Made by a program: the position numbers and the translations under genes. From the NCBI GenBank assembly GCA_963681505.1, contig OY811991.1:1494574-1558573 (forward strand): DNA of 64,000 nucleotides, read 5' to 3'. The stretch is from Eunapius fragilis. Its lineage: Eukaryota > Porifera > Demospongiae > Spongillida > Spongillidae. The notes beneath the pieces were generated by a model. That model made no database searches and was not told the origin of the DNA. It saw only the letters and a program-made list of their open reading frames with translations. Positions 1 to 64,000 of the stretch are shown one piece after another. Each line of letters starts with the position of its first letter. The stretch's first letter is position 1.

Positions 1-465
1 GGTGAATAAAGATTAACACTACGATGTTTTGGAGTATACCTGAGGGCAGGTCTTGTTTGTGTATATACCACTCAGGTGTTAAGGCAGCCTATCGATATTA
101 TTTCTGTCAAACTTGACTGATGAAGACTGGATGAATATATATCTACCTTGTAGCGCTATACGATTGTTCAGATTAGCAAAGGTCACTGATATGAACTACG
201 TCATAATGATGAAAATCTAAAAAATTAACCATCAACATCATGTAAACTTTAGGCTGAAATATGCAAGTTTAATTTCATTCCCCTGATCAGATATTGTGTT
301 AATATTTGTTAGGCAGCTAGGGCATGTATAAAAAATAATAAGGCTGTGTTATGATCAAAACAATTGGTACATTAGTTTAACATCGTTAGTACAGGTGTAA
401 ACCAGTACATGCATTTGTGTCATGACCGGTTGGTGAGTTGTACCATTTTCATCCTCTAGAGACCA
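1..465. other. AT-rich stretch upstream of the Piwi-like exons
   Basis: No coding region is recognised here. The stretch is AT-rich and ends in a pyrimidine tract with AG acceptors near 459 and 471 that could serve the first visible Piwi exon. The exon with the true start codon may lie here or outside the window, because the open frame of the next feature runs back to a stop at 457-459 without an ATG. Confidence 0.4.
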
Positions 466-4775
<4,310 letters not shown>

Positions 4776-4907
4776 TTACATACTCTTGTTTAACTGAATG
4801 ATGTATTGTTGTTGTTGCCATGGGACTTGACATGTTAATAAAAATAAATGGACCGTTGCTCCAAAAAGGGATACATAATATTCCTAGTAAGGAGTGGGAC
4901 TTGTGCA

Positions 4908-5509
4908 ATTGAAATGTATACATCATGGGTTTAAATTCAGGCCATTTTAACAACAGTCTGGTTTTCCAGTGCAAAAGCTAGAATATCATTTAGTAAGACA
5001 CATTATTTCCCGGCAATGATCGTAAATATTGAAATATGACCTTGGAAAAGGCATACCTATGGAGAAGCAGTGTACATAAAGATTGCTAACTAATATGGTG
5101 GAGGACACCATGTTCAATGATCCATTCATGCCAGAAAGGTGGTCTACTGGAGGTCACTTGACAAGACTTCTCACACATAGGTACTACTCACATTGTTTCC
5201 TTCAACACACTAGTCAAGAGCTTGCTGACAGCCTGAAAGTTGCTATGTTGAGAAATCATCTTATCGCAGATGTCGACGACTGTAACTTATAATTAGGCAG
5301 CCTACCTTTTAGTAGCAATACAATAATATGATGGACCAATACATGGGGATTAACTCTGCACTCTATCAATTTTTTTGGTTATGAAGTGCCCAAAGTAATT
5401 GTCCTTTTGGGTCTGAAATTTACAGGCCCTGTGTTAAATTACTGGATAGTAAAATGTCTTAGCTCCTTTTCGTGAAAAGTGCACCACCTATTGCCAACAA
5501 TAACAACAA
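4908..5509 (+). repeat. Left copy of a 602-bp direct repeat flanking the Gypsy element
   Basis: This block is repeated nearly base for base at 10338-10939, a constant offset of 5430 bp. It contains intron sequence and the start of a Piwi exon (5181-5247, reading YYSHCFLQHTSQELAD) that runs into foreign sequence after KVAM and stops. The Gypsy LTR begins at the very next base. One visible difference between the copies changes the exon's LADS to LADN. Confidence 0.92.
5181..5295 (+). pseudogene. Truncated Piwi exon, first copy
   Basis: The exon follows a CATAG acceptor and matches the first 22 codons of the intact exon at 11325-11478. It then diverges after KVAM into an unrelated tail with a TAA stop. 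It lacks the catalytic YRDGVGDGQ block, so it cannot supply PIWI function. The same truncated exon recurs at 10611 in the right repeat copy. Confidence 0.85.
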
Positions 5510-5806
5510 TGTAATGTCACGTAAATCTAGTCTGGGGACTTGTAGCTGACGTCAATAATTATGTTCTAAATATATATGCTTGGCGGGACAACTACTACTG
5601 CACAGCCGGTTTGAAAGACTGATCCGTGTTCCGGACCCCTTCGTAATAATAGCAAAACAATACTATTGGACGGATCCATCCAGAACACAACTTCTAAGAC
5701 TATTTAAACTGTGATTGTGTGTATCGATGTATGTACTGTGTGGGTATATTCTTGACTGAGTTAAGCCATCAAGTTCGGGTTGAACTAGAGAAACAAGGGT
5801 ATTACA
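5510..5806 (+). repeat. 5' LTR of the Gypsy element
   Basis: It starts TGTAATGTCACG and ends GGGTATTACA, with the terminal TG..CA typical of LTRs. It matches 10039-10335 with no difference found by eye. A TATA-like stretch (AAATATATATGC near 5568) and TATTTAAAC near 5700 are candidate promoter elements. Confidence 0.95.
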
Positions 5807-5807
5807 C

Positions 5808-5823
5808 TGGTAGCAGAGAATGG
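5808..5823 (+). other. Primer-binding site, initiator-Met tRNA type
   Basis: TGGTAGCAGAGAATGG begins two bases after the 5' LTR. It complements the 3' end of animal initiator methionine tRNA at 15 of 16 positions (from general knowledge of that tRNA). The gag start ATG at 5820 lies inside it. Confidence 0.8.
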
Positions 5824-6665
5824 AGCCTCAGCGACATATTAGCCTACCGAGTTGTTTTTCGCACGGGAACTTCGCCGACTGGTTGGAGCGCTTTGAGATT
5901 TGTGCGGCCGCGAACGCATGGCAGGAGGATACGATGGCCTTGAAACTTCCCACGCTGCGTGAAGGGGAAGCTCTTGTCGCGTGGTTGGGGATTTCTGCGG
6001 ATACAAGAACAAAATACGCTGCTACGAAGCAAGCCCTCACAAACGCGTTAAAGCCTACGGAGTTCTCAGCTTTCGCTGAATTTCAATCGCGCAAACTACG
6101 CCCTGGCGAGACGGTTCACATGTATCTACATCATCTCAAGCGACTCCTAGATGCAGCTATGCCGGAACTGGAAGAAGATAGCAAGAACAAAATACTGTTC
6201 CAGCAATTCTTAGCGGGTGTTCCTGAGGAATGCAGTCGCGTTTTGCGAACAAATCCTGACATCACGACCATCGATGCCGCAGTTACGAGAGCCAAGCTCC
6301 TCTTAACCGTATCAGTGGAGAAGTCCGCGTTGTCGGTTGCCGCAGTCACAGACACAGATACGTGTCCTGAAGTACGAGCCTTGCAAAACAGCGTCCAGTA
6401 TCTCACAGAGCAAATGTCAACCTTGATGGAGAAACTTCAAGAACACACATTTACTGCTGCCGTTCAGCCCCCGACTTCTGTTTCTGTCAGATGCTATAAT
6501 TGTAACCGCCCTGGACACCTATCGCGGAACTGCAGACAGCCAAGACGTCAGCCAGTGTGTTACAGCTGCAATCAACCTGGACATGTTGCAAGAGATTGTC
6601 AGCATCAGGGAAATGGACTGGGAATGACCACTTCAAGGGCCACAGGTCATTCTGCTCGTGTCTAG
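5820..6665 (+). CDS. gag: Gag polyprotein of the Gypsy element
   Basis: Gag forms the virus-like particle and packages element RNA. The 281-residue protein starts at the ATG overlapping the primer-binding site. Residues about 1-190 form the capsid-like region, with FADWLERFEICAAANAW and a retrotransposon-gag-type helical stretch around residues 60-120. Two CCHC zinc knuckles lie near residues 224-262 (CYNCNRPGHLSRNC and CYSCNQPGHVARDC). Its last 109 bases overlap pol, which is in the -1 frame. Length and order fit Ty3-type elements, and no internal stop is seen. Confidence 0.93.
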   Translation: MEPQRHISLPSCFSHGNFADWLERFEICAAANAWQEDTMALKLPTLREGEALVAWLGISADTRTKYAATKQALTNALKPTEFSAFAEFQSRKLRPGETVHMYLHHLKRLLDAAMPELEEDSKNKILFQQFLAGVPEECSRVLRTNPDITTIDAAVTRAKLLLTVSVEKSALSVAAVTDTDTCPEVRALQNSVQYLTEQMSTLMEKLQEHTFTAAVQPPTSVSVRCYNCNRPGHLSRNCRQPRRQPVCYSCNQPGHVARDCQHQGNGLGMTTSRATGHSARV

Positions 6666-9600
6666 GGGCCCAAGAATTTATCACTGCCGTTTCGAGTGAG
6701 CATGTACCCATCATTGAAGGAAAGCTGAATGCTAGCAATGTAAAAATTATGGTAGATTCAGGTTCATCCGTTTCCTTAGTAGACAAGGCGTACCTTCCTT
6801 CGGCGTGTTTAATCAGAAGAAGACAACAGTCGCTTCGTACAGCAGATGGACACGGGATGAGTATAGTTGGAATAGCCAGGCTTATGGTGCAATTGGGGTC
6901 TTATACAACTGAACACGAACTCCTGGTAGCTGAACACTTGTTAATGCCTGTTATTCTGGGAGTGGACTTCCTTTCTAAGCACGCTGTCACAGTGGTTTTT
7001 GATCAGAGCCTAGTATACATACGAATTGGAAAGGAAGTCATCCATACAGTTAGCAGGCAGGACAAGGCCAATATTTGCTATGCCGTTTCTACCAGGAGTA
7101 ATCCAGAGGAAAATGATGGGGTGGATGAATGTGCTGTACCAAGATTTGGTGAAACGCCATCATATGACATACCATCATGCCCAGCAGAACTGCAGGCCGT
7201 GGTTGACGAGTACAGGCAACTTTTTTCAACAGTTCCTGGTTTCACAGATCTTGCTCACCATACCATTCCTACAGCTAACAACCCTCCAGTCCCTGTTCCT
7301 CCGCGTCGCATACCAGCCCAGTACAGAGAGGAAATAGAATGTCAATTGCAGGAGATGCTAGATCGCAACATCATCAGAGTGAGCAGCAGTCCATGGCTAG
7401 CACCTGCAGTGTACGTGCCCAAGAAAAGTGGTGAACTTAGAATTTGCATTGACTACAGGGAGCTGAACAAGAGGACAATGAAAGATGCATATCCACTTCC
7501 ACTACCTGATGAAGTACAAGACAGGCTTGCGGGGGCCTCCATATTCTCAAAACTGGATCTGCAATCAGGTTACTGGCAGCTTCCAGTGCAAGAAGAAGAT
7601 CGTTTGAAGACAGCATTTTGTCCAGGCCCAGGCATGGGACTGTATGAGTTTTGTAGGATGCCCTTTGGTGTTACCGGTGGACCGAGTTCTTTTCAGCGGC
7701 TAATGGATAAAGTGCTTCATGGCCTTTCCTTTGTCACCAGCTACATAGACGATGTTCTAATTCACTCCAGTTCTATGGAACTTCACCAATCCCATCTACG
7801 TCTTGTGTTCAATCGCTTAGCGAAGGCAGGCCTGACATTGAGGGGTTCAAAGTGTAAAATTGGCCTTGACAAGGTGCAATACTTGGGTCATATCTTCTCC
7901 AAAAATGGTATGGCTCCAGATACAGACAAGATCGCTGTGGTGCAGAACTGGCCAACACCAACAGACGTCACAGAGGTTCGGCAGTTCCTGGGGTTGGCAT
8001 CATACTATCGACGATATGTGAAAAACTTTGCAGATATTGCAGCTCCTCTTCATCATCTCACACAAAAAGCAGTGGAGTTCAATTGGGAGGAGAACTGTCA
8101 GCGATCATTTCAGGTGCTGAAAGATGCATTGACTCAAGCGCCTGTCTTATGCTATCCCTGCTTCAAGAAGGGATTCACCCTACAGACAGATGCCAGTGCG
8201 GTGGGGATAGGAGCAGTGCTGGAGCAGGATGGCCACGTGATTGCTTATGCCAGCCGCAGTCTCACCTCACCTGAAAGACAGTACAGTTTCATCGAAAGGG
8301 AATGCCTGGCTGTTGTCTTTGCAGTCAAACACTTCAGGCACTACTTACTGGGACGACCATTCAGCCTACACACTGATCATCAGCCACTACAGTGGCTTTC
8401 TGCTCAGAAGATGGAGGGCAGGTTGTGCAGATGGGCTCTTGCTCTTCAAGAGTTTGATTTCGAGATCAAATACAGGCGAGGATCATCAAATGCCAATGCA
8501 GATGCTCTCTCCCGTGTACCTGCAATACAAGTAGAAACAAGTGAAATATGCTCTGCTACACTGATAACCCCAGAACTAACCACACGCAGGATCCAAGAAG
8601 AACAACAGAGGGACGCTGTACTGCAGCAAGTAATCCAACACCTTACATCACAGAACAGTACATCCAAGCCAAACTGGAAGCAGTTTCCACTAAAGCGTTA
8701 CTCTCAGCTACTGAAGCAGTTACATCTGGTTGATGGTGTCCTGTGTCGCAGATTTGTTCCAGGTCCATTAGAAGAAACTATCACTGTTCCGGTGATGCCC
8801 ACTTCACTTCAGGAAGTGGCCCTCCACAGCTGCCATGACATCATAAGTGCAGGTCATCAAGGCACTGAAAAGACCCTAGACAGATTGAAGCGGATGGCCT
8901 ATTGGGTTGGAATGGCAAAGGCAACAGAGCTGTACTGTCGGAGTTGTAATGTGTGTCAGCAATCGAAACTTCCAATGCCACTAGCAGTACCTATGACTAA
9001 TGTTCCAATAGGTCGACCTTGGCAAATGTTAGCTGTTGATGTTTTGGAAGTTCCAATGTCTGGTCATGGAAATCGATATCTGCTGGTACTCCAAGATTAT
9101 TTCACCAAGTGGGCTGAAGCAGTACCTATGCCTGACCAAACAGCGGAAAGGATAGCTCGAGCACTGATTGATATCTTCTCTCGCTTTGGCATCCCTGAGA
9201 TCCTTCACTCTGATCAAGGAAGGAATTTTGAGAGCACAATCTTGAAGAAAACCTGTGCAGCATTTGGCATTGTCAAGTCACGAACTACTTCATATCATCC
9301 ACAAGGAGATGGTATGGTGGAACGTCTTAACAGAACTCTGTTGCAGCTGTTAAGAGCCTATGTTCAACAGCAGTCTGATTGGGAATGCCAGCTTCCACTC
9401 CTGCTCTATGCCTATCGTACGGCTCGTCACACATCAACCCACCTGAGCCCGTTTTTACTGCTAATGGGAAGAGAACCTGTGCTTCCAATCATGCCATCAC
9501 TGGCGGGAGATGATGGGAAGGGTCACGATCCACACAGTTATGAACATACCCTGACAGTCAGATTGGCAGAGCTGAGGGACCTGGTGGAGTGCCATATCAC

Positions 9601-10003
9601 ACAGGAAGCACAACGGCAGAAAGCGTTCTATGACAGCACAACTAAAAGCAGAACCTTCAATGTTGGAGATGCTGTCTGGCTACATGTGCCAACAGCTGGC
9701 AAGCTGGATGCGAGATGGGAAGGAGGATGGACTGTGAAGGAGGTGCTGTCCCCAGTAAACGTTGCAGTTGAACACACCACGACAGCAAGGACTCGTGTGG
9801 TGCATGTTAACAGACTCCAGCAACGTATTGTTAGAGGAGAGGTTGAGGCACATGGTGAAGATCATGATCAACATGGTGTACCAGTAGCTGACTGGGAAGC
9901 ACCTCGCATCGAACACTTCATCCTTCCACCTCAACAAAAGCAGCAAGCTGAAGTCGGAAGGCGCTACCCTCAACGTGTTCGGCACCCAGTGTTGAGATAC
10001 TAA
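6557..10003 (+). CDS. pol: Pol polyprotein of the Gypsy element (PR-RT-RNaseH-IN)
   Basis: The open frame is listed from 6557, but the start residues there are not real; entry is expected by -1 frameshifting near 6608. In order, I see an aspartic protease motif MVDSGSSVSLV (residue about 65), reverse transcriptase with FSKLDLQSGYWQLPV and the catalytic YIDDVLIHS (about 390), RNase H beginning TLQTDASAVGIGAVLEQDG, and integrase with an HHCC zinc site (HQGTEKTL, CRSCNVCQQ). The integrase core shows the three acidic positions in AVDVLEVP, HSDQGRNFES and DGMVERLNRTL. RT followed directly by RNase H and then integrase is the Ty3/Gypsy order. The TAA stop is at 10001-10003. All catalytic residues checked are present, so the enzyme looks functional. 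Confidence 0.95.
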   Translation: MLQLQSTWTCCKRLSASGKWTGNDHFKGHRSFCSCLGAQEFITAVSSEHVPIIEGKLNASNVKIMVDSGSSVSLVDKAYLPSACLIRRRQQSLRTADGHGMSIVGIARLMVQLGSYTTEHELLVAEHLLMPVILGVDFLSKHAVTVVFDQSLVYIRIGKEVIHTVSRQDKANICYAVSTRSNPEENDGVDECAVPRFGETPSYDIPSCPAELQAVVDEYRQLFSTVPGFTDLAHHTIPTANNPPVPVPPRRIPAQYREEIECQLQEMLDRNIIRVSSSPWLAPAVYVPKKSGELRICIDYRELNKRTMKDAYPLPLPDEVQDRLAGASIFSKLDLQSGYWQLPVQEEDRLKTAFCPGPGMGLYEFCRMPFGVTGGPSSFQRLMDKVLHGLSFVTSYIDDVLIHSSSMELHQSHLRLVFNRLAKAGLTLRGSKCKIGLDKVQYLGHIFSKNGMAPDTDKIAVVQNWPTPTDVTEVRQFLGLASYYRRYVKNFADIAAPLHHLTQKAVEFNWEENCQRSFQVLKDALTQAPVLCYPCFKKGFTLQTDASAVGIGAVLEQDGHVIAYASRSLTSPERQYSFIERECLAVVFAVKHFRHYLLGRPFSLHTDHQPLQWLSAQKMEGRLCRWALALQEFDFEIKYRRGSSNANADALSRVPAIQVETSEICSATLITPELTTRRIQEEQQRDAVLQQVIQHLTSQNSTSKPNWKQFPLKRYSQLLKQLHLVDGVLCRRFVPGPLEETITVPVMPTSLQEVALHSCHDIISAGHQGTEKTLDRLKRMAYWVGMAKATELYCRSCNVCQQSKLPMPLAVPMTNVPIGRPWQMLAVDVLEVPMSGHGNRYLLVLQDYFTKWAEAVPMPDQTAERIARALIDIFSRFGIPEILHSDQGRNFESTILKKTCAAFGIVKSRTTSYHPQGDGMVERLNRTLLQLLRAYVQQQSDWECQLPLLLYAYRTARHTSTHLSPFLLLMGREPVLPIMPSLAGDDGKGHDPHSYEHTLTVRLAELRDLVECHITQEAQRQKAFYDSTTKSRTFNVGDAVWLHVPTAGKLDARWEGGWTVKEVLSPVNVAVEHTTTARTRVVHVNRLQQRIVRGEVEAHGEDHDQHGVPVADWEAPRIEHFILPPQQKQQAEVGRRYPQRVRHPVLRY
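6608..6614 (+). promoter_or_regulatory. Candidate -1 ribosomal frameshift heptamer
   Basis: GGGAAAT in the gag frame reads G GGA AAT, which fits the X XXY YYZ slippery pattern. It lies inside the gag/pol overlap, and a -1 slip leads straight into the pol frame. No downstream pseudoknot was worked out. Confidence 0.6.
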
Positions 10004-10015
10004 GCTTAGGGTCAA

Positions 10016-10038
10016 GCTTAAAAAGATGGTGGGACGAA
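10016..10038 (+). other. Polypurine tract region before the 3' LTR
   Basis: The sequence just upstream of the 3' LTR is purine-rich (AAAAAGATGGTGGGACGAA) and is the expected position for plus-strand priming. The exact edges are uncertain. Confidence 0.6.
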
Positions 10039-10335
10039 TGTAATGTCACGTAAATCTAGTCTGGGGACTTGTAGCTGACGTCAATAATTATGTTCTAAAT
10101 ATATATGCTTGGCGGGACAACTACTACTGCACAGCCGGTTTGAAAGACTGATCCGTGTTCCGGACCCCTTCGTAATAATAGCAAAACAATACTATTGGAC
10201 GGATCCATCCAGAACACAACTTCTAAGACTATTTAAACTGTGATTGTGTGTATCGATGTATGTACTGTGTGGGTATATTCTTGACTGAGTTAAGCCATCA
10301 AGTTCGGGTTGAACTAGAGAAACAAGGGTATTACA
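10039..10335 (+). repeat. 3' LTR of the Gypsy element
   Basis: This is a 297-bp copy of 5510-5806 starting TGTAATG and ending TATTACA. No difference from the 5' LTR was found by eye. Confidence 0.95.
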
Positions 10336-10337
10336 TT

Positions 10338-10939
10338 ATTGAAATGTATACATCATGGGTTTAAATTCAGGCCATTTTAACAACAGTCTGGTTTTCCAGT
10401 GCAAAAGCTAGAATATCATTTAGTAAGACACATTATTTCCCGGCAATGATCGTAAATATTGAAATATGACCTTGGAAAAGGCATACCTATGGAGAAGCAG
10501 TGTACATAAAGATTGCTAACTAATATGGTGGAGGACACCATGTTCAATGATCCATTCATGCCAGAAAGGTGGTCTACTGGAGGTCACTTGACAAGACTTC
10601 TCACACATAGGTACTACTCACATTGTTTCCTTCAACACACTAGTCAAGAGCTTGCTGACAACCTGAAAGTTGCTATGTTGAGAAATCATCTTATCGCAGA
10701 TGTCGACGACTGTAACTTATAATTAGGCAGCCTACCTTTTAGTAGCAATACAATAATATGATGGACCAATACATGGGGATTAACTCTGCACTCTATCAAT
10801 TTTTTTGGTTATGAAGTGCCCAAAGTAATTGTCCTTTTGGGTCTGAAATTTACAGGCCCTGTGTTAAATTACTGGATAGTAAAATGTCTTAGCTCCTTTT
10901 CGTGAAAAGTGCACCACCTATTGCCAACAATAACAACAA
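10338..10939 (+). repeat. Right copy of the 602-bp direct repeat
   Basis: It matches 4908-5509 almost exactly, begins three bases after the 3' LTR, and continues into an AAC trinucleotide run (10931-10951). It carries the same truncated Piwi exon at 10611-10677. Confidence 0.92.
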
Positions 10940-11031
10940 CAACAACAACAAACCATAAGCAGCATATCAATGGTGCAGTAGTTCCATAAATCATTGCTAA
11001 CTACGATGGAGGACACCATGTCATCTCATCT

Positions 11032-11265
11032 CACTGCGAGCAGACTATGGTTATACAAACAATAACTGCGTGTATAAATTGGGTATAAACGCACACAACT
11101 CTATAACAAACACAACATAATCCAATTATTTGCGTTTATACCGATGTTACAACTTTAGTTTAAATGCCCATAAACCAAAGTTATACAATTGTGTGCCTTT
11201 ATTCCAAAGTTATACATTAGTTATATCCGCAGTTATAGTTTGTATAACCATAGTTGCTCGCAGTG
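11032..11265. mobile_element. CACTG-ended inverted-repeat MITE
   Basis: The element begins CACTGCGAGCA and ends with the reverse complement TGCTCGCAGTG. Inner inverted repeats include CTATGGTTATACAAAC. TCT flanks both ends, a possible 3-bp target duplication, as in CACTA-type elements. It has no coding capacity and lies in the intron just before Piwi exon 11325-11478. Confidence 0.75.
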
Positions 11266-11324
11266 TCTAATAATGTATGGAAGGTGGCATAATTGATAAG
11301 AGTTGTGTGCTCTACTTCTCACAG

Positions 11325-12243
11325 GTACTACTCACAGTGTTTCCTTCAATACACTGGTCAAGAGCGTGCTGACAACCTGAAAGTTGCTATGTCAAAGGCG
11401 CTCAAAAAGTACCACCAGGTCAACCAGTTGCTTCCTGACAGGATCATTGTGTACAGAGATGGTGTTGGTGATGGACAGGTGTGTGTGTGTGTGTGTGTGC
11501 GTGTGCATGCGTGTGTGCGTGTGTGTGTGTGTGCGTGTGTGTGTGTGTGTGCGTGTGTGTGTGTGTGTGTGAATCCTGGGGTTATGCTCATCTTCATATG
11601 TAGCTGGCTATGGTGGTGGACTATGAAGTACATCAGATGATGGATTCCTTCAAGCAGTTTACGTCTGGCAGCTATGCGTAAGGGGTGTGGCAATGGTTTT
11701 TAACCTACCTCAGCCTTCTTTGTCACTTAGGCCCAAGTTTTCAGTGATTGTGGTGACAAAGCGCATCATTACCAGGATATTCCTCAATCAGAGGGGACAG
11801 ATCAATAATCCTCCTCCAGGCACTGTGGTTGATACTGAGAGCACTAAACCACAGTGGTGAGCTGGGGGGTTAAACTAACTATTTGTTGCGAAGTTTATTA
11901 CAATTCCACACTACAGGTATGACTTTTTTATTGTGTCACAGTCAGTCCATTGAGGATCAGTTGCCCCCACACACTTCAACATCATATATGATCCCTCGAG
12001 GCTCAAACCTGACCACATGCAGAGGCTGACATACAAGATGTGTGTCATCTTTACTACAACTGGCAGGTACGTTAGAGGGGGAAGGGTGAGGGCCTTGAGT
12101 GAGCTGTGCCAACTGTTCCATCTTCAGGGAATGTGCATGTACCTGCTCCCTGCCAATATGCCCACAAGTTGGCTTACCTGGTTGGAGAATCTATCCACAG
12201 GGAGCCTGATGAAGACCTGGCAGACAGGCTGTACTTCCTGTAA
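11325..12243 (+). pseudogene. Piwi-family Argonaute, 3' half (PIWI domain C-terminus); broken
   Basis: Five exons are visible: 11325-11478 (YYSQCFLQYTGQ to the catalytic YRDGVGDGQ), 11604-11677, 11731-11856 (PPPGTVVD), 11917-12066 and 12128-12243, ending ADRLYFL and TAA, the normal Piwi C-terminus. The catalytic His block [11 protein letters not shown] is in the last exon. Compared with the inverted copy at 28.5-29.5 kb, the first three exons have identical lengths. Exon four has an in-frame TGA (within the SVRQGSV block) and a 2-nt GT insertion, and exon five lacks one base. This half is therefore dead even if the Gypsy insertion were spliced around. Confidence 0.9.
11479..11571 (+). repeat. 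GT/GC dinucleotide microsatellite
   Basis: The tract directly follows the splice donor of Piwi exon 11325-11478. An equivalent CA run (29257-29330) follows the same exon in the inverted copy, so it predates the duplication. Confidence 0.9.
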
Positions 12244-12942
12244 TCTATTGACTAACCCTAACTGGATGAAGTATGATTGGTGAATATTATGGTGGACACT
12301 TATCATACTAGACAGGTTACCCTCACTGAAGCAGGCATCATTTAACCTCCATCACCAAGGCACATCATTTTAATCCCCGGCTGCACCCTCCTGGTGATGG
12401 CATCATTTAATCACTGCACACCCTTAGGCATCATTTATCTTCATCACCTCACTGGTATAGGCTTCATTTATCTAATGTGTTATGCATCCTTATTGCATTA
12501 TTATGGATGTGTACAACTTGTGATTTACATGTGCAATGTTTGATATGCCGAATTAATACCATATGAATGGAGTGTTCAGGAGAATCTGCACATGCAGAAT
12601 GGGCGTGACCATCGTATGAGGCTTCGGATCTTATGGTGACAGCAAGTTGGGGGTACAATTATGTAATGTCATTGATTATCTTACAAATGGCATTCACCCT
12701 ACAAGCCAACCCATTGGACGGCTACGATGCTGCCTGTCCTTTTCTCTCCTCCGCTCATCCGTCCAATGCATCCAAGGGGCATGTACGTACCCTGTGGTGT
12801 AGACGTAGTGCACATTGGATCTAGGTTCACTCTGGCCTAGAAGTTAATCAGAATTTGCTGATGATAAATATCATTAAAATCCTTATAGAAGAGGTGTATA
12901 TTATAAATTGTGGACCTTTAAACCCATTAATAATCGAAACAA
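12244..12942. other. Piwi 3' flank and spacer without recognised genes
   Basis: Roughly 12250-12660 is shared, in inverted form and diverged, with 28080-28545 beyond the end of the second Piwi copy, so the duplicated segment includes the 3' flank. Short degenerate repeats around CATCATTTAA and CACCTCACTGG are seen at 12330-12470. Nothing recognised lies between 12660 and the hAT element. Confidence 0.6.
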
Positions 12943-12947
12943 CATGG

Positions 12948-14925
12948 CAGGGCCGGCGCCGCGGTGTAAAGAGTGGTCCGGTTGTACAGTTAGTGACCCA
13001 AACCAGCCCAGCTAGGGGGTATGGGGGAGCGCCTGTCTCAAATCGCTGTGGTACCTTTCGCTTCCTTGGTAGCAATGGCTCATCAATATCTAACTGCACT
13101 CTCATTTTTTCAATCTTTTGCCAAAACAGCTCAAAGTCATTTTCATTACGCAAACCTTCAACGGTTTTTACAGTTAACATCGCTATATCATGCCCTTCAA
13201 TGCTGGATAGGTTGGCTGCTGTAGTGTCTTACTAAGCGTGTCAGTATGCCGCAAAATCATCTCAGACAAGACAATGCAGAAAAGAAAGTTGAAGGACTGC
13301 ATTTGAATCCGCACCCCCAGAATCCTTAATTGCCTTCATCTCTGTTTCATGCACCCCAGTCTCCCACAGCAGCAGAATGTGGTCGTAGTTGGCAAGAATA
13401 CTAGATAGTGATTCAGCACGAACAGTCCACCTTGTTGGGCATAGGGTTCTAACACCTGGAGCATCACTACCCATCTCTTCGTTAAGTTGAGATAACATGG
13501 CCTCTCGTTTTGGTGAAAACTTAATCAGCTTCACTATTTCGTAACAGGTGTCCAGACAGTCCCTTCATTTTAGGTACCTTTGTTATTGTATCGTTAACAG
13601 CTAGGTTGAGTGCATGGACATAGCAATGTGTGAACACAGCTCGGGGCTCCAATTCCTGGATCTTTACAGCTACACCAGCTCTTGCTCCAGCCATGGTGCT
13701 ACATCCATCATAGTACTGACCACGAAGCTTTGTGAAAGGTATCTGGACTTGCAAAATGGCATCTATTATGGCATCCACAATGCTCTGAGCATCTATCACT
13801 AACAGGTAGCAAACTCTTCTGAAACAGTGAAGTCATCCCTAACCATCTCAGAACTAAGGTCAGCTGCTCCTTGTTAGATTGATCCCTGGTTTCATCTACC
13901 ATCACAGCAAGGAAAGGAGAGGTGTGTGTGTGTCATCAAGAATTCTTCTCAGCACTTGATGAGCCATAAGCTCTAGCATCTCATTTTGATTATCATGATG
14001 CATATGTTTGCAAGCCTTTTTGATAATCCACTGTAGCATTTTTGGATTGCCTTCAGCTCTCACATGAAGAAGCTGAGTGAGGTTAGAGGACACATCGCTG
14101 CCATCACCACGAAGGGCCAGTCCTTGCCTGGCAAGGAAGCGAACACTTGACAGAATAATCCGCAACATGTCCCTTGCCTCCTCCTTCTCTGCTTTGTGAT
14201 AAATACTAAGCTGCGCGCCAACATCCTTTGTTTGTTTCGGAAGTGTAATGACGGCTTCAACTGCTTCGATGTGAGACTTGGACTGGAGATGCTTACTGAA
14301 AGCAACAGTGGCATCTTTCCAGTTACAAAATCCTGAAGTTACCTGAGACACAAAAACATTTGTCACTCACTAAGCATGACCATATTGCTTGCTCGCGTAT
14401 AAACTTATAAATGCAGTTGCAGGGTTTTTACTTGACTTAATTCCGCCCAGCTTAAAGGCAGTGACACAAGTGTGGCAGAACATCACATCTTGTCCTTCAT
14501 CGTAATGGAGAAAAGGCCAAGTATCGAACCACTGGCTCTTTGCTGAGCAAAAAACAGGTTTTGTCTTTCCAAAGCATCGCTTCGGAAAAGCAAATGATTT
14601 AGGATGGTGGGGCTCATCAGGTAAGCTGGGAATCGAATCTCGCACATTGACAACAGTAGCTATTTTTTACTGAATGCTGTTAACTTTATTATACATGTAT
14701 AGCTAATAACATGCTGATATAGATGTAACAGATGAGACTTTGGTCGCCACATCTGATCATGTGTAAAGTAATAGCATGTTCATGTACTAATTAACGCATA
14801 ACGGATTGCGCGCGCGCGCGAAGTGACGTAGTGCAAGAATATACAATGATGTAATTTTAAAAGGCCTCAGTTATAAAAAGTGGTCCGGTTAAAACCGTGC
14901 AACCGGACCTGCGGCGCCGGCCCTG
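12948..14925 (-). mobile_element. hAT-superfamily DNA transposon with decayed transposase
   Basis: The element starts CAGGGCCGGCGCCGC and ends with the reverse complement, and carries GGTCCGG subterminal motifs at both ends. CATGG flanks it on both sides (12943-12947 and 14926-14930), a 5-bp target duplication. It encodes a TTF-type zinc finger/hAT transposase on the minus strand in several broken frames. It lies between the Piwi pseudogene and the NUDT6-like gene and may have removed or displaced the 5' part of the latter. Confidence 0.88.
12980..14645 (-). pseudogene. TTF-type zinc finger / hAT transposase, fragmented
   Basis: Reading the minus strand from 14645 down, a zinc-finger block (WFDTWPFLHYDEGQD, then FCHTCVTAFKLG) is followed by GFCNWKDATVAFSKH, the FLARQGLALRGDG block, MVDETRDQSNKEQLT, GQYYDGCSTMAGARAGVA with FTHCYVHALNLAVND, CPTRWTVRAESL, and the tail FWQKIEKM..LPRKRKVPQRFE. 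These are the ordered blocks of ZMYM1-like hAT transposases. At least five frame breaks separate them, and the C-terminal dimerisation domain is missing, so it cannot encode active enzyme. Blocks and order were read directly; the superfamily name follows from established knowledge. Confidence 0.88.
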
Positions 14926-15027
14926 CATGGAGAACGTTTGTCTTGTCGGAGCTTGATGGATACGGGGATAAGTGAGCCGCCCTTGGCATACCTTGGATGC
15001 GTGTGGACATTCTCTGACCTTGTCCAG

Positions 15028-15930
15028 TTACGAAGGCGTCGCCATCACACAGCGCAACTATGGCGACATCTCCCCCGAAGTCTTCCACAAGAGACTCGCA
15101 CGTACGTCGCCTCAGCTGCGAGTAGAGCTATTCATTCAACATATCGTGCAGTATCGTTAGAAACGTGGACGAGGAGAGGGAAGAGAGGAATATGGCTGGA
15201 AATTCCTATAGCTCGCTCAAACCTTATCCCCATAGCAACAGAGGTAAAATAAAATTCTTAAATACTTATAATGCACCTTATACTTTGTCAATCAAGTTGG
15301 GCTTTCGCTTTCACCATGCTCTTGAGAGGTACGTTATGCCACCAAGTGGCTGCCAACTGACCAGCCAAACCATCTTCCAACCTTTGCTACACACTGCACA
15401 GGTACAAGGGAACAACACCATGTATATCAATTTGAATATTTAATCACAGGTGCTGTAGGGTTTGTGGTCAACGACAAACATGAGGTGTTGTTGGTGCAGA
15501 AGGGTGTTCACAGCAGTGGGCCACACCTCTGGAAGTACCCAGAAGGCGTGGCTAATTTAGGTGAGGAAGCCATACCCTTCAATATCAGTGCCTTATCCAT
15601 TCGTTGCCAGGGGAACACATAGGTCAAACTTGTACCAGGGTGACCTTCGAGGAGATGAGCATCAATACAGAGTTTGTTGCCCTCCTCACTATCAGGCACA
15701 CACACAACTACCACTTTGGGGCCGATGGGATATTCTTTACCTGCCTGCTGAGACCTCTGAACACTGGTGTCACCATGGATACCACTGAGATAGCTGCTAC
15801 AAAATGGATTAATGTAAGGTCCCCAGGCCCATAGCTTGGCAGGTGTTCTGTAGCATGGTGGGGAAGGGGGCCACATAAACATAAATGTCGCCACCTCTTT
15901 GGTGAGGGTCACTAAGCAGGGGCAGTGGAA

Positions 15931-15963
<33 letters not shown>

Positions 15964-16619
15964 GGGGGGTGGCTGTAGCCCCCCCAAATATGATGTTGGG
16001 GGGGGCAGAGTCCCCCCAAATATGATGTTGGGGGGGGGGGGGGGGGGCAGAGTCCCCCCATAATTGTGATACACCTTAATATGAATAAGCATTAGTGGTG
16101 TGGTTCAAGAAATGTGATTTGCTACCATGCCTGCCAGTATGCCACTCAATGATTTAATTACCTGTCCAATTGCTTTGTTTGTCAGCAAATTTTGAGCAGC
16201 ATGCAAGTGTATGAGTGTATGAGCAAATCTGTAATGAATATCATTATCGCATCAAACTTCAGCCCACTCCCCCATTTAAGTTCAGCTTCTGCCGCCCCTG
16301 CCAAGTAGCCAACACGAATGTTACCACTTTATGCAAGCCTAGAACTCACATCAAATGGTAATGTTTCTCATTTTCATCATAACCCTCCACTCCCCCTCCC
16401 TCCCACCCCCTTCCCGCCCAGGTAGATGAGTATATAGCTGATCCCAGCACCACACCTGTGGATCGTATGGCGGCCGAGGCATACAGAGATGGGCTGAACC
16501 AAGGATGGTTCATCCACACCCATTATTACCATGACAACAGCCATGCTGCCTACAGGGCCCAACGTATGGAGACCAAAGTAAACAGTGATCATCAGAATAA
16601 TAAGTGTACTGTTGGATGA
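15028..16619 (+). pseudogene. NUDT6-like Nudix hydrolase, six exons, frameshifted with altered Nudix box
   Basis: Nudix enzymes hydrolyse nucleoside diphosphate derivatives. Exons are 15028-15101, 15161-15243, 15297-15401, 15450-15560, 15611-15813 and 16422-16619, all with GT/AG ends; introns are as short as 49 and 53 bp. The N-terminal part (GIWLEIPIARSNLIPIAT, then LGFRFHHA) is typical of NUDT6-type proteins. GAVGFVVNDKHEVLLVQ starts the Nudix fold. All exon phases agree except for a 2-nt insertion in exon 15297-15401, between HHA and YATKWLP. In the Nudix box GX5EX7REUXEEXGU, the RE pair reads RV and the terminal Gly reads Ser (TRVTFEEMSI), so a metal-binding Glu is lost. The first exon has no start codon, so the 5' end is missing. 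A decaying copy is most likely; an assembly error could explain the frameshift but not the box changes. Confidence 0.82.
15928..16050 (+). repeat. Poly-G runs with a duplicated 35-bp block
   Basis: Long G runs flank two copies of CCCCCCAAATATGATGTTGG. This lies in the last intron of the NUDT6-like gene. The proline-rich minus-strand frame across it is an artefact. Confidence 0.8.
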
Positions 16620-17960
16620 CATCCCATCTGTGTGTGGTTTCATGTATGTGTAGTGATTGATTTTTAAAAAATAAGGCGGCAATGAGTTGTGTAATCAACA
16701 TAACACAAATGAAATCCTTAACAAAACTGAAAGAAAGAAAAATTACAAAGAGACAACAACAACACATAAATGCATTAGCACTAGCACATACTGGAATGCA
16801 CTTTCACTATAGTAAAATAAATTATAATAGCTCACATGCTCCATTTCAGACAAGAACTATGAGTGCAAGTGAGTAATATTAATGTGGGGAGGAGATGGGT
16901 AACATCAGTCAGGGTTTAGTGTGCAGGCAGCGCTGTCAACACCTGACCAAACCCTTTTAGTGGAGAAAGGTGAAAATGGATTGCAGATTCGAATTCTGGA
17001 TAAAAAGTTGACACCTCACGGAGGAGTACCTATCTCCACCACCCCTCTCCCTCCCCTTTTCGTCACAAGCGTGACAATCGATTGCTAGCAATCTGAAGTC
17101 ACACTTTTGACAACCACTTTTGAAGGACAAATTAACTGATTGGGGATCATCCCATACTGTTCATTGTGTGGTTTTGCATGGCCACCTGTGACAGGGAAAG
17201 GTGGAGGGAGATTTGTGAACTGGGGAGAACTTTTTTGGCTGATGTGTCTGCATCACCAAAATGTGGAGTTCCGTCATGTTTACAGTACCATTTAGAACAG
17301 ATGTTTTACATTTTATTCTTTGGTTGGAAAAGAAAATGATATGAACTAGGGCATTGGTATGAAAGTGAAGATTTAAACACTGAATACTTCCCTTGCAGCT
17401 GGTACAAGTGTCATGATAAGTGGGTCATTGTATACCATTTCAACAAGCAGATGGACACCATGATTTAGATTTATGTTCAACACATTTATGTTAATTGGTC
17501 TTTATATCAAAGATCATTTAATTATTTTTCACCCTAAACCTATACGTGCTATAAAGTTTAACCGTTTAATCTCTTGTCAAAATGCTTGACATAGTATGAT
17601 TGTACTTATCAGGCCCTTCAATTTGATGCCATGCAAACAATATGGATCTATTTTCATAGTGGGCATCAAGATAAGACACTGCAAAAGTTCAGATCATATG
17701 TAAACTAATTAATTTTCAACATTGATTATCTTGTAAACCAGAAAAAGCCAAGCACAGGTAGCAGTCTTAAGGAATCTTAGTAAGTACTAACCTTTGTTGC
17801 AGCACTACAGAACTTTCGATGTGATCATGGAAAGCCGACATAGAATGAATCTTTAAAATCTGCTTCCTTTGTTGTGCTTGCGACAAAAACTCTTCATGGA
17901 GCCATGGGATGGGACATAAACACTAAGGGTTACTATACAATAAAATGTCATGTTCATGCT
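16620..17960. other. Spacer without recognised genes
   Basis: No known domain is seen on either strand. Short open stretches exist around 16920-17040 and 17395-17470 but have no recognisable motif. The sequence is AT-rich. Confidence 0.4.
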
Positions 17961-17969
17961 TGTATTACT

Positions 17970-18525
17970 ATTTCAATATGGAATATCAAAAAAGGAGTAC
18001 AAGAAAGAATAAATACAGAGAATAAATGAATGAATAAGTACGGAAGCAAGAAGAAATACATAATATTTATATTGTACATTATAATAATAAGACTTCTTAT
18101 CCATATACACATCACATAAACACAAGTCAAAGTAAGTCCTTCTCAATGCTGGTGGTGCTACCCTTGAAAGTATAGGCCCTTTGGCATTGGCACAAACCAG
18201 GTGAACATTCAACCGGTCATGAATATAATTGAGCACCACCGACTTGGCTTGCCCGTGGAGGTGGTGAGTCTCGAGGCAACAGATGAGATGATGGCAGAGA
18301 GCTCTTCACCCCAGGCTCCATATGATTCAGCCATCATGGGGGCACACATATGGGGTCATTTGGTAGGTGTTCCCTTGTCTCTGTGACCTGAGTAGCTAAC
18401 ACTCCTGCTTCCAAAAGGGTTAGCAGGAAGGTGATTGAGACATCAAATGTTGCTGTTTTGCCCAAGAACCAGTTAGGTAGAAAGATGTCAGCTGGGTGGA
18501 GACTTGCTGTGGTCACACGTAAGTT
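17970..18525 (-). mobile_element. RLE-type non-LTR retrotransposon 3' end, copy A
   Basis: On the minus strand from 18520, the fragment reads HPADIFLPNWFLGKTATFDVS, then (after a frame break) AESYGAWGEELSAIISS, then LNVHLVCANAKGPILSR, followed by an AT-rich tail. The PAD...FDVS block is the shape of a restriction-like endonuclease domain at the C-terminus of early-branching non-LTR elements. Copy B lies just upstream in the same orientation. Family placement is inference from motif shape. Confidence 0.65.
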
Positions 18526-18539
18526 TGTTGCCCACTTCT

Positions 18540-19105
18540 ACCTGTATTATTATTATTATTTATTTATATAAAGAATAAACAGTATATTATAACCACACAC
18601 AATACAAAACAATTACACAGAATAAATACACGATATTAAACACAAATCACAAAACAACATATAAACTGAAATGTATTCCTGATGAGGGCATGAAGGTCAG
18701 CACAAAATAGCCGTCACCTTTGCCCTAACTGAATGAAGATTGAGCCAGCCATATACCTCAGATAATACCCTAGATTTGGATCTGGATGAAGAAGAGGCTA
18801 GGCAAGAGGCTAACATGGAAAACGCCTCCAAAGCCTCCTTCCCCCATGCTCCATATATGTTTCCACTACCAGAGGGATACAGATCCACCCAAGATCACTA
18901 CACTTTACATCATTAGCCTCATGTTTTCGGAGCTCAGTGGCATGTGCAGCTGCTCCAGCAGTTACTCCCGCTTCAGAAAGAATTTTGGAGTTTAGTGGTG
19001 ATGTAACCGATAAGTCACAGGCTGCAGTTTTGCCCAGAACCCAGTTGGAGATCAGAACATCTGCAGGACGAGAATGACTGTGATCAGAAGTGAGGTCCAC
19101 TTGAA
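18540..19105 (-). mobile_element. RLE-type non-LTR retrotransposon 3' end, copy B
   Basis: The minus strand from 19100 reads DHSHSRPADVLISNW, GKTAACDLSVTSPLN, AAAHATELRKHEANDVKC and LGWICIPLVVETYMEHGG, and continues in another frame as VYGWLNLHSVRAK. An AT-rich tail (18545-18690) follows. The order matches copy A, so two truncated copies lie head to tail. Both are 5'-truncated, as expected for target-primed insertions. Confidence 0.7.
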
Positions 19106-19224
19106 CACTAAAATGGGCTTACCTACATGTTTCAGCCAATATATCCCTCAGCTTGTTGTGGCGAAATACCACATCCCCACCATGCTTACAAGTACATGTA
19201 GGGGCATGATGTCCCACAACCATG

Positions 19225-19518
19225 ACCACGAGACAGTGATGATTATTATAGGGATGTGTGGTGTTGGGAATTGAGAGTATGTACATGAGATGTCAATGCT
19301 TAGCTTTAGATCGCTTGTTACCTTGTTCCTATTGCAGCAGATGTGGTGCCCTAAGTTGTGGCCATGAGAAATGTAAATGAACCCGTGACAAAAACAAACA
19401 GAAGCCATGCAGAATAATTGGCATAATGTGTCCAATAGTATGTGGTCACATGCAGACCACGGAATACCTCCGTAACTGTAAACACATGTTTGAGTGTAGC
19501 TGAATAAAAACGTTTATG
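19225..19518 (+). repeat. ~290-bp direct repeat, copy 1
   Basis: This block, from CACGAGACAGTGATGATTAT to AATAAAAACGTTTATG, recurs with small gaps at 20697-20990. Related pieces with AAATACCT..GTAAACACCTATTTGA occur near 36560, 36770, 58310 and 58910, so it belongs to a dispersed family. Confidence 0.8.
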
Positions 19519-19519
19519 T

Positions 19520-20690
19520 CCTTTGAACATAGACAGATACTGTGGTGGAGGGTATAATAGCCTTGGGAACGGAAGATTGCTCAGTCTAGGTCATAGTGCT
19601 TGTGATACCTGGAAATTTCAACATATGTGTATTTTGAAATGCTTTGTCATATTGGAAGCAGGCCGCTCCTTGATGATCATGACCGCACAGATATTGCCCC
19701 TCCAAAATGTACGATGTATAACGTGCTTAGATTATCGTAACTGGAATTGTCTACTGGGTGTCATATAAAAGTTCCTTCCTTAGATAGTAGAGGAAATTGT
19801 CTATGTCTTTAACATTACTGCTTCATTTGCAGCTGCTGGAGTAAGCCCCTTTCATGGAATAAATATCATCCCAACGACAATGTTTCAACCAAATACTGGT
19901 GTTAGGGCACAGGCTGGTCAAATTGGTTGTCAACTGGGAAGACAGCAACATATGAAGCACTTCATTGATCAAGCCATCAACTCTAAAATGGACAAGCGCA
20001 TGCAGGCATGATATAATCACCGGCCTCCTCTCACTCCACTTGAGGATGCCAGGCTGAGAATGAATATTATGGAGACGTATTTCTTTGGTACAATGGCCGT
20101 GTGCTTACTGTTAGACCCATGCACACAGGTTGCTGGTAGCAGCCAACCACCTGCTGTTGATAATGATGGTCCATGCAGGTGGAATAGTGAGGATGATGAG
20201 ACCATGCTGTGACCAAGAAGATGAGGAAGAAGAGGCAATTAAAGTTTCTTTTCTGCACAAAGAAGGTGGAAGTCAGCGTTAGGGAGCAATACAATGGCTT
20301 CAATTGCATACTGAATTTAAGTTGTGGAGAAGAAGGAGTTGCTCAATCAACAAAGGGCTGAGTGAGAAGGGTGCTAGAAGTCTTGCTAGTCACCAAGCTG
20401 CTGAGGAGTGTGCACAATAACTGAAGCCTTGCACTGGAATGTGGAAGTCTGGAGCCAGAGCAGAGGTGTGTGGTAGGCCAGCTATGCCTTGCATGAAGAT
20501 GGAATAGTACTCTGCAATATGCACAAGCGCAAACCAAAACAACAGGATCATCATCACTGCATGTCTGTCATTGGTAAAAGCTAGCCAATGAGAATTGAAA
20601 TCTATATCTGTGGACCTACATGTATAGCTGGTTTGCAATAGTTTGACATTCGTAGCTAAACTGCCTAAACATGTTGTACATTTTACAACC
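19520..20690. other. Interval between the 290-bp repeats
   Basis: A + strand stretch around 19860-20215 is open over two segments (MFQPNTGVRAQAGQ, then LRMNIMETYFFGTMAVCLL) separated by a stop. I do not recognise it. Being bracketed by direct repeats, it may be the inside of an unidentified mobile element. Confidence 0.35.
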
Positions 20691-20696
20691 CTGGCC

Positions 20697-20990
20697 ACGA
20701 GACAGTGATGATTATTATAGGGATGTGTGGTGGTGTAAAAAATGGAATTGAGAGTATATACATGAGATGTCAATGCTTAGCTTTAGATCACTTGTTCCTA
20801 TCAGAGAGTTAGAGTTTATTACTGCAGATGTGGTGCCCTAAGTTGTGGCCATGAGGAACCTGTGACATAAACAAAAGAAGCCGTGCAGAATAATTGGCAT
20901 AATTTGTCAATAGTATGTGGTCACATACCCCTAAATACCTCCGTAACTGTAAACACCTATTTGAGTCTATCTGAATAAAAACGTTTATGC
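20697..20990 (+). repeat. ~290-bp direct repeat, copy 2
   Basis: This second copy of 19225-19518 differs by several short indels. It ends at the same AAAACGTTTATG boundary. Confidence 0.8.
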
Positions 20991-21296
20991 CGTTTGAATG
21001 TAGGAAATTAGACCGACACTATGCTCTCTCTGATTGCAATTGAGCCCAAACGGTGTAAGTGTGAGTCTGGCCACAAAGTCTTCAGTTGTTAGCAACATTT
21101 ATGGTTGTCTCAACCTCTCTCTAGTCAGGTCTGTGGCAAGGTCCATCATGGGAAGAGAGAGAGTTATTCTTTTGTAGTGTTTAGTTTTTGGTGCATTGGT
21201 GTATGTTTGAGTTTAATCCATATAACATAATTGCATACATATTTTAATAATAATATACATAGCTATGATTACATGGGCGTCCCCAGCTTTTCTGGA

Positions 21297-21495
21297 AGGG
21301 GGGGGGGGGGGCATGATAGGGCAAGGGGGCACCATTTGACAGCCGTGTATACGTTCTCCGCTTTCGGCCGATTCAGCCAGTGGGGGGGGGGGGGGGGGGA
21401 GGGGAGGTGGGGGTGGGGGGTGGGGGGGGGGGGGGGTGCTGTCCGCTTTCGGCCGATTCAACCAGTGGGGGGGTGTCCGCTTTCGGCTGATTCAA
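21297..21495 (+). repeat. G-rich tandem repeat with a GTCCGCTTTCGGCCGATTCA core
   Basis: Three copies of the TCCGCTTTCGGC(C/T)GATTCA core (about 21352, 21443 and 21475) are separated by long G runs. Open frames on both strands here are low-complexity artefacts. Confidence 0.8.
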
Positions 21496-21588
21496 TGTGA
21501 ATTGATCACGTGAGATGTTTCCAATAACTATTTAAGCCAATCGTTCCACCACTCACCTCATTTCTTACCGACTTGAGGATCGCGGAGA

Positions 21589-24500
21589 ATGCTGAAGGAA
21601 CTGGCTCTTCTTGTGACCCTGCTGGCCTTGTTCGCTGATGCCCGTCCCCGGCCCTCCAAGGTTTGGGAGCTAGCTATGTGGTGACGTCATATAACAGCAC
21701 CCCTCACAGCTGAAGGAAACTGTTGAGATGAGCGATGAGGTCGAGGAAAACAGCGACTCATTGACTAACCGCGACGACACTCTTGAGGGTAAGGACTGGG
21801 CATTATGCAATTTGGGACAGATTTCTCCATTGTAACATAATAGTATAATGTATATAAAAATGCCTCCGCCTGAATTGCTATAACAAACTTCCGAACGATT
21901 ATAGCTATCACGTCCGATTTTCAACACTTCATACTACACCATTTCTCTATTGTAAAAAACATTTTGGGGTCTTGCGTTGACGTGCTCATTTTCGCGCTCG
22001 ATTCGCGCCAATGATTTAGGCCGCTCAGATTATATCAATGGCGCTATAATCAGGCGGGAAAAGTCACGACGATTGTTCAACTGTATCTCCTAACAGTATA
22101 CCGATGACATGAAATTAACGAACTGAAAAATGGCCTCAAAACCGTATTTTGATCTTCTATGGCGGGTTTGAACCCCGTGGGGTATCGGCATTGCAATACT
22201 GGCATGGAGTTAACACAAGACCCCAAAATGCATTTTACCATAGAGGAATGGTGTAGTATGAAGTGTTGAAAATAGGACGTTGATGGCTATAATCGTTCGG
22301 AAGGTTTAGCGATTCAGGTGTAAGGCATTTTAGTAATTGCTACTAATATATCACGTGGGGCCCGCTGGCTTCCCTCCCGATGTCCGCTTATTGATTATCT
22401 CGTCCTCAGCATTATGAAGCATTTGGAAAAGAAAAAAAAAAACCACCACCTCAGTATGTAAGCTGGGAAGAAAAAAAAAAACCAAATTCATAAAACCATC
22501 CTCAATTGTGAAACCGTTGAAACTACATTCAGTTTCATCAAGAAATAGGTGATTATCGTCTACAATTTGTATACGTTAATGTATTTCAAGACATGATGCA
22601 CTTAACTTTATACCGATTTGAACTCACGTTAGAAAATTGATCGGTTGCTACGTAGAGTTTTCAGTTCCTTTTTCATTGCACAGAAAGATGGGCCGACAGG
22701 ATAGCCAACAAAGTTAGGTTAACGTCTTAAAAAAACACTAATGTGTTTTCCCCGCCTATTTCGAAGGTAAAATCACCTACCCTTCTGAAGCGGAACACTT
22801 CTTAATGATCACACAGTTAAAGTTCAACACAGCCAATTTTCTACACATTCGAATTAATTAAATCGGCTACCGATCTTACTTCATTCACTAATTTCAATCA
22901 ATTTCTCGGATATAAATTTCTTCCGCCTCTTAGTGAATCACGTAAGATCGGTAGCCGATTTAATTCAAATGTGTAGAAAATTAGCCGTGTATGCAACTCT
23001 GAAACCTAGTTTAATTTCCCTATTCCACCAATTTATACCGTGATTACAAGCCGCGGCTTCTATTCAGGACACATTTGTACCCGCATTTAAAAAATTTACA
23101 GGTTCTTTCACTTGCGTAGTAGAGTTTGCGGACATGTTCGCTCTACTCGTGTTCCGATTGATTCTTTACTCGGGTCTGTTCATCCAACTGTAGCAGGTCA
23201 AAGTAGCGTACAAATGTGTCCTGTATAGAAGTCGTGGCTTGTAATCAAGGAAAAACGGTATGTACTGACATTGCGTCATCAATAATGACGTAAAACGAAA
23301 ACAATTCGATGATGTAAGAAGCGCGTGACGTCAATTGCAAATCCTCTAACATTCTGCAGAAATGATAACCAGTTATTTGAGAGCGAAGAGTGCTGGAAGT
23401 TTGAGTGCAATGGTTAGAGTTTATCCAATCACGTGACCATTCTAATTGCAATTGTGCCTACATATTCCTTGTCACCATGGATACTACTATGAACAATGCA
23501 GTGTGTAAGTGTCAATGATGTTGCATTTCCCAATGCACCTTAACATGCCTACTTATTATCCTTGTCACTATGGATACTATTATGAACAATGCAGGATGTA
23601 AGTATCAATGATGTTGCATTTTCCATTGCACCTTAACATGCCTACTTATTCCTTGTCGCCATGGATACTATTATGAACAATGCAGCCTGTAAGTATCAAT
23701 GATGTTGCATTTCCCTTTGCACCTTAACATGCCTACTTATTTTCCTTGTCACTATGGATACTATTATGAACAATGCAGGGAGTAAGTATCAATGATGTTG
23801 CATTTCCCATTGCACCTTAACATGCCTACTTATTCCTTGTCACCATGGATACTATTATGAACAATGCAGTGTGTAAGTATCAATGATGTTGTATTTCCCA
23901 TTGCACCTTAACATGCCTACTTATTCCTTGTCGCCATGGATACTATTATGAACAATGCAGCCTGTAAGTATCAATGATGTTGCATTTCCCATTGCACCTT
24001 AACATGCCTACTTATTTTCCTTGTCACTATGGATACTATTATGAACAATGCAGGGAGTAAGTATCAATGATGTTGCATTTTCCATTGCACCTTAACATGC
24101 CTACTTATTCCTTGTCACCATGGATACTATTATGAACAATGCAGTGTGTAAGTATCAATGATGTTGTATTTCCCATTGCACCTTAACATGCCTACTTATT
24201 CCTTGTCACCATGGATACTATTATGAACAATGTAGATTGTAAGAATTAGTGATGTTGCATTTCCCATTGCACCTTAACAGGCCTACTTATTCCTTGTTGC
24301 CATGGATACTATTATGAACAATGCAGTGTGTAAGTGTCAATGATGTTGCATTTCCCATTGCACCTTAACATGCCTACTTATTCCTTGTCACCATGGATAC
24401 TATTATGAACAATGCAGTCAGTAAGTATCAATGATGTTGCATTTCCCATTGCTCCTTTGCATGCCTACTTATTACTTGTCACCACTGGAAACTATTATGA

Positions 24501-25015
24501 ACAATGCAGTGGGTAAGTATCAATGATGTTGCATTTCCCATTGCACCTTGACATGTCTACTTATTTTCCTTGGCTCCGTGGATACTATTATTTACAATGC
24601 AGCGTGTAAGTATCAATGATGTTGCATTTCCCATTGCATGTTAACATGCCTACTTATTCCTTGTCACCATGGATGCTATTATGAACAATGCAGGGAGTAA
24701 GTATCAATGATGCTGCATTTCTTAATGTATTTATTTATATATTTTCATCATGGACACTAAAATGAATAATGCAGAAATGAGAGGTAAGTATGTATGAATG
24801 ACACTATCTTATAATTAGGTTTATATGATATAACTTGGCAATAATGTCATGCATAGTGAACGCTTCTTCATCATGATTTCACCATGACAACCAAATTGAT
24901 GCTAAAGTATACATTATATCTGTAGTGACATTTATTCCAAACAGGTACTGGACACACTGAAGGAAACTTTTGGACACAATATGGCTTTCTGCTGCTGCTG
25001 CTGCTAGATATGTAG
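21589..25015 (+). CDS. Small secreted-protein gene with a microexon-array intron
   Basis: Exon 1 (21589-21660) starts at ATG and encodes a signal peptide: hydrophobic LALLVTLLALFADA, then RPRPSK. A 49-bp intron follows. Exon 2 (21710-21788) encodes an acidic stretch (LKETVEMSDEVEENSDSL) and ends in phase 1 with G before GTAAGG. The last exon (24945-25015) starts in the matching phase (GT ACT GGA) and encodes GTGHTEGNFWTQYGF plus a run of six Leu, then TAG. Joined directly, these exons give about 73 residues: signal peptide, acidic middle, hydrophobic tail. The 3.16-kb intron between exons 2 and 3 holds three foldback elements and an array of tandem candidate microexons. I do not recognise the family. 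The exon joins are inferred from splice motifs and matching phases; a transcript would settle them. Confidence 0.6.
21857..22336. mobile_element. Foldback (MITE-like) element 1 in the large intron
   Basis: Arms of about 120 bp are inverted: 21858-21978 pairs with 22213-22334 (shared blocks AACGATTATAGC and TTTTGGGGTCTTG). No coding region is seen inside. Confidence 0.75.
22833..22985. mobile_element. Foldback element 2
   Basis: AATTTTCTACACATT..AATCGGCTACCGATCTTAC at 22838-22888 pairs with its reverse complement at 22944-22985. Confidence 0.75.
23036..23262. mobile_element. Foldback element 3
   Basis: TACCGTGATTACAAGCC..GGACACATTTGTAC pairs with GTACAAATGTGTCC..GGCTTGTAATC, ending in CGGTA. 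Arms are about 45 bp. Confidence 0.75.
23455..24790 (+). repeat. Tandem array of ~91-bp units, each an AG/3 nt/GTAAGT candidate microexon
   Basis: Fourteen units of 91-93 bp each contain GAACAATGCAG, three variable bases, then GTAAGTAT. The triplets are at 23502, 23595, 23686, 23779, 23870, 23961, 24054, 24145, 24236, 24327, 24418, 24510, 24603 and 24694: TGT, GAT, CCT, GGA, TGT, CCT, GGA, TGT, ATT, TGT, TCA, TGG, CGT, GGA. A fifteenth, diverged unit has 9 bases (24775-24783) before GTAAGTATG. In each typical unit the AG before the triplet is the only AG apart from the one in GTAAG, so no other acceptor is available; a CCTTAAC branch-point-like motif lies about 50 bases upstream. Exons 2 and 3 of the host gene are in phase 1, so a triplet can be added without changing the frame. 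Splicing itself is not shown. Confidence 0.85.
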
Positions 25016-25235
25016 TGACCACATATGTGTTAGATAAAGCGTATGATTTTTGTGTGATTTTCTGTTCAATCACAAAAAGATTTGTAAATGATTTCTAAAT
25101 GATTCAGCGCTATTTCCCCCCCTGTGCAGCCATTTTGAAATTAAAATTCAATTGATTATACTATGAAATAGTTTAAAACACTGCGCCGGGCAATCTAATG
25201 TATTCGAAGGCTGAGGGCGTTGTTTGTGTTGACGG

Positions 25236-25274
25236 AATTGATTGATTGATTGATTGATTGATTGATCGATTGAG
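25236..25274 (+). repeat. TTGA tetranucleotide repeat
   Basis: About nine TTGA units, one of them changed to TCGA. Confidence 0.9.
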
Positions 25275-25739
25275 GTAAATAATGGAATTTACATGCACTT
25301 ATATATTCTCTGCTAGAAATGATACACTTTACAAGAACTTGATAAGTCAATTTTAGACAGGCGTGACTTGAAGGCATCGAGACTTGTGGCTTCAATAACA
25401 TTTGATGGTAATGAGTTCCACACTTTAATAACTCGTTGCGAGAAGAGTATAATACCTACAGCTGTAGACTGACAAAGTACCAACGGGTTTCAATTTAAGG
25501 GAGTGACCCCGTTGATTGTGGAAGTTGGGGAAAAGATCTTCCATTGGTAAATCCACCAGCTTATACACAATCTTGTAGCCGCCTATGCCCTGCATTTGCG
25601 ACTATTGCATGCATATGTCGGCTAAACGGCTGAACCGGAAAAGTAGAACACAAAATGAATATAACTATATGAAGAAATTAATAGCAAAACTGAACCACTG
25701 GTGGACATGAAATACATACAATTAGATGATAAGTAATTT

Positions 25740-27485
25740 TTAAAAAAAGAGAAATAATAAGACAATAAATTTAATCCATGAATGAGGCCAGAGGAGCACC
25801 ATCTTCAAACCCCAGCCCACTTCTCCATTTGGTGCGGGATCCTCTAAGACAGAGGCTCACGCTCGAACCCCTGCAAAAGCAAGCCGTGATCTGACATAGC
25901 TGCTGGTAATGGAATAGGCTTTGTCCCACTTGGAAGACAGAGCAGTGGCCATGTGCTTTAGGAAGTGACTAGCCTCTTTGTGTAGTAGTCGTCCACAGAA
26001 AGGACAAATGGGGTGAAGGTGCCTCTTCTGTCTTCAACTGCCTTTTTGTACATTCTCTTCTTCTCCAATGAGCTTGACTCAAGAATGGCATTAGGTGCTC
26101 GATGGCAGTGTGATGGGGCGTCAGTGTCTATGACACGGACATCAAACAACGCCTCCACCTGTGGTTGCCAAACACCTCTGATTCCCAGGTCAAGCCTTAA
26201 TCCTGGATCACTTGAGGTGGCAGTAGCCTCATTGACAATAGGCTCCTTTATAACCTGGGGCCACACCTGACTGGCAAGGTCACCAAGGCAGTCACGGATC
26301 TCATTGTGGCGTAGTATAACAAGTCCCCCCTTCTTACAGTCTAGGGCATGTTGGAGGGTGAAATCAGCTCCACAACCATCACATTTGGCTGGCAGATTAG
26401 ATGGATGTCGCAAATAGTGCAGAGCTAGGCCATCTCTGAACTGTACAGGAGCCAAATCAAAGTGGCAACTTTGGAGTGGCAGAGTCGTCAACCAGCTGGA
26501 CGTTTTGCCCTCAACCACCCTCATGATTGCACGTTGTCTGCCTGGTGAAAGAGTTGCAAGAATGGCATCTAGTTTCTGTTTGGAAACCTCGTCAAGTGCT
26601 TTTTGCGTCTCATATCTTGCCTTTCTGATTGCATCCAGGTGACAGGCAGAACTAAATTCACCACATCCCTTAATAGCTTCTACCACAACTTTGGTACCCT
26701 GGGTAGAGGTGTGGTAGGACGATGATGCAGTTTCAGTAGGATTATTGATCCCCAAGCCAGCAAAACGAGTTGGTAAAGAAAACAGTTTACATTCAGCATC
26801 TGACAAATCTCCTTCAAACAATGCTGCGTAGAAAGCCTTTAAAATCGCATCTTGCAGTGGGACAAAAGCACCTCCACAGTTGTGCATGACTCGCTGCAGG
26901 TATGACCATTCACACTGAAGGGATTTGGAGAGAGCAGTATAAGCGGCTTGCGGTGACTTGGTAGCTGCCTTGGAGAGTTTCACAACACAATCTACCCACA
27001 TTGCAACCTTCTTCCTCACAAAATCATCTGCTATCATGCAGTCTCCAATAACACCCCCAAGAAAGCGATGTCCGTTCACTATCTGCACACCCAAATCACC
27101 AAAGACTATCCTGGCCTCATCTTCAAATTGAGGGGTAACAATCAGACAGCTTTTCTTGGGCTCAGGAAAGTATCCATAAGCTGGGCCTTGCTCAGCCAAC
27201 TGATCATACCATGAGCGAACCTCCTTGATGTTTCCAATGCAAGCTGAGTCATCTGCATACCAGGTCTGCAACCTGTTCTCTTTGACCTTCAGTGACTTGA
27301 CAAGTGGTAATAGTGCAACTGCATAGATGAGCATGGATAGAGGATCACCTTGAGTAACACCTTCCTTACTGAATAGACATTCATCAGATCCTCTTATGAC
27401 AAGCCTAGCAAATCCTCTATACGTGTTGAACAAAAAACGGCTGCATCTAGGCCATAACACGCGAGCATTCCACAAGGCAGCAACT
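25740..27485 (-). pseudogene. Non-LTR retrotransposon reverse transcriptase with CCHC and RLE-like C-terminus, 5'-truncated
   Basis: The main open frame (25958-27475, 505 residues) begins inside the RT domain. It shows FNTYRGFARLVIRG, GVTQGDPLSM and the catalytic YADD near residue 75. Further on come a zinc knuckle CDGCGADFTLQHALDC (about 375) and a restriction-like-endonuclease shape, RLDLGIRGVW..ALFDVRVID (about 430-455). A stop follows KRLVTS; the protein continues below it (FLKHMATALSSKWDKAYS) and, after a frame change, reads LCLRGSRTKWRSGLG, the family tail also seen at 29.85 kb. A TGA closes the frame a few codons above 27475, marking the 5' truncation. The C-terminal stop and frameshift make this an inactive copy. 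The zinc knuckle plus RLE layout suggests an early-branching non-LTR clade. Confidence 0.85.
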
Positions 27486-27976
27486 CATTATATGTAATTA
27501 TTATTATGGTTGTGAAGTAAACAACATTGGAACGACTAATTGCATAGCGTATTGTTTATATATAACATATAGAAGCCATCACCAACACGTTCCGAATTGA
27601 AGTTTATACGGGAGGTCAAAGTCATCCGTTCATATGGTGCCCTCGTTACATAAAAAATTTTCTTGATATGTGCCATATTTGCTTGCAATATCGGTCTTTT
27701 CACAGCTACTGCTGTGCGGTGGTGCACAGTACTGGGTTCACAGGCAAGCTGCAGACGCTCTCGAGCATTATAGGCAGCCATACATCCATGTGCACGTGGT
27801 AGCCACGACTAGCAGCTGAAATAATAGAATCCTCGTTGCAGACACTTGCATAGGTACATCACACGCATGCGCATAGCACTCATTAATATCAGTTCCCAAT
27901 AACCGTTACACAACATCCCCTTTTCAGGGAGTGGGTCCACACACTCATATGCATAAACCATTGCCGGAGGATTGGG

Positions 27977-28045
27977 TGACCCCCCGGTCACTCTATCCTA
28001 GGATACAGTGACCGGGGGTGGGATAGGGTGACCCCTCCCGGTGTT
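27977..28045. repeat. Short GC-rich inverted repeat
   Basis: GGTGACCCCCCGGTCACT pairs with AGTGACCGGGGGTGGGATAG, with GGGTGACCCC repeated once more. It is a local hairpin-prone segment. Confidence 0.6.
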
Positions 28046-28079
28046 AATCATCAGATACTATCAATACCGCATGCGTAAC

Positions 28080-28545
28080 GTAATTGTACCCCCAAAACTT
28101 GCTGTCACCATAAGATAGTAAGGTTACAAAGTCTCATACCGAGGCCACGCCCATTTTTTCACAGTGTTCTACATGTGCAGATTCCCCTATCTGTTACTCC
28201 TGAACACTCCATTCATATGGCATTAATTCGGGGTATCAAACATTGCACACAAGTTGTACACATCCATAAACATGCTTACACCACCAATAAGGATGAGAGC
28301 TGTGCATAACACATTATAGATGATTAAGATAAATGAATCAGGTGATGAAGATAAATGACATTTAAGCCATTAAGGGTGCGCTGTGGAAAAATGATGCCTT
28401 CACCAGGGGGGCAGGAGGGGTTAAAATAATGTGCCTTGGTGATGGAGGTTAAATGATGCCTGCCTCAGTGAGGGTACTCTGTCTAGTATAAGTGTCCACC
28501 ATAATGTTTACCAATCAATATACTTCATCCAGTAAGGGTTAGTCA
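28080..28545 (-). repeat. Duplicated 3' flank of the Piwi copy
   Basis: This stretch matches about 12250-12660 in inverted orientation (shared blocks around AACACTCCATTCATATGG and TGTACACATCCATAA). It shows that the segmental duplication reaches about 400 bp past the Piwi stop. Confidence 0.7.
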
Positions 28546-29256
28546 ATAGGTTACAGGAAGCACAGCCTGTCTGCCAGGCCTTCATCAGGCTCCCTGTGGA
28601 TAGATTCTCCAACCAGGTAAGCCAGCTTGTGGGCATATTGGCAGGGAGCAGGTACACACACAGTCCCCTGAAGATGGAACAGTTGGCACAGCTCACTCAA
28701 GGCCCTCCACCCTTCTCCCTCTAACGTACCTGCCAGTTGTAGTAAAGATGACACATCTTGTATGTCAGCCTCTGCATGTGGTCAGGCTTGAGCCCCGATG
28801 TATCATAAATGATGTTGAAGTGTATGGTGGCAACTGAGCCCTGACGAACTGACTGAGACACAATGAAGAAGTCATACCTGTGGTGTGGAAGTAATTGTAA
28901 TTACCCCATCACCCTCCTTCACAAAAAATAGTTAGTTTAACCCCCAGCTCACCACATTGGTTTAGTGATCTCATTATCGACCACAGTGCCTGGAGGAGGA
29001 TTGTTGATCTGTCCCCTCTGGTTGAGGAATATCCTGGTAATGATGCACTTTGTCACCACAATCACTGAAAACTTGGGCCTGAGTGGCAAAGAAAGGTGAG
29101 ATGAAAGGTGAGATAGGTTACAAACCATTGCCACACCCCTTACACATAGCTGCCAGACGCAAACTGCTTGAAGGAATCCATCATTTGATGTACTTCATAG
29201 TCCACCACCATAGCCAGCTACATATGAAGGTGAGCATAACCCCAGGATTCACATAC

Positions 29257-29258
29257 AT

Positions 29259-29330
<72 letters not shown>
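29257..29330 (+). repeat. CA dinucleotide microsatellite
   Basis: A nearly pure CA run in the second Piwi copy, just after the exon that ends in YRDGVGDGQ (minus strand). Confidence 0.95.
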
Positions 29331-29332
<2 letters not shown>

Positions 29333-29519
29333 GTCCATCACCAACACCATCTCTGTACACAATGATCCTGTCAGGAAGCGACTGGTTGACCTGGTGGTAC
29401 TTTTGGAGTGCCATTGACATAGCAACTTTCAGGTTGTCAGCAAGCTCTTGACCAGTGTATTGAAGGAAACACTGTGGGTAGTACCTGTGTGGAGAAGACT
29501 TGTCAAGTGACATCCAGTA

Positions 29520-30000
29520 GACCCCTTTCTGGCATAAATCGATCGATTGCAGTACTTTCCTCAGCAGAAGAAGAGAAGAAACGGAAGTACAACAGTGCAG
29601 CTGAAGCACGTTGAGCATCTTTTACCCCTTTTGTTGTATCTACTGATGGAATGCTGGGTAGAGAGGCGAATTTCTTACTAAAAAGGTTAGCCCAAAGCAT
29701 TAGCATTAAATGGGAGAAACCACTGGGGCAAACTACAGGATGGCTGCGTGCAAAGCTGAGTTTTGCAATACTTCGAGCAACAAATCTTTGCTTGCGTGGT
29801 TCTCGCATCAAGTGGAGAAGTGGTGTTGGAATGGATGATGGTGCTGGGCTACCGGCAGAATTGCCAAAATTGGATTAAAATTTTTATTTCATTCTTTTGT
29901 TCTGTTTGTTTTGTTGTTAATGTTATGTAATAAATGTGCATAGTTCTACATGTATTGATCATTGTATTATTAATATCAAAAAAAAAAAAAAAAAAAAATC
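29520..30000 (+). mobile_element. Non-LTR retroelement 3' end with poly-A tail inside a Piwi intron
   Basis: The + strand shows RASFTPFVVSTDGMLGREAN, then GWLRAKLSFAILRATNLCLRG, then SRIKWRSGVGMDDGAGLP, the same tail family as the element at 25.7-27.5 kb. The frame to 29877 ends TTGGATTAA. A 3' UTR with AATAAA near 29930 and a 20-base poly-A run (about 29979-29998) follows. The upstream part is frameshifted. The poly-A tail and 5' truncation point to target-primed insertion. Confidence 0.8.
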
Positions 30001-30439
30001 AATGGACATGGTGTCCGCCTCCATATTAGTTAGCAATCTTTTATGTACACTGCTTCTCCATAGGTATGCCTTTTCCAAGGTCATCTTTCAATATATACTA
30101 TCATTGCCGGAAACAATGTGTCTTACAATGATATTCTAGCTTTTGCACTGGAAACCGGACTGTTGTTAAAATGGTCTGAATTTGAACCCATGTACCGTAT
30201 ACATTTCAATTGCACAAGTCAACTTAGATGCTCCTTACCATATTGTATATCCTTTTTGGAGCAATGGTCCATTAAATTTTATAAAAAGGTCAAATCCCAT
30301 GGCAAAAACAACAATGCATCATTCAGTCAAACAAGAGTATGTAAGCATTTTACTTGGTGAAGGATCCATTAGTTGATGCAATGAACCCACACACAGACCT
30401 GCCCTTAGTTATTGTGTCATGATCGGAAGTTTCGTTAGA

Positions 30440-30790
30440 AACTTCCATATAGGATTTGACCACGACTATGAATGTCATTAAAAAAACGCGACCCGTCTGT
30501 AACAACACTCCCGACGATCGGATCGTGTAGCTTGTTTTAGCAATCGATCTAGAAGTCAAAAATGAGTAGTTTCGTTTTTGTTTCATGTCGCTGAACCGCG
30601 TGGTTGTTGAGAACAAGAGTGTACTGCCCGTCCTCGTACCCAGTCTCAGAACAAGGGGCGGGTCGTCTTCTTATTCTTCTTCTTCTCCTCCTTCTTCTTG
30701 GCAACGCATAACTCAGGACAGGAACATTTCTAAGCGATGAAAATTTCACCAATAGCTTCAGAATCGGCTGGAGGACTCGCTTTTATATAA
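30440..30790. repeat. Diverged arm of the HECT-element terminal repeat family
   Basis: The block CCCGTCCTCGTACCCAGTCT through the TTCTTCTT-rich run to CATAACTCAGGACAGGAAC resembles the arms at 52.4 and 55.0 kb (GTATAACTCGAGCTAGGAAC) but is strongly diverged. A single arm, perhaps a solo end. Confidence 0.45.
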
Positions 30791-30812
30791 TATATGAAAA
30801 AAAATTAAGAAA

Positions 30813-31098
30813 ACAAGTAAATAAAAACATTCTCTACGAGAAAGTTGGTGGGATATAGGATTTGATTATGACATTGGTGGTGTAAAAAGCAAGGAAACAA
30901 GGTCTTATCAGAAGGGAAAATGTCATAGTCCTATATTTAGCACACAAACAACACATGCCCTAGAAATGTGCTAAATATAGGACTATGACATTTTCCCTTC
31001 TGATAAGACCTTGTTTCCTTGCTTTTTACACCACCAATGTCATAATCAAATCCTATATCCCACCAACTTTCTCGTAGAGAATGTTTTTATTTACTTGT
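30813..31098. mobile_element. Palindromic MITE, copy 1
   Basis: Arms of about 134 bp are perfectly or almost perfectly inverted around a 16-bp loop near 30948-30963. The ends read ACAAGTAAATAAAAACATT. Three more copies with the same ends lie at 45.7, 52.0 and 57.1 kb. No coding capacity. Confidence 0.92.
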
Positions 31099-31099
31099 G

Positions 31100-31692
31100 A
31101 TAATTATTGACTGCAATAAGTTCATGTGTCAGTTCACTTCATGTGTCAGTTATTTATTTCTCACTCACATAATATTGAAGCAGTACATGTTTTATGCCAG
31201 ATGGAGTCTATAAACTGTAGTTAGTTTTGTTACATCACACTTGCATGTGCACAATCTATAATTTATGTACACAGTACTTTTATTTCATTAAGAGCATGCT
31301 TTGTGCTCTAAAATATGGTTCTTGCACAAAGTTGAACTTCCATCACAGAATATTAATGCACTATTAGCCGTACTCAATATTTTGACACCACAGTAACATT
31401 CATTTTTATGGCCATACAAGAAAGAACTCAAATCTGCAACTGTGTTTAATTTAGCTTCAAGTACCAAAAAATTAAGATGTGCAACATGAATGTTACCCAC
31501 CCTTTATACCTAATGACGCAAAAATGCTCTTAGCCTGCTTTGCTGCCAACAGACAGTTGGGTGTACACAAAAACTGAAGAGGAATGCTGTTAACCTGAGT
31601 ACAATCAAATTGACAACAGGATCATTATGCCTTGATTTTCACATTATCTTCAAATGACATATTACAAATCTCATTCCGTTTTAAACTGAATC
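31100..31692. other. Probable 3' UTR and flank of the desaturase gene
   Basis: AT-rich sequence downstream (minus strand) of the desaturase stop. No separate gene is recognised. Confidence 0.4.
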
Positions 31693-34600
31693 TCAATCAT
31701 TTTTATTGTAGTTTTGACCCAGCACTTTCAAGTGGTTGAAATGACACCATACTGCTTCTGTGGTTGTGTCAACGTGGTGGTACTTCAAACCAAATTCCTC
31801 GCATGTTTTTTTCACAATTGGTGTAATCTTCATATAGTGTGCTTGATTAATTCCAGGGAACAGGTGATGAGTGGTCTGGTGGTTGAGAGCACCAGTAAAT
31901 ACCGTCCAGAACCAGCTATTAGTGGCATAGTCTTGAGTTGTTGCCACCTGCATCTCGGCCCTAGGGTAAACAAAAGATTCATCACCATGCACTATACAAA
32001 GTCCATCAATGTAGATGTCCCAATTATGCAGTTATGGAGATCTAGAATCCACTTTTTGTATTGAATGTGGGGCTATAAGCTAATGCAGTACTTTGCTGCT
32101 ACTGTGAGAGTGTCCAGATAATTGCTAAGATACTATCAAAAGTAACAATGATTACACCATTGAATCGGAAACTTTACTCTATGTGCAGTCTTTGACCATG
32201 TACATGTGTATGCCTTGTTTACACATACAGTTCTAATCTTATGCCTGCAACTGATTAGTTGCATCTGCTGTTACATACAATGTATGGCACAAACTGTATG
32301 AATCAAAGCATCTAATGACAGATGTGTGACTTCCGACCATTAGTGATCATCCTTTTACCCCTTGACTTACCAGTCCATATGAATCATATTGTCCTTGTCT
32401 GGCTTAGGCCACTCCACCTACAATTGAATTTTATATCTATGGCTTACTGCGTCACAGAAATGTTTAAGCGCTATACCTCACTAATCACATGAGAGGCCTG
32501 GAATATTAGAGCCAAGTAGAGGCTTCCTGTAACTTCTCCAAATAGGTTCATCAGAAACTGCAAGAAGCAGAACAAGGTGGGACAACAACAGTACCAACAG
32601 GATCACACCAAATATCTTGTACACTATACCAATGAATGACATAGTTGGAAGGGGTGACACATGCATACAACAGTAATATTCTAGATATTCTTTTTTATTT
32701 AATATAAGTATCAGGTCTCATCGTCCACCCAACCCCCCCCCATCCCACAATAAATGACAAAAATAGCACAGGGGGAGAGGCAGGCCACATGTATGTACAC
32801 ATTTCTAACTTCAGTAAACCTCAATGTGTTGATGAGGCTTCTTATCCCAGAAAATTACTGCATAAATGGTAGATAGCAGTGATCACACCTCTTTCTCTAT
32901 TTGATGCCGCCTCATGCATGCATGCTTCAGTATGGGTTTAACAAGCGATTCAAAAGTAGGCTCCCTCCCATACATGCAAAAATTGACATACGTACATGTA
33001 CCACGCTGTTTTTTTCATCGAATAAATGTTAATGCCGCCTATGTAGGTATTAGGGGGGGTCCAGGGCCTGTGGAAGGTCACATGTACACAGCTACCTGCA
33101 ACGTCTCTGCCACTGCAGAGGTTGGCAGAGGCGGATCCAGGGGGGGGGGGGGGGGGGGGGTTGGGGGGGTTGCAACCCCCCCTTTCAAACCCCTAATGAA
33201 TAATTATCATTAGTAACAATTAAGAACTATTGCGAAGTAAAGATGGCTGAAATTCGTAATACAACTGCAGCTCTGCGAGGAAACAAACGGCAAGGCAGTA
33301 TTGTGTAGTGTTGTGCGCATGATATAATAAAAAAGCGTTGGCGGCTGGGGCTCCGCCCCAGACCCCCTCCCCCGCTTCATGAATATTAATTAGCAACCCC
33401 CCCTTTTCTGAAATCCTGGATCCGCCCCTGGTTGGGGTCACCTTTAACCTCACGCTGGCACTGGTTTGGACCAGCAGCGGGTCTGAGGTGGTTAACACCT
33501 CAAACGTCACCGCTGTGAAGCAGGCGTCTAGGGATTCGTATGCCCAGACCAAGAAAAAAAATGGCGTCGGTTTGACGCGGTTCTTTCTCTTCTATCGGGC
33601 TACGTTTCCTGAGACAACAGTTCCAATAAAAATGCACCTTTTGGAAGATATCATGCTGTACAGTGGGCTAATGCAAACTATGTTGCCTTTGGCCTACTTG
33701 GTGAACAAGGAGTTGGACAGCATGCATGTGTAAAGGACCTGTCTTCCGTGGGGTAACAGTGACCAAAAATGGAGAGCGCCTAAGGAAGACCAGGGGCCTT
33801 AGTAACACAAGGATGAGGGAGTTGCTTGCACAATAACACACTAACGAAGGTGGGAACATTCCATATTTAGGTTTCTAATCCATGACCTGTTGTATGAGTC
33901 GCCCTCTAGTACAGCCACATGCCCTAGGAGCATGCAAATCAGGGTATGCCTGGTTTTACAGCACTGTTAGCGGTCATGCGCATATTCGCGAGGGCTTATT
34001 GGACCGAGAGTGGCTATGCAGACGTTGAGTTAGCCGCCCTTGTTATTGGGGTCGGAAGCGTCTTTGCGGTATTCGTTGCGATCGTGTTCTCCTGGAGGAT
34101 TGAAATTTGGGTAGCCCTCTGCATCATGTCATTTATATTACATCCCAAACCCATGACCAATGGAAAAACGCATTCATACTAACCCAATACCTATAATTCA
34201 TCATTTTAGATTATCATTTATGTCGAGATGCGCTAGATTGGAGGCATAATGTTTATCCCCCCAGGCAAATATACACCACTCATACGTATGTTGATTTTAT
34301 CCTTTCTGTCCAGCCATGCATTGGTTCAAACTATTAGCTCTAAATAAGGCGGCCTACCATAGCCTTCCAAGGCATGACCATCAGTGGAATAATGAAACGA
34401 TAGGTCACAAAAATAAGCTTCCCTGCCAGAAAGATGCACATCTGTGAAAGCGATGGAGGATTCATTCTAATGGGACCTACAGATAATAGATTGAGGCAAT
34501 ATATAATATGAACAATTATGGAGAACACACCATTTTTAAGAGACAGAAGAATGTAGAAATCCTGTATGCGTGTCTTGATACTAAGCTGCAAGGAAATGTG

Positions 34601-35214
34601 CAAATTTGGTAGTAGCTGGAGAAACAGTATCCAGATTGTGCTTACAAAACAGTACAGCATGGGTACATAGATATGTTGGTAGAAGTAGCGAGGAATCCAC
34701 TTCTGATTCCATTTAATGCGCCTTATGTCTGACTTCTATAGTGGAATAAGATTATAAAAAGTTAATTTAGGTCCAATGAGATTTATAGCTGAATGTAAAT
34801 AAATATGGCAAAGATAATGGAACATGGTTTAATGAGCGAAACCCCATAGTAGCACATTGACTACATTCGCCTGTGCTAAGTATAGGTTGGATTTCATTTT
34901 CCTTTACCCACAACTTTGTTACTTTCCTTCCTACTTTGGCCTTCAATTCCAATAATAACTGTAATTATTATTATAATACAATAATAATGCAGAGGACCTG
35001 GGCTGTAGGTAGCTTTCACAGTGTGAATTGGTGTGTGGGTGTGTTTATGGCATGTTTGTTTTTAGACATCGTTAGTGTTTGTGCATCACCTTACAAAAAT
35101 ATTAAAATACATAAAGGATAATAATCATGGTTAATTACTGTTGCCAGCACGTATACAGTATGACACGCATTACTCGAGGGTGTCTGGTTCCACCCCCTTG
35201 GCCCCGGCGTAGCA

Positions 35215-35256
<42 letters not shown>

Positions 35257-38200
35257 GTGTGTATGTGTGTATGTGTGTGTGTGTAGATCCGCCCTACTGT
35301 GACAGGGTCGATTGGTGGGTGGATCAGCTTCCCAGTTTAGGTCACATCACATGAATAGTGATGGAGTGAGATAGCCGAGGCCGAGGTGGGTGGCGGACAA
35401 CAACGTCTATGCCATCTGTCACTCGGCCAGGGCTGGTGGAACCGGTCTGGCAGGTCCGGCGGCCACCGGACCAATATTTTTACCCAACCACATCCATTTT
35501 CTAATTAATTAATTGATTACAATATGAATTGTATATATCGAGTAGTTTAGTAATGTAGCTGCAATACCGTTCTATTTATGACAGTGTAATAGCACTCCAA
35601 AAACTGTTTAATTGCAATTCGCAACCACCTTATATACAACACAATCCCATTCACATACAATACATCCAATGGGTATGTTAACCTTTATAACCTCATGGGT
35701 CTGAGAGGAAGAACCCAACTGAATGGGAACACAGTAATTAGGAAGTGTCAATAGGGAGGTCAAATGGGATATTTGATACATACTACAACAGCTACAATAC
35801 TATTGAGTCTATTTATTGTCATTGGCTGAAACGTTCCCGAAAGTTTCCTCCTCCCATGAAATTTGCCTTTCCAAAGTGTGTATTTGGTAGCGCAAAGAAG
35901 TAAGGTTCTTTAGGGCAGATTGGTGTCTTCACAGTAGATACCCATGGTTGCATTACAATTTGGCATTTTGCCACATGTGTTTAAAAGCTTACAAAGAAAG
36001 CTTCTTGAGCAGTATCAAACACGACCAGTTCAAATTTGTTTGCATCCGAGTTCGTTTCAGTAACATCAACCAAACCATATATTGTCATCGAGGCGGTTAA
36101 TAAATGTATGTCTTGTCGTGTTTCAGGGCCGTCGCAACCGCTACGGCCTATACAGCCTAAGTCGTACTGGTTTTTGGCCAGAGCATAAGTTATTTTAAAG
36201 TTATCAATTTGATAAATTCATAATACATGTGATGTGTGTACGCCAAATTGTATGGATCCTGTTTAAACCCAGCAGTTTGGGACATTACACCTCAAAATGC
36301 CATATGCGCAACCTATGGTTTAGAGCAGCCACTGCAGCAACACAGTTCAGTGTGGCAAGGAAGAAGGAATATTTTGTGGCAGGAAAGAACTTCTTACAAG
36401 ACAAACTGAAGCCATGTTCATGAAGAAGAGAAAATTGCAAAGCTGCATGCCCACAAATTGGCATAATGTATCAAAGCTACATACATGGTCAGAGATTGGT
36501 ATAATTATTGTTTTAAAACTGCATAACCATAAATTGGTATAACGTTTCAAAGGTATGTGGTCATGTTCCAAACAAAATACTTTGGTTACAATAAACACCT
36601 ATATTGACATGACTCTTGGATGAGTTGGCAAGTTTGAGTGCATATCCAGTTTGAGTGCATATCCCCATAGAAGAGCAAATTGCAAAGCTACATGCATGCA
36701 CAGTCACAAGTACAATACGTCCATGTTCACTGATTGGTATAATGTTTCAGGTAGGTCCCAAATAAAATACCTTGGTCATGTCCCAAATGAATGTAAACAC
36801 CTATTTGACGCGAATCTATATAGGGTTGATGAGATCGAATGCCTTTAGGTTGGTTTTGAATCCTTAAGCCTTTGCCTGTTACCAAGGAATGAGCTGTATC
36901 AATAGCCTGTGTGCACATCACACAAAATACCTTTGGGCTTAAGATAGATATTTAATGGTGCATTGGCTGAGTTGATGCTCTGCATGGCAGGGTTGCTCTG
37001 ATCCTCCTATATCTCTAGCTTAACCAGTAAACTAAACCTTAAACCAATTTAGTGTGCACATAAAACCATGAAACAGTTTAACCAAATTTGGTTTACACTA
37101 CACTATGTAGTCGACAGACACCTCGGACCAAATTTTGGGTTGACATAGCAACCAACCTATCTGCAGTGAATACATCTTATGCAACAGCATTAGCTGGACC
37201 ACTTTGTCTTTCGTTGCTACGGCCCTGTATTTACTTTCTACCATATTTCTATGCAATTATGCTATGTTTTGTGACTTAAAAAGTGCGATAGTTGCAAAGC
37301 GACTGGGGCGGAGCCCCAGTCCCCGGCCCGATGGAGGAGCTTTTTCCCCCCCTCGCCGGTCCAATCCTTAAAGGCTTCCGCCAGCCCTGACTTGTACAGT
37401 GTAACGTCAATACACGTGGCATGATCAGGCTTCGGGAGGCTGTGGTCTGTATAAATCGGGTCACGCAGGCCGTATCCTCTCAAATGAACGGCTCGTTGAT
37501 TAGCTACTGCAACGGTCACACTGACAGGTTAATTTAAATTAGTTCATCCTGTTTTCTTTACCTTGTACAAAATAGCTTTCAAGTCAAGTTGATTAAATGA
37601 AGTAATGAAAATAATTCTGCCCGCCGCCGCTGCAGGATCCCCCACAGCCCTATGCGGCCATACAATTTGTGGACAAAAGGCATACCTCTTGAAATATTGA
37701 AAAAGTGGCGTAATGCCCTAGCAACCACCCTTGACAACCGACAACCTTAGAAACCTTGCACTACATGTTAACATGTTTGAACTTGTCACCATTTTAAAGC
37801 CATACAATGAATGAAGTATCTTTGTTCTATTTGTAGCCAAAGTCACATGGCCTAGTTTTCTCTCCACCGCTTCCTACAAGTGGCCATTTTTCGACAAACG
37901 CATCGACTTCAACGTACTTTTTGGACCACGTAGACAAATTCTGCACCCCAGTTGGAAGCGCATAACAAAAGGAAAAAATTTTTTGTTGGTGGATCTGACT
38001 GAGAAAGAGGATATGTGTGTGTTAGGCAATGCAAATCACAGCTCTAAATATTACATATCCCTGACCACTTTAAAAGCTAACAAGAAGGGTGGGGGGGGGG
38101 GGGGGTTGCACACATCTGGTAAAGGTGGACCATCAGAGGGTTGCTACTGAATTGATCATCTTCCACATAGATGTTTAGCAATTATATCACGCTTATTTAC

Positions 38201-41200
38201 TTATTGCAGTGCTTATTTGCTTACACGCTAATTGCATCGGCCGCCAATTTTCTATACATCTAGATATATTACATACTTCTCAAGTCACAATGCATATAAT
38301 GACTTCTCCAACGACACATACGTATACGTACAGATCAGACATGCAAAGTACCTTCAATTCGATAAACGAGATCCGTCGATGCTTTTAGAAAACCTGTCGC
38401 TATACGATTGCTGTAATGGCTATGCAAATGAATTAATTAACACAAAAAGGTTGGCCCCTACATACTGACACTCTATATGCATACCACCACCATTAAAAAG
38501 TGGTGTACGGGTTGTTGAACCATAAAGGCTTTGAATGATGTAAATTTGAATGATGTAAATTGTTGACCAACCAGCTGTTTCATTTTCATTATTCGGACCA
38601 TATATTGCAGCATAGCAGCCATCGACATCGACGTCTCCAAATGTGGCAAGTGCACCCTGGTTTCAGCCAAACCTTTAAAGTACGGCAGCCTACAGTACAC
38701 ACGTATAGAGAATAATCGGGATACGCCTATGCTGTTTTTCGCCCACGCTATATGTAATTCTTGCGTTGAATTAGAATACAAATCACATCCCATAATGATC
38801 GATTGATGATCAAAGGCTGTCGATTGTCAAAAGCTGTCGATCGATGTGTGATTGATCGATCGCCATCGATCAATCAGCCATCGATAGTCGATGCATCAAT
38901 GATCGATGCATCGATAGTCGATGCATCGATGATCGATGCATCGATAGTCGATGCATCGATAGTCGATGCATCGATCATCGATCCACCTATCATCGATGGT
39001 CAAAAGCTGTCGATGGTCGAAAGCTGTCGATCGATGATCAAAAGCTGTCGATTGATGTCGATCGATGATCAAAAGCAGTCGATAAATTTATCACTCATTT
39101 ATGACTCATTTGACGTTCCATACTGAGTAAGCTTTAAACTAAAAGAATTTCTTCTCTTTTAACATCACTGCTTAAAACATTGAACCACAACACTTTTGAA
39201 GTATTTTATTTGCATTGTTAATTACGTTCCTCTCCTTGTAATTATATGCAGGTATAATTTTCATTAATTTTTATGTTTCTTTGGTATGGCTAGTACATTT
39301 TAAAGCTGCCATCCATTGTCCAATATGGTTGTAATTATATACCATAGTTATGTGCCATACATAAACTTTAATCATACTACTACTGCATTACTTTCTTTTA
39401 ACTGAGCAAAGTGTTGTTCAGGATTTGCTCAAAGACAATAACAAGACATTGTTTTGAATGCTGTACTTCACCAATCAACGCTACTGCTCTATCTAAGTTT
39501 GTCGACATAGAAAGCTATTTACCAGATTTTGGTGCACTGGTCGGATGGATATAAATACGTCTCTACCATGCAACTAGGATAGAACATATGCAGAAACAGC
39601 TCCATGAAAGAGTTCAACTCTATAAAACTCAAACCATATGAATTTGCCAGTTCCTACACTGGAAGGCTGGCTCAAAGCTTATAGGGCTTTGTTTTGGAGC
39701 CCTTCATGATACAAGGACTGATATATAGCTCTTGTGAGAGTACCTCATAATGGATGAGCAGAGTAAGATTATAGTCATGCTGTAGTTAAGTCCAGTAGAT
39801 ATGCTATGTTGCAGCGTTTCAAACGTCAGACCATTAATAATAAAGCTATACAATATGCACAAGGGTCATACATGTATATGAGTGCGTAACGAATTGTGGT
39901 TAATAACTATTTGCAATGTATCTTTTTTATCCCCATAGCTAAGTAATTTGTAACATATCATTTTTTGAATATGAGGGCGCTCAATTTTAATGCCAAACTA
40001 CAGAGGCTCAGAATGAACTAAAGAAATACAAAATACTAAGGTACGCTACCAATTCAAAGAGTTGCACTCATATTGCTTGCAGAAATGCACAGGTATGTAC
40101 ATCTTTAAAAGGAAAAAGCACACTTACCGAGGAAGATGTTACTATATCAGGATCTGCGCCATCAATGTTTGTGTATGTATGGTGCCCAACTATGTGCTGC
40201 ATGAAAAATAGCATTGTAAGCATTGTAAGTACTTGCAGTACTTCATATCTTTGAAAGCAGCTTAAGATCCTCTACCAACTATTTCATTCAGCTTACTTGG
40301 TTTATCCAGGCATATATTGAGCAACCATAAAAGATATCATGAATACTTGCTATCAGCTTCCACACCCATGGCTTATGAGTAAGTGCAAAATGGCTGCACA
40401 AATCAATAAGGTAAGTGTAGCCAGATCCATTCAGTACAATCTGCTTACCATGCATCATGTGTTGATGTTAAAGTAATCAAAGCACAAAAGAAGCCCCACC
40501 CAATACCAGATGCTAACACAGCAATTAAACTGTTATGAAAGACCACCTGCCAGTAGAAAAGCTGTAACAAACTCCATGGATAGTTGGGTAAATACTTACC
40601 CCTCCAAGCCAGCACAATGCAGCAACAGTCAAAAATACGATGTATCGTAAAAATATCCAGTAGTCACTTTTTGGATCCTAAAATACAAAAGAACAAGGTC
40701 ATTTGATGATCAAGAACATAAGTGGTTTGAGAGACGTACAAGCTTGGCACTCTTGAAATAATCGTTCACTCTTTGCTTCAGGGTTTGATTAAATTTGCTG
40801 AATGATAAAAATGATTGCACATAAAAGTGTGATGAATCACAACGTTATAAGCTAATGCAACTATTTGTTATCAGGTAAAGGCAAATTCAGTAGTGCAACT
40901 GCATTTAATATGTATGTTGATTCATAAATTCGTGTGCAACTATATAGTGTAAAGGAAGTAAAGGAGGCCTCATGACTGCTATAGTACATATCATGCATGC
41001 TTAATGATCATAGTATCCTCCACTGATATATTTTTTTCCAAGGTGTGCACTGGCTTGCGCATGTGCCATCTCTGCATATTCCAGACAAGAACTGTGCCAA
41101 TGTAGTACCACATTTGCAGTCAGAATTTTTTTTGCAGGCCTTCATGTACTTAATTCCATGTATATGAATATTTTTAAAAATGTAACTAGCCTTTTCAACC

Positions 41201-44200
41201 CTGTGCTTGTGAAGGCTGGGATGTGTTCCTTCCTTGATTTTGCAGACTAATGGATAATGTGTATGTAGCTAGCGGAGACAATAATGATGGGACATGGAGC
41301 ATGTATGTAGTGGAGGATATGGGACATGAGTGGCAATGGGATCTGAGCATGAATGTAGTGGAGGATATGGGACATGAGTGGCAATGGGATCTGAGCATGT
41401 ATGAAGTGGAGGATATGGGACATGAGTGGCAATGGGATCTGAACATGTATGTAGTGGAGGATATGGGACATAAGTGGCCATGAGACGTGAGCATGTATGT
41501 AGTGGGGGATTATGGGACATGAGTGGCCATGGGACGTGAGCATGTGTGTAGTGGACGATAAAGGACATGAGCATGTAGTGGTGGCCATTGGATATGAGCA
41601 TGTAGAGGAGGCAATAAGACATGAGCATGTAGTGTTGCTGCATGTGTACATTTTTGACAGGAAAAGGTTGCGCTGTTGCAAAGATATGTTATTTTGTGTA
41701 ATAGATAAAACTTAACCCTTTTGGTCGAAAATTGTCCATTATAAATTCACAAGGATCTAAATGTGACCAAGAGCAACAGTATGGGTAACAAGTCCTTACG
41801 TCTCATAGTTTCCACTACATGGCCCTTACTACCTGCTCACATCTCGTGGGCTCCACTAGATGCACATGTACCTGATTTTATATTTGATTTGTACACGTGT
41901 TTTTGCTTTTGTTAGAGAGATGTGAGGGTTCATGTAGAATTACATGCTCAAGATCAGAAACAAGATTGCAGAAGGCTTGAACAGAATGTAATTGGACAGT
42001 ATAGTTACACTTCTGGGTTGCCTGCAATTTGACACTACAGAAGTGTACATTTCACTCCCCATGGAACAAAATTTAAAATTCGCCAGTGACCTATGACCTC
42101 CTTTGGTGTTCAGGGAAAGTAACTGCTTGATTTTTAAAATACCCCACATGATTGAATAGAATTGCTCATTTAATGCACGCATGAATTTGATTTATACCAT
42201 AACACTTCTAGTGCCTTGGTCCTTTGAATATCATCCACAATGCATTGCAGTTGGGTTTTGTTTCTCAGCTCATTGTGTTTATCTACTTTGTCTCAAAGGG
42301 GGGGTAAGGAAGAGAATGAATCAAATTAATTGTTTGGTAATTCAGGACAAAAGTGCTTTATAAAATGTGCACAAATGAAACACCAGCTTGCAACCATTTG
42401 CCTTTACACAGATTAGGGTTAGGGTTAGGGTAATCACAATTCTATTGAATTCAGACTGTGTATATTATATGTAGAGCATGTCCAAAATTCATTGAATCAA
42501 ACATATGTACTGAACTTCAGATTGTTGAGTCCTCCACTCTCTGGACCCATTAGGACTCTGATTATATGGCAGTGTTCCATGCCTGTCATTCATAGACAGG
42601 CTCTAAAATTTGGAAACTCACTTGTGCCCAAAGAATGTGACAATTGTTCACTATCTTCTGTTTGCATAGCTTCAAGAACTTAAAACGATTCTTGTGGCTT
42701 AATGTTTAATCTCCAGGGAAAAATCCTTATTTAAGGATGTCATTATCCTTAAATAAGGATCATCTTTTACATTGCATATTTTTGCTAACCAAGTAAGCAA
42801 GATAAAATAAATGCTATTAGTCAATTGCATACCGATTAGCCTCCATAACAAACTTTAAATGATGTCAATATGATCAATGTCCATGTGGTAAAACAGGGAG
42901 GAAGTGGCACATCCTTATTTAAGGATTGACACCATCCTTAATTAAGGATCACAACAGTAGAGATTATTGACCATAAAAAACCACAATAGTTTTAAAACTT
43001 TTGATTTTCTCTGATAGCCAGTTGATCCAGCTATACTCACAACCTGATTCGTCGAAGAAATAACTTGTGGTTAATAAATTATGCTTATTTACACCATAAC
43101 GCTTAAAAATTACATTTGTATAATGACGTGTACTGATGTAGATGCTTGCTTCTGTTCAAACGCCAGCATGGACGTACCCTAGCCTCACTGAAACCACGTG
43201 CACTGCCTGTGAGTGCTCTGCCGCCGCTCCATCGAACGGTGTGCTTTCTAGTTCTATCATTGAGTACAGTGCCATATACAATGGTGCATTGAAGGAGGGG
43301 GGGGGGGGGGTCGGGAGGTCTAGGAAGCATTGCCATTTGCCAATTGGCATACAATATGTGTTCGAGCTTAGTGTAGCTTATAGTTCCAATTAATTAGACT
43401 CCAGGAGACCACGCCATTGCCTAAGCCTACTGTTGCCGTCGTTGTCACTGTCATTTGACGAATCATGCAGTGCTGCCGCTTTGGTCACCTGGGCCTACAT
43501 GTATGTCATCCATCCGTACTGAGGAACTACATCTGTCGCTTTCTGTGGCTCCCTCGGTATCTAAGCAGGGTTACTTAGCTTGACGCTTTCGAGTGTATGC
43601 AATCGCTTCGATCTTTGGAAGTATACTGCATGACAGGTACGTGAGCGTAGATTGTTGAAGCCGTGGATATTGTTCCACAGATCCACCTGTCAGTGTATAT
43701 TCTACTCCTAGAGCTACCAGAAGCCTGTCCTTCCTTGCCATACGTCGCTTTGAGTTAATTTGCTCACTACTATATCGCCAGCAGCAAATGGCGGTTTCGC
43801 CGTATTTACACTGTAATACCGGTTTTTGAGCATTTTAATCGTGGCAGTATCACTGATCTGCATGATCTTGAATCTAGTGAATCACTAATATAAAACAAAG
43901 CATCTTGAAAGAGTACATCATTCTTTTAGAAAGTGGTCATCATCCGTATTTAAGGATGGCCATCCTTAAATAAGGATTGCGGGAGATTAAATATTAAGCT
44001 ATAAGGTTTGAGTAAAGTTTACCTATTTAGCGCCATGTATGAGGTATCATAAATGGATGTATAGTATATGTGGTTATAGGTGGCCACAGTTAAATAACAT
44101 GTTCAAAATCAAGTGCAAGACGACTGATCATTTAATTCATAAAGTGAATTAAACAGAAATAATTGTGCTGATTTCAGTTACCTTGGTGGAGGGAATACAG

Positions 44201-44247
44201 GCAGCTCATTGTCAACCAGAGTCCCCACATAAAATTTCTCCAGTATC
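31693..44247 (-). CDS. Front-end fatty acid desaturase (delta-5/delta-6 type)
   Basis: Front-end desaturases are ER membrane di-iron enzymes that introduce double bases of unsaturation between an existing double bond and the carboxyl end of polyunsaturated acyl chains. Twelve exons on the minus strand join in one frame: 44247-44182, 40797-40740, 40677-40600, 40546-40449, 40393-40297, 40196-40128, 34735-34646, 34585-34531, 34476-34358, 32557-32477, 32417-32371 and 31960-31693. They total 374 codons plus stop with no break. The three histidine boxes are HDACH (across exons 4 and 5), HIVGHH within NQHIVGHHTYTNIDG (exon 6) and QTTHH within LNHQTTHHLFPGINQ (last exon); Gln in box three is the front-end signature. 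Hydrophobic spans lie in exons 3-4 and 9-10. The usual N-terminal cytochrome b5 domain with HPGG was not found; exon 44247 begins mid-codon, so upstream exons exist. Two introns are very long (5.4 and 3.9 kb) and full of repeats. Confidence 0.9.
33040..33545 (+). pseudogene. Interrupted Ig/fibronectin-like coding remnant
   Basis: GPVEGHMYTATCNVSATAEV (up to 33125) continues as GVTFNLTLALVWTSSGSEVV from 33430 once the 304-bp MITE and one GTTGG target copy are removed. The rejoined frame stays open and looks like a beta-sandwich segment with several N-glycosylation sites (NVS, NLT, NTS). It lies in a desaturase intron on the opposite strand. The domain call is weak; the continuity of the frame across the insertion is what is seen. 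Confidence 0.45.
33126..33429. mobile_element. hAT-like MITE with 5-bp target duplication
   Basis: The ends are CAGAGGCGGATCCAGG and its near reverse complement CCTGGATCCGCCCCTG. GTTGG flanks both sides. The interior holds a poly-G run and a GGGGCTCCGCCCC palindrome. It interrupts an open reading frame. Confidence 0.8.
33560..33770 (+). pseudogene. Transposon-type ORF fragment
   Basis: The frame reads FPETTVPIKMHLLEDIM and then, in a shifted frame, VAFGLLGEQGVGQHACV. The pairing of a KMHLLED block with a GLLGEQG block is common in repeat-associated ORFs of fish, cnidarians and sponges. It is frameshifted and short, and the parent element is not identified. Confidence 0.4.
33780..34357. other. 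Desaturase intron sequence without a recognised gene
   Basis: A 78-residue hydrophobic + strand frame (33946-34182) is present but matches nothing I know and has no supporting context. Confidence 0.3.
35217..35285 (+). repeat. GT microsatellite
   Basis: A GT run with occasional AT interruptions in the 5.4-kb desaturase intron. Confidence 0.95.
35428..37389. mobile_element. hAT-like non-autonomous element (outer)
   Basis: The left end CAGGGCTGGTGGAACC and the right end (reverse complement CAGGGCTGGCGGAAGCC) are similar inverted repeats. GGTCCGG and CCGGTCC subterminal motifs resemble the ends of the hAT element at 12.9 kb. No clear target duplication was seen, so the two ends may not belong to one insertion. 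It encloses the inner element at 36124-37227. Confidence 0.5.
36124..37227. mobile_element. hAT-like non-autonomous element (inner)
   Basis: The ends CAGGGCCGTCGCAACC and (reverse complement) CAGGGCCGTAGCAACG are inverted repeats. Flanks tgttt and tattt are a near-match for a 5-bp target duplication. The inside holds several copies of a short TTGGTATAATGTTTCA-like motif and the AAATACCTTGGT family repeat, with no transposase. Confidence 0.55.
37646..37985 (+). repeat. Dispersed repeat, copy 1
   Basis: The block from AATTTGTGGACAAAAGGCAT to TTTTTGGACCACGTAGAC is present inverted at about 49790-50105, with moderate divergence and small indels. Confidence 0.75.
38800..39090 (+). repeat. ATCGAT-rich tandem repeat
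   Basis: Repeated GATCGATGCATCGATAGTC units (12-24 bp), flanked by several TCAAAAGCTGTCGAT units. Every unit is itself nearly palindromic, so both strands look alike. The 107-codon frame across it is low complexity. Confidence 0.92.
39127..40127. other. Intron sequence without a recognised feature
   Basis: AT-rich desaturase intron. No coding motif or clear repeat was seen. Confidence 0.4.
41283..41605 (+). repeat. ~48-bp minisatellite
   Basis: Units around GTAGTGGAGGATATGGGACATGAGTGG recur about six times, less conserved towards 41600. Open frames on both strands here are repeat artefacts. It lies in a desaturase intron. Confidence 0.9.
42413..42431 (+). repeat. Short interstitial telomere-like repeat
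   Basis: Three TTAGGG units in a row, the animal telomere motif, inside a desaturase intron. Too short to imply a former chromosome end. Confidence 0.7.
42697..44000. mobile_element. 1.3-kb inverted-repeat element with ATCCTTATTTAAGGAT motifs
   Basis: The left end GCTTAATGTTTAATCTCC pairs with the right end GGAGATTAAATATTAAGC, each followed inward by paired ATCCTTATTTAAGGAT/ATCCTTAAATAAGGAT palindromes. A third set lies at 42911-42950. No transposase is seen. It sits in the first visible desaturase intron. Confidence 0.75.
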
Positions 44248-44371
44248 CTATATAAACAATATTCTGCATAAACATATGAATTGTCCATTTGAGACATAAA
44301 TAAGACTCACAGAAAACCAGTATAACATCATAACATCATACACACAAGCCATTTTTAAGCAACGAAGCTGG

Positions 44372-44392
44372 GGGGGGGGGGGGGGGGGGGGG
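44372..44392 (+). repeat. Poly-G run
   Basis: A homopolymer G tract just upstream (minus-strand sense) of the first visible desaturase exon. Confidence 0.9.
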
Positions 44393-45464
44393 GTAACTGA
44401 TCAGCAGAACAGAATAAGCTTTCCACATATTATCAGTATTGTACCAAGAAGTAATGTGAAATAAAAATTAGTAGAGTGAATAATACTACACTACTGTCAA
44501 CATTCCACACTAGGTGGAATTTACTAATCAGGATGTTAGGCCAATTGCAATTGCACTGAGTGCATCTGCAGTGCTCACTCACAGAAATTGTAACTTTGCA
44601 AATCAGGAAAAAAGGAATTTGAATTAAATGGATAATCTATCAGTGTTATTTTCCAAAGGTCTGATTATCCCACTAATTGCTTCAGCAATTAGTAGAGCCT
44701 AATGTGTTAGCATCACTCAACCCATTCCCATAATGACAATGAGTGCAAATATAGTAGCAGCTCACACATCAAGATCTCGGAAGTCTCCAAATCCAGTTCT
44801 GGACAATTAAGACTGTGGCCAACACATCGTGTTGAATTCCTAACTTCATCATACATCACAATAGATTTGGCTAGAAGTAAGCTTTCTTGGTCATAAAAAC
44901 CACAGGCAACTTGGTATCATGAATAGATGTAAGTTACCGTTACCCTGAGAATGTAGCAAAGTCATAATAAGAGCTTCAACAGCTTGGGTACTCAGGTTGT
45001 GTCCATCCCTCCACCACGGTAACAAAGCTAGGTTGAAGCTATTGTTATGACTGGAAGTTAGTGTGCAGGCAGGTATTAGGTACACATAGCCTCATATAAT
45101 GAAGGCAAGCTAGAAGTAGGCAGGGCTTGGAGAGGCAAGCTAGCAAATAAATAGAGAAAAGGGGCGGATTACGAAGCACTACAACGTTTTCAGCAGCCAA
45201 TGAATATTAAAAGCGGTGCTGAAGTCGGCATGGTTATATCAACTGACAGTTATTTTAAGGTGCAATGAGTTTGCGTATTTTCTCCATCTGCGAGGTATGA
45301 AAAGTCTGTAATCATTACATAATGTGGAGTGCTAAATTGAAGCGTTCCCATGGCAACATTCATGTATAATTAGAATTGTGCAGCGTTATAACAGGTGGGA
45401 ATTTCATTTGATCGGTTTTCACCACATTTGGCTATGAAGTTGTTTTTGTCAAAATGCCTTCACA

Positions 45465-45600
45465 TCAACAAAAGAGGAGAGCTAAACGACGAGAGGAATA
45501 CCTCCAAAATCAAGACGGTCGACGAGTTAGAGTCCTCCCGCTGCAGTACAATGCTGATCCTTAACAAAAGCGGGTGTCTGCTCGTGACGGAAATTGAAGT
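45465..45600 (+). pseudogene. Lys/Arg-rich transposon ORF remnant
   Basis: The frame reads QKRRAKRREEYLQNQ and then YNADP, a stop, and QKRVSARDG. This parallels the better-preserved stretch at 55.3 kb (AEYLQS, YKADPEMKKASV). It is broken and short. The related repeats are typical of transposon-encoded ORFs, but the element type is unknown. Confidence 0.45.
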
Positions 45601-45713
45601 GTGGGGGAGGGGGACTGCATAAGTGCCCGATCTTCAATTAAAGAGTCTACGTCAAAACTATAACTAGTGAGCACTTGCCAGTATTCGACAATAAAAATAA
45701 AAATAGAGGAAAA

Positions 45714-45981
45714 AAGTAAAGAAAAACATTCTCTAACGAGAAAGGTGGTGAGATTTATATAATTGGAGGCAAAGATAGTGTATACAGGAAGGGAACAAGG
45801 TTTTGGGAAAAGAAAAATGGGACAATAATTCTATATTTGCCATATGTAAGTGTAACAGAACCAAAACGTTTTTGTCTCATTTTTCTTTTCCCAAAACCTT
45901 GTTCCCTTCCTTTTTACACCACCTTTGCCTCCAATTCCTATATCCCACCACCTTTCTCGTTAGAGAATGTTTTTTTTACTT
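45714..45981. mobile_element. Palindromic MITE, copy 2
   Basis: It shares the ends AAAACATTCTCTAACGAGA with the copies at 30.8, 52.0 and 57.1 kb, but has a different interior. The arms are less perfect than in copy 1. Confidence 0.85.
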
Positions 45982-46789
45982 GTGAAATAATTAACTATGT
46001 ATCATATTTACTGTGTTCCACACGGTCTGTATATATTTACCTAATAACATTTGAATGCATATGTCAAGAGATATTGTGCTGTAATAGACCTTCTCAATGG
46101 TGTTGTGATTTTGTTTCTATTAGCAGTTTTAGAGTTAGAGAATTCTGCATTGCCATTTGCAGAATGTAAATAATTAGTCTTTTATCAACAATTATAGCAT
46201 TAGGCCTGCGATTTGTAGTGTTGAATGATGATTTACTAGTATATAGAAGACAAACATTGCTACATATAAACATAAATTCTGTGGTATCATCTTTAAATCG
46301 TAAGTTCACTAACGACATACATGTACTTCATAATACACATTTATTAGAACTTAATTCATGCATTAACTAAAGACTTCTTTAACAATGAGTTGTTTTTAAA
46401 ATTATAAATTACTCAAATTATCTCTGATTGTTGGTTACATTTTATGTTTCGTACAGTAAATTATTGCCACGGGAACGCTTCAAATTCAGCACTCCGCATT
46501 ACGTAATGATTACAGTCGGACTTTTCATACCTCGCAGATGGAGAAAATACGCAACCTCATTGCACCTTAAAATAACTGTCAGTTGATAAAACCATACCGA
46601 CTTCAGTACTGCTTTTAATATTCATTGGCTGCTGAAAACGTTGTAGTGCTTTGTAATCCGCCCCTTTTCTCTATTTATTTGCTAGCTTGCCTCTCCAAGC
46701 CCTGCCTACTTCTAGCTTGCTTTTCATTATACGAGGCTATGTGTACCTAATATCTGCCTGCACACTAACTTCCAGTCATAATAAGAGAG

Positions 46790-47020
46790 GTACACATAGC
46801 CTCGTATAATGAAGGCAAGCTAGAAGTAGGCAGGGCGTGGAGAGGCAAGCTAGCAAATAAATAGAGAAATGGGGTGGATTACGAAGCACTACAACGTTTT
46901 CAGCAGCCAATGAACATTATAAGCGGTACTGAAGTCGGCAGGGGTGTATCAACAACTGACAGTTATCATAAAGGTGCAATGAATGTTGCGTATTTTCTCC
47001 ATCTGCGAGATGCGATAAGT
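46790..47020. repeat. Third arm copy of the 45-kb inverted-repeat element
   Basis: It repeats the left arm of the 45.0-46.8 kb element in the same orientation as that arm (TACACATAGCCTCGTATAATG onwards). It ends near 47020, perhaps the remains of a second, truncated element. Confidence 0.8.
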
Positions 47021-47099
47021 CTCCATTTGTGAGTCCCCCCTGTATGTCAGTTTCATGCTTTATTCATATACTTGATACCTGAAGATGTCCTTCCAGAAG

Positions 47100-47480
47100 A
47101 TTCTAAAGTGATTGGTATAATTTGCGCTCTTTTAAACCATTCCTATCCTGAGTTATGCTCACCCAAGAATTAGAAGACGACGACGACGGGAAGAATTGGC
47201 CTGGGGACGAGGAAAAAACCTCTTAAAGCAAACAGTTTGAAGACTGGAACAAAACATTTAAATGACCGTCTTTGCCTTCTCTGGTTCAATAGCAGCAAAG
47301 AGCCAAACTATCCGTTTCTTGGTACGCGAGTTATACGCGGGTCGCGGTTTTTAAAAATGAAATTCAGGACCCGGGCCAATTCCTATATAGGAACTACTAC
47401 CGTAGTTCCTGCCGTAGTTCCTGATACTGGACAATTGAAGAGGAAAATGAAAACTATTTCAAGATGGAGATGAGATGAAA
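47100..47480. repeat. Diverged arm of the HECT-element terminal repeat family
   Basis: GTGATTGGTATAATTTGCG, TGAGTTATGCTCACCCAAGA and the GACGACGACG run follow the same order as in the arm at 52.4 kb, with clear divergence. The 78-codon frame in it (47237-47473) has no recognised motif. Confidence 0.5.
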
Positions 47481-47734
47481 CATTCTGAAATATAATTGGC
47501 GTTCTCATGCAGGAAGTATGCATATTCATGCACTTAGAGGTCAGCAGGTGAATGACTTTTTATGACTTTGCACAGCTGTATCTCATTTGTGTATATGCAA
47601 CTCAATAGTTGTTGATTGTATCATTAACCTAACCACACCTCCTTACAGCTAAATGCACTACTACCAAAGCTTCTGATCTGGAGCTCCGTCCTAATTATCC
47701 ACACCCTCTAATCATTCATTCATTTGCCGGATAG

Positions 47735-48350
47735 GTAACCTAGTTGGGCGTAGTCTGACCTTCGCGTTTTGGCGGAAGGTCGGGTATCAAGCCTATACAG
47801 GGGCGGCTCGGAACAGTGGACTTTCACACCCCACTTGCGGGATTGGAAAGAGTCTGCATTGGGTAACATTGTGCAATTTGTCACATGCCATGGACGTTCT
47901 TAACCGATTAAGTATGGGGAGCCATTTGTTTCAATATTCAATGCCAAATATTTCATTCGATAATTCTTATATAGCATTCGATAACGCAACATTTCATTCG
48001 ATAACGCAATATTTCATTCGATAACGCAATATTTCATTCGATAACGCAATATTTCATTCGATCGGGAACGAGGATCATTCGATGGGGAACGAGGGTCATT
48101 CGATGGGGAACGAGGTGGTACGAGAGTACGGCGTTTCCAGAATAGATGTACCAAGACTTTGAGTACTACTTCTCAGGGAATGGGTTATTGCCAATTGACT
48201 AAATAATTGTAACATCCTTGGGGGCCCGTTACCAGTGTTGTTTCTTACCAGATCTAGAGTGAGACTATCGCATAACTTAAGCGCTGCGATTCGATGAAGA
48301 ATAGATGTGATCATGATAGCGTACATCTTACTTGTTAAGCGCTCCACATT
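47735..48350. repeat. Arm of a long inverted repeat, left
   Basis: Blocks of this stretch occur inverted at 57628-58000, 58770-58802 and 59625-59672, including GTTGGGCGTA..CTTCGCGTTTTGG and GGGGCGGCTCGGAACAGTGGA. It contains about four 20-bp ATAACGCAATATTTCATTCG units (47976-48060). These could be the ends of one large element that was later interrupted. Confidence 0.75.
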
Positions 48351-48399
48351 TTAATATTAACCCTAATATATATGGAATACAACCACTTACAAGGCCGTA

Positions 48400-49660
48400 G
48401 TAAAGGGGGGGGTGGGGTGGGGGGGGTGGCAGGGGTTCCAGCTGCTTACAGTTGGTACATGGGGAAGGGGGGTCCAACTGCTTACAGTTGGCACATGGGG
48501 AAGGGGGGTTCAACTGCTTACAGTTAGTACATGGGGAAGGGGGGTCCAACTGCTTACAGTTGGTACATGGGGAAGGGGGGTCCAACTGCTTACAGTTGGT
48601 ACATGGGGAAGGGGGGTCCAACTGCTTACAGTGGGTACATGGGGGAGGGGGTCCAACTGCTTACAGTGGGTACATGGGGGAGGGGGTTCAACTGCTTACA
48701 GTGGGTACATGGGGAAGGGGGTCCAACTGCTTACAGTGGGGAGGGGGTCCAAATGCTTACAGTGGGTACATGGGGAGGGGGTCCAAATGCTTACAGTGGG
48801 TACATGGGTAAGGGTCCAACTGCTTACAGTGGGTACATGGGGGAGGGGATCCAACTGCTTACAGTGGGTACATGGGGGAGGGGATCCAACTGCGTACAGT
48901 GGGTACATGGGGGCAGGGGTCCAGCTGCTTACAGTGGGCACATGGGGGCAGGGGTCCAGCTACTTACAGTGGGTACATGGGGGCAGGGTCCAACTGCTTA
49001 CAGTGGGGAGGGGATCCAACTGCTTACAGTGGGTACATGGGGAAGGGGGTCCAACTGCTTACAGTGGGTACATGGAGGAGGGGGGTCCAAATGCTTACAG
49101 TGGGTACATGGGGAGGGGGTCCAAATGCTTGCAAGTGGGTACATAGGGAAGGAGGGTCCAGCTGCTTACAGTGGGTACTTGGGGAAGGGGGTCCAACTGC
49201 TTACAGTGGGTACATGGGGGCAGGGGTCCAGCTGCTTACAGTGGGTACATGGGGGCAGGGGTCCAGCAGCATACAGTGGGTACATGGGGGCAGGGGCTCA
49301 GCTGCTTGCAAGTGGGTACATGGGGGCAGGGGTCCAGCTGCTTACATTTACAGTGGGTACACGGGGGAGGGGGTCCAGCTTCTTACAGTGGGTACATGGG
49401 GGCAGTGGGTCCAGCTTCTTACACTTACAGGGGACCAGCTGCTTACAGTGGGTACATGGGGGCAGGGGTCCAGCTGCTTACAGTGGGTACATGGGGGCAG
49501 GGGTTCCAGCTGCTTACAGTGGGTACATGGGGGCAGGGGTTCCAGCTACTTACAGTGGGTACATGGGGGCAGGGGTTGCAGCTGCTTACAGTGGGTACAT
49601 GGGGGGCAGGATCCAGGTGCTTACAGTGGGTACATGTACATGGTGGCAGGGAGTCTAGCT
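48400..49660 (+). repeat. G-rich ~35-bp minisatellite, about 35 units
   Basis: Units run GGTACATGGGG(A/G)AGGGGGTCC followed by AACTGCTTACAGT(G/T). Two subfamilies are seen: a GGAAGGGGGG type to the left and a GGGCAGGGGTCCAGCTGC type to the right. All three + frames stay open over long distances (up to 416 codons) because the unit lacks stops; no coding signal supports these frames. G runs on one strand could form G-quadruplexes. Confidence 0.95.
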
Positions 49661-49789
49661 GCTTTTCATACTTATATCATGTTAACACGTATATGTACTA
49701 GGCTAGTTACACGGCTCAAACCACAGTATACTTCACGCGCGTATACCATCGCAAAGGAAAAGTGTGGCTACAGTTCCATTCTATTTTTT

Positions 49790-50105
49790 GTAAGTACCTT
49801 CTGTCCCCTTTTGATATGTGCTTCTACCTGGGGTGTAGAATGTGTCTACGTGGTCCAAAATGTACATAAAGCAGATGTGTTCGTCGAAAAATGGCCGCTT
49901 GTAGGAAGCAGTGGAGAGAAAACTAGGTCATGTGACATTGGCTACAAATACATTGTATGGCTTTTAAATGGTGATAAGTTCAAACATGTTAACAATGTTG
50001 TTCGTTGTCAAGGGTGGTTGCTAGGGCATTACTCCACTTTTTCAATATTTCAAGAGGTATGCCTTTTGTCCCCAAATTGTATTGCCGCATTGGGTTGTGG
50101 AGCTG
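49790..50105 (-). repeat. Dispersed repeat, copy 2
   Basis: Inverted counterpart of 37646-37985 (shared AAAATGGCCGCTTGTAGGAA and TATTTCAAGAGGTATGCC). Confidence 0.75.
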
Positions 50106-52030
50106 TGATATTATCCTTTTAAAAGTTATCTATTATAGCATCCACTTCTCTTGTCCATCACGTTGCTATATACACCCCCCCACTTTCATAAGATCTTGTA
50201 ATTAAATCAGTGTATGATAAATTGTGTACATCTCTTACACAGATGCTGATGAACCCAGCAAGGTATCTATGATAGTTAATTGTGCACTATTGATTTAATG
50301 TTGTTTTTAAAAGCAAATTTAAAATTCATCAATGGTTTCTGTATTAGAGTGTTCCAAATGTAAAGCTGCACAAAGCTTTTTTTGTTTATACCTGATGCCA
50401 AATGATTGAGGAAATCTGTGTCCCATCCAGTAATGAACAGAAATCAAATGTACTGTAAGCTTCAAATAGAAAGTTGGTAGCATAAATAGTTCTGAAGTTA
50501 TAGCACTTAGAACGGAGACCATGTTATGTACAAAAATGAAGGAACATCATTGTCAACCTGTACTATTTATTGTGGAATATTGTATTAGTAAACTGGAGTT
50601 GGGAATTTTATACATACACAGCATTGAAAGCAAATATATCTTATGAAGTATGAACACTATCAGGCTTCAGCAAGGAGGTCACCAGTGACTAGAGTGGAAC
50701 TTCCTATAAGGAATTCAGGTGTGGTTTGAAAAATATCTCGGCCATTTTAAGTGGTGCAATGAAGACAAACACATTTCTAAGTAGCGGGAGACCCAAACTA
50801 AATCACTAGGGTGTTCTTGGTCCGTTTAAACCTTCAGTTATTTTAATTCCACGTGACCCAACTTTACTCGACCACGCTCACGCGTTCACTGCACTTTCTA
50901 GGATATAGCAATGGGTCTCGCTGTGTAGTTCGATCAAACTTCAGTGATTCCTATACCTATACATGCTTTAAATAGCAATGCACCACTTACCGTTTGTTCA
51001 AAATATTCAAAAACGATGATAGCTTAGAGAGCTGCCATCTTTTTCACACAAATTGGGTTTATTAAATTGTTATTAAAAATTAACTCCTTTTATTTTTGTT
51101 AACGGGCGGTGCGCGCGCGCTGCGTTTTGGCTCAACCCTACTCTATGGCAAGCCTTGGTGGAAAGAAACCTAAACCTGTGCATGAGAGAGATCGAGAGAG
51201 TGGGAAAAGCTCTTATAAGGACAGATTCCTTGCACATCCATTAAAAGTGTGGATGAGACGATCCGTTTATGCAGTGACAGGGGAAAGTGGTACTTCCATC
51301 TGACCTACAACCCAGTAAGACATTCGCACTATTGCTTGGCAATGAATAGCGCAGGGTTTTCCTTTAATGGCACTACTGCGCTACATTGCCTAGATGAGCA
51401 ACCCTTCTGGAATGAGCAATTATTTTCATAGAATATTTTACAAGTTTTCTGCCTCTTTGAAGCCTCTTGCAAGGTAATGAGCATCTGTTACTTTCATCCA
51501 TCCACCTTTTATGATGAATTGTTTGATGAGCTATTATCAGAAGGATACAACTCCAAATCACTTTCTTCATAGCATGAATTTAGTACTCCATGTCAACATG
51601 AGATGATAAATATATGCTTTTTTCCCAGTCTTCTCAACAACAATTCATGGTCTCTTCAAATCTTTTCTGCAGACCAGATATGGATTTAAAATTCTTTCAT
51701 TGCTTGTCTGCTCCAATACTTCAATGCCAATATATACATGCTTGGAGATACTTAAAGGAGTTTCAATCTGTCAAGTATTTCCCTATGCAAGTACAAATTC
51801 TACAACTAAAAAAATGAGATTTCCACCCTTGTGGATTAATATTTATATAGCATCAAAATAAAATCGCTACATCTTCAGAATGCTGTCAATTTACAACACT
51901 ACAATATCAAACCTGTCAGGATATGCACCTAATATTATAACCAGTGTTATATTTTCAATACCCATGCCTCTACAGATCCCTGAATACAAGCACAATTTAC
52001 CCTAAACAAAGATGCCCAAAACTTATAATA
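50106..52030. other. Spacer without a recognised gene
   Basis: AT-rich. A small + frame starting MASLGGKKPKPVHERDRE (51145-51303) is basic and unrecognised, with no context to support it. Confidence 0.35.
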
Positions 52031-52033
52031 TGC

Positions 52034-52317
52034 AAGTAAATAAAAACATTCTCTAACGAGAGAGTTGTTGGTATATAGGATTGACCAATGGTGGTGTAAA
52101 AAGCACGGAAGCAAGAGTGACAGAAATTTTACTGGAAAATTGAAATAGGCCTATATTTAGCCCATTATTCAGGCATGCGCTGTTACATTGTGAATGTGCT
52201 AAATATAGGCCTATTTCAATTTTCCAGTAAAATTTCTGTCACTCTTGTTTCCGTGCTTTTTACACCACCATTGGTCAATCCTATAAACCAACAACTCTCT
52301 CGTTAGAGAGTGTTTTT
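52034..52317. mobile_element. Palindromic MITE, copy 3
   Basis: Ends AAGTAAATAAAAACATTCTC and its inverse; arms of about 120 bp. The interior is nearly the same as in copy 4 (AATAGGCCTATATTTAGC). It directly adjoins the left end of the HECT element. Confidence 0.9.
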
Positions 52318-53468
52318 AGTGCAGGTTATACTGCCTAAAATTATTAATAAAAATCTATTATATATCATTATTAAACAGAACTTGATATATGTATGTCTAT
52401 ATGACATGTAAGGATAACGTGCCGGTAAATTTCGAAGCGATTGGTACTATTCCCGTCCTCCAAAACCGTTCCTAGCTTGAGTTATACCTTCCTAAGAAGA
52501 AGACGACGACGATGGAGAATTATTTTAGGACTGGGCACGAGAAACAGGAAATTCTTTGTTTCTCTAAAAGCACACCGTTTTATAACACTGAACCAACGTA
52601 GAACTATAGATCGTTGTGCTCTCATTCCATCTCCATAAAGAGATAAGCGATCCGTTTCTCCGTTGTCCCTCCAGACGCTAGTGAAGTTTTATTAATGACA
52701 TTCATCAACCCTCAATCAATCCTATATTGAACCTGCTGCCGCAGGTTCAGATAGGTAAAATAACACACATGCATGCGCATAGCACTCATTAATATCAGTT
52801 CCTTACATACATGCAGGGATATACATATCTGTGTCATAGTCATCAGCATGAGCTTATATACTCAAAGTAGCATCCTGTCTGCCATGAATTGATGTCAAAC
52901 CTACTGATTCTTCATTGTCAAAGCTAATTTTACGAGTACCTTTTTTGCCATCACAATAATAATTTCATTTGAATGTCTGACAATGTATATTTGTCCGCTT
53001 CTTGAGCTACTGTTCAATTCTGGGATCACATTCCCCTCATATATAGTCTTAACAACTGAGTGTAATTCGATTCACTTTTGTCTCCATGTCGCATGCTTGT
53101 AACCTGACATTGGACAATATTTAAAGAAACTTTGCAAGAAAACCCTTTTTGATGCTGGGAGGAAAGCCGGAACATCAGGGGTTGACGCAGGTAGTTATAA
53201 CTGACATTAACGCTTCGTTGTGACAACGCGACGTTTCATGTCCAGAAAATCGAACGGTGGCATCTTTCCAGTTTTTAAACCTCTATCTGTAAACGCTGCA
53301 TCAGCATTTTCAGCCCATGACAGCTTCTTCTCCAACTTGTGTAACATAGCACTCTGTCATTTTTCTCCCGATAATGAAAGCACGGTTTTCTTGCCATACT
53401 CTCATTTTGGAAAGTGAAACGCTCTGGGCTGGTATGGTTTTTCTGGTAGAATATGTGTCCAATGATAC

Positions 53469-53523
53469 CAAAAATCTAGTCAAGTAATTAACATTGTATA
53501 TCGTGGTTCACCAGTCATTGACC
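53469..53523 (+). repeat. Internal duplicate of the start of the HECT-like region
   Basis: About 50 bases (AACATTGTATATCGTGG and neighbours) recur at 54188-54238 with few changes. This suggests an internal rearrangement within the element. Confidence 0.7.
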
Positions 53524-53585
53524 AATTGAAGAATGAATTTGATCAGCTTATGTATTGACTGCTATGCAGCATTTCCCGGAGGCTA

Positions 53586-54203
53586 TTGAGTCCTTGTTTA
53601 CCTTTCAAGGCTACATCACTCCCGATGATGTTCTTAGCTGCAACATTTGCATCTACATATCGTGCTTCTACACCAGTTGATAGTGCTTCAAGTGTTTTAT
53701 CCAGTGGTTCACGTACTGGTCAGATGTCCCTCACACCAGTTGCTCCTGTTCATCAACCAGTTGATAGTACTTCAGGTGGTTCAGGTACTGCTCGAGGGCC
53801 CTGCACAACATATGCATCTACACTTCGTGCTTCTACACCAGTTGATGGGGCTTCAGGTGTTTTATCCCATGGGTCAAGTACTTGTCAAATGTCCCTCATA
53901 CCAGTTGAACCGATTCACCGTGTATCGACACGTCAACCTGTTTCACATGCTTCAACTTCTCCACAGGAGTATATTTGCATTGAGTCAGATGAAGATTATG
54001 AATATGAACCAATCACATTATCTAAATTAGATTCCTCTCAGACAGATCTAATATCAATGTTCCCTCAATTCACTCATGCTACAATAAACTTTGTTTTACC
54101 TGGTTTAACAGATAATTTTAGTGCAGCAATTGAAGTTTTAGAAATATGTGGAGTACAGGATTGGCATTCTATAAAAATGAGGGACGAAATCTCGATCAAG
54201 TAG
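53586..54203 (+). CDS. Ser/Thr/Pro-rich ORF with internal repeats inside the TIR element
   Basis: A 205-residue frame starts at ATG. It has two repeats built on RASTPVD(S/G)AS..VLS.GS..(T/C)GQMSLTPV (about residues 25-55 and 75-110). An acidic segment YICIESDEDYEYEP (about 128-141) has the look of a SUMO-interacting motif. The C-terminal part (ISMFPQFTHATINFVLPGLT) leads in the next frame straight into the HECT-like region, so the two were probably one protein separated now by a frameshift near 54185. Other than this I do not recognise it. Confidence 0.5.
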   Translation: MSPCLPFKATSLPMMFLAATFASTYRASTPVDSASSVLSSGSRTGQMSLTPVAPVHQPVDSTSGGSGTARGPCTTYASTLRASTPVDGASGVLSHGSSTCQMSLIPVEPIHRVSTRQPVSHASTSPQEYICIESDEDYEYEPITLSKLDSSQTDLISMFPQFTHATINFVLPGLTDNFSAAIEVLEICGVQDWHSIKMRDEISIK

Positions 54204-54741
54204 TTAACATTGTATATCGTGGCTCACCAGTCATTGATGCAGGGGGGCCAAGGCGTTTTTTTTTTTACTACTATGTTAGAATACTTTCTTAATAATGAAC
54301 GCATTCAAATATTTGATGGGCAGTGCAATAATCGAAGACCTGTTTCCAGCCCTAGTATCTGTATGAGTGGCCTGTTTACTATATTGGGGAAAATCATTGT
54401 TCATAACCTACTGCTTGACGACATATAGGTTTTCCATGTTTAGCACCCTACATATACTGGTACATCACAGTTGGAGAGACAAGATATATGGATTATCTAA
54501 GGATGGATGACTTCAGTGATGGCATTAGAGATGTAATACAGAAGGTACTTTGGTATATATTATGTACATGTTGCTAATTTTACATTCACCAACAGATTAC
54601 TGATGCAGCCAGTGATGGGAATCTAATGACAGATGATATTTTGTTCTTCGTAGTGTCTTCTCTGGACAAGATTTCAACACAATATAGCCTCGATCTGTAT
54701 TTTGTCATGTTATTTTTGTATTGTGTTATGTTTTTGTTGTG
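54176..54741 (+). pseudogene. HECT-type E3 ligase-like C-terminal region
   Basis: HECT domains transfer ubiquitin through a conserved cysteine in the C-lobe. The frame reads VVNIVYRGSPVIDAGGPRR, MLEYFLNNERIQIFDG, RRPVSSPSICMSGLF, GKIIVHNLLLDD, then after a one-base shift FPCLAPYIYWYITVGE, and after a small GT-AG intron (about 54545-54596) ITDAASDGNLMTDDILFFV. This resembles the N-lobe of G2E3-like HECT proteins. The catalytic cysteine region is not present; a stop follows at 54739-54741. Two frameshifts and the missing C-lobe make it inactive. Confidence 0.6.
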
Positions 54742-55289
54742 AAGGAATGTATGAATGTATGAAGGAATGACTTGTCAAATCTATCGCTTCAAAAAGTATC
54801 TGAACCTGCGGCAGCAGGTTCAATATAGGATTGATTGAGGGTTGATGAATGTCATTAATAAAACTTCACTAGCGTCTGGAGGGACAACGGAGAAACGGAT
54901 CGCTTATCTCTTTATCGCGATGGAATGAGAGCACAACGATCTACAGTTCTACGTTTGTTCCGTGTCATAAAACGGTGTGGTTATAGAGAAACAAACAATT
55001 TCCTGTTTCTCGTGCCCAGTCCCAAAATAATTCTCCATCGTCGTCGTCTTCTTCTTAGGAAGGTATAACTCGAGCTAGGAACGGTTTTGGAGGACGGGAA
55101 TAGTACCAATCGCTTCGACATTTACCGGCACGTTATCCTTACATGTCATATAGACATACATATATCAAGTTCTATTTATTAATAATTTTAGGCAGTTATA
55201 AATTCTCTAACCTGCACTAAATTTATCCAGTTTAATATATTAGTTGTTACGTTGGCTAATAGTGAAGTTCTTTTTCTAAGAAGAGATCT

Positions 55290-55770
55290 AAGCAACGAGC
55301 GGAATACCTCCAAAGCAATACGAGAACAAAGCTAAAGCCCGAGCGCTCTTAGTCTACAAGGCCAATCCCAAAAAAAAGAAGGCCTCTGTACGCGACAGCT
55401 ACAAGGCCGATCCCGAAATGAAGAAGGCCTCTGTATGCGACAGCTACAAGGCCGATATTGAATCTAAGCGATCTGCTAAAAGGTGGCGATAAGAAGAGGA
55501 CCCCAAGGAGAACCGTGCTGCTCAAAGGCGGCGATATGAAGAACCTCGAGGAGAACCGTGCTGCTAAAACTAAAGGCGGCGATATGAAGAGGACCTCGAG
55601 GGAAATCGTGCTGCTAATAGGGAGAAATATCAGCTACCATTAAAGCATCTGAAAAGAGACGGTATTGAAATGATCCCGCTGTCTGATTGGCTAAATGTGC
55701 TGCCGAGAGGACGCGGTATCGCTGGGGTCACAGAACTACCACTACCACCCAAAGGTATGTTATGGTATGT
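55290..55770 (+). pseudogene. Lys/Arg-rich repeat protein of transposon type
   Basis: Repeats YKADPEMKKASVCDS, DIESKRSAKR and EENRAA follow one another in changing frames, preceded by KQRAEYLQS. The composition and 14-16 residue periodicity resemble N-terminal regions of transposon-encoded proteins that I associate with sponges. There are at least two stops or frameshifts. The element type is unknown. Confidence 0.5.
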
Positions 55771-55811
55771 TGTATTAACATTAAAAAGCTGTGCATGCAA
55801 CATTTGTACAG

Positions 55812-55892
55812 CATAGTCGGGCGGCCCTACTACCGCGTTTGGTCGGGTTTGTCACCCTACTACCTGTGGGTAGTAGGGCCCGCCTGACTATG
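55812..55892. repeat. 81-bp hairpin
   Basis: CATAGTCGGGCGGCCCTACTA pairs with TAGTAGGGCCCGCCTGACTATG across a loop of about 38 bases. It could be the ends of a tiny MITE or an RNA hairpin. Confidence 0.6.
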
Positions 55893-56582
55893 TACATGCA
55901 GCACGGATCTGCACAAAACCATTCACTTTACATGTAAAGCATGCATGGTGACTCAACTGTATGTACAGTAGTGTCTATTGTTTTAATCTGATAAAGCTTC
56001 CTTATCTGAAGACTTCCTTGTCTAGCCGTGAATGTTGCAACTGTATGAATATAGTTACAGTTGCAAGGGCTGAGAACTAAATAGCTGCAACTATATCCTT
56101 TTCCCATATAGCTACTCCTTGTATAAACCCAAATCTCATGCACCAATGGAGTATAATGGTGGTCTTGAAAAAGCTATTCTTAGGGGTAGTGATCTGCCTG
56201 TGCAGCAGTAAGTAAGATAAGCCACCATCAGGTACTTCAAGCAGCACACTCACATTTATGTAGTGAAATAAAAACAGACCTTCTGCCCACACTTATAAGC
56301 TGCAGACCCTGTCCACAGATAGGACCTCACCTGAGAACATATCCTTATCGATCGATCTACATGCTGCCATGTACTGCCATGTAGTTCACTTCCTTAGTTC
56401 CCACACTACCCATCTATACACTACATGTAGGATACACCTCCATGTTCATTTTTACTGGATCAAATTTGACCAATAGAATTTTAGCACAACTGACACGCAT
56501 ACACCCCTTCCCTCCCTGTCATTAATATGATGGAATTGGACTAATATAATTATAGCACAGTCTGCACACGTGTAAGGCTTTG

Positions 56583-56593
56583 CAGGTATAAAA
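56583..56593 (+). promoter_or_regulatory. TATA box candidate
   Basis: GGTATAAAAGC lies about 130 bp before the ATG at 56714, in a spacing plausible for a short 5' UTR. Confidence 0.45.
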
Positions 56594-56713
56594 GCCACTC
56601 ATCCGCTAGCAAAAAGAGGTAAAAATTTAATAATACTCTATGTAGATGTGTAAAGGCTCTGCACTAAATAAAGAAGTAAAAATTTAATCATACTCTCTGT
56701 TACGTATATGTAG

Positions 56714-57001
56714 ATGGCTGACGACCTTCGCGGGTTTTTCACCAATGAGGGGTCGGAGGAGGAAGAGTACATTCATCCTCCAACTCCTCTCCCCTTCACC
56801 CCGCCACCTCCAGAAGCCCCGCTTCTGCCACCACCACCAGCAGCACTGCCCACACCACTACCAGCAGCTACTCCCGCCGGCAACACCAGCGCTGCCCCCA
56901 CCGGCGCTCCTGCCTGCACCATCATTGCTGCCCCCACCACCAGTGCTGCCCCCACCACCAGCAGTACTATTAAAGTTATTTGTTCTTGCATTAAGAGATA
57001 A
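56714..57001 (+). CDS. Small Pro/Ala-rich ORF with acidic N-terminus
   Basis: The 95-residue frame begins MADDLRGFFTNEGSEEEEY and continues as a Pro/Ala/Thr-rich tail with repeated PTTSAAPTT-type units. A TATA box lies upstream. Open frames also exist in another + frame and on the minus strand, so base composition alone could account for it. No family is recognised, and it stops just before a palindromic MITE. Confidence 0.4.
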   Translation: MADDLRGFFTNEGSEEEEYIHPPTPLPFTPPPPEAPLLPPPPAALPTPLPAATPAGNTSAAPTGAPACTIIAAPTTSAAPTTSSTIKVICSCIKR

Positions 57002-57080
57002 AGGGGATCATCCATCCTCTTCCTACATTTGATTATTGACTATGATACTGCTATGACAGGATGAAAAAAAACTTATGAAA

Positions 57081-57370
57081 CAAGTAAATAAAAACATTCT
57101 CTAACGAGAGAGTTGTTGGTATATAGGATTGACCAATGGTGGTGTAAAAAGCATGGAAACAAGAGTGACAGAAATATTATTGGAAAATTGAAATAGGCCT
57201 ATATTTAGCACACAATACAACACACATGCCTGAATAATGGGCTAAATATAGGCCTATTTCAATTTTCCAATAATATTTCTGTCACTCTTGTTTCCATGCT
57301 TTTTACACCACCATTGGTCAATCCTATATACCAACAACTCTCTCGTTAGAGAATGTTTTTATTTACTTGT
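57081..57370. mobile_element. Palindromic MITE, copy 4
   Basis: Arms of about 130 bp with the same ends as copies 1-3 (CAAGTAAATAAAAACATTC). It is nearly identical in arms and core to copy 3. Confidence 0.92.
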
Positions 57371-57627
57371 AAGCATATAGAACCTAGTGTTAGCAAAGAT
57401 AGTTTATTAAGAATTGTGTTACAACATCAACACATACATTTTCTAAGAAATAAGGGCCCAACGCCGTACCCTGTATTCACTTATATAGCGTAGACATGCA
57501 CATGCCTTACAGTAGAGCTGCGCACACATTGACTTAGATACGCAGGTTCTAGGTCGATAACGGGAATGTTTCCCAATCCTGTTCAAAGTCCAGTCTCGAT
57601 AAATTTATGACCCTTACGCGTACGAAC

Positions 57628-58000
57628 ACTTGGAGCGCTCAACAAGTAAGACGTACGCTATCATGACCACACCAATTCTTCATCGCAGCGCTAATGTACT
57701 ATGCGATGGTCTGGTGAGAAACAAAACTGGTACCGGTAGTAGAAAGTTCTCCGTCTGGTCACAATTATTTAGGCAATTCCCATTCCTGAGTAGAGTAACT
57801 TCTCGGTACATCTATTCTGGAAACGTCGTACTCTCGTACCACCTCGTTCCCCGTCGAATGACCCTCGTCCCCATCGAATGATCCTCGTTCCCGATCGAAT
57901 GAATATCGAATGCGTTATCGAACGCTATAATAGATTTATCGAATGAAATATTTGGCATCGAATATTGAAACAAACGGCTCCCCATAGTTAAGGCCTATAT
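57628..58000. repeat. Arm of a long inverted repeat, right
   Basis: The inverted counterpart of 47.93-48.35 kb: TGGAGCGCTCAACAAGTAAG, CTCGTACCACCTCGTTCCCC and CATCGAATATTGAAACAAA. Divergence is moderate. Confidence 0.75.
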
Positions 58001-58009
58001 ATATTGTAG

Positions 58010-59070
58010 AGGTTATTTGATCTTAAATGGTCACAAAAATGTTTTGTGGCAGGAAGTGGCAATCCAACGATACCCGCTGAAGCCATAAATTGGTACAGAG
58101 AAGCTCGATCATAGAGAAAATAAAGCGTATAGATTGGGACTAAGCCAACGGCGTATTAGTTTTCATAGCGGTTGCTATGAACACTGATGGTTTCTTTAGT
58201 TACAAATGTATACGCTTTGTTTTCTCTATGAGATCGATCGAGCTGCGAATTTTCTCTGTGATCGAGCCGGTACTGTACAATCTTTCTGTGGTTTGTGGTC
58301 GCGTCCCCCAAAATACCTTGGTAGCTGTAAACAATATTTGACGCGAATTGGCGTTACAGGACTTAATCGGTTAAATCATGACGCTACTCCAGTATCACGC
58401 ACTTAAAATCTGCAAGCTTTACATCTACAAGCTTAACCCATGCACATGTTCCATCATATGCATTCATATCACGCGCCTACATCGATCAACATGCGCCGGT
58501 TGATCTTACCTATTACGGTGTGCGTGGCACGCGAGGCACGTTTTGTTAAGGCCCATTTTGTCTAAAGCCTACACTGCATTCCGCGCAGCCTGCATGTGGC
58601 TATTTAGTCCTAATAAACTTTGAAGTTTTTTTTAGCTGGAACAAATGGTACGTGACATTGTGCTATGTTATGCAATGTAGGCGCTATCTTGATCTTTTCT
58701 CATCCCGCAATGTCTAAAACGTTTACTTTTGCATCATATCTGGGAACCTAAAATGACAATGAATTATGCCAAGAGTCCACTGTTCCGAGCCGCCCCTGTA
58801 CCAGGATTTGTACCCATCTGATAGCGTATGTGGCTAAATGTGATAATAGACATCCAGCACTTAACCGATTAAGTCCTGTAGCCGCAAATTGGCGTCAAAT
58901 AGTTGTTTACAGCTACCAAGGTATTTTGGGGGGTGCGACCACAAAACACGGGAACATTAAACCAATATGAAATCCTTCATGAACACGGCTTCAGTGGGTA
59001 TCGTTTGATTATCCCTTCCTGCCACAAAACAGTTTTTGTGACCACATTTAAGGTCAAATAACCACTTCAT
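58010..59070. mobile_element. Inverted-repeat element of ~1 kb
   Basis: 58010-58385 and 58857-59070 are inverted to each other (shared AAAATACCTTGGTAGCTGTAAA, and AATCGGTTAA/TTAACCGATT). It interrupts the right arm of the long inverted repeat. No coding region is recognised. Confidence 0.65.
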
Positions 59071-59340
59071 AACAAACCATATTTAGGCATTAATCGGTTA
59101 AAGGCTGATCTATTTCTTTACTTGGCCAGAACGTCGACCGTCCGATTCAATCTTGCTCTCTCAAATAATTTACTTTCACGACCTTCGGCAGTCAAATAAT
59201 GACCGTGACGGTATGATCAGCTACGCGCAACACGCTGAATTGAAACGCACACCATGCACACAGAATTGGTTTGCGGTGACGTACACATTTGACAATTGCG
59301 CTGCAGTAATTTTGGCACAAATCACATGCCATACAAATCC

Positions 59341-59616
59341 AGGTACCGCACCGGCTCGCAACAGCGAAAAAGTCACAGCCCGCAACAACTGAAATGAAGG
59401 CATATTCATGGTGTTCATAGCACAACCTTACTGCTTTCATCTATCATTATATCGACCGATCAGGACCGCCCCTCACCAAATGAATTTTTATTGATGAAAG
59501 CGGCAAGGGTGTGCTATATGCATACTAACATGCAGCTTTCCCAACTCCCCCATGAATATGCCTTAGCTCATTTTCCGTGTTCCTAGCTGTGACTTTTCCG
59601 CTGTTGCGAGCCGGTA
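59341..59616. mobile_element. Foldback element
   Basis: ACCGGCTCGCAACAGCG and GTCACAGC pair with GCTGTGACTTTTCCGCTGTTGCGAGCCGGTAC. Inner arms also pair (GGCATATTCATGG). Confidence 0.7.
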
Positions 59617-59679
59617 CTGTTTATGCGCCAAAACGCGAAGGTCGGAGTACGCCCAACTGCGGTAAACCTACTTGTATAC

Positions 59680-60430
59680 TTCAGCAGAAGAGTGCAAGTG
59701 ATATGCCTCAAACAACTGAGTAACGTCGCGTCCAGCACCAAGCATAATCTGGTCTACGCCTCCTGGATGTCGGCTTACGAACGAGCTGACGTTGTACACC
59801 TGAGGAAATAGAAACATTACTGATTCATTAGTGAGGGGTTATCCACGCGCATCGAGATGTGTACCTTTCCTCGAACAGCAACGTGCGCATTGTGACGGCT
59901 ATTCAGTTGACTCAGCTCCTTCCAAGTAAACATTCGCGAAGACGTTACTCGACCACCCTTCTTTTTGACGACCTCCATCTCCTCCTTATTATGAGCGTTC
60001 AAAAATCATGCCGCTTGCAAAACAGGAAGCTAGCCTTGCGGTTTAATTAACACTTGCATTTATCTGGGTGTTGAGTGGTTTCGTTCCCAGGCTCAAGTAC
60101 GTCACAGCTGCGGATGGATTACATCGCCGCTACGCTTGAAAGTTGCTCTTGGAATGTCACTGTGGAATGTAATGTTTAATTGTCATAGTAACGTCTACGT
60201 CATCACGATAAAACGTTGGGTTTGTTAAGCGTGTCCGATTAAGCTACAGAGAGAAAAGGCAACCACCACAATGATACTCTCAGAGTTATATAAACGTGAT
60301 GGGCTGAACAGCGATTCAGAACAGATTTTAGACGCACGCCGTAATGAGACCATTCCTACTAAAATGGCTTTACCTTCGTTATAAACACATGTCCATATAT
60401 CACAACCTTTTAGCACGCACGCACGCACGA
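59680..60430. other. Spacer without a recognised gene
   Basis: No domain, splice pattern or strong repeat was recognised on either strand. Confidence 0.4.
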
Positions 60431-60439
60431 TCAAGTACC

Positions 60440-60540
60440 AGGCTCCTGGTCTCGGCCCCAGACCCAACGGACGCAGCTGCGGATGGATTACATCACGCAG
60501 CTGCGTCCGTTGGGTCTGGGGCCGAGACAACCAGGCTCCT
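60440..60540. repeat. Near-perfect hairpin with GC-rich arms
   Basis: GTCTCGGCCCCAGACCCAAC and the following GGACGCAGCTGCG (to 60482) pair with their reverse complement ending near 60538, around a 16-bp spacer GATGGATTACATCACG. The spacer motif also occurs at about 60108 next to CAGCTGCG, so it may be a small dispersed element. Confidence 0.85.
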
Positions 60541-60999
60541 CTCTGTAGTATTGAAATCTAAGTAACGTGACGTCACGCGAGCTCTCGATTCTGATTGGAG
60601 CGCCAACATTCCGGCGCACCAGTATGAAGCGCCGTTTGGGACAAAATTCACGTTTTTCTGTCGATGCGATACTTTTTTATCGATGTGTACTTTATCAATC
60701 GTAGCGACCGCTTGTCCTATCTCATCGATCGATCTTATCGGTAATAATTTGTCGTACATGTAGTGGCTATCGCCTTATTAATCCACCACGCGGCTAAAAC
60801 ATCGCCTTCGTCGAACGAGCAACCTAAGCTATCGAGGGTACGGCGATCGATCGGATACATGTATGTAGCTGGAGCTATCAATATAGTGGTAAATCATGCA
60901 TACATTTCACGTTCAATGCCCTACCCGTACAAGTTTCTTTTGTATATAATTGTTCAGGATCCAGGCAGAAATGGTGCATGTGCGTGTCTCTATGTATGT

Positions 61000-61061
61000 A
61001 CATGTGTGTGTATTTGTGTGTGTATTTGTGTGTGTATGTGTGTGCGTGCGTACGCGCGCTT

Positions 61062-61111
<50 letters not shown>

Positions 61112-61197
61112 CATGTGTGTGTGCAGTGTGCGCTCGCATGTGTGATCTGAGGATATCAAATTATCTAAAACTCATGCGTGAGTTTAAGTTTGTGTGC

Positions 61198-61245
<48 letters not shown>
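61000..61245 (+). repeat. Compound GT microsatellite
   Basis: Long GT runs at 61007-61130 and 61194-61244. Cys/Val frames across them are artefacts. Confidence 0.95.
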
Positions 61246-61348
61246 CCCTCCCCTACCCCACCCCTTGGTAAAACTGATCCTTTGCTAGACACTATGCCCC
61301 AGTATTGTCCTCCAACAGATAAAACTGCTCCCAACGTTGAAAATATAA

Positions 61349-61359
61349 TGTAATGTTTG

Positions 61360-61392
<33 letters not shown>

Positions 61393-61400
61393 GGGGGGCG
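61349..61400 (+). repeat. Poly-G run
   Basis: About 45 G with rare interruptions. Confidence 0.9.
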
Positions 61401-61469
61401 CTGGTTTGGGTTACTCACCAAGCTAGGGGAAGCATCGCTAATTGTGCAGTTTTAATTGCACCATTATAG

Positions 61470-61592
61470 AATTAATGAGGCAGCTGCTTTTGGTTTATGG
61501 TATTGTACCCCACTTGATAAGCCTGTCCCGCTACCAGTCGGCCATTTCATGGCTGGAGTGTTGATTGACTTTGTTGGTCCATTCCTTTGGTA
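61470..61592 (+). other. Possible exon, unidentified
   Basis: AFGLWYCTPLDKPVPLPVGH is open and is followed by LIDFVGPFLW before a GTAAG donor at 61590. A second candidate exon follows at 61823-61920. No family is recognised. Confidence 0.35.
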
Positions 61593-61675
61593 AGAATATA
61601 CAACTATAATTGTATCTGGTGTGTATTGCATCTGTATGTCTGTTGTTTTTGTTGTCTGTGTGTGTGACTGTATGT

Positions 61676-61707
61676 GTATGTGTTTGTGTGTGTGTGTATG
61701 TGTGTGC

Positions 61708-61747
<40 letters not shown>
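61676..61747 (+). repeat. GT microsatellite
   Basis: Simple GT run between the two possible exons. Confidence 0.95.
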
Positions 61748-61749
<2 letters not shown>

Positions 61750-61822
61750 GCAGGGAGGCAGTAAAGTGCTTATATTTTGAATGTGGCCAGTAGGTTTAAT
61801 TTTCTGAACTGTTCACTTGTCA

Positions 61823-61920
61823 GGCATTTGTTCAAAAAAGGTGTGCATGACATCTCTGAGGATAGCATGGAGATTACAAAGGCAGTAGACTGGGAATCAG
61901 CTGCGAAGGAGAATTTTAAG
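61823..61920 (+). other. Possible second exon, unidentified
   Basis: After a CTTGTCAG acceptor the frame reads HLFKKGVHDISEDSMEITKA and then DWESAAKENFK before a GTCTTT donor. It looks like ordinary coding sequence by composition but is not recognised. Confidence 0.35.
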
Positions 61921-62289
61921 GTCTTTAGGGAATTCTACCATCATTCTTTCCCCTTACTTTTCCTTTACACTCCTGTTTCCATTCAACTCCTGTAGTTTGC
62001 ATTGTGCAATTTGTTTTGCACAATAACTTGATACGAGTGGCCCAAATATTCGTGTTGTGTAGGGGTCAATATGCACTCACTTCTAAAGAAACGTCAGTTA
62101 GCTTCAATATTGGCTTTCTAATAATAATGATGATAGGTCATTGTAGATGCACTAAAGAATGCTGAACAGAATTTTCATTTGTAACCGATGCTACATAAAA
62201 ACTATGTGGTACAACAAATTAGAATACTGTTATCAATTTATCAATTCCTTAATAATTTGTTGGTCTGCCAATAGAGCCTTCTATCAGCC

Positions 62290-62890
62290 TTCTCCCTCAT
62301 GCGACCAATGATCCTATGCATTGGCTTGGGCTTACACTTGGACCAATGAGTACAAGGTGGTGGTTGGATTTGGAACATCTGGCAGGTCTGTGTGCCAATT
62401 CTGCCCAAGACACAATACCCTCAATCCCCTCAGCCACCATGCAGTGACCTGCAGGCATGGGGAAGATGTTGTCATATGCCACCACCTGGTAATGTGGTTG
62501 TCAAACTATGTATTCATGCTCATCTGATCATAAGTTCCTGTGTGGAGAAGGGCATAGCCATACTGAGCAGTGCTTATCACTGGTTGGCACAAAGACAAGC
62601 CAGCTGTTCAGGACATCACGATTGCGTGCATCACCTCTTTGCCTTGCAACCTTGGGTGAGCCATGTCACAAAAGGCTGGTGCTAGCAGCCCTTCCTGCAA
62701 AGGCCTGTAAGCTCCACGCCAATGGACCCAAATACCAGGAGTTAGGTTGGTCCTGCATTTGATTGGCATGGAGGCATACAGCCATTGGGACAAGGAGGCT
62801 TGGGACACCCCTCCATGCTGGCATCTCACCTGGCCTATTACCAGTCTTCCTCCGAGCCAATGGTATATCAATCACACTTGAAACCTAAAT
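62290..62890 (+). mobile_element. RLE-type non-LTR retroelement fragment
   Basis: The + strand shows VCQFCPRHNTLNPLSHHAVTC, a zinc-knuckle shape as at 26.35 kb (CDGCGADFTLQHALDC). Later blocks include KYQELGWSCI and, in another frame, VEAYSHWDKEA-like sequence, which match LGWICIPLVVETY of the 18.9-kb copy. Several frames are broken. Confidence 0.6.
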
Positions 62891-62989
62891 CACTGCATAA
62901 TATTTTGGATTTACATTTTATTGTATTTACTCTTTTTTTTTTGTGGCAATGAAAAAGATACAACACTAATGTCCAATACATTAAACTAG

Positions 62990-63500
62990 GTACACTAAAT
63001 AATATACTTATACAAAAAACACTTCATCTTCACTGTCCACCTTCATTGCCCCAACACGGAAGCTGCATTGCCCCGTTGGACAGCAACTGAGAGAGGCAAG
63101 CATAGGAGTTAGCTTCATAAGACACCTGCCTCAACCGATGGCCCAAATGTTTAAGGAACTCAGTTGTCCTTGGTCCTAACACTCCAGTTGTCTCTATTGT
63201 CACTGGAGTGAAAAAGTGGCATGAGTCAAGGTAGTCATCTTCTTATCTTCTGCCTGTTGAGCAACTGCTCCAACTTGCTGTATAGCAATTGTAGAGTAAG
63301 ATGTTGCAAACGTATCTGGACATGTTGCATCCCACGCTTGAAGTTGGCCACATTTCCAAGGGACAATTGAGCCTGACACCATCAGGTCGCTTCCCATCTG
63401 AGCGATACAGACCTGAAGGCTCCAAATGTGATGGAACATGTGCCGCAGCCAAAGCTCTGTGTAATGATGCCATTGACTGCTGAATGGCGATGGTACCATC
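62990..63500 (-). mobile_element. RLE-type non-LTR retroelement 3' fragment
   Basis: The minus strand reads HVPSHLEPSGLYRSDGKRPDG, then (next frame) WDATCPDTFATSYST, then AVAQQAEDKKMTTLTHATF, ending with remains of the usual tail. RPDG followed by WDAT is again an RLE-like arrangement, but of a subfamily different from the 25.7-kb element. It is broken by frameshifts. Confidence 0.6.
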
Positions 63501-64000
63501 CTGCGCTCTTTCTGCAGCTTAAGCCACTCTTATTCAAATATGGTGCAAATATGTATGTAAATATTGCATGTGACATTTCCGCTATAGTAAATGAATCCTT
63601 TATATTTACTATTTTGTTGATGTCACGTATACCATATGTACTAACACATTTGCACCACATTGGATTAATAGAAAATACGTTGTAAATACAAATTTTATGC
63701 AGTGAATATGTTGTAGGCCATGTGATGAGATGGATGTCTATAACCAGCTGGGTGGGTGCCTATCTACCTCACTTTAGATCTACCTCTAAATAATGCCCGA
63801 TAACGGATCCAGTATTTTGTGAAGAGTGTAGAAGTGTTTAATTAAATGAGTTATGTATTAAAAACCACTTATAATATTTGAAACTTGAAAACACATATCA
63901 ATGACATGCGCACTTGCAAATCTTTCTTTTAAAGGGTACGAATGACATTGAGGATGTGTAAAAATCTGATGTATTAATTTTAAAACTTGCATACACAGCC
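63501..64000. other. Window end without a recognised feature
   Basis: AT-rich sequence; no gene or repeat recognised. Confidence 0.4.

Follow-up and report, generated by a model that had tools for sequence, protein, structure and literature searches.

The closest known system to the one described here is that of the schistosome micro-exon genes (MEGs), which are reported to have 10-20 exons of 6-81 bp, most of them 15 bp, and introns of up to ~5 kb (PMC10526429), the abstract of the same paper giving the exon range as 3-81 bp. Like the sponge genes as predicted below, MEGs encode secreted proteins through many very short, mostly frame-neutral exons and evolve fast. Exons of only 1-3 nt can be spliced, as seen for a 3-bp exon of Drosophila hth and a single-nucleotide exon in Arabidopsis (PMC7392893, PMC4674806). 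However, these are lone exceptions within ordinary genes, whereas the sponge exons form a putative tandem coding array.

A second group of systems resembles the sponge genes in the plan or the tempo of the encoded protein. Conotoxin-type precursors carry a conserved signal peptide and pro-region ahead of a hypervariable, often cysteine-rich mature region; the likeness in precursor plan, drawn from description only, ends at the gene, as conotoxin-type mature regions lie on ordinary exons and those of the sponge on candidate one-codon exons. The bicycle genes of gall aphids have small exons, yet these are much longer than one codon and are not tandem copies. They share with the sponge arrays the character of a fast-evolving secreted family, their products being effectors that were recognised through gene structure (PMC9168663). 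Finally, the barrettides of the sponge Geodia barretti are held to be made by the sponge itself, from transcripts with introns; they too are likened to the sponge arrays by description only, and the available part of PMC8713285 makes no mention of one-codon exons. A literature search found no comparable one-codon-exon array in print.

A predicted array-bearing gene in the window

The 64-kb stretch of freshwater-sponge DNA that was analysed, here called the window, contains the following predicted gene.

21589..21660, plus strand: exon 1, 72 nt, start codon and signal peptide MLKELALLVTLLALFADARPRPSK, donor GTTTGG
21661..21709, plus strand: intron 1, 49 nt, GT...AG
21710..21788, plus strand: exon 2, 79 nt, pro-region, ending in phase 1, donor GTAAGG
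21789..23359, plus strand: intron 2, 1571 nt
23360..23412, plus strand: exon 3, 53 nt (3n+2), MITSYLRAKSAGSLSAM, returning to phase 0, donor GTTAGA
23455..24721, plus strand: tandem array of codon plus intron units (Tandem Repeats Finder: period 91, 13.8 copies, 90% matches)
23502..23504, plus strand: one-codon exon 1, TGT (Cys)
23595..23597, plus strand: one-codon exon 2, GAT (Asp)
23686..23688, plus strand: one-codon exon 3, CCT (Pro)
23779..23781, plus strand: one-codon exon 4, GGA (Gly)
23870..23872, plus strand: one-codon exon 5, TGT (Cys)
23961..23963, plus strand: one-codon exon 6, CCT (Pro)
24054..24056, plus strand: one-codon exon 7, GGA (Gly)
24145..24147, plus strand: one-codon exon 8, TGT (Cys)
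24236..24238, plus strand: one-codon exon 9, ATT (Ile), acceptor ATGTAG, donor GTAAGA
24327..24329, plus strand: one-codon exon 10, TGT (Cys)
24418..24420, plus strand: one-codon exon 11, TCA (Ser)
24510..24512, plus strand: one-codon exon 12, TGG (Trp)
24603..24605, plus strand: one-codon exon 13, CGT (Arg)
24694..24696, plus strand: one-codon exon 14, GGA (Gly)
24775..24783, plus strand: terminal 9-nt exon AAATGAGAG, Lys codon AAA, stop TGA at 24778-24780
24945..25013, plus strand: first part of the last exon, taken to be 3' untranslated, its end not located

A script found 14 sites of the form AATG[C/T]AG|NNN|GTAAG between 23502 and 24694, spaced 91-93 bp apart, with the triplets in the order TGT GAT CCT GGA TGT CCT GGA TGT ATT TGT TCA TGG CGT GGA. 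Together with Tandem Repeats Finder, which also gave the same array with periods of 184 and 275, this confirms the 14 head-to-tail units, each with a 3-nt exon, of the initial annotation. The acceptor ATGCAG and donor GTAAGT that it had assigned to the units are each present in 13 of the 14; the unit at 24236 has ATGTAG and GTAAGA instead. That annotation had missed the 53-nt coding exon at 23360-23412, and had overlooked the coding role of the 9-nt terminal exon at 24775-24783, in which the stop lies. Along the plus strand of the window, the pattern [CT]AG-n-GTAAGT occurs 13 times with n=3, twice with n=2, once with n=9 and never with any other n within 0-12, so that a spacing of three bases is far above chance. 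A unit matrix that ignores the triplet, built from units of the family including those of the window, recovered all 14 window sites; the rest of the window gave none, on both strands.

Joined together, exons 1-3, the 14 triplets and the terminal exon form a single open frame of 83 residues, the predicted C-terminus being CDPGCPGCICSWRGK followed by the stop. Since the triplets stand in phase 0 behind an exon 3 of 3n+2 nt, full inclusion would yield a coherent secreted peptide. Reading the window triplets in phase 1, straight on from exon 2, was rejected: units 1 and 2 would then together spell a stop (G|TG T|GA), and exon 3 puts the frame back in phase 0. If exon 2 were spliced to the last exon, the result would be a short open frame in the window and a stop in the matching stretch of C21:1330; the part of the last exon that was read has seven matches in the genome, the window's own included. 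Intron 2 contains inverted repeats resembling small transposon insertions.

Splice signals, codon phase and the family across the genome

The gene belongs to a large family. A 33-base unit pattern, allowing up to 3 mismatches, matched 592 times genome-wide and its reversed control not once. The signal-peptide exon of the window, whose product has by eye a hydrophobic leader, is kept at 40 places in the genome, and 26 of 30 exon-1 loci have at least two unit sites downstream, five of those 26 having only two or three. One gene on C11 carries 52 one-codon exons in a row, with repeated peptide motifs inside. Gene models drawn up by eye and afterwards scripted have an exon 2 that finishes in phase 1 in five of five cases (the window's among them) and a following exon of 3n+2 nt in nine of nine; exon 2 of the C21:1164 gene would finish in phase 0. 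All six scripted arrays of the window's kind, window included, close with AAA and then TGA or TAA, and no AAA-stop exon was found in the stretch read of the C21:1164 array. One copy on C22 has two units with AA in place of the AG acceptor, and in the 27 modelled chains 51 of the 503 intervals are longer than 125 nt; some units have thus been lost, or have diverged too far to be called.

The array introns, selected for a GT start, an AG end and a length of at most 125 nt (n = 452), measure 59-105 nt with a median of 87, those of the window being near-identical and 88-90 nt long. GTAAGT is the donor in 388 of the 452, a loose YTNAY branch-like motif is present in 429 and CTTAAC in 126, and a further AG lies beyond position 8 in 99. 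They thus have the GTAAGT-type donor, branch-like motif and AG acceptor of U2-type introns. U12-type introns, at which the CCTTAAC motif hints, were set aside given the GTAAGT donors and a CTTAAC adenosine ~50 nt from the AG. The donor of exon 3 is weak (GTTAGA, GTTAGT or GTCAGA) in seven of nine genes.

Among the 413 spacers between acceptor and donor, 411 are 3, 6 or 9 nt long (404, 4 and 3, respectively); the two odd ones, of 4 and 5 nt and consisting of T runs, share one array that has no exon 1 in the 3.0 kb examined. As in MEGs, a signal peptide is followed by a series of very short frame-neutral exons. In contrast to the MEG exons of 6-81 bp with long introns, however, the spacer is 3 nt in all but nine of these cases, up to 52 one-codon exons are consecutive, and the introns, at ~87 nt, are copies of one another. 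The 527 sites called by the triplet-blind matrix hold 48 different triplets and no stop in phase 0, where 14.4 would be expected (P 5e-7); in a non-redundant set of 328 sites there are again none, against 10.3 expected (P 3e-5). Across 427 adjacent pairs, phase +1 has 4 stops (5.8 expected) and phase +2 has 54 (47.2 expected). Only phase 0 avoids stops, the other two phases holding them at the expected rate.

Readings of the array

We consider it highly probable, from sequence, that the array encodes a mature secreted peptide, each amino acid of which has its own 3-nt exon. The initial proposal of tandem one-codon microexons with different contents is thus supported by the frame, the stop statistics, the spacers, the terminal stop exon and the 40 exon-1 places. 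Against it count the AA acceptors on C22 and the over-long intervals, the phase and the missing AAA-stop exon of the C21:1164 gene, the array with 4- and 5-nt spacers, the weak exon 3 donors, the further AGs inside introns, the two odd cysteine numbers, the short open frame left in the window when exon 2 meets the last exon, and the failure of one 110-nt query to find a spliced retrocopy. The triplets seem for the most part to be regular coding exons of the mature peptide and not optional cassettes, with skipping possible. Ordinary exons would first supply a conserved signal peptide and pro-region; the 14 one-codon exons between near-identical introns of 88-90 nt would follow, and the short final coding exon would add Lys and the stop codon. 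Regular intron-definition splicing, with mostly strong GTAAGT donors, short introns and AG acceptors, would remove each intron and so bring the codons together as CDPGCPGCICSWRGK; we infer that most or all codons are included. The family appears to comprise predicted small secreted, often cysteine-rich peptides, and for the product we infer secretion, often with disulfide bonds, and a defence, venom-like or antimicrobial character.

That the 3-nt exons are alternatively spliced, so that one gene makes many peptides, is a variant compatible with one-codon coding exons, and a possible one that we hold only tentatively. Nearly all array exons are whole codons, which makes any subset translatable; with 14 units there could be as many as 2^14 forms, and schistosome MEGs are varied by alternative splicing (PMC10526429). 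Against optional exons stand the mostly strong GTAAGT donors counted above. The number of cysteines under full inclusion is indecisive here. Even counts are seen for the window, C11 and C12 (four each) and for C22 G1 (six), and odd ones for two gap-free arrays, C1:23.60 Mb (one) and C21:1164 (three), for which reason cysteine parity was dropped as an argument for full inclusion; C21:1189 and C21:1330 have none.

Two readings deny the triplets a place in the mRNA or in the protein. Ratchet sites have a juxtaposed acceptor and donor, and the units, with the two just three bases apart, resemble them; they could be zero-exon or transient-exon sites that aid the removal of a long intron, the triplets being absent from the mRNA. 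Yet a transient 3-nt exon has no need of stop avoidance confined to phase 0, recursive splicing gives no reason for an AAA-stop at the array end, and one unit per ~90 nt is far denser than the length of the intron requires; as the whole explanation, recursive splicing is very unlikely. A minisatellite without coding function, its likeness to splice sites being accidental, would be a true tandem repeat, as this is, with units ~90% alike, and one array, C13:3918045, does exist without a nearby exon 1. A neutral repeat, however, would not fix the triplet at 3 nt while the introns vary from 59 to 105 nt, would not be free of stops at 527 sites in one phase only, and would not have the same signal-peptide exon ahead of it in 26 of 30 loci. 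Given the avoidance of stops in one phase only, the distribution of spacer lengths and the gene setting, we reject this alternative, which strikes us as scarcely credible.

As to origin only, a mobile intron might have inserted itself between the codons of a once-continuous peptide exon. Introners are near-identical introns. The array introns are likewise near-identical to one another, and the exon 2 donor of C22 G1 begins with the same sequence as the array introns. But insertion at every 3 nt demands an unknown specificity, and in all four arrays tested the introns flanked by identical codon pairs resemble one another more closely than others do, with likenesses, against pairs sharing neither codon, of 0.99 versus 0.89 in the window (only two such pairs), 0.92 versus 0.84 in C11 and 0.95 versus 0.80 in C20. 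This points to block duplication of codons together with their introns, and we regard intron invasion as unlikely.

With one-codon coding exons, the family would instead grow and vary by tandem duplication of codon plus intron units, the codons changing fast and the intron flanks staying close to one consensus. In between-array pairs of units with all 80 of 80 flanking bases identical, the codon differs in 20 of 22. Because the array introns sit between whole codons, the gain, loss, duplication or skipping of a unit leaves the frame intact, and single codons could be added, lost or changed independently. Whether this amounts to a codon-cassette diversification system seems to us evenly balanced: each residue of the secreted peptide would be an independent module between near-identical introns, recombination would add, delete, duplicate and shuffle single codons, and splicing might choose subsets.

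Significance and annotated relatives

If transcripts confirm the one-codon exons, a protein can have its amino acids spread one to an exon, the limit of such coding, over dozens of successive exons, and ideas on minimum exon size and exon definition would be challenged. A large hidden family of sponge peptides would be revealed, along with a natural system in which single codons are the units of duplication, loss and selection. A codon-cassette system, if real, would give an animal that lacks adaptive immunity a dedicated means of making its peptides hypervariable. One-codon exons would also account for annotated relatives that end before the mature region.

Such relatives come from the freshwater sponge Ephydatia muelleri. 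The window precursor has 23 homologues, of which all eight named ones are from this species, and a protein search with the C11 precursor returned four proteins, all among the earlier matches and none with a mature region. Pfam returned no family for two precursors and the PDB no match for one. No spliced retrocopy was present among the seven genome matches to one 110-nt spliced query, all of which cover only its 3' part. The E. muelleri protein models were made with AUGUSTUS trained on RNA-seq (PMC7385117); as they have no codon exons, they leave the inclusion of the codons unproven. One of them, Em0009g88a (P0001), joins exons 1, 2 and 3 at the protein level as predicted here. Another, P0006, finishes with KVSITNVMLPNAP, as expected of AAG with a unit-like intron behind it, and so seems to read into a unit intron.

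The predicted gene in the window

The array of fourteen candidate 3-nt microexons described in the initial annotation was confirmed in three ways. Tandem Repeats Finder returned a period-91 tandem repeat at 23455-24721, a script located 14 sites of the form AG-NNN-GTAAG at 23502-24694, and a matrix trained on units of this family, with the triplet ignored, recovered exactly these 14 sites across both strands of the 64-kb window. The finding is also bigger than was claimed, since the array is one of a genome-wide family. A 53-nt third exon had been overlooked. The corrected gene model is as follows.

Features of the window gene
21589-21660, + strand: exon 1, encoding the predicted signal peptide MLKELALLVTLLALFADARPRPSK
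Between exons 1 and 2, + strand: intron 1, 49 nt
21710-21788, + strand: exon 2, ending in phase 1
23360-23412, + strand: exon 3, 53 nt, regaining phase 0
Terminal exon, + strand: 9 nt, AAA TGA GAG, giving Lys and a stop

Because exon 3 resets the phase after exon 2, the triplets (TGT GAT CCT GGA TGT CCT GGA TGT ATT TGT TCA TGG CGT GGA) are codons in phase 0 and translate as C D P G C P G C I C S W R G. By script, the full predicted coding sequence of 18 coding exons is a single open frame of 83 residues. Intron 2 contains five pairs of inverted-repeat arms in three places (21885-22306, 22827-22990 and 23033-23255); the arms are 26-72 nt long with 88-94% complementarity and look like small transposon (MITE-like) insertions.

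A genome-wide family of arrays

Searching the 219-Mb genome with the unit pattern ATGCAGNNNGTAAGTATCAATGATGTTGCATTT at up to 3 mismatches gave 592 matches (200 forward, 392 reverse), while the reversed-pattern control gave none in the same search. Exon-1 DNA has at least 40 matches on twelve contigs (40 of 51 candidates scored). Among 30 loci taken from these 40 matches, 26 have two or more unit sites in the downstream sequence examined, with just 2 or 3 sites at 5 of the 26; at the other 4, unit sites were absent within the ~1.57 kb examined, a stretch that may end before the array.

Gene plans were drawn up by eye and afterwards verified by script. In 5 of 5 genes, exons 1 and 2 together leave the frame in phase 1, and the coding exon that follows is 3n+2 nt long in 9 of 9 (53, 53, 53, 71, 53, 53, 44, 50 and 23 nt). 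C21:1169 departs from this plan, as its exon 2 of 33 nt, modelled by hand, would finish in phase 0; so does gene G1 on contig C22, where exon 2 finishes in phase 0 and the triplets come directly after, leaving the frame consistent. All six scripted arrays end with AAA followed by TGA or TAA. No AAA-stop exon was found in the stretch of C21:1164 inspected, and subfamilies on C22, C3, C19, C13 and C12 have, by eye only, different array ends.

A chain model restricted to 3-, 6- or 9-nt exons was applied. The 27 chains counted contain 503 intervals, of which the 51 longer than 125 nt probably conceal diverged or lost units. The 452 introns no longer than 125 nt have a median of 87 nt (span 59-105); 388 start with GTAAGT, 429 contain a loose YTNAY motif and 126 contain CTTAAC. 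The initial claim that in typical units no other AG lies between the branch-like motif and the acceptor holds in 122 of the 126 CTTAAC introns; over all 452, however, 99 have a further AG past position 8. Array acceptors are mostly TGCAG-like, GCAG ending 339 of the 452 introns. A UGC beside the acceptor calls to mind the microexon enhancer of animals.

Predicted mature regions, triplets read as joined codons
Window: CDPGCPGCICSWRG-K, stop; one codon per exon
C11: IPFDPSKVINLDPSFDPKNFVFCPPDKPDPSKVINFDKFYKFCPPDKFDDCC-K, stop; 52 one-codon exons without interruption
C12: PGGRGTPTCPGDCPDYCCLG; one codon per exon
C21:1330: DYLPPYLPP(RG)DDPQEYLPPYGDYGDPQLDDPGQ-K, stop; one codon per exon
C22 G1: CSW-QPR-CKRPCRIV-TVAVPLIYPPVKLCCC; one codon per exon; inner hyphens mark intervals of ~160-180 nt, which may hide a further unit

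The best reading of these sequences is a predicted family of hypervariable secreted peptides with one residue per exon. It is not uniformly cysteine-rich, C21:1189 and C21:1330 having no Cys at all. Gap-free arrays have 4, 4, 4, 0 and 0 Cys, plus 1 (C1:23.60 Mb) and 3 (C21:1164), and since odd counts stand beside even ones, cysteine parity is neutral on full inclusion.

Coding constraint and codon turnover

Site statistics were drawn from 35 merged segments (243 kb, the window among them). The 527 sites above threshold use 48 of the 64 triplets and no stops, whereas the base frequencies at each position predict 14.4 (P = 5e-7). As related units are not independent, near-copies were collapsed to 328 sites, which again hold no stops against 10.3 expected (P = 3e-5). 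Across 427 adjacent pairs, the two other phases carry 4 stops (5.8 expected) and 54 (47.2 expected), near expectation, and thus stops have been cleared from phase 0 alone. Separate scoring of acceptors and donors put the spacer at 3 nt in 404 of 413 cases, 6 nt in 4, 9 nt in 3, 4 nt in 1 and 5 nt in 1. Those of 6 and 9 nt are two or three sense codons, whereas the 4- and 5-nt spacers are T runs in a single C13 array without exon 1 in the 3.0 kb examined. This array (C13:3918045-3921077; spacers TTTT and TTTTT) has few recognisable units and is perhaps a decayed relic. By eye, one C7 array opens with an 18-nt exon, so some mature residues share an exon. Across all arrays, 71% of one-codon exon sites have T as their last base; NNT is never a stop, and therefore two of three codon positions are free to mutate without nonsense.

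Codons differ even between units with matching flanks. Over 64 flanking positions, core splice sites left out, triplets differ in 31 of 54 unit pairs with no flank difference (0 synonymous) and in 163 of 209 with one (4 synonymous); the pairs are non-independent, and these counts give no rate. Where all 80 flanking bases are identical, the codon differs in 20 of 22 pairs between arrays and in just 3 of 20 within a single array, the pairs there being mainly recent block copies. C11 and C21 units with identical flanks carry GTT, GAT, TGT, CGT, GGA or GCT. In part, identical flanks may stem from one consensus that selection for splicing has retained, and not from recent copying. In all four arrays tested, similarity is greater among introns flanked by the same two codons than among those sharing neither, namely the window (0.99 vs 0.89; 2 and 76 pairs), C11 (0.92 vs 0.84; 32 and 1016), C21:1330 (0.94 vs 0.89; 18 and 364) and C20 (0.95 vs 0.80; 18 and 537), which argues that codon blocks were duplicated together with their introns. 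Three C22 paralogues have indels in introns, with codons mostly in register; their codon replacements include R/K, R/H and Y/H, synonymous changes number two, and one copy has AG changed to AA in the acceptor at two units.

Family genes at C12:3124835-3129918 and C12:3136329-3141412 lie in opposed orientation ~9 kb apart with identical codons and site positions, and the pair is a recent inverted duplication. On C20, a comparable pair facing opposite ways lies near 2.13 and 2.15 Mb.

Relatives, precedents and neighbouring elements

Used as a protein query, the window precursor hit 23 proteins at E <=10; the 8 that carry names are all from the freshwater sponge Ephydatia muelleri. Em0009g88a (P0001) has exons 1, 2 and 3 joined at the protein level, as in our gene model. 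Four matched proteins, P0005 and P0009-P0011, stop at VR or VRMR just behind the pro-region, which would suit read-through of a GTAAGA- or GTCAGA-type donor, and the C20 gene has GTCAGAATG at the matching position. P0006 ends in KVSITNVMLPNAP, which would fit AAG followed by a read-through unit-type intron. P0014 and P0007 match family genes of the Eunapius fragilis genome over the portion compared.

No tandem one-codon coding array was described in the titles and abstract openings of the PMC papers surveyed on micro-exon, short-exon, bicycle-gene, sponge and venom topics. The nearest published cases in that material are isolated exons of 1-3 nt and the schistosome micro-exon genes.

Elsewhere in the window, a Piwi-type gene has an exon at 811-1293 (Pfam Piwi_N, E = 2e-14). 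The element at 5820-10003 is, by domain content, a Gypsy-type retroelement, in which a zinc-knuckle ORF precedes protease, reverse transcriptase, RNase H and integrase domains. A 505-aa ORF on the minus strand (25958-27475), likened by eye to a non-LTR retrotransposon reverse transcriptase, has no Pfam match at 0.001. Tandem Repeats Finder also reported minisatellites at 48431-49636 and 41297-41571, with periods of 35 bp and 48 bp, which are unrelated to the codon array.
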